Part shown: piece by piece, positions 1 to 31,970 of the stretch | How positions within the stretch are numbered: position 1 is the stretch's first letter | Layout: every line of letters starts with the position of its first letter | From: a virus | Virus record (IMG/VR): IMGVR_UViG_3300037427_002639 | Coordinates: 1 to 31,970 of that record | Direction: 5' to 3' (one strand) | DNA: 31,970 nt | The notes under the pieces: model-generated | What the model was told of the DNA's origin: nothing | The model's database searches: none | Seen by the model: the letters and a program-made list of their open reading frames with translations, nothing else | Made by a program: the position numbers and the translations under genes

Positions 1-735
1 AGTGACGATCCAAACTCAATTCGTTCCCGTGCCAAGAATATTATGCTTAAGCAATTTGAGCATTACAAAAACGGAAGACTTGGTGTTATTATTGACGGAA
101 CGGGTGATGACTATGCTAAAATATCCAAGCAAAAGAAAGAGTTGGAAAAACTTGGTTATGATTGTTATATGGTGTTTGTTAATACGTCACTTGAAGTTGC
201 TCAACAAAGAAACGCATTTCGTGCAAGAAAACTTCCAAGAAAATTAGTGAAAGCAGTTTGGACTGATGTACAAAAAAACATGGGAAGATTCCAAAGTGCG
301 TTTAAGCAAAATTTCACCATCATAGATAATTCAGAAGATTTAAGAAGTAAAACGAAACCAGGAAAACTTGACCTTGCTCCGTTTATATTAAAAGCAACCG
401 CAAAGTTCATCTCAAAACCAATCCGCAATCCAGTTGGAAAGGAGTGGGTTGCATTGATGATGAAGCATGATAAGATGACCAAAAGTGGTGATAAACGAAA
501 TAGACTCCATGAATCTCCTGAAGATGCAGAACCGGACATAGACGAGATGGATGATGTTACTTTACCAATGGATCTTGAACGATATTTGAGTAGAACGATT
601 CACATTATCGAAAAATTTGATTTACAACCACGGAAGAACCTTGCAGTTCTGTCCAGATTGGTTGAAAGTTTGGAGTTGAATAAGAATCAGTTTATTCGGT
701 TCTTTAATAAGATAAAGGCAAATAAGTTTGACTGA
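1..735 (+). CDS. P-loop kinase-like protein, 5' truncated by window edge
   Basis: The frame is open from base 1, so the start lies outside the window; at least 244 residues are visible and the first internal ATG is at 43. The visible part reads like the C-terminal half of a zeta-toxin/AAA_33-type P-loop kinase: a hydrophobic strand ending in IIDGTGDDY (Walker-B-like), then VFVNTSLEVAQQRN and the basic stretch RARKLPRKLV, which fits the LID of such kinases, then a strand ending IIDNS. The Walker A loop would be upstream and cannot be checked. The last ~110 residues form a separate charged, helical tail. Its stop overlaps the next ATG by one base (TGATG), so it opens the visible operon. Phosphorylation of a nucleotide, nucleic acid or small molecule is possible; the substrate is unknown. 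The kinase family call is inference from motifs. Confidence 0.7.
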   Translation, partial: SDDPNSIRSRAKNIMLKQFEHYKNGRLGVIIDGTGDDYAKISKQKKELEKLGYDCYMVFVNTSLEVAQQRNAFRARKLPRKLVKAVWTDVQKNMGRFQSAFKQNFTIIDNSEDLRSKTKPGKLDLAPFILKATAKFISKPIRNPVGKEWVALMMKHDKMTKSGDKRNRLHESPEDAEPDIDEMDDVTLPMDLERYLSRTIHIIEKFDLQPRKNLAVLSRLVESLELNKNQFIRFFNKIKANKFD

Positions 736-1100
736 TGGAATCTGAAGTACATACCGATACTAATCAACTGGTCTCTGATTTGATGTTTGAAAGAATGGGG
801 GAAGAGTGGAGACTAGAACTTGCCAAGTCTGGAAATAAAGTTAGTTATGCATCAAAGAGACATGGTAGCAGAAACTGGGCAGAGAAGTTAGCAGAAAAGT
901 TATTAAAGTCATCGGATGAGTATGAATTTATCGGAATTTTCAGTGAAGGAGAATCAACCGAAGGTCCTATATTGGAAGGGGTGGTTTACCATTGTACAGA
1001 ATTTTATCTAAAGAAATCGCCGTATATGTACTTTGAAAAAAAGGACGCATGTAGGTATACACTTAGAACAAAAAAACCCACCGAATATGTTGAGGGGTAA
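735..1100 (+). CDS. hypothetical protein (121 aa)
   Basis: The ATG at 735 overlaps the preceding stop by one base, which implies translational coupling; only a weak AAAGG lies upstream (about 715-719). The product is a soluble, mixed alpha/beta protein without a signal peptide or membrane segment. The middle (ELAKSGNKVSYASKRHG...NWAEKLAEKLL) looks helical and basic, the end (GVVYHCTEFYLKKSPYMYFEKKDACRYTL) looks like several short strands. I do not recognise the family. Its position between a kinase-like protein and a nucleotidyltransferase/ligase-like protein suggests that it is expressed with them, but no function can be given. Confidence 0.7.
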   Translation: MESEVHTDTNQLVSDLMFERMGEEWRLELAKSGNKVSYASKRHGSRNWAEKLAEKLLKSSDEYEFIGIFSEGESTEGPILEGVVYHCTEFYLKKSPYMYFEKKDACRYTLRTKKPTEYVEG

Positions 1101-1102
1101 CT

Positions 1103-1627
1103 ATGACCATACAAGAATATAACCGATACAAAGACGACCCGTTTTGGATGAAATCAAAATACGATGGGGTTTCCGGTGAACAACGGTTGCCAGTCCAACG
1201 CAGATTGCGTAAGGGTGGTGTTAAGTTTAAGAAAGGGGATGAGATTCTTTATTATCCAAAGGGGAAGGTTATTATGGTAGGTAAGGATGCAGAACAGGCA
1301 TACAGAGACTTCCAAGCAGCTGCCCAGGATGAAGATTTTTATATGTCCCAATACGAGGAATCAAAAATGGAAGAACAAATACAAGAAAGATACGATAGTG
1401 CAGAGTATAAAAAGGCAATTAAGTTTATGTCCGGATTACATTCAAGCATTTTAAAAACACGTGATAAAGTAATTCGTTGGTTGGAACGCAAGGGATTTGG
1501 TAAAGTTGCAGATGACATTGACGATATGGATTCGAAAGAATGGAGTTCGTTTTTATCTAATAAAGTGTATGAGCAAAAGTTGAGAAATCAAATTCGTGGT
1601 ATACTGACCGAAATACTTAATAAATGA
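1103..1627 (+). CDS. hypothetical protein (174 aa) with C-terminal amphipathic helix
   Basis: A strong ribosome site (GAGGGG, about 1091-1097) supports the ATG at 1103, two bases after the previous stop. The N-terminal half contains the pattern FKKGDEILYYPKGKVIMVG, a small beta domain of a kind I associate with conserved proteins of marine T4-like phages. The middle is acidic and Tyr-rich. The C-terminal third is helical and ends in LRNQIRGILTEILNK, a short amphipathic segment similar to the N-terminal segments of several proteins encoded at 11785-16534. The stop overlaps the next start as ATGA (1624-1627), so the two are probably coupled. Function unknown. Confidence 0.75.
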   Translation: MTIQEYNRYKDDPFWMKSKYDGVSGEQRLPVQRRLRKGGVKFKKGDEILYYPKGKVIMVGKDAEQAYRDFQAAAQDEDFYMSQYEESKMEEQIQERYDSAEYKKAIKFMSGLHSSILKTRDKVIRWLERKGFGKVADDIDDMDSKEWSSFLSNKVYEQKLRNQIRGILTEILNK

Positions 1628-4122
1628 ATACACCCACCACATCATCTCTCACCACGGACTTAACCGAGTATATGCTTGGTGACATACTAAGTGAGTCACC
1701 TGAAATAAAGAAGGTGATTGGAATCTATCCAGGTAGATTCCAACCTGCCGGACTACACCACTATAAGACTTATAAGTGGTTTTCTAAGCAATTTGATGAT
1801 GCATGGGTGGCAACGAGTGATAAAACAAATACAACAGATAGTCCGTTGGATTTCCGTTCAAAGAAAATGATATGGAATAAGCACGGAGTGCGTAAAATTT
1901 CTCAAGTTAAAAATCCATACAAAGCAGAGGAGATATTGAAAAAATATGATCCCGAAACAACGGCTGCGGTATTCCTTGTGGGAAAGAAAGATGCAGACCG
2001 ACTGAAAGGAAAGTTTTTCCGTACATGGAAGGGCAAGGCAGAACTCGGGTATCGTGATGGGGCATATCTGCTACTTGCACCTCATGTTAGCATAAAGGTG
2101 TTGGGAAATGAGGTGAATGGTACATATATTCGTGAACTTCTCGGTAGTAACAAATACACTAACGCACAGAAGGTTGAAGCATTTGAAGATTTATTTGGTT
2201 GGTATGATGAGAGGATATTTGTTTATTTAAAAAAGAAGTTCAGCACATTGTTTGAGAATATTGAAATATTTGATAACTTTCTAACTGAATACCCAGGAAT
2301 GGAGAACTTCGTCGATAACATTCCAACAAACATATTAGAACTTAGTAGTGTTTCTGGTATGGGAAAACCAATGGTAGATGATGGACCTACTGGATTTTTC
2401 CCAGGGGACTCGTATGAGGCGCATACTAAGGGTCGTGCGGAACAACTTGGGTATGAATTGCTAAACTATGTTGCCGGAAAAAATACAACCCCACGAAACA
2501 CAGATTATAGAATATGGGGGGACTACTCCGGTCCAGTTCCGAGTGTATCATTTTTTCCATCGGGGGATATTGATGAAAAGACACCAACCAATCAAATTGA
2601 GTATGAAAATTCACAGACTGCATATACTGCATGGGAAAAATTCATAAAATCATCCGCAGAAGTTGTTGGGTTTAAGATTGTGGATTTTCTGGGTGCAGAT
2701 ATGTCCATTCGTAAACACGATGAGCAAGGTGACGAGGATATGGATTCCAAATTTGTTATTGATACAGAGACGTCGGAAGACTCCGAGGACGAAATTGAAT
2801 CGGGTGTAAAGGGTGATGCAGTTGATGAAAGTATCTTGATAATGGAGGGAGGTGCGGCCGGCCATATGTCCCACCCATTTGATGATCGTGATTTGACATT
2901 TTCTGATCTAAAAGAAATGATTCGCAGATCATTGTCAGGTGAGCTGAACGTTGAAAAGGAAGTCACCGAAAAACTTGATGGTCAAAATTTAATGTTTAGT
3001 TGGAAGGACGGGAAACTTATCGCTGCACGTAATCAAGGACATTTAAAAAATGCAGGCGCAGCTGCCCCGGATGTTAGTGCGTTTAAGGATTTTTTTGCAA
3101 ACCGAGATGAGAATATCCGAGATGCATTCGTAAATGCGGTAGAGGACTTGGAATCTGCAATATCCAAATTAAGTGATTCTCAGAAGACTAAGATTTTCCA
3201 CGAAGGAGAACGATTTATGAACATTGAGGTAATGACACCCGCAACGCAAAATGTTATTCCTCAAAATGTTGATATGTTGGTATTCCACGGAACGCAGGCG
3301 TATAACTCCGCAGGAAAACCTGTGGATACCGACTTGGACGGAAATAATATAACAAGTGAACTTAAAGATTCTGCGAGGATGCTCAAGGGGATGCTCAAGC
3401 AAATCAATGCAGATGTACAGGCACGATATTCATTAAATGCACCGATTGTGGTAAATCTTCCAAAAAGTAAAACTTTTGCCGACTCCCTTGCAAAATATAC
3501 TACTATGATTGACAAACTTAAAAAGGAATTTAAGTTAAAAGATAATGATAAGGTTATGAAATATCATGACGCATGGTGGAGAAATTTGCTTGATAAACAA
3601 CAATCCCAAAAGAAGGAAGTATTTCCCTCAAACGTATACGAAGCACTAATCGGCAGATGGGCATACAACGACAAGAGTAATAAGATTACAACAATTCGTA
3701 TGGATCTTGAAAACCAACCTAAGTTGAAGGCATGGGTGAATAAGTTTGAGAAGGAAGACATTGTTAAGCAATTTGAAGCAAATATGTGGCCATTCCAATT
3801 TATCTTTTTGAAACTTGGAGCAGAGGTGTTGCAGAACGTAAAAGGATTTGTGGCAGCCGGTGGTGCGGATGATATAGCAAAGGCACTTGATGCCCACACC
3901 AAGACATTGGAAAGTAAGAAGATTGGTTCGGTTGAGTCACCTGATAAGTTCAAAAAGGATATGGAAAAACTTAATAAAAACCTAGCTAGATTGAGTGCAA
4001 TTGGTGGTACATCTGCAATAGCACCAACCGAGGGGGTAGTTTTTCAATATAAGGGTGGAACATATAAATTAACTGGTACGTTTGCCCCCATAAATCAAAT
4101 TATGGGTATAATGAGGTTTTAG
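1624..4122 (+). CDS. nucleotidyltransferase-like / nucleic-acid ligase-like fusion protein (832 aa)
   Basis: Two catalytic-type domains can be seen. Residues ~30-200 resemble the cytidylyltransferase/NMN-adenylyltransferase superfamily: VIGIYPGRFQP at 31-41, then AGLHH (42-46) where the family has F-H-x-G-H, and VNGTYIREL (164-172) at the place of the ISxTxxR motif. Residues ~410-832 resemble the covalent nucleotidyltransferase (ATP-dependent RNA/DNA ligase) fold: motif I KLDG with the candidate adenylated lysine K450, a FMNIEVM strand (532-537) like motif III, EGVVF (803-807) like motif IV and YKLTG (814-818) like motif V. The linker at ~365-400 is acidic. The start overlaps the previous stop (ATGA). 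A kinase-like gene opens the same operon, so an RNA or DNA end-repair, or nucleotide/cofactor, pathway is plausible; that is inference. The first domain may be catalytically altered because the HxGH motif is rearranged. Confidence 0.75.
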   Translation: MNTPTTSSLTTDLTEYMLGDILSESPEIKKVIGIYPGRFQPAGLHHYKTYKWFSKQFDDAWVATSDKTNTTDSPLDFRSKKMIWNKHGVRKISQVKNPYKAEEILKKYDPETTAAVFLVGKKDADRLKGKFFRTWKGKAELGYRDGAYLLLAPHVSIKVLGNEVNGTYIRELLGSNKYTNAQKVEAFEDLFGWYDERIFVYLKKKFSTLFENIEIFDNFLTEYPGMENFVDNIPTNILELSSVSGMGKPMVDDGPTGFFPGDSYEAHTKGRAEQLGYELLNYVAGKNTTPRNTDYRIWGDYSGPVPSVSFFPSGDIDEKTPTNQIEYENSQTAYTAWEKFIKSSAEVVGFKIVDFLGADMSIRKHDEQGDEDMDSKFVIDTETSEDSEDEIESGVKGDAVDESILIMEGGAAGHMSHPFDDRDLTFSDLKEMIRRSLSGELNVEKEVTEKLDGQNLMFSWKDGKLIAARNQGHLKNAGAAAPDVSAFKDFFANRDENIRDAFVNAVEDLESAISKLSDSQKTKIFHEGERFMNIEVMTPATQNVIPQNVDMLVFHGTQAYNSAGKPVDTDLDGNNITSELKDSARMLKGMLKQINADVQARYSLNAPIVVNLPKSKTFADSLAKYTTMIDKLKKEFKLKDNDKVMKYHDAWWRNLLDKQQSQKKEVFPSNVYEALIGRWAYNDKSNKITTIRMDLENQPKLKAWVNKFEKEDIVKQFEANMWPFQFIFLKLGAEVLQNVKGFVAAGGADDIAKALDAHTKTLESKKIGSVESPDKFKKDMEKLNKNLARLSAIGGTSAIAPTEGVVFQYKGGTYKLTGTFAPINQIMGIMRF

Positions 4123-4123
4123 G

Positions 4124-5182
4124 ATGAAACTATCCGAACGAAATCTTTCAAGGTCTGCCCGTAGAAAGATGGCTCAGCGAGCAAAACGCACGGCAAAAAA
4201 ACGAGCAGTTAAACGGAAAGCACGTCAGAAACGAATGAAGTCGGTTGACCAACTCAAGGCCGCATCCGAAAAACTTGCTAAAAACTTACTTGTGAAGAAG
4301 TTAACTGGTGGTAAGACATATCAACAATTATCAATCGGCAAACGGGAAGTTGTGGATAAGAAACTTGCCCAACGTGCAGGTATTGTGAAAAAAGTTGCCC
4401 GTAAATTATTACCCAAAGTTAAAGCAAAGGAAAAGGAACGACTAAAACGTGTCAGAGCAAAGTCACAGGGACATGAGATGAATGAATCTGTTGAGGGTAA
4501 GCATGGTGTGTTAACACTAGTTGTGAACGGATCTCAACCTGAAGTATCTGCACGATACGTAAATGGTAAGTTGAAACCATATGTATTCAAGACAAAAGAT
4601 GATGCTAAAAACCACACCGATAATGTTGGTGGCAAACCATTTGAGTCAATGGAAACTGGATTGTTTTACGTGGAATTTACTAAAATTGATGGTCCAGTAA
4701 ACGAGTATGTTGGACCTAAATACAAAACTGCAAACGAGATAAAGAAGCATTGGAAAAAAGACTACCCAAATGCTGAGTTTACTTTTAAAAAGGTTCGTGC
4801 CAAGGGAAACGATTGGTTGCTTGTGCTTTCCCCAAAGGGTGTTGAACTTGAGAGGTATCAATATGTACCAAAAACAGGATGGATTGAAATGAATGAAAAC
4901 AAAGATAACAAAGAAGATGTAAAAGATTTAAGGTCAATGCTTGATATTGCAAAAATGCTTAGTGATAAAAGTCCATACTTCAAAGGTCGTGGAAGCAAAA
5001 AAGAATACATCAAGATGCTTGTCCACAAAATACAAAAGTTGTCGGAAGCAAAAAAGCAAAAGTTGATGACAAAGATGGATGCATATAAAAAGGTACGCAA
5101 AGAAACACTACCCAAAAGTAGACCGATGAAAAGCAAAAAGGCATATGACAGAAAAGACTATAAGAAGGGGAAGTATGATTAA
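4124..5182 (+). CDS. basic conserved phage protein (352 aa), function unknown
   Basis: The ATG lies one base after the previous stop. The first ~115 residues are extremely Arg/Lys-rich and helical (SRSARRKMAQRAKRTAKKR, later VARKLLPKVKAKEKERLKR), which suggests nucleic-acid or capsid-interior binding; I recall similar Arg/Lys-rich N-termini in hypothetical proteins of marine T4-like phages. Residues ~122-250 form a separate beta-rich region with many Tyr/Trp residues. The C-terminus (KKVRKETLPKSRPMKSKKAYDRK...) is again basic and looks like a detachable tail. No catalytic motif is visible. Its last 8 bases overlap the next gene. Three-part architecture is seen directly; any DNA-binding role is inference from charge. 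Confidence 0.75.
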   Translation: MKLSERNLSRSARRKMAQRAKRTAKKRAVKRKARQKRMKSVDQLKAASEKLAKNLLVKKLTGGKTYQQLSIGKREVVDKKLAQRAGIVKKVARKLLPKVKAKEKERLKRVRAKSQGHEMNESVEGKHGVLTLVVNGSQPEVSARYVNGKLKPYVFKTKDDAKNHTDNVGGKPFESMETGLFYVEFTKIDGPVNEYVGPKYKTANEIKKHWKKDYPNAEFTFKKVRAKGNDWLLVLSPKGVELERYQYVPKTGWIEMNENKDNKEDVKDLRSMLDIAKMLSDKSPYFKGRGSKKEYIKMLVHKIQKLSEAKKQKLMTKMDAYKKVRKETLPKSRPMKSKKAYDRKDYKKGKYD

Positions 5183-5531
5183 ACTCATGGATGCAGTTAT
5201 CGGAACGGTGAGTGATAAAGTAACCATTTCCGTTCAAATTAATAAGACTAAACACGCAGGTGAACGTCAGTCAAGACACGATCATACCCAAATTTCTGAA
5301 AAGGATATAGTGAATGTCGCAGACCAGGCAATTCCTGATATTACCAAGGCCTTGGTGTTTGATAGAATTGATGTGGGTGATTATATCCATGTCAAGGATA
5401 GAAAGACTGCATTGAATTTAATTGGACTCCTCCAAGAAAAATCTCCGTATAATTTGATGTTTGTGATAATGACTGTTATGATAAAGCCTAACTTTGTTGC
5501 GAAGAAGGGAACATATACGATTGTTGTGTAG
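5175..5531 (+). CDS. small conserved hypothetical protein (118 aa)
   Basis: I chose the ATG at 5175 over an in-frame ATG at 5145 because it has an AAGGGG ribosome site at the right distance and gives only an 8-base overlap with the previous gene. The sequence contains KHAGERQSRHDHTQISEKD, then an alternation of strands ending in NLMFVIMTVMIKPNFVAKKG and TYTIVV. This pattern recalls small compact alpha/beta proteins common in marine T4-like phages, and loosely the BrnT/RelE-like toxin shape, but I see no diagnostic catalytic residues. Cytoplasmic, no membrane segment. Function unknown. Confidence 0.7.
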   Translation: MIKLMDAVIGTVSDKVTISVQINKTKHAGERQSRHDHTQISEKDIVNVADQAIPDITKALVFDRIDVGDYIHVKDRKTALNLIGLLQEKSPYNLMFVIMTVMIKPNFVAKKGTYTIVV

Positions 5532-5544
5532 TGGAGAATGTGAT

Positions 5545-5946
5545 GTGATCAAATTGAATGGTAACATTTACCTGGATGAGTCGGAGGTTGATAGGTATGT
5601 GAGTGAAGTATCCACCAAATTCAATACATCACATCGTGCATTGTTACCTAGAAAAATAATCTATTTGGATGTTGAGTTTGTATCGGTGCTTAGAGATGAG
5701 GCAAAAAATACATCATTGGCTATGTTTTATTTATATGGGTATGGGGAGAAACACGCACCGATTGGGAAACTTATCCACGCAATATATGATAGATTGCGTC
5801 CGGAGGAGTCCTGTTGTGATAAATTATATTTCATGCAGTATGACTTATCAGATTCACAACGAAAAAAATATAGAACTCAATATGAGAATTTTTTGGTAAA
5901 TATTTTTCTTGAAGAATGTATACTTAAATTTAAAAAGTTATCATAG
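5545..5946 (+). CDS. hypothetical protein (133 aa), GTG start
   Basis: The frame is open from an ATG at 5494, but that would overlap the previous gene by 38 bases. A GTG at 5545 has GGAG (5533-5536) eight bases upstream and lies 13 bases after the previous stop, so I prefer it; the protein then starts M-IKLNGNIYLDESEVDRY. It is a mixed, Tyr-rich protein with a predicted helical C-terminus and no recognisable motif. The stop TAG overlaps the following GTG start (TAGTG), so expression is probably coupled. No function can be proposed. Confidence 0.6.
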   Translation: MIKLNGNIYLDESEVDRYVSEVSTKFNTSHRALLPRKIIYLDVEFVSVLRDEAKNTSLAMFYLYGYGEKHAPIGKLIHAIYDRLRPEESCCDKLYFMQYDLSDSQRKKYRTQYENFLVNIFLEECILKFKKLS

Positions 5947-6611
5947 TGTTTGACAAACTACAAAAAAAGTGGAATAATAAGGTTATGGCTAAAATGGACA
6001 AAGAAGATTTAAAGTACGTTATCAAACGTTCTAAAAAGTTATTTAAAGGTGAAGAGATTCCTAAAGTGCATGGGTACGAAGGAGAAGTTGAAGAACTTGT
6101 TATTCGACAACCCGGTGAAGTATGGACAGATAAAGACGGAAAGGAGTGGAAGCAAATTGGGTCTAACTCTAAAGTTCGAACTGAGACTCTTATGGATAAA
6201 GTAAGAAAATTCGCAAGGTCTGCTCCCAATTGTCCGAAGGAAGTGTGTACTTGTGACACCACTCAACATTTGGATAAACGCATGGTTGCTATGAAAGGAA
6301 TGTGCTTTGATTGTGTACATGAACATGAACAAAAATTAAGAGATGAGGGAAAGTTTGCCGACTATGAGAAAAAAACCATGCTTGAAAATGAGAAAAGTTT
6401 TTTGATAGATGCTCGGAAGAAGATGGACGAGTCCAAGGACTACATTACAAAAGACCCTAAATTTTTGAATGAAGACGGATCACTTGAGCAGTGGAATATT
6501 CCAAGTAAGAAAACTTTGATGAAAGAACTGGAAGACGATATGAAACAACTTGATGAACGACTTGATGTCATTGAAACTGAGTTGAAAGAGTTTGCCGGAG
6601 TGGAATTTTAG
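5946..6611 (+). CDS. Cys-rich (zinc-ribbon-like) conserved phage protein (221 aa), GTG start
   Basis: The start is a GTG overlapping the previous stop (TAGTG). Residues ~55-68 (QPGEVWTDKDGKEW) and the Cys cluster C96, C101, C103, C120, C123 (CPKEVCTC...MCFDC) are the landmarks; the last two form a CxxC pair followed by VHEHEQKLRDEGKF. I recall the combination of GExWTDxDGxxWxQ with a CFDC element and a helical tail from hypothetical proteins of marine T4-like phages. The last ~90 residues are helical and charged and could form a coiled coil. The gene lies immediately before the large terminase, where some T4-like phages carry the small terminase, but I see no helix-turn-helix or family match, so that role is only a possibility. 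A metal-binding fold is inference. Confidence 0.7.
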   Translation: MFDKLQKKWNNKVMAKMDKEDLKYVIKRSKKLFKGEEIPKVHGYEGEVEELVIRQPGEVWTDKDGKEWKQIGSNSKVRTETLMDKVRKFARSAPNCPKEVCTCDTTQHLDKRMVAMKGMCFDCVHEHEQKLRDEGKFADYEKKTMLENEKSFLIDARKKMDESKDYITKDPKFLNEDGSLEQWNIPSKKTLMKELEDDMKQLDERLDVIETELKEFAGVEF

Positions 6612-6655
6612 ACGATACCTCTAACTTTTTGTTTTTGTAAAAAAGAACATATATA

Positions 6656-6665
6656 CATATTTATA
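6656..6665 (+). promoter_or_regulatory. putative late promoter CATATTTATA before terminase
   Basis: This is one copy of the (T/C)ATATTTATN motif found in nearly every intergenic gap of the window. The core ends four bases before the terminase ATG, and no Shine-Dalgarno site is visible, so transcription started from it would give a leaderless or almost leaderless mRNA. The promoter role is inferred from recurrence and position. Confidence 0.5.
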
Positions 6666-6669
6666 GTGG

Positions 6670-8280
6670 ATGACCGACAAAAAAGATCTACCACTACGGG
6701 AAATAATTAAACAAGAATATGCGGAGTGTCTTAAGTCACCTGTATATTTTATGAAAAAGTATTGTAAAATACAGCACCCAACACTTGGTACAATACCATT
6801 TCATTTATATGACTTTCAAGAAAAAACCTTGGAGAGTTTTAAGGATGAGCAATTTAATATAGTCCTCAAGGCTCGTCAAATGGGTATATCTACTCTTGTG
6901 TCGGGATATGCTCTGTGGTTGATGACCTTTTTTACGGATAAGTCTATATTGTGTATTGCTATCAATCAAGAAACTGCAAAGAACATTGTTACTAAGGTAA
7001 CACATATGTCAGATTTTCTACCGTCATGGTTGCGTTCTGAGTGTACTGAAAAGAATAAACTGAGTATGCGATTTAAGAACGGAAGTTCTATTAGAGCAGC
7101 CTCAAGTAGTGTTGATGCATCTCGTTCATCTTCGTTGAGTTTGCTTATCGTGGATGAGTGTGCATTCATTACAAACATGGAGGAAATTTGGACTGCATCA
7201 CAATCAACGATTACAACGGGTGGTCGTTCTATTTTGTTATCTACTCCCAATGGTATTGGTAATTTCTTTCACAAAACATGGGTGGGGTCGATGGAGGGAT
7301 CGAATCAATTTAACCCAATCAAACTCCATTGGTCATTGCACCCGGACAGAAACCAAGATTGGAGGGACGAGCAAACCACATTGCTGGGGGAAAGTGGTGC
7401 AACACAAGAATGTGATTGTGACTTTGTAACAAGTGGTAATTCGGTGGTGGACTCGACAATTGTTGAGTGGTATAAAAATAGTGTGGTCAAGGACCCACTT
7501 GAAAGACGGGGTGTTAATAAAGAATATTGGATATGGGAATATCCAGATCATTCAAAGGATTATGTGGTGGCTGCTGATGTCGCTCGGGGTGACGGAAAGG
7601 ACAAGAGTGCGTTTCATGTTTTCGATGTGGTAAATCTACGACAAGTTGCTGAGTTTAGGGGAGATATGGAAACTAAAGACTATGGAAACTTATTGGTTGC
7701 CGTTGCATCTGAATATAATGGGGCATTGCTTGTAGTTGAAAATGCAAATATTGGTTGGGCAGTTTTGCAACAAATACTTGACCACGGATATAACAATTTA
7801 TACTATACACAACGTGATTATCAATATGTGGATGAACTTGCACAACATACAAACAAAATAAACCGCATGGAGAAAAAACAAGTACCCGGATTTACGATGT
7901 CGGTGAAGACTAGACCACTTGTGATAAGTAAAATGGAAACTTATATGCGAGAAAAGGAACTTGTCATCAACTCGGAAAGAACCATTGAAGAACTTTTTAC
8001 ATTTATATGGAGTGGAATGAAGGCCGAGGCAATGCCAGGGTATACGGATGACTTAGTAATGAGTTTGTGTATAGCATTGTGGGTACGTGACACGGCACTG
8101 CGATTTAGATCAGATAACATGAATACTCAGAAAACTATGTTTGATTATATGGGAACAAGTAATAATATAATGGAAGATGGACCACAAAAACCAATTGGTC
8201 AATCCGGATTACCCTACAATCCATATGAAATGAAAAATCCACATGGAGGGACTGAAAGTCTTGACTGGTTACTTAAATAA
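6670..8280 (+). CDS. 17: terminase large subunit (gp17-like)
   Basis: This is the two-domain DNA-packaging motor. The ATPase has the T4-type Walker A variant ARQMGIST (residues 68-75), Walker B LLIVDE (158-163) with the catalytic Glu, and the coupling motif STPNG (191-195). The C-terminal RNase-H-like nuclease shows AADVARGDG with D303, VVENAN with E357, and TDDLVMS with D460/D461, the three acidic metal-binding positions. Length is 536 residues against about 610 in T4. It would act at the portal to cut concatemeric DNA and pump it into the prohead. Its ATG follows a putative late promoter directly. The family assignment is firm; the next genes, apart from the lipoprotein, are portal and head genes, as expected. 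Confidence 0.97.
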   Translation: MTDKKDLPLREIIKQEYAECLKSPVYFMKKYCKIQHPTLGTIPFHLYDFQEKTLESFKDEQFNIVLKARQMGISTLVSGYALWLMTFFTDKSILCIAINQETAKNIVTKVTHMSDFLPSWLRSECTEKNKLSMRFKNGSSIRAASSSVDASRSSSLSLLIVDECAFITNMEEIWTASQSTITTGGRSILLSTPNGIGNFFHKTWVGSMEGSNQFNPIKLHWSLHPDRNQDWRDEQTTLLGESGATQECDCDFVTSGNSVVDSTIVEWYKNSVVKDPLERRGVNKEYWIWEYPDHSKDYVVAADVARGDGKDKSAFHVFDVVNLRQVAEFRGDMETKDYGNLLVAVASEYNGALLVVENANIGWAVLQQILDHGYNNLYYTQRDYQYVDELAQHTNKINRMEKKQVPGFTMSVKTRPLVISKMETYMREKELVINSERTIEELFTFIWSGMKAEAMPGYTDDLVMSLCIALWVRDTALRFRSDNMNTQKTMFDYMGTSNNIMEDGPQKPIGQSGLPYNPYEMKNPHGGTESLDWLLK

Positions 8281-8314
8281 CTTAATTACAAAAATCAACT
8301 TGGAGACATCTATT

Positions 8315-8917
8315 ATGAAAACGCCGATTATACTCACTATACTGGGATTATTATTTTTAACAGGAGGTTGTACAACTCAATCGTTATTACCGACCCAAGG
8401 TATATATACGGAGTCTTCGTTTGAGACATACACACAAGTTGAGGGTGTGGTTAATAAGATTATTGTTGGTGAAACTAAATATTCCGAATTGGTTGCAATG
8501 GGACTTGACTTGGAAACTATGCCAAATGTTAAACGACTGACATATCTTGATGTAATGAGTAAATTTAAATTAGATAGTCCGTCACGATTTACTTTGTTTA
8601 ATAAAATTGAACTTCCTGCGGGAGTATTAAAAACCCTGGCCGCAAGAGAGCAGGGTTTTGCATATGAAATAAATTTGGAGAAACTTAAAAATAAACGAGA
8701 GGGTAGTGTGTTTTTGGATATGCTTAATTTTAGAAAAAACATACATACCACGGGGTGGAAAATAAATGTATTGATACTGGTAGTCGATGATACGGTTGAA
8801 TATGTATTATATTCAGGTGAGAAGAATATAGATAGAACTGAACGCAAACGCAACCCACTAGGTCCGTTTCAGGGGTTTGATGCAGGAGACATCATAGGTG
8901 CGGCTAATGAGTTGTAG
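8315..8917 (+). CDS. predicted lipoprotein (200 aa)
   Basis: The frame is open from an ATG at 8243 inside the terminase gene, but the ATG at 8315 has GGAG at 8302-8305 and begins a classic lipoprotein signal peptide: MK, a hydrophobic stretch (PIILTILGLLFL) and the lipobox TGGC, with candidate lipidated C19. Thr at +2 favours outer-membrane sorting if the host is Gram-negative. The mature part contains NKIIVGETKYSELVAMGLD, loosely like the start of BamE/SmpA-type small lipoproteins, but the match is weak. It sits between the large terminase and the portal, 34 bases after the terminase stop. Phage lipoproteins of this kind (for example Llp of T5, Cor of phi80) block receptors against superinfection; such a role is an analogy only. 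Confidence 0.8.
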   Translation: MKTPIILTILGLLFLTGGCTTQSLLPTQGIYTESSFETYTQVEGVVNKIIVGETKYSELVAMGLDLETMPNVKRLTYLDVMSKFKLDSPSRFTLFNKIELPAGVLKTLAAREQGFAYEINLEKLKNKREGSVFLDMLNFRKNIHTTGWKINVLILVVDDTVEYVLYSGEKNIDRTERKRNPLGPFQGFDAGDIIGAANEL

Positions 8918-8930
8918 TATACATATAAGT

Positions 8931-8959
8931 TTGACAAATACATATATATTACATACAAT
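8931..8959 (+). promoter_or_regulatory. sigma70-like promoter upstream of portal gene
   Basis: TTGACA at 8931-8936 and TACAAT at 8954-8959 are separated by exactly 17 bases, a near-consensus bacterial housekeeping promoter. It would start transcripts about 15 bases before the portal ATG. A variant of the phage motif (CATTTATA, 8964-8971) follows immediately, so the portal gene may have both a host-type and a phage-type promoter. The role is inference from consensus match and position. Confidence 0.5.
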
Positions 8960-8963
8960 CATA

Positions 8964-8971
8964 CATTTATA
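8964..8971 (+). promoter_or_regulatory. variant late-promoter motif CATTTATA with following ribosome site
   Basis: CATTTATA differs by one base from the TATTTATA core seen elsewhere. It overlaps the AAGG ribosome site (8971-8974) of the portal gene, whose ATG is at 8982. Weak as a separate promoter because of the strong sigma70-like elements just upstream. Confidence 0.3.
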
Positions 8972-8981
8972 AGGTTATATT

Positions 8982-10853
8982 ATGGCAGAGCAATCACGAT
9001 CAGGTAAATTATTCGGTGGACTAAAAAAGTTATTTTCTTCCGATGTTATTGTTAGGAATGTCGGTGGTAAAAAACTCAAAGTAGTTGATACGGACGATAT
9101 TCAATACACACATAAGTTACGAGACAAGTACAATCGGTTACACACACTATATAGTGATTATACAAGTAGGTATAATAGTATAGGGTTTCAAACTGCAAGA
9201 TTGGAGTTATTTAGTGATTATGATATGATGGAAAACGATCCAATCATATCAAGTGCATTGGATATATATGCGGATGAATCCACCACTAAAAGTGAGTTTG
9301 GTGACATTTTAAAAATCTCAAGTCCAGACTCAAATGTCAAAGGTATCCTTGAAAATTTATTTTATGATATATTGAATATTGAGTTTACGTTGTGGGGATG
9401 GACTCGCAATATGTGTAAATATGGAGATTTTTATTTGCATCTGGAAATTGAACCCGAGTATGGTATTCTTAATGTTAAACCCATTTCTACATACGAAATG
9501 ACTCGCATTGAAGATACTGATCCAGAAAATCCTGCATATGTGGTTTTTAAGCAAGAGGGTACATATAAAGCAGATTATGAAAATTATGAGATTGCCCATT
9601 TTAGAATGTTGGGTGATAGTAACTTCCTTCCGTATGGAAAAAGTGTAGTTGAGGCGGGTAGACGAGTGTGGAAACAACTTCAGTTGATGGAAGATGCTAT
9701 GTTAGTACATAGAATAATGCGAGCTCCTGAAAAACGAATGTTTTATATTGATATTGGTAACATTCCACCAAATGAAGTAGATGGGTTTATGCAAAAGGTT
9801 ATTTCAAAAATGAAGAAAGTTCCATATGTTGATGAACGCACTGGAGACTATAATTTAAAATTTAATATGCAAAACATGACCGAGGACTTTTTTATGCCAG
9901 TTCGGGGTGGAGATAGTGGAACTCGTATTGAGAATATGGGTGGAATGACATACGATGGAACTGAAGACATTGAGTATGTTAAGAATAAAATGATGGCCGC
10001 ACTTAAAGTACCGAAGGCATTTTTAGGATATGATGAAAGTATAACAGGTAAAGCAACTCTTGCAGCCGAGGATATTCGTTTTGCAAGAACCATTGAACGG
10101 GTGCAGAGGATTATGATAAGTGAATTAACTAAAATTGCAGTAGTTCACCTATATAGTCAAGGGTATACCGACTCCAAACTTGTTGATTTTGATTTACAAC
10201 TGACAAATCCGTCCACCATCTTTGAAGAGGAACGTGTGCGAATTCTTAGTGAAAAACTGAATACTTCTAGAGATATGTTGGATGCTAAGATGTTTTCCAA
10301 AAAGTGGGTATATGATTCAATTTTTGGTCTTTCGGAAGAAGAGGTCGAGGATATCAGAACAGATTTTGTACAAGATGCAAAAGAATATTACAGATTAGAA
10401 TCTATACAGAACGAAGGAACGGATCCTGCGGACCCAACTTCCCCACCACCGGCCGGTGATAATGAAACGGAGTGGGGGTTTGGTGAGTTCGATAAGATGA
10501 CTGACGAAGAAAAGCAAGAAGCAATTAAGATACGGAAGAAGGACGAAAAAAAGAGAAAGAACGCAAACAAAAAATACGACCACCCGGACGAGAAACCGAT
10601 GGGAAGAGACCCACTGGGGGCAGACGAACGAAGAGTGTCGGGTAGAAGTTGGGCAGAGAGTCCACTGAAACTTGAAGCAGATTTGGCTAAACTTGATGAC
10701 CATCTTAGTAAAAAGAAAGCTTCTTCATCCACAACCAAAGAGATACTTGTAGAGGACTCTACTGCAAAAATAACTAAAAAAGAACCAACCACAAATACAC
10801 CTTTAAACGATACTGGGAGTATGCTGGACGAGGATAATTTAATCAATAAGTAA
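8982..10853 (+). CDS. 20: portal protein (gp20-like)
   Basis: The 623-residue product matches the T4 gp20 type: an N-terminal segment (LFGGLKKLFS), then NRLHTLYSDY and RLELFSDYDMMENDPIISSALDIYADE, the most recognisable signature, followed by KYGDFYLHLE, the YVKNKMMAALKVPKAFLGYDE segment and a conserved helical clip/stem region. It would form the dodecameric ring at the special vertex through which terminase packages DNA. It is about 100 residues longer than T4 gp20 (524); the excess is a C-terminal low-complexity tail (from ~residue 480) rich in Pro, Lys, Glu, Asp and Ser. An AAGG ribosome site precedes the ATG. Assignment is firm. Confidence 0.96.
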   Translation: MAEQSRSGKLFGGLKKLFSSDVIVRNVGGKKLKVVDTDDIQYTHKLRDKYNRLHTLYSDYTSRYNSIGFQTARLELFSDYDMMENDPIISSALDIYADESTTKSEFGDILKISSPDSNVKGILENLFYDILNIEFTLWGWTRNMCKYGDFYLHLEIEPEYGILNVKPISTYEMTRIEDTDPENPAYVVFKQEGTYKADYENYEIAHFRMLGDSNFLPYGKSVVEAGRRVWKQLQLMEDAMLVHRIMRAPEKRMFYIDIGNIPPNEVDGFMQKVISKMKKVPYVDERTGDYNLKFNMQNMTEDFFMPVRGGDSGTRIENMGGMTYDGTEDIEYVKNKMMAALKVPKAFLGYDESITGKATLAAEDIRFARTIERVQRIMISELTKIAVVHLYSQGYTDSKLVDFDLQLTNPSTIFEEERVRILSEKLNTSRDMLDAKMFSKKWVYDSIFGLSEEEVEDIRTDFVQDAKEYYRLESIQNEGTDPADPTSPPPAGDNETEWGFGEFDKMTDEEKQEAIKIRKKDEKKRKNANKKYDHPDEKPMGRDPLGADERRVSGRSWAESPLKLEADLAKLDDHLSKKKASSSTTKEILVEDSTAKITKKEPTTNTPLNDTGSMLDEDNLINK

Positions 10854-10891
10854 TTTTTTAAAAAATATTAAGTGATAATTATAGTTATATC

Positions 10892-10901
10892 TATATTTAT
10901 G
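10892..10901 (+). promoter_or_regulatory. putative late promoter TATATTTATG
   Basis: The motif lies in the AT-rich gap after the portal gene, 26 bases before the GTG at 10928 that I take as the original start of the next gene. It matches the core found before terminase, scaffold, neck, sheath and tube genes. Inferred from recurrence. Confidence 0.4.
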
Positions 10902-10927
10902 TTCATATATATTAGTTTGATTTTCAC

Positions 10928-10999
10928 GTGAAAAAATTAAAACACAGTAAATTTAAGAATACAGGCATTTTGTTAACTTCTGGTTCGACAGATAACTGC
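10928..10999 (+). other. out-of-frame N-terminal coding segment of the next gene
   Basis: Starting at GTG 10928 this frame reads KKLKHSKFKNTGIL (residues 2-15) and soon ends at a TGA (11000-11002). The +1 frame continues from 10977 with LLVRQITADIL and runs straight into the gene annotated at 11007. In marine T4-like phages I recall a conserved protein beginning KLRHxKxKNTGILFELLVRQ, so the two pieces look like one N-terminus split by a 2-base loss (or +1 shift) at about 10973-10977. The frame change is seen in the sequence; the family comparison is from memory. Confidence 0.55.
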
Positions 11000-11006
11000 T
11001 GACATC

Positions 11007-11798
11007 TTGGATGACAAACAGAACTCTCATGCAAACCTTCTGATGCGTAAATATTTTGCAGAGAATACTAGTTTGGGTAAGGAGCAACGACTATATCAGT
11101 TACTATTGGAAGAGTCGGCATCGAATGAAGTTCATGCTGAACGTTTGGTAAATGCGGTTTCCGAATCACATAAGAAACTGGACTCCAAGCAACTTGCACA
11201 ACTTAGATATGAGTTGGTTAGAGAAATGCGTGACGCATATCCAATTGACGATTTTCTCAGATCAAAGATTTCAAACTATAAAACATATGCAAGTATTTAT
11301 AAGTTATTTGAAAGTAAATCGCAAAATGTATATTGTGATGCAAAGGAATTGTATGAGTCTAGAAATACTGTTATTGCAGAACTTTGTAACAAACGCAGAC
11401 AAAAATCCTCTGAGGATTTGAATGTAGCCGAGGCATATGAAAAGCACAACGAAGACCTTCGTCTAATAAGTTATAGATTGTTGGTAGACCGGTTTAATGA
11501 CAAATACAGTGATCTGAATGAAGATCAACAAATGTTGCTTAAGAATTATATAAATAACATTTCAAACACCAATAGTCTGCGAGAATATGTAAATAAGCAG
11601 ATACCAAAGGTAAAATCACGACTCGAAGAATTGACAACTACCTGTGTAGATGATGATGTGGTTAAAATTAAGTTGGGTGAGGTGGTTGCTCAATTAAATA
11701 AGATTTCCGATGGACGTCTTGTCAAGGATTCACAAGTTTCTACATTGCTTATGTCATATGAATTGATTAAGGAACTTGAGAAGCATGACAACAACTGA
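11007..11798 (+). CDS. conserved head/core-region protein (263 aa), probably N-terminally frameshifted
   Basis: The frame is open from 10977; possible starts are TTG 11007 or ATG 11043, neither with a convincing ribosome site. This fits the view that the true start is GTG 10928 in another frame (see that entry). The protein is largely helical and charged, with the landmark YKTYASIYKLFE at ~91-102, which I recall from conserved hypothetical proteins next to the portal in marine T4-like phages. Position between portal and prohead protease corresponds to the T4 prohead-core genes 67/68. Its end overlaps the next start by 14 bases. A core or head-assembly role is inferred from location only. Confidence 0.7.
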   Translation: MDDKQNSHANLLMRKYFAENTSLGKEQRLYQLLLEESASNEVHAERLVNAVSESHKKLDSKQLAQLRYELVREMRDAYPIDDFLRSKISNYKTYASIYKLFESKSQNVYCDAKELYESRNTVIAELCNKRRQKSSEDLNVAEAYEKHNEDLRLISYRLLVDRFNDKYSDLNEDQQMLLKNYINNISNTNSLREYVNKQIPKVKSRLEELTTTCVDDDVVKIKLGEVVAQLNKISDGRLVKDSQVSTLLMSYELIKELEKHDNN

Positions 11799-12345
11799 AA
11801 AACAAATTCGAAGTATTGTACGCAATCTAGTGCGTGAGATTTTATCAGAAAGACATGATTGTGATGTTGTACATCCAGATATGTCACACGATGACTGGGA
11901 GTCTTCTCAGAATTCTATAGAGGAATTAACGGCAACGGCAAATGTAGATGGATATCAAACACCGTTCGCATTTTCAAATAACACAGAGGACGAACATGGT
12001 GAGGATATGAAGGATACTGCGGAAGTGTTTGATTTTAAGAAAACTGAAAACGATTCACCTAACACTGTAAAACTTGAGGAGGGTAAGAGTTTATATCATT
12101 TATTTAGAGATCACTCGGACTATAGTCCAGCACAGAAGATTGGAGTTACGGTTAGAGAAGTCAATCGTTTGTTAACAGAAATTGAAAAGTTGTTACGTGT
12201 CAGTTCACGATTCAAGACCGAAACAAAGGTCGGCACGGAGAAGTTTTGGAAGACAACAAACCGATACTTATCAAATATTGATGAGAAGATATTTAGAATA
12301 TTAAATAAAGTTAAAGATATTAAGGAAAAAAGTTATGAAGAATAG
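11785..12345 (+). CDS. putative prohead-core-region protein (186 aa)
   Basis: I prefer ATG 11785 over the in-frame TTG at 11776; a GGAA-type site lies upstream and the start overlaps the previous gene by 14 bases. The N-terminus TTTEKQIRSIVRNLVREILSE is a short amphipathic segment shared in style with proteins at 14416, 14864, 15607 and 16445. An acidic middle contains GYQTPFAFSNN, a motif I recall from marine T4-like phage proteins. The C-terminal ~80 residues are helical (LLTEIEKLLRVSSRF...). ILSE followed by Arg could be a protease-processing point but deviates from the T4 gp21 consensus. Function unknown; a prohead core role is inferred from position. Confidence 0.7.
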   Translation: MTTTEKQIRSIVRNLVREILSERHDCDVVHPDMSHDDWESSQNSIEELTATANVDGYQTPFAFSNNTEDEHGEDMKDTAEVFDFKKTENDSPNTVKLEEGKSLYHLFRDHSDYSPAQKIGVTVREVNRLLTEIEKLLRVSSRFKTETKVGTEKFWKTTNRYLSNIDEKIFRILNKVKDIKEKSYEE

Positions 12346-12769
12346 TATTAGATTAGATGTGGTATCTGCAAATGATATGTTGCTTGATAAGCAATCCAAG
12401 CAAAAGAAACCAACCTCGTCCAACCGCAAGACTGCAAATAAGGGTGATGCCCGTAATATTGTTGATGCACTTGGTTCTCCTTGGGGAGAAAGTACCTGGG
12501 GTGCGGAGGTGACATCATCTGCATCCGATGCTTCGGCAAAGGCAAACATTTACAAAAAAGATGACGATACATATAGTGTAAAACTATCAGTTGATGTTGC
12601 ATCCCTGAGTTCGTTGAAAGAAAATTCTCCAGAGGAGTGTATAAAAAATCTTCTATCCGGGATCGACTCGGTTGCGGATGTGTGTTCACAACTATCAAGA
12701 GCAGTTGCCCGATCAGAGCAGACAGAACGTCCTGACGTGCAGGAAATTGTGCAGGCCGAGGAAGTGTAA
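12335..12769 (+). CDS. hypothetical protein (144 aa), core region
   Basis: The ATG at 12335 follows TTAAGGAAAAAAGTT, an acceptable ribosome site, and overlaps the previous gene by 11 bases. The first ~40 residues are basic (DKQSKQKKPTSSNRKTANKGD); the rest is Ser/Ala/Asp-rich, with a beta-like segment (DDTYSVKLSVDVASL) and an acidic end. No family is recognised. It is conserved in context only: it sits within the cluster of small proteins between portal and protease and ends in a TAATG overlap with the next gene. Confidence 0.7.
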   Translation: MKNSIRLDVVSANDMLLDKQSKQKKPTSSNRKTANKGDARNIVDALGSPWGESTWGAEVTSSASDASAKANIYKKDDDTYSVKLSVDVASLSSLKENSPEECIKNLLSGIDSVADVCSQLSRAVARSEQTERPDVQEIVQAEEV

Positions 12770-13701
12770 TGTCCGACTGTTCGTGTAAGGTCACAGAGGT
12801 TAATATAGATGACGTGGAACGTGTGTCATCTAAAGACACCGCAATTTCAGACTACGAGGAAGCTTTGGTTGACTTGTCTAAAAAAGCAAAAAGAGCATCC
12901 AAATCAAGTGAGGGTCGTAAACTTGACGATGCTTATTGGAGGCCTGTGTTTTTGATGATAAAGAATGCAAAGTTGGGAATGTCTATGTCACAACTGGGAC
13001 TATCTGCAACCGATACTGATGGTCCAGGACCGACCACATCTGATATGAAAATTCGACCAATGGGAGATACCCGAGACGGTGACGATCAGTTTGATGTTGC
13101 AAAGGATGAGGAAGAAAAAATGGAAGATGAGGCCGAGAAGGACATGGACGATTCCGAGAAGGACATGGCCGATGCCGAAGCCGCAGCTGCGGAGAAAGAA
13201 AAATCCTCCAAAGAAGATTCTGAAGAAAAGGCAAAGAAGGAAGAGAGTATACAAGAAAAGGCAGTATCCTCATCACAACGACTATTTGGAATGGTACACG
13301 CATATCAAACGGACAAACTGGACGTGAATACCATAAGTAAATCTCTATTATCTAAAATTGAGGAAATTGCATCTGACATTCCAACAACAGATTCAGAAAA
13401 AATTGCATCAACTACACCCGATGATTTACCTGAAAAGATATCAGAGGCCTCTGTAAATATGTCAGACGAACTTCGTCATCTTGGAATTATACTTGAATCG
13501 GATGGATATAAGATAACATCTGCAACCTATTACGGGGGTGGGTGTATTCTCGAAGTTCAGTCCAACTCTGAATCATATGTATTGAGCATGGGTTCGGATG
13601 TATACCTTGAGGATGTCGATAAATCTACAAAACTTGGAAACACCGAAGACTTCGGCCATGTAGTACATAGTTTTAAGAAGGCAACCAAAATTGCAATTTA
13701 A
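12769..13701 (+). CDS. acidic coiled-coil-type protein, putative prohead core component (310 aa)
   Basis: Its ATG overlaps the previous stop (TAATG). The protein is in three parts: an N-terminal region with a short helical element (ISDYEEALVDLSKKAKRAS), a highly charged Asp/Glu/Lys/Ala block at ~105-165 that should be a long helix or coiled coil, and a C-terminal half with SSSQRLFGMVHAYQTDKLD and a beta-rich end. Charged coiled coils of this kind are typical of T4 core proteins such as gp22 and gp67. ISE|A within KISEASVN matches the gp21 cleavage consensus (I/L-x-E before a small residue). The core role is inference from composition and position. Confidence 0.7.
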   Translation: MSDCSCKVTEVNIDDVERVSSKDTAISDYEEALVDLSKKAKRASKSSEGRKLDDAYWRPVFLMIKNAKLGMSMSQLGLSATDTDGPGPTTSDMKIRPMGDTRDGDDQFDVAKDEEEKMEDEAEKDMDDSEKDMADAEAAAAEKEKSSKEDSEEKAKKEESIQEKAVSSSQRLFGMVHAYQTDKLDVNTISKSLLSKIEEIASDIPTTDSEKIASTTPDDLPEKISEASVNMSDELRHLGIILESDGYKITSATYYGGGCILEVQSNSESYVLSMGSDVYLEDVDKSTKLGNTEDFGHVVHSFKKATKIAI

Positions 13702-13768
13702 TTTTAATTATTTTATTCTGTGATATAAAAAATACCACCGATCTGTAAAATAAACATCGATACATATA

Positions 13769-13776
13769 TACTTATT
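13769..13776 (+). promoter_or_regulatory. weak late-promoter-like motif TACTTATT before protease gene
   Basis: One mismatch to TATTTATT, ending two bases before ATG 13779 (eight before ATG 13785). No Shine-Dalgarno site is present. Its spacing resembles the leaderless-type sites at the terminase and neck genes. Confidence 0.3.
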
Positions 13777-13778
13777 AA

Positions 13779-14414
13779 ATGAATATGGCTAAACAAGTGA
13801 TAGTATCTACACGTCCCTTTGAGTTTACACGGGAGCAGATTTCGGAGAGCATGACGGAAAATGACGGTCGGTTGATTGTCAGAGGAGTTTTGCAAAAGGC
13901 CCGTGAGCAGAATCAAAATGGAAGGGTATATACCAGAGAATTGTTGGAACGAGAATCTGGTAAATATCAAGAATTAATTGATGATAAACGAGCATTGGGT
14001 GAACTCGATCACCCAGATAGTGCAGTTGTGAATTTGCAAAATGTGAGTCATAATGTCAAGAAAATGTGGTGGGAAGGAGATAGTTTGCTGGGTGACGTAG
14101 AGGTACTCGGTACACCTGCCGGAAATATATTGAAAGAATTGTTTAAGTCTGGTATAACACTTGGTATAAGTTCAAGAGGGATGGGTACTACCAGAGAATC
14201 CGAGGGAAAGACTCTAGTGAATGATGATTTTGAACTCGTTGCCTTTGATTTTGTCAGCAACCCGTCTACTCGGGGTGCTTTTCTTGAACCTGTTAATTTG
14301 AGTGAATCGGTTGATCCCACCAAGTCGATTGTAACTGAGGGCCGGGTGTGTTCGAAGTATTGTAAAATTGAGGGAATTATACACGAAATATTGGGTGGTC
14401 TCGGAGAATCTTAG
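13779..14414 (+). CDS. 21: prohead core protease (gp21-like)
   Basis: The 211-residue protein matches the T4 gp21 (herpesvirus-assemblin-like serine protease) type: GRVYTRELLERE, then GELDHPDSAVVNLQNVSH with the candidate catalytic His at 78, GDVEVLGTPAG, and GISSRGMG with the candidate nucleophile Ser at 131/132, followed by LVAFDFVSNPS. It would be packaged in the prohead core and cut the scaffold, core proteins and major capsid protein after I/L-x-E. Two starts are possible (13779 or 13785, MNMAKQ). The C-terminus contains NLSE|S and IVTE|G, candidate self-cleavage points. It lies among core-type genes, upstream of gp22 and gp23, as in T4. Confidence 0.93.
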   Translation: MNMAKQVIVSTRPFEFTREQISESMTENDGRLIVRGVLQKAREQNQNGRVYTRELLERESGKYQELIDDKRALGELDHPDSAVVNLQNVSHNVKKMWWEGDSLLGDVEVLGTPAGNILKELFKSGITLGISSRGMGTTRESEGKTLVNDDFELVAFDFVSNPSTRGAFLEPVNLSESVDPTKSIVTEGRVCSKYCKIEGIIHEILGGLGES

Positions 14415-14415
14415 T

Positions 14416-14877
14416 ATGGAAAAGAATGATGTTATAAGACTTATTAAGGAAAGCATACTTGAGGTTGCTAAAGAACAACGTGACCAGTTGAGTGAATTTA
14501 ATCCTGCAACCGGACGATTTTCCGATGAAGGATTATCCACCGAACAAAAGAAACTTACATCAGAGAAGATATCTAAGTTCGGCAATTACCAAGCATATAT
14601 TGCTCATGAAGCAAAGGACACGGACGTCGCTGCTGATATTTGTAATATTGTTGAAAACGCATCTAAATATATTCTCAATGAAACTGATGACTGGTTCGAT
14701 GCAATGAGTGTAAAACGAAATTTGAAGGAAATTAAGGTTCTTGCAAAGGAATTTTACAAAACCGCATCCGAACGACAAGTGTATACACAACGTATGCAGA
14801 GTTTGTACGAGGATATGGGCAATATTTTAAACAGATATTTTGAAATAAATGGGGAGGTTACCGATGAACCGAAGTGA
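14416..14877 (+). CDS. putative prohead-core-region protein (153 aa)
   Basis: I chose ATG 14416 (one base after the protease stop, GGAG at about 14406-14409) rather than the upstream in-frame ATG at 14368, which overlaps the protease gene. The protein opens with the amphipathic segment MEKNDVIRLIKESILEVAKE, followed by EFNPATGRFSDEG, a pattern I recall from marine phage proteins, and then an all-helical body. ILE|V in the opening segment is a possible gp21 cleavage point. Small, soluble, helical and placed just after the protease: a core or capsid-internal protein is plausible but not shown. Confidence 0.7.
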   Translation: MEKNDVIRLIKESILEVAKEQRDQLSEFNPATGRFSDEGLSTEQKKLTSEKISKFGNYQAYIAHEAKDTDVAADICNIVENASKYILNETDDWFDAMSVKRNLKEIKVLAKEFYKTASERQVYTQRMQSLYEDMGNILNRYFEINGEVTDEPK

Positions 14878-15592
14878 ATTGAAGGAACACGTGTTCCGAG
14901 TTTTACTTGAGACACTTGAGTATCCATGTGAGGTACATGGATCACTTGTAAAGAAATCTATGGGGTTTTCCGGATACGAACGAGAATCTGTATGTGAAGG
15001 AACTGTTGACGACGTCAATAAGTTTGCAACTGAGCAGAATTTAAGTTTTGTAAAGTCAACCGACTCACATTTTGGTGGTTATTATGAGGCAGACTATAAT
15101 GTTATATATGAATTCATACCAAATGATGAGTATTATGGTGAGATGATGGAATCGGAAATGTCCGTCTCCGATTCACTTGCAAGACTGAATGGGGATAACG
15201 ATAAGATTCTCGAAGAACTTGACTCCGAGCAGATTTCCGAATTTATACAATCTTTAATGGACAACGCAAGTTTTCTTGAAAATCGTGTAGTACCTGTGTT
15301 TATGAATGCAACTACACGAATTGTTGAGGGGATGGTAGATCCAAAGCAAATCAACAGACTATTGGAAGTTATCATTACACAGGGACTTAAAACTGTATTT
15401 GCGGAAGATATTTCTTTGTCTCAAAATCAACACCGAATTGCCATAGAGCAACTGCGTACAGAATTGAACAATCATATCGAATCATACACCGAGTCGTGCG
15501 AATCGTGTACAACACCGGATTATAGAGGAATTTTACTTAAAAATTACGGAAGAGTTTTGGGTGATGTTAAAAATATTTTACCAACTACATAA
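14864..15592 (+). CDS. hypothetical core-region protein (242 aa)
   Basis: ATG 14864 has an excellent ribosome site (GGGGAGG, 14850-14856) and overlaps the previous gene by 14 bases; the in-frame ATG at 14849 has no such site. The N-terminus MNRSELKEHVFRVLLETLE is again a short amphipathic helix. Residues ~20-90 look like a compact alpha/beta region with Tyr/Gly-rich FGGYYEADYNVIYEF. The remainder is helical with many acidic residues. No catalytic motif is seen. Function unknown; context places it in head morphogenesis. Confidence 0.72.
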   Translation: MNRSELKEHVFRVLLETLEYPCEVHGSLVKKSMGFSGYERESVCEGTVDDVNKFATEQNLSFVKSTDSHFGGYYEADYNVIYEFIPNDEYYGEMMESEMSVSDSLARLNGDNDKILEELDSEQISEFIQSLMDNASFLENRVVPVFMNATTRIVEGMVDPKQINRLLEVIITQGLKTVFAEDISLSQNQHRIAIEQLRTELNNHIESYTESCESCTTPDYRGILLKNYGRVLGDVKNILPTT

Positions 15593-15606
15593 AAGAACTA
15601 TTAATT

Positions 15607-16329
15607 ATGAAAATTACAAGAAAAGAACTTAAAGAGATTATTCACGAAGTTGCAGACGAATTGGGACTTTTTGAAGGACTAACCAAGGCACAAGAGAAAC
15701 TTCCAGAACCACTCAAGGCAGCTATTCTCAAGAAACAGGAGTCTGATTCTGATGATAGTGTTGAGGAGGGTCTGACAAAGGCACAAGAGAAACTTCCAGA
15801 ACCACTTAAGGCCGCAATTCTTAAAAAGCAAGAAGAAGATGTTGATACAGATGAGATATCTGAAGGTAACGCATGGGGTTCTGCAATCCGCAAGGCCCGT
15901 GAGGAGAACTTAAACGAATTTGAATTCAATGGTAAGGTTTATACACTAACTGAAGTTGCATCCATAGAAGAAACTTCCGATGATACGGAGGAATTTACTG
16001 GAGAGCATGACGAGGAAGTTGAAGAAGGAAATGCCTTTGGAGATGCCGTTAGAAAAGCAAAAGCAGACGGAGAAGACGAATTTGAAGTTGATGGCAAGAC
16101 CTATAAGGTTACTGAGGGTGCTTCCTGCACTTCCGAAGATGACGAAGAAGTTGAAGAAGGAAATGCCTTTGGAGATGCCGTTAGAAAAGCAAAAGCAGAC
16201 GGAGAAGACGAATTTGAAGTTGATGGCAAGACCTATAAGGTTACTGAGGGCCGAACCAAGAATTTCCAAGGGTGTACACTATCCGAAACTTTCGCAAGAA
16301 TCTCAGGAAATAAGAAAATTATTACTTGA
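15607..16329 (+). CDS. modular repeat protein of the core region (240 aa)
   Basis: The protein begins with the amphipathic segment KITRKELKEIIHEVADE and is then built almost entirely of repeats. Two copies of a ~22-residue unit containing KAQEKLPEPLKAAILKKQ (from ~residue 24 and ~55) are followed by one diverged and two identical copies of a ~35-residue unit containing GNAFGDAVRKAKADGEDEF and FEVDGKTYKVTEG. The unit borders (EISE|G, VTE|G) match the gp21 protease consensus. The repeat modules recall acidic modules of marine-phage head proteins. It sits directly before the scaffold gene and is followed by a terminator. I infer a prohead-core protein cut into small peptides; only the repeat structure is directly seen. 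No clear Shine-Dalgarno site precedes the ATG. Confidence 0.8.
   Translation: MKITRKELKEIIHEVADELGLFEGLTKAQEKLPEPLKAAILKKQESDSDDSVEEGLTKAQEKLPEPLKAAILKKQEEDVDTDEISEGNAWGSAIRKAREENLNEFEFNGKVYTLTEVASIEETSDDTEEFTGEHDEEVEEGNAFGDAVRKAKADGEDEFEVDGKTYKVTEGASCTSEDDEEVEEGNAFGDAVRKAKADGEDEFEVDGKTYKVTEGRTKNFQGCTLSETFARISGNKKIIT
15685..15806 (+). repeat. two copies of a 29-base identical segment within a longer repeat
   Basis: Bases 15685-15713 and 15778-15806 are identical; the surrounding ~66-base units (15676-15741 and 15769-15834) encode the same peptide with a few synonymous changes. The pair is in frame in the modular repeat protein. Confidence 0.85.
16015..16250 (+). repeat. exact 104-base direct repeat, offset 132 bases
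   Basis: Bases 16015-16118 and 16147-16250 are identical at every position by direct reading. The offset of 132 is 44 codons, so the frame is kept. Identity at synonymous sites indicates a recent duplication or gene conversion. Confidence 0.9.
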
Positions 16330-16355
16330 TTTTACTTAAAAAATAATAAGTTTTT

Positions 16356-16390
16356 AAAAAAAAGAGTGGTTGCCACTCTTTTTTTTTATT
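16356..16390 (+). terminator. rho-independent terminator after the repeat protein gene
   Basis: Stem AAAGAGTGG (16361-16369) pairs with CCACTCTTT (16373-16381), extended by A/T pairs, followed by a long T run. It separates the 15607 gene from the scaffold gene. Confidence 0.85.
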
Positions 16391-16416
16391 TTTTTTAATA
16401 TTTTCATACGTAAGTA

Positions 16417-16426
16417 TATATTTATT
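16417..16426 (+). promoter_or_regulatory. putative late promoter TATATTTATT before scaffold gene
   Basis: The motif lies just after the terminator and 100 bases before the scaffold ATG. The resulting leader contains the small ORFs at 16435 and 16445. Same core as the other sites. Confidence 0.5.
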
Positions 16427-16444
16427 ATTTCAAAATGCTTCCAC

Positions 16445-16534
16445 ATGATTGGAAACAAGACCAAAGGTTTTAACCTGATTGAAGTCCTTAATGACTTTAG
16501 AAAACTAATCAAGGAAATTATACACCATGAGTAA
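16445..16534 (+). CDS. possible 29-residue ORF in the scaffold leader
   Basis: The ORF begins ATG ATT GGA and ends TAA, overlapping the scaffold start (ATGAGTAA). It encodes a peptide whose second half, LNDFRKLIKEIIHHE, closely resembles the N-terminal segment of the 15607 protein (RKELKEIIHE). The scaffold's ribosome site AAGGAA lies inside this ORF, so its translation could be coupled to that of the scaffold. No good ribosome site precedes its own ATG. A second, 12-residue ORF starts at 16435. It may be a real core peptide, a regulatory leader peptide, or chance. Confidence 0.35.
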   Translation: MIGNKTKGFNLIEVLNDFRKLIKEIIHHE

Positions 16535-17804
16535 ATTATTGAAAGAGGCTATTGCTGACGCAAAGGCCGTCCGTGAGACTGCACTTGCTAATGCAAGACT
16601 TGCACTTGAGGAAGCATTCGCTCCAAAATTGCAAAGTATGCTTACAAAGAAACTAAGAGAAGACGAGTCACTTGAAGATGACGAAGTTGAAGCTGCTGAA
16701 GACGAAGTTGCCCTAGAGGATGACGAAGTTGAAGTTGCTGATGACGAAGTTGCCCTAGAGGATGACGAAGTTGAGGCTGAAGAAGAAGCATCTGCTGAAG
16801 AAGCTGAAGAAGAAGCACCTGCTGAAGAAGAAGCATCTGCTGAAGAAGAAGCACCTGCTGAAGAAGAAGCACCTGCTGAAGAAGAAGCATCTGATGAAGA
16901 AGCATCTGATGAAGTTGAAGAAGACGATCTTTATGAAGATAGTCTTGATCTTGAAAGTATCATTAAAGAGTTAGAAGATGACTTGGCAGTTAATGATGAA
17001 GAAGACGCAGAAGACGTTGCCGAGGAAACTGAAGAAGTTTCTGAGGACGCAGAAGAAATCACCACCGAAGACGAAGAAGTTGCAGACGAAGAAGAAGAAG
17101 TTCCTGCGGAAGTTGAAGATGACTCCGAAGAATCTGAAGAATCTGAAGAAGTGGCAGAAGACGTTACCGAAAGTGATGAAGTTGTAACCGAAGACGATGA
17201 AGAAATTTCTCTCGAAATTGTTGAAGAAGACGAAGAAGTCCCCACAGAGGATGACGAAGTTACTTCTGACGATGAGGACGGGGACGAAGAAATTAATTTG
17301 GAAGAAATCTTGAAGGAACTTGAAGAAGAGACTTCAATTGAAGAAACCGAAGAATCTTCATCCGAACTCGAAGAACTTACATCTGCAAACGAAAAACTGC
17401 AAAAAGAAAACGATGAATACCGCAAGGTTTACAAATATTTGCGTGGTAAGTTGAACGAAGTGAATTTGCTAAATGCGAAACTTCTTTATACAAATAAGTT
17501 GTTTAAGGAGTTTGCATTGGTAGAGGACCAAAAATTGAAGGTCGTAGAAAGTTTTGATCTCACGAAGAATGTTCGTGAAGCAAAGTTGGTCTACGCAACC
17601 CTTGGAGAATCATTCAGAACAACAGTTGAATCGAATGAACCGAAGGCAGAGGTAGTAACTGCTCCTGCAAAGAAGTCAACGAAGACACTTACTGAGGGAT
17701 TTGCATCCAAGGCAATTAAATCAACAAAACCGTCCAAGCAGATCTTATCGGAAGGCAATGACCTTGCTAACCGTTTCAAGAAACTTGCCGGAATTGCTGA
17801 GTAA
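16527..17804 (+). CDS. 22: prohead core scaffold protein (gp22-like)
   Basis: A 425-residue, overwhelmingly acidic protein. The N-terminus (MSKLLKEAIADAKAVRE) and the C-terminal third carry the recognisable scaffold signature: a coiled coil (LTSANEKLQKENDEYRK), KYLRGKLNEVNLLNAKLLYTN, then LVEDQKLKVVESFD and VREAKLVYATLGES. Between them, residues ~50-260 are Glu/Asp repeats, longer than in T4 gp22 (about 270 residues in total). LTE|G (after residue 390) and LSE|G (after 409) match the gp21 cleavage consensus. The protein would form the transient inner core around which gp23 assembles and then be digested. An AAGGAA ribosome site precedes the ATG; the capsid gene follows after 40 bases, probably on the same transcript. 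Confidence 0.92.
   Translation: MSKLLKEAIADAKAVRETALANARLALEEAFAPKLQSMLTKKLREDESLEDDEVEAAEDEVALEDDEVEVADDEVALEDDEVEAEEEASAEEAEEEAPAEEEASAEEEAPAEEEAPAEEEASDEEASDEVEEDDLYEDSLDLESIIKELEDDLAVNDEEDAEDVAEETEEVSEDAEEITTEDEEVADEEEEVPAEVEDDSEESEESEEVAEDVTESDEVVTEDDEEISLEIVEEDEEVPTEDDEVTSDDEDGDEEINLEEILKELEEETSIEETEESSSELEELTSANEKLQKENDEYRKVYKYLRGKLNEVNLLNAKLLYTNKLFKEFALVEDQKLKVVESFDLTKNVREAKLVYATLGESFRTTVESNEPKAEVVTAPAKKSTKTLTEGFASKAIKSTKPSKQILSEGNDLANRFKKLAGIAE
16677..16760 (+). repeat. 42-base tandem repeat, two copies, in scaffold gene
   Basis: Copies at 16677-16718 and 16719-16760 differ at only two positions and encode DDEVEAAEDEVALE / DDEVEVADDEVALE. A partial third copy follows at 16761. Confidence 0.85.
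16779..16920 (+). repeat. GAAGAAGAAGCA-type short repeats encoding Glu/Ala tract
   Basis: About eight imperfect units of 12-18 bases encode EEEAPA/EEEASA. Such tracts change copy number easily by slippage; frame is preserved because units are multiples of three. Confidence 0.85.
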
Positions 17805-17844
17805 AATCAAAAAAAATTAACAATCAATAAAGGAAATTGATAAA

Positions 17845-19383
17845 ATGAGCGAAATTAGTAAATTACTAAAAGATAGTCAAAATCCACAAGCAAAACTTAT
17901 GGCAGAAACCCGTGGTCTTGTTTCCAAGTGGGAAAAAACTGGATTATTAGAAGGTATCTCAAACGATACCGAAAAGAGTGGTATGTCCATTCTTCTTGAA
18001 AACCAAGCAAAGCAGCTGATAGACGAGGCTGGAAGAAGTGGAACCGGTGGTTCTGGTTCGGAAGAGTGGAGTGGAGTAGCACTTCCCCTCGTTCGTCGTG
18101 TGTTTGCAGAAATCGCAGCGAAGGAATTCGTTTCGGTTCAACCAATGAATCTTCCATCAGGATTGATCTTTTACTTAGACTTTAAGTATGGAACAGACCA
18201 ATCCCGACAAGGTTCGACCGGAAACGCAAGTTTGTTCGGTGGATCAGCAAATGCAAAAAACGGTTCAACCGACAAGGCCGAAGGTGGTCTATACGGCACA
18301 GGTCGTCATGGTTATTCGTTGAACGATAAACAAACATCGGGAAATGTTGCAATTGTTGCAGTAACAGAAGGTGAAGGTGAGGCCGCAAAGGTGGTTCAAA
18401 CTTACATCGTTGCACCGGGTGATGCGGATGTTGACGGAGCACGTGCATTCACAATTGGTGATGATACACACCGAATCACAGGTTCGGAATTGCAAGCTGA
18501 CGGCACAACCGTTCACTTGATCACGGACTCGGAAGTTGCAGTTGCGAACGCTGGTAAACTTACATACCATGTTCAAACAACTGATAGCACCCGTGGTGAC
18601 TTCGAAGTAAGTTCTTCACAAGACTTCCACGGTGATGCAAGTTCCACCGGTGATGACGTCGGTATTCCTGAAGTTAACTTGGAACTCAAAAGTGAACCAA
18701 TCGTTGCAAAGACACGTAAGTTGAAGGCAGTTTGGACACCTGAGTTGGCACAAGACCTCAATGCTTACCATAGTGTTGACGCAGAAGCAGAACTTACGTC
18801 ACTTCTTTCCGAATACGTTTCAATGGAAATTGATTTGGAAATTCTTGACATGCTTCTTACGAATGCACATACAGACGGTGGTACATTTGCAGCTGATGCA
18901 GCTGGTGCTTCATTGTTCGGTGGTGAAACACAAGGTTCTTACTTCCAACGTCTTGGAACAAAGATTCAATCGGTGAGTAACACAATTCATCAATTGACTC
19001 TTCGTGGTGGTGCAAACTTCTTGGTTTGTTCTCCACAAGTAGCAACCGTTCTTGAAAGTATTCCAGGATACGCTGCTGACACTGATGGAAATCAGTCCCA
19101 GTTTGCAATGGGTGTTACCAAGGTAGGTGCATTGAACAATCGTTTCCAAGTTTACAAGAACCCATACATGACAAGTGGTGAAGTTCTTGTTGGATTCCGT
19201 GGTTCTAACTTCCTCGAAACAGGTGCAGTTTATGCTCCGTACATTCCGTTGATCCAAACTCCTTTGGTATACGATCCGGTCAACTTTACTCCACGTCGTG
19301 GTGTAATGACCCGTTATGCCAAGAAGATGGTTCGTCCAGAATTCTACGGAAAAATCTCCGTTTCAGGTACAGAGTCTCTGTAA
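17845..19383 (+). CDS. 23: major capsid protein (gp23-like)
   Basis: The 512-residue product has the T4 gp23 (HK97-fold) signatures: VALPLVRRVFAEIAAKEFVSVQPMN, and EPIVAKTRKLKAVWTPELAQ followed by DLNAYHSVDAEAELTSLLS, and the C-terminal GFRGSNFLETGAVYAPYIPL and MTRYAKKMV. Length agrees with T4 (521). IDE|A at residues 59-62 matches the gp21 consensus at nearly the same place as the T4 maturation cut (E65|A66), so a ~61-residue propeptide is predicted. Residues ~110-270 include Gly/Ser/Thr-rich and beta-rich segments that probably correspond to the surface insertion. A ribosome site (AAAGGAAAT) precedes the ATG, and a strong terminator follows the stop. Assignment is firm. Confidence 0.97.
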   Translation: MSEISKLLKDSQNPQAKLMAETRGLVSKWEKTGLLEGISNDTEKSGMSILLENQAKQLIDEAGRSGTGGSGSEEWSGVALPLVRRVFAEIAAKEFVSVQPMNLPSGLIFYLDFKYGTDQSRQGSTGNASLFGGSANAKNGSTDKAEGGLYGTGRHGYSLNDKQTSGNVAIVAVTEGEGEAAKVVQTYIVAPGDADVDGARAFTIGDDTHRITGSELQADGTTVHLITDSEVAVANAGKLTYHVQTTDSTRGDFEVSSSQDFHGDASSTGDDVGIPEVNLELKSEPIVAKTRKLKAVWTPELAQDLNAYHSVDAEAELTSLLSEYVSMEIDLEILDMLLTNAHTDGGTFAADAAGASLFGGETQGSYFQRLGTKIQSVSNTIHQLTLRGGANFLVCSPQVATVLESIPGYAADTDGNQSQFAMGVTKVGALNNRFQVYKNPYMTSGEVLVGFRGSNFLETGAVYAPYIPLIQTPLVYDPVNFTPRRGVMTRYAKKMVRPEFYGKISVSGTESL

Positions 19384-19408
19384 TTCTGTTTGGAATAACA
19401 CAAAATTT

Positions 19409-19440
19409 AAGAGGGGTTCTTTTGAACCCCTCTTTTATTT
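19409..19440 (+). terminator. strong rho-independent terminator after capsid gene
   Basis: An 11-base-pair perfect stem, AAGAGGGGTTC (19409-19419) with GAACCCCTCTT (19424-19434), loop TTTT, followed by T-rich sequence. Confidence 0.93.
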
Positions 19441-19443
19441 ATA
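19436..19443 (+). promoter_or_regulatory. late-promoter-like core TATTTATA inside terminator tail
   Basis: An extra copy of the core motif lies right at the terminator, 29 bases upstream of the better-placed copy at 19463-19472. It may be a second start site or chance in AT-rich DNA. Confidence 0.25.
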
Positions 19444-19462
19444 ACGATTAGTGTTGCAACAA

Positions 19463-19472
19463 TATATTTATA
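19463..19472 (+). promoter_or_regulatory. putative late promoter TATATTTATA before neck gene
   Basis: The motif ends three bases before ATG 19476 and no Shine-Dalgarno site is present. If it is a -10-type element, the transcript would begin at or beside the start codon. Confidence 0.5.
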
Positions 19473-19475
19473 GAC

Positions 19476-20816
19476 ATGGAAGATACTGAAAACACGGAAC
19501 TAGAGAGAGTTAGGTGGGAAGGTTCTGCAACATCACCCATAGGAAAGACTCCGTTTGGGTTCTTTGATACCGACTCCGAATTTATAAATTTTGCACCCAA
19601 GGCCGCAGACTGGGCAGCTACCCGACTTGGATATCCTGTCGTTGATATTGAGATGTTAGATGTGCAATTTTATGCGTGTCTGGAAGAGGCAATTGCTGAA
19701 TATAGTGCACAAATAAATCAATTTTCAATTAAACAGAATTTATATAGTTTGCGTGGCACATCTACGAGTGTGAACTTGACAACATCTGTATTACAGACAC
19801 AACCACTACCGTTTTATCTTAAACTTGCCGAAGCATATGGTGCGGAAGTGGGTGCAGGAGGAAATGTGGATTGGAGAAAGGAAAGTTTGCAAGTAAAGGC
19901 AGGAGTGCAGACCTACGATTTACAGGGACTGTTTACGCAATATTATACTGATCCACGGACAGGTGAAAAGAAACTGGAGAGAATTGAGGTTAAACGAATA
20001 TTTCACAACCCACCACCAAGTTTAAATAAAATATTTGATCCAATGGCAAATTCTGGAATGGCTCATTCGAATTTGTTAAATGAATTTGGTTGGAACGGAA
20101 TGTCACCAACAGGAACGCAATTCTTACTCCGACCGGTAAACGAGGATTTGATGAGATTGCAGGCAATTGAGTTTAACGAGCAGATTAGACGCAGTTCGTA
20201 TGGATTTGAGATTATAAACAACAAACTAACTATATTTCCTGTTCCCACAAAAGACTTTACATTATGGTTTGATTATGTGTTTAAAAGAGAACGAGACATA
20301 GCAGCCGTTCAGGGTTATGTAGATGCTGATGAATTTAATGTAATGCCCAAAACACAGACAGAAATTGCCGAGGAAACAACTGAACAGGTTGTCGTTGATG
20401 AAACCCAGGTTGGTCTTGACGATGGTACAAATGGTGACGTTTCGGATACACCTCACCATAGACCACATGAAAGTGTAACGGATGCAAGTAATGCCCCATA
20501 TCAGTTTCACAGTTTTGCTACGATAAATGATGTGGGAAAACGGTGGATTATGAAATACTATCTATCAACCTGTAAAGAGTTATTGGGAGCAATTCGGGCA
20601 AAGTATTCAAGTATTCCAATTCCAGGAGGAGAAACTTCTCTTGACGGTGACACTCTGAGGCAAGAAGCTTCTGCGGAAAAAGAACAACTTATTACTGAAT
20701 TGCGAGAGGATTTAGAAGTTACGAGTCGTAGCACCACAAGTGAACAACTTAATCAAGTATCTGATAATTTGCAAGAGAATTTGAGAAAAGTTCCAAACTT
20801 TTTATACATAGGATAA
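19476..20816 (+). CDS. 13: neck protein (gp13-like)
   Basis: The N-terminal region KTPFGFFDTDSEFINFAPKAADWAATRLGYPVVDIEMLD, with QFYACLEEAIAEYSAQINQF after it, is the pattern I know from gp13-type neck proteins of marine T4-like phages. The middle is beta-rich with a Pro-rich NPPPS; FEIINNKLTIFPVP and LWFDYVFKRERD follow; residues ~295-335 form an acidic, probably disordered insertion; the end (IMKYYLSTCKELLGAIRAKYSSIPIPGG) is again conserved in style. At 446 residues it is longer than T4 gp13 (309). It would bind the portal and seal the filled head. Its ATG directly follows a late-promoter motif. Neck role is supported by family pattern and by its place between capsid and tail genes. Confidence 0.75.
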   Translation: MEDTENTELERVRWEGSATSPIGKTPFGFFDTDSEFINFAPKAADWAATRLGYPVVDIEMLDVQFYACLEEAIAEYSAQINQFSIKQNLYSLRGTSTSVNLTTSVLQTQPLPFYLKLAEAYGAEVGAGGNVDWRKESLQVKAGVQTYDLQGLFTQYYTDPRTGEKKLERIEVKRIFHNPPPSLNKIFDPMANSGMAHSNLLNEFGWNGMSPTGTQFLLRPVNEDLMRLQAIEFNEQIRRSSYGFEIINNKLTIFPVPTKDFTLWFDYVFKRERDIAAVQGYVDADEFNVMPKTQTEIAEETTEQVVVDETQVGLDDGTNGDVSDTPHHRPHESVTDASNAPYQFHSFATINDVGKRWIMKYYLSTCKELLGAIRAKYSSIPIPGGETSLDGDTLRQEASAEKEQLITELREDLEVTSRSTTSEQLNQVSDNLQENLRKVPNFLYIG

Positions 20817-20817
20817 T

Positions 20818-21285
20818 ATGGAAAGATCACGTGGCAGATATTATTCACGAAGAGATGTACGTTTTATGAATAGTATAAATGGTGAGTTGATGGTAGATAT
20901 AATTGAACAACTTGTTGTTATATACAAAATCAATCCACACGAAACGACTGCAAACTTGTATGGTGAGAGTGTGGAGAAAAGTTATTTCCAAGGTGTGCAG
21001 ACGACCTGTTTGGTTGAAACTGATCCGGAGAGCACTTTGTATGAAGGGTTCGGTCCAGATGTAAAGAAGGGAACATTGTTTAGATTTCACCAAAAATTAT
21101 GTGAAATGAAGGATGTGTATCCACAGGTGGGTGATATTGTATTATGGGAAAACGCATATTTTGAGATATCCAATATAGTTGAAAATCAATATCTCGGTGG
21201 ACAGCCAGAGAAAAACTATAGTTTGATAAGCAACGCACATATGTCCCGTATTAGTAAACTGAATATAGTTGAACGAGATATTTAA
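20818..21285 (+). CDS. putative neck / head-tail connector protein (155 aa)
   Basis: The ATG lies one base after the neck gene stop, with AGGA just upstream. The sequence contains RSRGRYYSRRDVRFMNSING, then NLYGESVEKSYFQGVQTTCLVE, and QVGDIVLWENAYFEISNIVENQYLGGQ near the end, a beta-rich protein of a type I recall in the neck/tail-completion cluster of large T4-like phages. It could play the role of T4 gp14 or of a head-completion ring, but it is much shorter than T4 gp14 (256). Its stop overlaps the next start (TAATG). Structural role is inferred from context and pattern. Confidence 0.65.
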   Translation: MERSRGRYYSRRDVRFMNSINGELMVDIIEQLVVIYKINPHETTANLYGESVEKSYFQGVQTTCLVETDPESTLYEGFGPDVKKGTLFRFHQKLCEMKDVYPQVGDIVLWENAYFEISNIVENQYLGGQPEKNYSLISNAHMSRISKLNIVERDI

Positions 21286-22523
21286 TGGCAGACCCCAATA
21301 CAGTTAACAATCCGTTTATAACTCTAAAAAAACTTGGAGGTGACGGAACGGAGCAATTTAAGGCAAGGTTGAATACAACACCACCGAGTGTATCCGAGGA
21401 CACATATCGTTCTGATATGAAAAAACCAGAACATAGTTTGGAATCTGACAATCGTGCAACAAAGATGCGAATGGACGAGGGGGTGGATAGTTTTAAACAA
21501 TACTCAATAACCTTGATGGATATTGATAATGTGTTGTATGAGTATTTTATAAGTGTTATACAACCGAGAGTATCTGGTCCTGGGGGTGAGGCAATTGAAG
21601 TGCCTGTTAGACACGCATCTCCTGAACGATGGGCTGCAATACAACGTGACGGGGTGCTAAGAGATAAGCAAGGACAACTACAAAGACCTATGATAATTTT
21701 CACTCGTAGCAACATGGAACGGGATGACCAGTTAGTTACATTCAACAAATATCTGACAGTTCCATTTGTTAAGAAGTTTGATAAATATAATATGTACGAT
21801 AGATTCAGTGCATTGTCAGGAACAAAACCTGCAGGAGAGATACATAATGTAACATTTCCAGATCATGTTGTGTTGACATACGATTTCACAATGTCAACAG
21901 AATATGTTCAGCAGATGAATACTCTTGTGGAAAAAATCAACTTTGCAAGTGATGATTACTGGGGAGACCCACAACGACTCAAATTCAGAGCATCTGTACA
22001 GGGATTTTCAAATACAATAGAAGTTCCGTCCGATGATGATAGAGTTGTAACTACCACTTTTAATTTAACTGTAAATGCGTATCTTCTTCCAGAAATTTTC
22101 AATAATCAAACTACGACTCAACGTGGACTTACCAAGAGAAAGGTGGTGTTTTCCAGTGAGGCAATTGCAGGTCCGGGGGGTGTGCAGGGTGAAGATGAAA
22201 TTCCATCCAGGAATATTTTTACCTTAACCCGAACAAACCGAGAATTATTTTTGGAAAATACCGACATTGAATATGAAATACATACTTGGAACGATGAAGC
22301 ATATTACAATTTAATATTATTAGGTCAGGATTATCAAATTTCCTTTAAGAAGGATGTAACTGGAGATTATCTGGTGTGGGGTGTTGATAATTCCGAGTCT
22401 AAAGTATATTGTGGGGAAACTTTGACGGTTGATATATCGACCATTTGGAATGCCGAGGTTTCTGTTGACACGAATTCGTCCGAAATACTCAAAATAAAGT
22501 TTATTAGGAAAAATAATAGTTGA
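21285..22523 (+). CDS. conserved neck / tail-completion structural protein (412 aa)
   Basis: The start overlaps the previous stop. The signature PVRHASPERWAAIQRDGVL with RDKQGQLQRPMIIFTRSNMERDD, followed by FPDHVVLTYDFTMSTEYVQQMN and KINFASDDYWGDPQRLKFRAS, is one I recall from structural proteins beside the neck genes of marine T4-like phages. It may correspond to the gp14/gp15 tail-terminator function, which I cannot decide from sequence alone. The C-terminal ~110 residues (from ~290) form a separate beta-rich domain ending in a basic tip. It lies directly upstream of the small 22555 gene and the tail sheath, so it probably works at the head-tail junction. Confidence 0.7.
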   Translation: MADPNTVNNPFITLKKLGGDGTEQFKARLNTTPPSVSEDTYRSDMKKPEHSLESDNRATKMRMDEGVDSFKQYSITLMDIDNVLYEYFISVIQPRVSGPGGEAIEVPVRHASPERWAAIQRDGVLRDKQGQLQRPMIIFTRSNMERDDQLVTFNKYLTVPFVKKFDKYNMYDRFSALSGTKPAGEIHNVTFPDHVVLTYDFTMSTEYVQQMNTLVEKINFASDDYWGDPQRLKFRASVQGFSNTIEVPSDDDRVVTTTFNLTVNAYLLPEIFNNQTTTQRGLTKRKVVFSSEAIAGPGGVQGEDEIPSRNIFTLTRTNRELFLENTDIEYEIHTWNDEAYYNLILLGQDYQISFKKDVTGDYLVWGVDNSESKVYCGETLTVDISTIWNAEVSVDTNSSEILKIKFIRKNNS

Positions 22524-22554
22524 TTTTAAGTTCAATGTGTTCTATATTAGTTAA

Positions 22555-22848
22555 ATGGAAACTAATGAAATAAAATTTACAAATGATGAAGTTGATGAGG
22601 TCACTCACTTAAATGCGGAGTATCAATCCCTATTAATGGAGTTAGGTGAGTTGTATTTGAAAAAAATGCAAATTGAAAATGAACAATCTGATATAAATGC
22701 AACGGAGACTGAACTACAAGATGTATATTCGGACTTGCAGAAGAAGGAGTCTACGTTGTCATCCAGAATAACGAAAAAGTACGGACCGGGAAGACCAGAT
22801 TTTGCCCGTGGATTGTATCTAAAAGATATTGATACGAAAAATAAGTAA
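22555..22848 (+). CDS. small coiled-coil protein (97 aa)
   Basis: The protein is almost all heptad-like helix (LNAEYQSLLMELGELYLKKMQIENEQ...LQDVYSDLQKKESTLSSRI), ending in KKYGPGRPDFARGLYL, which could be a short binding element. No ribosome site is obvious; a weak AT-rich motif (TATATTAGTT, from 22543) precedes the ATG. Small coiled-coil proteins are common next to the sheath in marine T4-like phages. Chaperone or assembly-factor function is possible but not shown. Confidence 0.7.
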   Translation: METNEIKFTNDEVDEVTHLNAEYQSLLMELGELYLKKMQIENEQSDINATETELQDVYSDLQKKESTLSSRITKKYGPGRPDFARGLYLKDIDTKNK

Positions 22849-22876
22849 TAAATATAGGTTTTTGCGTTTTTTGACT

Positions 22877-22886
22877 CATATTTATC
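22877..22886 (+). promoter_or_regulatory. putative late promoter CATATTTATC before sheath gene
   Basis: The larger block TTTTTTGACTCATATTTATC (22867-22886) is repeated with one change at 26295-26314 before the tail tube. The motif is flanked by an inverted repeat, TTGACT (22871-22876) and AGTCAA (22893-22898). A 61-base leader with AAGGAG leads to the sheath ATG at 22948. Confidence 0.55.
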
Positions 22887-22947
22887 ATAAAAAGTCAATC
22901 ATCCGATTTTAATCATATAAACCTAAAATTTAAGGAGACAAAACAAG

Positions 22948-25443
22948 ATGGCAGAAAGAGTAGTAAGTCCAGCAGTATTCACCAATGAAATTGACCAGTC
23001 GTTTTTAGCGCAGGGGATATCTCAAATAGGTGGAGCAATCGTAGGTCCTTTTGACAGAGGCCCTGCGTTCGCACCAACGGTAGTAAGAAGTCAAGCAGAT
23101 CTGGAAGATTTGTTTGGAGCACCAGATGGTAAATATTACCAACCGTGGGTAGCACAACAATATCTAAAGCACCAAGGTGTTGTGACAATCGTCCGAGTGG
23201 GTTCACTTGGTGGTTATGAGCAACAAAACCCGGTAGTTATAAAGGCAGTTGCTCAAACAACTTCCGGATCAATCGAGGCAGGGGAAGAGTTTGTTATTGG
23301 AGTTCTTGCAAATACATTGCGAGCAGGTTCCGATGAACCAACCTATCAAGGTTTCGCATACGAAGATGGTCGTAAGGCACACATGGCAGATGAAGATATA
23401 TCTGACGGAAATTTGCTTGCGGCTATCGCACTTCCAAATCCAAACGAAGATGCAGGTCATGCTGACGAGTATAAAACAAGTAGGTTTTCACTCAACCCAG
23501 CAAGTCCTGATAGCATAAACAATGTATTCGGTAGAGCACCACAGAAAAATACAAAATCTGCATATCTGTATTCATACTTTGAAGATACAGCACGTAAGGT
23601 TTCGGCAGCGACAACAGGAACACAATCATTCAAACTTACACTTGATGTACCATCATCGGAAGGTCCGTTGGATTTCATCGATGAAGGAATAAGTGAAGCA
23701 TCCACCCCGTGGATCAAATCACAACTTATCAGTGATGACCGGTATGATTTGTTCAGAATTGCAACTCGCAACCAAGGAACACTTGCTAATCGTGAGATTA
23801 AAGTGGGTATCTATAATGTTAAAACTCCAGGTTCATTGCAAGGAACAGACTACGGAACATTTAGTTTGGTAGTTCGTAGATTCAACGACAATGATAAGAA
23901 TCAAGAAGTTCTTGAAAACTACGATAACTTGAACTTGGATCCTGGTAGTCCACAATACTTGCCACGTGTTATTGGTGACCGAAAGGTTACTGTTGATGAC
24001 AAGGGTAAGATTATTGAACATGGTGATTATGGAAACAAGAGTAATTGGATTCGTATTGAAATGCCAGAGGACGCATATGCTCCTGCAAATGCAATGCCTT
24101 ATGGTTATGCTTCATACTCATCCCCACTTGCAAACATTAATTTGCCAGAACCTGAGTGGAGTTATGCAAGTCATTACGACAAGAACCCAGGAAGATATTT
24201 CTGTGGTACGGTATTTAACCAAGAAAGTCCTGACGGATTGCTTGAATTACCAGAATCTTCTCGCAACTCAATAGAGTTATTCGCACCAATCCCACCAAAT
24301 GCTGGTGTGGCCGGTGACGGATTCTTTCTTGATGAAGCAGGAACATACACAAGTCTTGACGCACAAGAAGACGGAAGTAGTGAGTATGAATCTCATGTTA
24401 CTTCTCCAGTTGATGCGGATTTGATTGGTACAAACGATTATGTCAATGTTCGTGCAAGACGATTCCTCGTAGGATTCCAAGGAGGTTTTGACGGACATTC
24501 ACCGACACACCCAATCCGATTGGGTGCGGCCATCTCACCTCAGAATGCACAAGGACTTAATTGCTCCGGTCCACACTCCGAGGGAACAGAGGGATACAAG
24601 AAGGCATTTGCCGCCCTTAGTAATCAAGACGAGTTCGATATTAACTTGCTTGTGACCCCAGGATTGAGTCTCGACCTCCATAGAAACGTTGTCAATCGTG
24701 GTGTTGACTTGTGTGAAACTAGAGAAGATTGCTTCTATATTCTTGATTGCGTTGGAGCAGCCAACCAACCAGGTAGAGTAGATGACGCAGTTGACATGGT
24801 AACAACACTTGATACCAACTACGCTGCAACCTACTACCCTTGGGTTAAGATTATTGATCCGTCCACCAACAAGATTATGCCATTCCCACCAAGTGCGGTT
24901 ATGCCGGCAGTTTATGCATCAAACGATAAGGTTTCGGCCGAGTGGTTTGCTCCAGCAGGTTTAAATCGTGGTGGAATTGAGAAGGCAGTTGGGGTCATGG
25001 ATCGTCTTAACTTTGCAGAGAGAGATACACTTTACGAAGGTAAGGTTAATCCAATCGCTGCATTCCCTGGACAAGGTATCGTGGCATTCGGTCAAAAGAC
25101 ACTTCAAAGACGTCCATCTGCTCTTGACAGAATTAACGTACGTCGTTTGATGATTGCTTTGAAGAAGTTTATTGCATCTACTGCAAGATTCTTAATATTC
25201 GAACAAAATGTGGCTGCTACGAGAAATCGTTTCTTGAGCATCGTGAATCCATATTTGGAAAGTGTACAACAAAGACACGGTCTGTATGCTTATCGTGTAA
25301 TCATGGATGAAACTAACAACACACCTTCGTTGATTGACAGAAACATATTGTATGGTCAAATCTTCTTGCAACCAGCAAAGGCAGTTGAGTTTGTAATCCT
25401 TGATTTCAGTCTTACACCAACTGGTGCAAGTTTTGAAGGATAA
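22948..25443 (+). CDS. 18: contractile tail sheath protein (gp18-like)
   Basis: The 831-residue product begins with the typical sheath start (VVSPAVFTNEIDQSFLAQGI, GAIVGPFDRGPAFAPTVVRS, DLEDLFGAPDG, QYLKHQGVVTIVRVG) and ends with the conserved core (RINVRRLMIALKKFIASTAR, FLIFEQNVAATRNRFLSIVN, GLYAYRVIMDETNN, ILYGQIFLQPAKAVEFVILDF). It is longer than T4 gp18 (659), with extra material in the variable outer domains at ~100-450. Subunits would polymerise around the tube and contract on infection. An AAGGAG ribosome site and a leader suggest strong expression; a terminator follows. Assignment is firm. Confidence 0.97.
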   Translation: MAERVVSPAVFTNEIDQSFLAQGISQIGGAIVGPFDRGPAFAPTVVRSQADLEDLFGAPDGKYYQPWVAQQYLKHQGVVTIVRVGSLGGYEQQNPVVIKAVAQTTSGSIEAGEEFVIGVLANTLRAGSDEPTYQGFAYEDGRKAHMADEDISDGNLLAAIALPNPNEDAGHADEYKTSRFSLNPASPDSINNVFGRAPQKNTKSAYLYSYFEDTARKVSAATTGTQSFKLTLDVPSSEGPLDFIDEGISEASTPWIKSQLISDDRYDLFRIATRNQGTLANREIKVGIYNVKTPGSLQGTDYGTFSLVVRRFNDNDKNQEVLENYDNLNLDPGSPQYLPRVIGDRKVTVDDKGKIIEHGDYGNKSNWIRIEMPEDAYAPANAMPYGYASYSSPLANINLPEPEWSYASHYDKNPGRYFCGTVFNQESPDGLLELPESSRNSIELFAPIPPNAGVAGDGFFLDEAGTYTSLDAQEDGSSEYESHVTSPVDADLIGTNDYVNVRARRFLVGFQGGFDGHSPTHPIRLGAAISPQNAQGLNCSGPHSEGTEGYKKAFAALSNQDEFDINLLVTPGLSLDLHRNVVNRGVDLCETREDCFYILDCVGAANQPGRVDDAVDMVTTLDTNYAATYYPWVKIIDPSTNKIMPFPPSAVMPAVYASNDKVSAEWFAPAGLNRGGIEKAVGVMDRLNFAERDTLYEGKVNPIAAFPGQGIVAFGQKTLQRRPSALDRINVRRLMIALKKFIASTARFLIFEQNVAATRNRFLSIVNPYLESVQQRHGLYAYRVIMDETNNTPSLIDRNILYGQIFLQPAKAVEFVILDFSLTPTGASFEG

Positions 25444-25470
25444 TTTATACTAAAAACCAAACAAAAAAGA

Positions 25471-25500
25471 AAACCCTCCGTGTATACGGGGGGTTTTTTT
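25471..25500 (+). terminator. rho-independent terminator after sheath gene
   Basis: Stem AAACCCTCCG (25471-25480) with CGGGGGGTTT (25487-25496), one G-T pair, loop TGTATA, then a T run. Confidence 0.9.
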
Positions 25501-25509
25501 GTGTCGATA

Positions 25510-25519
25510 TATATTTATT
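25510..25519 (+). promoter_or_regulatory. putative late promoter TATATTTATT
   Basis: It ends four bases before ATG 25524 with no Shine-Dalgarno site, the same geometry as at the terminase, neck and 26924 genes. Confidence 0.5.
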
Positions 25520-25523
25520 TTAA

Positions 25524-26225
25524 ATGGATATGTCTCTTACAGATATTTTACACGAAATGCAATATGACGAATTTTGTCTGTTCGTAAAGGAACATGGACT
25601 CGATTCCGAAGAAACTATTTTGTCCGAGTTTGCTATTCCAGGAAAACTGAAGAAAATTTGGAAATTCCTGATGGAATTGAAGGACATCATTAAGGTGAAG
25701 GTTGTGGATCTGGTAAAACTATTTTTAGACAAAACGGTATTCAAGTTCTTTGCCAAGATAAAGTTTAGCCTGGATTGGTTATTCAAACTAGTTAAGAAGG
25801 GTTTTAAGGCATATAAGGATGTGATAAAGGCAATCGGTGAGTATATTGCCAACACCAAGGTCGGAAAGTGGACAGAGGAGAAGTTAAAGGACTTAGATGC
25901 GTTCCTAGCAAAACACCCCAAGACCAAACGAATTGCGGGTATGGCAGTTGCAGGTATACTAATTTACATATGGTTGAATATGACGTTCACAGGAAATGCA
26001 GATTATGACTTTGATATGACTGATATGATTCTTGCTCTAGGAGGTGGATTTACATTGTCCTCACTATTTGCAGGACCAGAAGGAATGGCACTACTGACAT
26101 TGTTCGCAACGGGTATGATTGGACTATCGTTTCCCTGGCCAGGACCACAACATTTTCAGTTCATCGGTGCTGTATTGTATGGTTCTGCAAAACTTGTAGG
26201 AAAAAAATTAAGGAAAGATAAATAA
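25524..26225 (+). CDS. predicted membrane protein between sheath and tube (233 aa)
   Basis: Two parts are visible. Residues 1-130 are basic and amphipathic-helical (KLKKIWKFLMELKDIIKVKVVDLVKLFL, many Phe/Trp/Lys). From ~136 the chain is hydrophobic: RIAGMAVAGILIYIWLNM, then MILALGGGFTLSSLF, MALLTLFATGMIGLSFPW and FQFIGAVLYGSAKLVG, giving three or four possible membrane spans, and ending in KKLRKDK. There is no signal peptide; the spans are near the C-terminus. I recall similar proteins (HPKT...WLNMxFTGNxDYD) in marine T4-like phages. A protein of this shape could sit in the host membrane, or be held in the tail and inserted during injection; both are inference. ATG 25530 is an alternative start. 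Confidence 0.75.
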   Translation: MDMSLTDILHEMQYDEFCLFVKEHGLDSEETILSEFAIPGKLKKIWKFLMELKDIIKVKVVDLVKLFLDKTVFKFFAKIKFSLDWLFKLVKKGFKAYKDVIKAIGEYIANTKVGKWTEEKLKDLDAFLAKHPKTKRIAGMAVAGILIYIWLNMTFTGNADYDFDMTDMILALGGGFTLSSLFAGPEGMALLTLFATGMIGLSFPWPGPQHFQFIGAVLYGSAKLVGKKLRKDK

Positions 26226-26244
26226 ATATATTTTTTTGTTTGTT

Positions 26245-26302
26245 AATATTTATTAAATAAATGAGGTTGAATTTTGAAAAAATGGTTTTTTTGATTTTTT
26301 AA
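26245..26302 (+). other. promoter-like motif with 13-codon mini-ORF
   Basis: AATATTTATT (26245-26254) is followed six bases later by an ATG (26261) that opens a 13-residue frame, MRLNFEKMVFLIF, ending at 26302 inside the T-rich block upstream of the tube promoter. It may be a leader peptide or chance; nothing else is visible in the 26226-26350 gap apart from the tube promoter and its leader. Confidence 0.2.
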
Positions 26303-26304
26303 CT

Positions 26305-26314
26305 CATATTTATC
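26305..26314 (+). promoter_or_regulatory. putative late promoter CATATTTATC before tube gene
   Basis: Second copy of the sheath-type promoter block (26295-26314). Flanking arms AACT (26301-26304) and AGTT (26319-26322) can pair, as do the different arms at the sheath site. A 36-base leader with CTGGAG leads to ATG 26351. Confidence 0.55.
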
Positions 26315-26350
26315 TAAAAGTTCTAAACTATAAACTGGAGAAGTTAAATT

Positions 26351-26842
26351 ATGGCAGAGTTAATCGAAGCACAAGAAATGTTTTTTACGGCGTTTGAACC
26401 GAAAACTTCAAATCGCTTTATTATGTATGTTGACGGAATTCCCGCATATCTTATCAAGGGGATGTCACGTCCAACATTAGCAATCGAGGTCAACACCTTA
26501 GATCACATCAACATCAAACGCAAAGTCCGAGCAGGTAAGGCAGAGTGGCAAGACATCACAATGACACTTTATGATCCCGTTGTACCAAGTGCGGCGCAAG
26601 CAACAATGGAATGGGTTCGTCTCTCCCACGAATCTGTTACCGGTAGAAACGGATACGCAGACTTCTATAAGAAAGACCTCGTATTCAATATGCTAGGACC
26701 AGTTGGTGATAAGGTAGAAGAGTGGACGATAAAGGGTGCGTTTATCAACAACGCAACTTTCGGAACACTTGATTGGGCAACAGGTGACCCAATGACCGTG
26801 GAATTGACGTTATCATACGATTACGCAATTCTTCAATACTAA
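26351..26842 (+). CDS. 19: tail tube protein (gp19-like)
   Basis: At 163 residues it has exactly the T4 gp19 length and the usual pattern: EPKTSNRFIMYVDGIPAYLIKG, NIKRKVRAGKAEWQDITMTLYDP, MEWVRLSHESVTGRNGYADF, and EEWTIKGAFINNATFGTLDW ending in VELTLSYDYAILQY. The subunits stack as hexameric rings inside the sheath to form the DNA channel. A ribosome site (GGAG, about 26337-26340) and a T-rich promoter region precede it, and a UUCG-type terminator follows, so it is probably made in large amount from its own transcript. Assignment is firm. Confidence 0.97.
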   Translation: MAELIEAQEMFFTAFEPKTSNRFIMYVDGIPAYLIKGMSRPTLAIEVNTLDHINIKRKVRAGKAEWQDITMTLYDPVVPSAAQATMEWVRLSHESVTGRNGYADFYKKDLVFNMLGPVGDKVEEWTIKGAFINNATFGTLDWATGDPMTVELTLSYDYAILQY

Positions 26843-26874
26843 ATTATTGCTACACCACTCCGGTTTTACAAAAA

Positions 26875-26902
26875 AAAACTTCCTTCGGGAAGTTTTTTTT
26901 TG
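26875..26902 (+). terminator. rho-independent terminator after tube gene
   Basis: Stem AAAACTTCC (26875-26883) with GGAAGTTTT (26888-26896), closed by the stable tetraloop TTCG and followed by a T run. Confidence 0.9.
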
Positions 26903-26909
26903 GCCAGTA

Positions 26910-26919
26910 TATATTTATT
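26910..26919 (+). promoter_or_regulatory. putative late promoter TATATTTATT
   Basis: It ends four bases before ATG 26924 without a Shine-Dalgarno site; leaderless-type geometry. Confidence 0.5.
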
Positions 26920-26923
26920 GAAC

Positions 26924-27265
26924 ATGAATAAGACTTTATTGAAGCAAACTATTCTTGAACTTTTCGAAGAAGTTAAGTTGGAAAACTCGGATTCCGTAAA
27001 TTTGGACGAGTCCTTTAAACCAGCATATCACTCTCTTCTTAAGTTTTTATTAAAGATGGTACACAAGGGAAAGTTTCGTAGACCATACGATGTTGACACA
27101 AGTTCCGGACGATTGGTGTTTGTCACAAAGGGTGGGAAGAAACTTATAATTAACGATGCCAATATTGGAATCACTATCTTAAAAACGTGGAAAGGTAAAA
27201 GAGATAAAAATTTCTTTGACTACAGTGAGCATGATGAAATCATGAAATTTGCTCTGGCAGACTGA
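26924..27265 (+). CDS. hypothetical protein (113 aa) with N-terminal amphipathic segment
   Basis: I chose ATG 26924 because the upstream in-frame TTG (26900) lies in the terminator and promoter. The N-terminus MNKTLLKQTILELFEEVKLEN resembles the opening segments of the core-region proteins. The remainder contains SSGRLVFVTKGGKKLIINDANIGI, a beta hairpin-rich stretch, and a charged C-terminus. It lies alone between terminators/promoters downstream of the tail tube. Function unknown. Confidence 0.65.
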   Translation: MNKTLLKQTILELFEEVKLENSDSVNLDESFKPAYHSLLKFLLKMVHKGKFRRPYDVDTSSGRLVFVTKGGKKLIINDANIGITILKTWKGKRDKNFFDYSEHDEIMKFALAD

Positions 27266-27355
27266 TTATATGTCAAAAAAAGAAAAAAAAATACATTGAC
27301 CGTATATATATATTTTGTTAAGGTTTAATGTATAAATTAAAAAAGGTTATAAATT

Positions 27356-28291
27356 ATGGCAGACGATAATACATCAGTAGAACTTCCACCGGAAGTACAA
27401 GAAGCAATGCGAAGAGATGCAGAGAAGAATCCTGCAGCTGCTCAGAAGGCACAACAATCCGCATCGCAACAAAAGGCAACGAATGAATCACCTGTGTTTT
27501 CCCAACAAACAGACCAGGTGCAGACTACTCAATATCCGAGTGAGGTTATTGATTTACCAAGTCGTGGTTGGTTCTACCCACCTGAATCATCATTGGCAAG
27601 AGGTCAAGTTGATATCAAGTATATGACTGCAAAGGAAGAAGATATTCTTACGAGTCAAAATTTAATCAAGAAGGGACTTGTTCTTGACAAGTTGCTTGAA
27701 GAACTTATCGTGACACCAGGTGTTACTTTGGATGATATACTTGTAGGTGATAAGAATGCAATTTTTATCGCTGCAAGAATTCTTGCGTATGGTAAAGACT
27801 ACAAGGTTAAGTTCAAGGACCCATCGACCGGTGACGATGTCGAAGACGTAATTGACTTGACGCACCTAGACAATAAGGAATTTGACTTTGAAAATGCCGA
27901 ACGAGGCAGAAATTTGTTTGAATTTGAACTTCCATATAGTAAAAAGAAGGTACACTGGAGTTTACTCACCCACTCAGATGAAAAGGCAATCGATGCGGAG
28001 TTGAAGAGTCTTAAGAAGTTTTCACGTGACAAAAACCAATCAAGTGAAGTTACAACTCGTTTGAAGTATGTTATTAAGGCACTTGACGGTGAGGATGATA
28101 AGACTAAGATTAAAAAGTATGTTGATACCGAGTTGCTTGCACGGGATAGTCTTTCTTTTCGGAATCATATCAAGGAAAATACTCCTGATATTGATTTGAC
28201 TTTTAATTTTGAATCCGAAGAGACCGGATATACCGAGAGGATGAATCTGCCCCTTGGGGTAGACTTTTTTTACCCTACCGCCAGAGTATAA
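27356..28291 (+). CDS. 26: baseplate hub assembly protein (gp26-like)
   Basis: After a disordered Gln/Ala-rich N-terminus (~1-60) comes the recognisable core: SEVIDLPSRGWFYPPESSLARGQ followed by VDIKYMTAKEEDILTSQNLIKKG, then LDKLLEELIV and DAILVGDKN-type (DDILVGDKNAIFIAARILAYG) segments. This is the pattern of gp26-type proteins of T4-like phages. T4 gp26 helps assemble the baseplate hub. The frame closes with GVDFFYPTARV and TAA, but the gp51-like segment continues in the +1 frame across a run of seven T at 28265-28271, so a longer fused product is possible. A ribosome site (AAAAAGG) lies upstream of the ATG; a TATAAATT box at 27331-27338 is close to the T4 late promoter consensus. Confidence 0.82.
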   Translation: MADDNTSVELPPEVQEAMRRDAEKNPAAAQKAQQSASQQKATNESPVFSQQTDQVQTTQYPSEVIDLPSRGWFYPPESSLARGQVDIKYMTAKEEDILTSQNLIKKGLVLDKLLEELIVTPGVTLDDILVGDKNAIFIAARILAYGKDYKVKFKDPSTGDDVEDVIDLTHLDNKEFDFENAERGRNLFEFELPYSKKKVHWSLLTHSDEKAIDAELKSLKKFSRDKNQSSEVTTRLKYVIKALDGEDDKTKIKKYVDTELLARDSLSFRNHIKENTPDIDLTFNFESEETGYTERMNLPLGVDFFYPTARV

Positions 28292-28514
28292 GGTTAATCT
28301 CCACGAAGAGGTTTTTAACCTATCTTACTACAGTCAGGGAGCATTTACTCAAGAAATTGTATATAACCTTCCGATTCACCTCAGACGGTTTTATGCAAGA
28401 AAACTCATTGACGTAAAGAACAAGGAAAACGAGCACGCCAAGAAAGCTCAACAAGATGCAAAGTCTAAAGCATCCGCTGCAAAGGCTCGTTCACCAAAAC
28501 GTTCATATAAATAA
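28263..28514 (+). CDS. 51: gp51-like hub assembly segment, no start codon of its own
   Basis: This frame opens after a TAG (28260-28262) and has no ATG, GTG or TTG codon until its stop, so it cannot be started conventionally. It encodes LPPEYKVNLHEEVFNLSYYS, then QGAFTQEIVYNLPIHLRRFYARKL and a basic, Ala/Lys-rich tail ending PKRSYK. The stretch from FNLSYYSQGAF to LRRFY is what I recall of gp51-type proteins that follow gp26 in marine T4-like phages. It is most simply read as the C-terminal extension of the gp26-like protein, reached by a +1 (or -2) ribosomal shift on the T7 run, or joined in truth by a one-base sequencing error there. It precedes a terminator and the tape-measure gene. Confidence 0.6.
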   Translation, partial: TFFTLPPEYKVNLHEEVFNLSYYSQGAFTQEIVYNLPIHLRRFYARKLIDVKNKENEHAKKAQQDAKSKASAAKARSPKRSYK

Positions 28515-28548
28515 GTCAATTTTTTGATATACTGACTTGGTTTATTTT

Positions 28549-28585
28549 AACTCCGTTTTTAACACAAAACGGAGTTCTTTTATAT
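28549..28585 (+). terminator. rho-independent terminator after hub genes
   Basis: An 11-base-pair perfect stem AACTCCGTTTT (28549-28559) with AAAACGGAGTT (28566-28576), loop TAACAC, then CTTTTAT. Confidence 0.85.
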
Positions 28586-28590
28586 TTATG
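28581..28590 (+). promoter_or_regulatory. putative late promoter TATATTTATG
   Basis: It sits at the end of the terminator, 32 bases before ATG 28623, with AGGAG in the leader. A second near-match, CATATATTTA, follows at 28600. Confidence 0.45.
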
Positions 28591-28622
28591 AATATATCTA
28601 CATATATTTAGGAGTTCATACA

Positions 28623-28913
28623 ATGAAAAAGAAGTTATATACCAAATCTCAAATAAACGAAATTGTGGGAAAGATTGCGTCTGCAATTCTCGGTGCAAAG
28701 GCAAAGACACTTTTAAAACTTGCATCTAAAGATCCAGGTCTACATTCTGCTATTATGAGCATGGCAGATGCACAAATAGAACTCAATAAATATATTGATT
28801 CACACTATAATGAAGATACGGTGGAAGATTTGGGTACACGTGTAATTAATAATAAAAAACGATTAGAACAACTTCGTGCAAAGATTAAAAAAAACAGACA
28901 GCGTGACCAATAA
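28623..28913 (+). CDS. small helical protein upstream of tape measure (96 aa)
   Basis: AGGAG precedes the ATG. The protein is basic at both ends and helical throughout (KIASAILGAKAKTLLKLASKD, then MADAQIELNKYIDSHYNEDTVEDL and KRLEQLRAKIKKNRQ). The first part could be an amphipathic or weakly membrane-active helix. It shares a transcript with the tape-measure gene, which starts 29 bases after its stop. Tape-measure chaperone or hub factor is possible from position; nothing specific is recognised. Confidence 0.7.
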   Translation: MKKKLYTKSQINEIVGKIASAILGAKAKTLLKLASKDPGLHSAIMSMADAQIELNKYIDSHYNEDTVEDLGTRVINNKKRLEQLRAKIKKNRQRDQ

Positions 28914-28942
28914 CTAATAATGAATTTAGGAAATATTAGATT

Positions 28943-31900
28943 ATGCCGCCTGAAGAAGAAGACTTGAATAGTGATAAGATAACACAACTTATTGATATTC
29001 TTAAAACTCATAATTCTGATTTATACACAAGTCTTATAAGTTTAGTCGGGGCAAGTGAGGCATCATTTGAAACGTTCCTTGCTAGATATCAGTCCGAGCA
29101 GAAACAACACGATGCCGATCTCAAGGATATTTTAAAAGCATCTGAGGGTGTTAATTCCCACCTTGAGAGGGACTTGGATAACTTCATATCCGAGTTTACT
29201 CAATATGCGGAAAAGCATCACCGAAACAGTGATGATATATCAAATCTTACTTCAAATCTTGCATCCGAGATGCAAAAACGAATTTCTAAAATTCAAACAA
29301 ATTTAGGTAAACTTGGTAATGCAACTAATTTGTCAATTTCAAATATGACAAGTTTGATTTCAAATTTATCCACCCAATACTCTTCAATGGCAAAGGCATC
29401 TAAGGTTGCAATAAAAACGGCAACACTTGACTCTTCACAAGTAGGGGGTCGATCTGTTGCAAATGGGTTGATCGTAGAAGTAAGCAATGTAGGTGACTTT
29501 AACTCAGCAATCTCAGATGAAACTAAAAAACTCGGTGACCTTGATACAAAACTTGAAAGATCAGGAAATTATGCTAACGCAGAACATGAGTCTATAAAAA
29601 AGGATCAACTAACTGCATCAAGATCACTTGGTGAAATGGAAGGTAGAAAACTTGCAGAAGAGGCCACACAAGACATGAATGGAAACTTCATGGATATGCG
29701 TAAAACGGTGGAAAAAACCGAAGAAGCATTTAAGTCAATGCGTAAATATATGACAGATGGAACTTCTCATTTGGCAAGACAGGCGGATTTCTCGCAGGAT
29801 ATCGCGACTCTTACTGCAAAACGTGTAACTTCATTGGCTGCAGTTGACCGACAAGGCAAGGGTCTAAACTTAGGTAATGGTCTAGAACTAACGGGTTTAA
29901 AGGGTCAGGCGGATAATTTAAAAGGTATGCTTGACCTGCTGAAATCCGGTGCAGTTGAATCCACACGAATTGGACAACTACTTAATTCGGCCGGACAAGA
30001 TGGTGCGAGTTTACTTGAGCAACAAAAAGCAGCCGATGCGTATTTGAAAGACAATGCTTCGGTGGTACAAGAAAATCGTAAAGAATTAATGGATCTTGCA
30101 AAAGAGTCTGCTGTACTGCGTGACAAACTGCAAAATATTAAACCAGGTACGGAAAAATTCAAAGAATTTACGAGTGATCTTGATGACATACGGGGGGCTA
30201 TGTCAATTCTTGGTGATGATATTGCAAAATATGATTCTGTAAAATTAATAAAAGTTGGAATCGATGAACAGATATTAAATCGTAATGTGCTCACAGACCT
30301 TGAGGACGAACTACAAAATCTTGAAGCCGAGGAAGTTAATATAGATGTTAATATGTCTGCACTTGATGAATACCAAGATTTGCTAACACGACTTGCCGAT
30401 CCCGATATACTTGTCCATCAAAGTGAAATTAAACGGGTTGTTGATAAAGTACAAGGTCAGGGTTTTAAAGTAGGAGGAGGAGGACCTTCTGGATTTGCAG
30501 GAGGACTTAGTAGTGCGGATTATGCAGCTGAGTCAAAGAGTTTAGCAAATCAAAAAGACGATCTGTTAAAGATGAAAACAGATGTGGGTCAGCAAAAGGA
30601 AGACGCAGTGCAGAAGGCAGCTGCATCGTCCGAAAGAATTCTTGGTGCGATCCGAGGAACGGTAGATCAAACAAGAGAGAATCTTAAAAATACTGACAAA
30701 TCCCTTGAAAATCTTAAAAAGGGACAGGCAATACATGATCAGGCAGTAAAAACAGGTGTGTGGAGTGATTCAATCATAAAACAACTAGATACCTATAAAG
30801 ATAAAATTCTTGATGTGGTCGGTTCAATTCCAGTTATGGGGGAGGCACTTAAAACTACACTTGAAAAACCATTAAATGAAGTTAACGATAAAATACAAGA
30901 TATAGTTGTTGATGGTATCGGTGGAATGGCCAAAGAAATTGCACAACAATCCAAAGATGGTACACTGTCTGTGTCTGCCAAAATGGGAATAATTAAAGAT
31001 GGGTTCAAGGACATGGGAAAACAAATTTCCGGACTTACCAGTATGCTTACCGGTTTGTTTTCTCCTGCAATTATAGGTGCGGGTATATTGTTTGTTCTGG
31101 TCGGCCTTGCCATTTCTCGTTTTCTTGAACTGGACAAAGCCGCCGAAGACTTCCGACGTGAAGTTGGATTGGGTCGTGATCAGACTGCGGAAATTGAGGA
31201 TGTTGCTAGGAACGTAAATGTTGAATTCCAAAAGTTTGGAATAAGTCTAGAACACGCATTTCACGCAGCCGGAGCATTGACAAGTCAGTTTGGGACACTT
31301 GTAATGGCAACACGTGAAAATGTTGAATTGGTTGCACTTCTCGCAGAGAATCATGCGGTATCAACTGCAAACGCCGCCGGTGCGTTGGATGTATTATCAA
31401 GAGTTGGAGACGGAACTGCGGAGTCGGCAAGAAGTGCAATGCACCTTGCAACGGGAATGGCAAAGGCTGCTGGTGTACCGTTGGATAAGGTTATGGAAGA
31501 CGTTGCCGGTGCAAGTGATGAAACTTTGGCACTCATACGGGGTAGCACTAAAGAATTAATACACGCATCCGTGGAAGCAAGACGTCTTGGTGTATCACTT
31601 GAATCATTAAGTGGAGCAGCTTCTCATATGCTTGATTTTGAGTCGAGTATTAGAAGTGAAATGGAAGCATCGGTTTTTGCGGGTCGTCACTTGAGTTTTG
31701 CAAAGTCAAGGCAACTTGCGTTTGAGGGAGATATCGTTGGAATGCAAAAAGCATCGTTGGAAACAATAAAACAGGCAGGTGAGTGGACTGAGATGAGTTA
31801 CTTTCAACAAAAGAAACTCGCAGAAGCAGCCGGAATGACTGTCGGTGAAATCGGAACTCAACTTACCCGTGAAAAGCAACTTGAAGCATTAAAACACGGA

Positions 31901-31970
31901 ACAGCCGAACAACAAAAAATGTATAATCGGTATATGCAAATGCAGAGTGACCTACAAGAAGGAAATAATA
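28943..31970 (+). CDS. tail tape-measure protein, 3' end beyond the window
   Basis: The frame starts at ATG 28943 (AGGAAAT about 12 bases upstream) and stays open to the last base: more than 1,009 residues. Residues ~1-690 are long charged helices and coiled coils with few aromatic residues, interrupted by a Gly-rich turn (VGGGGPSGFAGGLSS, ~510-525). At ~700-735 there is a hydrophobic segment, LTGLFSPAIIGAGILFVLVGLAI, that can span a membrane. It is followed by KAAEDFRREVGLGRDQTAEI and an Ala-rich helical region with AFHAAGALTSQFG, a type seen in tape-measure proteins of large myoviruses. Great length, coiled coil plus hydrophobic segment and place after the hub assembly genes all fit a tape measure (T4 gp29 analogue) that sets tail length and enters the host membrane during injection. 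Confidence 0.85.
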   Translation, partial: MPPEEEDLNSDKITQLIDILKTHNSDLYTSLISLVGASEASFETFLARYQSEQKQHDADLKDILKASEGVNSHLERDLDNFISEFTQYAEKHHRNSDDISNLTSNLASEMQKRISKIQTNLGKLGNATNLSISNMTSLISNLSTQYSSMAKASKVAIKTATLDSSQVGGRSVANGLIVEVSNVGDFNSAISDETKKLGDLDTKLERSGNYANAEHESIKKDQLTASRSLGEMEGRKLAEEATQDMNGNFMDMRKTVEKTEEAFKSMRKYMTDGTSHLARQADFSQDIATLTAKRVTSLAAVDRQGKGLNLGNGLELTGLKGQADNLKGMLDLLKSGAVESTRIGQLLNSAGQDGASLLEQQKAADAYLKDNASVVQENRKELMDLAKESAVLRDKLQNIKPGTEKFKEFTSDLDDIRGAMSILGDDIAKYDSVKLIKVGIDEQILNRNVLTDLEDELQNLEAEEVNIDVNMSALDEYQDLLTRLADPDILVHQSEIKRVVDKVQGQGFKVGGGGPSGFAGGLSSADYAAESKSLANQKDDLLKMKTDVGQQKEDAVQKAAASSERILGAIRGTVDQTRENLKNTDKSLENLKKGQAIHDQAVKTGVWSDSIIKQLDTYKDKILDVVGSIPVMGEALKTTLEKPLNEVNDKIQDIVVDGIGGMAKEIAQQSKDGTLSVSAKMGIIKDGFKDMGKQISGLTSMLTGLFSPAIIGAGILFVLVGLAISRFLELDKAAEDFRREVGLGRDQTAEIEDVARNVNVEFQKFGISLEHAFHAAGALTSQFGTLVMATRENVELVALLAENHAVSTANAAGALDVLSRVGDGTAESARSAMHLATGMAKAAGVPLDKVMEDVAGASDETLALIRGSTKELIHASVEARRLGVSLESLSGAASHMLDFESSIRSEMEASVFAGRHLSFAKSRQLAFEGDIVGMQKASLETIKQAGEWTEMSYFQQKKLAEAAGMTVGEIGTQLTREKQLEALKHGTAEQQKMYNRYMQMQSDLQEGNN

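Follow-up and report, generated by a model that had tools for sequence, protein, structure and literature searches.

A tail assembly chaperone locus in a T4-related phage lineage, very probably decoded by +1 ribosomal frameshifting

In the viral DNA analysed here (the window, an IMG/VR record of 31,970 bases taken over its full length), one gp26-like locus very probably yields both a short and a long tail assembly chaperone (TAC-N and TAC-NC) through +1 programmed ribosomal frameshifting. The relation between its two reading frames, the conservation of that relation and the place of the shift can be read from the compared sequences themselves; from these we infer that the ribosome rather than the polymerase shifts, that it does so by +1, and likewise that the products function as chaperones. 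The majority of ribosomes would stay in the gp26-like frame until the stop at 28291, producing the short form, TAC-N. A fraction would lose one base at GAC-UUU-UUU-U, where the P-site tRNA-Phe would move from UUU to the overlapping +1 UUU or UUC, and these shifted ribosomes would then read 80 codons in the +1 frame to produce TAC-NC, which is the short form extended by a helical C domain. If the parallel with lambda gpG/gpGT holds, numerous copies of the short form could coat the tape measure protein, and few copies of the long form could recruit tail tube subunits via the C domain.

Genomic context of the locus

The window contains T4-like terminase, portal, sheath and tube genes. The chaperone gene is located between the tail tube and tape measure genes, with small ORFs in between at 26900 and 28623, and the order tube, chaperone, tape measure was also found in immuto, SP-15 and LIS04. 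The features of the locus are the following:

26351-26842, + strand: gp19-like tail tube protein, upstream neighbour (phrog_4542, E=1.6e-22; PF06841, E=2.5e-6, just below the cut-off)
27356-28291, + strand: putative gp26-like short tail assembly chaperone, TAC-N, 311 aa to the 0-frame stop (PF12322, phrog_150)
28263-28279, + strand: shift interval, the common overlap of all the relatives compared
28263-28514, + strand: +1 reading frame of 83 codons, conserved in relatives (dN/dS 0.08 against L008)
28265-28271, + strand: slippery run of seven T, TTT_TTT_T, offering tRNA-Phe a +1 UUU for re-pairing at each Phe codon
28272-28511, + strand: predicted C-terminal extension of the long form TAC-NC, 80 aa out of 385 aa, joined as ...GVDFF/TLPPEYKV... 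(slash at the junction)
28943-31970, + strand: probable tape measure protein of at least 1009 aa, continuing past the window end, assigned by position and length

The gene at 28943 had no Pfam match above the cut-off, and its counterparts in immuto and LIS04 are annotated as tape measure. The ORF between this gene and the chaperone gene (28623-28913) encodes 96 aa, and Mel-JY01 has a small ORF at the equivalent place.

Frame relation and its conservation

The 0-frame ORF (27356-28291) ends ...GTA GAC TTT TTT TAC CCT ACC GCC AGA GTA TAA, and the +1 frame opens after the TAG at 28260-28262 and extends over 28263-28514. This second frame contains no ATG, GTG or TTG, nor any ATT, ATC, ATA or CTG before 28356, a position already inside the conserved C domain. 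The fusion predicted across the junction reads ...GVDFFTLPPEYK. The preliminary description had given the coordinates of the +1 frame and of the T run, the lack of the three usual start codons in the +1 frame, and the continuity of the two frames with six T instead of seven, and all of these were reproduced on the window sequence.

Relatives were collected in three ways: a scan in which viral contigs were queried with the gp26-like protein, returning at least 597 relatives among 600 candidates, of which the best 80 were used; tblastn against phage records, which gave 11 isolates or genomes; and a second scan with the immuto protein as query, which added 80 loci. A DNA-level search of phages produced no match, and scans with the GXN1, LG08 and LR756508 proteins found almost nothing. 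After removal of duplicates, 145 junctions were retained, and 144 of them, which are distinct sequences but not mutually independent, have a conserved C-terminal domain (64-114 aa) encoded in the +1 frame; in the remaining one, L006, it is encoded in the -1 frame. The comparison of junctions that the preliminary description had called for thus returned one and the same frame relation in 144 distinct relatives. The +1 arrangement occurs in isolate genomes that unrelated groups had sequenced (Mel-JY01, immuto, SP-15, LIS04 and GXN1).

A single indel would account for the window taken alone, and one extra T in the assembly had been raised as an alternative. This explanation, to which we attach practically no probability, is refuted by the relatives, because 143 further distinct sequences share the junction, among them independent isolate genomes as well as viral contigs found within MAGs.

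In the alignments of relatives, the conserved product begins directly after the slip, with the pattern FF/GLxxEYRxxLHEQIFxLxYYGxGGFTxxxVYNMPxxLRRFYxxKL. Across 31,896 bases of the C region, the +1 frame contained 0 stop codons and the other two frames contained 462 and 1,374. Codon comparisons show the C domain to be under purifying selection (dN/dS 0.129/1.545 between the window and L008; median 0.40 over 39 pairs).

The C domain could instead be made as a separate protein, by internal initiation or by re-initiation after the 0-frame stop. Cyanophages, KVP40 and a Rhizobium phage do have an annotated ORF for the domain, with an ATG just past the stop, and the overlap of several relatives offers a TTG or ATG. 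However, the start-less frame of the window leaves no such option before the conserved part of the domain. In 31 of the 145 junctions, ATG, GTG and TTG are all absent between the last stop in the +1 frame and a point 60 nt beyond the slip; in the stretch that begins 60 nt ahead of the slip and ends 30 nt beyond it, they are absent in 47 of the 145. A normal start codon for the second protein in relatives, which had been named as the observation that would speak against a shift, is not the situation in the window's clade. Separate initiation is accordingly the least probable of the explanations that assume a correct assembly, and very improbable in absolute terms.

The proposed shift would explain why current annotations overlook or shorten the C domain. 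The annotated C-domain genes of SP-15 (L005:3255-3374) and immuto (L002:3348-3458) begin only at ATG codons further downstream, leaving out conserved residues, and LIS04 and GXN1 have no annotated gene at the C-domain frame.

Shift site and direction

Superposition of all the overlaps placed the latest opening of the +1 frame 2 bases ahead of the first Phe codon and the earliest 0-frame stop 15 bases after that codon; the shift must therefore occur within the equivalent of 28263-28279, an interval filled by the T run and its next codons. Exactly seven T (TTTTTT_TGG or TTTTTT_TAC) are present in 100 of the 144 junctions, TTTCTT_T in 32, TTTCTA_TGG in 4 and TTCTTT_T in 4, the rest being single variants, and Tyr as the A-site codon at the slip is encoded by TAC in 22/22 cases vs 180/703 elsewhere. 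The gp26-like coding sequences of 84 loci, 63,060 bases in all, contain no second run of seven T. These counts take no account of relatedness, and some of the bases concerned are constrained by the +1 reading frame itself.

The variants (TTTCTTT, TTTCTAT, TTCTTTT and others) interrupt the T run yet retain UUU in the 0 frame with U or C as the next base (UUU_Y), so that this motif is present in 144/144 relatives, and tRNA-Phe (GAA) can therefore re-pair fully after a +1 slip in every one of them. With L006 included, full +1 re-pairing is possible at the first Phe codon in 39 junctions, at the second in 5 and at either in 101. Taken alone, the conservation of UUU_Y is weak evidence, because any Phe-Phe or Phe-Leu pair often yields it. 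At the prfB +1 site, UUU is reported to rank among the codons that come next in slipperiness, as given in the PRFect paper (PMC10885494).

The interrupted runs also bear on transcriptional slippage, in which RNA polymerase would make transcripts with six or nine U and ordinary translation would then give the fusion. The run of seven T in 100 of the 144 relatives agrees with this, since six or nine would restore the frame, but in 42 of the 145 junctions the longest T run is just 3 or 4 and the frame relation is unchanged, and an isolate, immuto (TTTCTT_TGG), is among these interrupted cases. Seven T is, moreover, short for transcriptional slippage in bacteria. We regard slippage by the polymerase as unlikely, although it is the least unlikely of the alternatives.

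A -2 frameshift by tRNA-Phe on the T run, which we rate marginally below polymerase slippage, would reach the same frame with full pairing on seven T, and -2 shifts are known for the tail chaperones of Mu-like phages. However, 42 junctions, including TTCTTT_TGG, TTCTTT_CGT and TTTCTA_TGG, do not allow full -2 re-pairing by tRNA-Phe, and none of the junctions loses +1 re-pairing. A Phe-tRNA slip of either +1 or -2 had been proposed in the preliminary description; the comparison favours its +1 part, with re-pairing kept in all 144, and disfavours its -2 part. The two shifts predict different junctions, a +1 shift at either Phe codon giving ...VDFFTLPP... and a -2 shift adding a third Phe (...VDFFFTLPP...).

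For the preferred +1 ribosomal shift, a downstream stimulatory RNA structure was sought with nested folds only and gave no consistent signal (mean z -0.94, controls -0.15 to -0.62). The compared junctions also showed no Shine-Dalgarno-like stimulator that is conserved, so neither element accounts for the efficiency of the proposed frameshift. With UUU_Y, a sense A-site codon and no evident stimulator, the locus could serve as an uncomplicated setting for testing +1 slippage by bacterial ribosomes, here probably of Bacteroidota.

Domains and structure of the product

The N domain of the product matched PF12322 (T4_baseplate; E=1.6e-6, 28.4 bits vs a cut-off of 24.5) and phrog_150 (baseplate hub; E=1.6e-8). 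The C domain of the window had no match in Pfam or PHROGs, and DUF6760 was weakly matched by the C domain of three relatives (best E 1.5e-4). By hhalign, T4 gp26 is a homologue of gp51 (E 2e-20), which is longer by a C-terminal stretch; as judged from these alignments, T4 gp51 combines a gp26-type domain with a further, C-terminal one. The gp51 C-terminal stretch aligned with the C domain of cyanophages, KVP40 and LG08 (hhalign E 3e-7), which in turn aligned with the C domain of the window's clade (E 8e-8); the direct comparison between the window's clade and T4 gp51 was not significant (hhalign E 0.12). In PHROGs, gp51 matched phrog_150 to its end, and the cyanophage C domains matched the last columns of phrog_150 as well as phrog_634. 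The term gp51-like, given earlier to the 83-codon frame, therefore holds for the C-terminal domain of gp51, reached via the cyanophage and KVP40 intermediates, and does not hold for gp51 as a whole or as a direct significant similarity.

The N and C parts were folded separately with AlphaFold from plain translations. The C domain was predicted as three helices (pLDDT 88), and the N domain was modelled confidently, at a mean pLDDT of 83 with residues 26-57 disordered. A fold search of the PDB with the N domain returned nothing significant; HK97 2ob9 and YqbN 3klu appeared at E 2-5 with a target-normalised TM of 0.35-0.45, which is the noise level. For the C domain, the best named viral match in the fold search was 'Tape measure chaperone [Citrobacter phage Moogle]', a weak one (E 0.31, prob 0.99).

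Comparison with known systems

The locus resembles lambda gpG/gpGT in that a single locus between the tube and tape measure genes would give a short and a C-terminally extended chaperone, and the G/GT-type features present in the window are an overlap near the 3' end, an extension lacking its own start and a conserved slippery sequence. The earlier suggestion of a shifted fusion analogous to the lambda G/GT tail chaperone is strongly supported by the comparison of relatives. In lambda and most other tail chaperones, however, the shift is -1, whereas the window's clade has its C domain in the +1 frame, the motif UUU_Y and membership of the T4 gp26 family (PF12322). T4 itself shares the homologous N domain (PF12322/phrog_150), but its two forms are separate, divergently transcribed genes (26 on the - strand, 51 on the + strand) decoded without a frameshift, and T4 gene 51 is a complete gene with a start, unlike the C frame at 28263-28514.

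The cyanophages Bellamy and P-SSM5, Vibrio phage KVP40 and Rhizobium phage LG08 resemble the window in that the gp26-like protein ends in Phe-Phe and a related C domain follows in another frame; they differ in their U_UUU_UUC site, in the -1 frame of the C domain and in an ATG available for separate initiation. Pseudomonas phage Adele (Vandenendeviridae) likewise has a poly-T slip site in a myovirus TAC gene, supported by the same comparative argument, but the direction is -1, the site is GTTTTT and the phage belongs to another group, as its paper presents it (PMC12846349). The archaeal myovirus HSTV-2 resembles the window in that its tail chaperone, with the same role, is described in the Atkins review as very likely made by +1 frameshifting (PMC5009743); it differs in the domain of its host. 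In prfB (release factor 2) the P-site tRNA also slips +1, but on CUU_UGA, with a stop codon and an upstream Shine-Dalgarno, whereas the window's clade has a sense A-site codon and no such conserved stimulator.

The frameshifting of tail chaperone genes is a known kind of event from other phages, and what is proposed for this T4-related clade is its +1 direction. The Atkins review presents the G/GT frameshift as conserved among long-tailed phages except T4 (PMC5009743). The PRFect paper, citing Vladimirov et al. 2022, states that some T4-like phages have short and long TAC genes instead of a frameshift (PMC10885494), and the Adele paper cites the same study for poly-T slip sites (-1) in T4-like TAC genes (PMC12846349). 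A +1 TAC shift in the window's clade was not found in the literature searched, in which Vladimirov et al. 2022 is represented by the papers that cite it. With this clade, frameshifting would be established within the T4 gp26 family, in the unusual +1 direction, and T4 therefore looks like a secondary loss by gene duplication.

Other decodings in the family and their evolution

In L090-L093 (cyanophages, KVP40 and a Rhizobium phage) and in the huge phage L006 (3214-3486), U_UUU_UUC stands at the end of the gp26-like gene and the -1 frame encodes the C domain, although ATG codons for separate starts are available. Where a short gene is annotated as gp51 in these phages, it probably represents the C-terminal part of a frameshifted protein. 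In T4-type phages the two forms have a gene each. In two bacterial chromosomal loci (L191:961-2106 and L192:1357-2124), a PF12322 domain and a C domain are present in one frame, joined as ...FFW... or ...FFM...; L191 has a tube-like protein upstream and is therefore probably a contractile injection system. In a tree whose deep branches are long and several of whose forks are weak, the T4 two-gene set is placed beside the -1 phages, and two +1 clades are placed opposite, with L006 and the in-frame loci.

A broader reading, which we consider reasonably probable, is that a large T4-related lineage uses +1 shifting on UUU_Y for its tail chaperones, comprising mostly phages of Bacteroidota (judged by the MAGs that hold them) together with Bacillus/Listeria/Streptococcus jumbo phages, and that its homologues use -1 shifting, two genes or one continuous frame. 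The boundary between the N and C domains would then be decoded in four ways, nearly always at or near Phe-Phe, and the T4 two-gene set would derive from a frameshifting ancestor.

Other proteins encoded in the window

A short amphipathic stretch was noticed by eye at one end of several unrelated window proteins, e.g. MKITRKELKEIIHEVADEL, KQIRSIVRNLVREILSE and KLRNQIRGILTEILNK. It is carried by the products of 11776-12345, 14368-14877, 14849-15592, 15607-16329 and 26900-27265, and by the C terminus of the product of 1103-1627, and it might be a targeting tag. The protein encoded at 15607-16329 also contains near-identical internal repeats (EGNAFGDAVRKAKADGEDEFEVDGKTYKVTEG), in two copies and a third partial one. 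Directly upstream of the gene at 17845-19383, positions 16527-17804 encode a very acidic, low-complexity protein with runs of EEEAPAEEEAS, possibly a scaffold.
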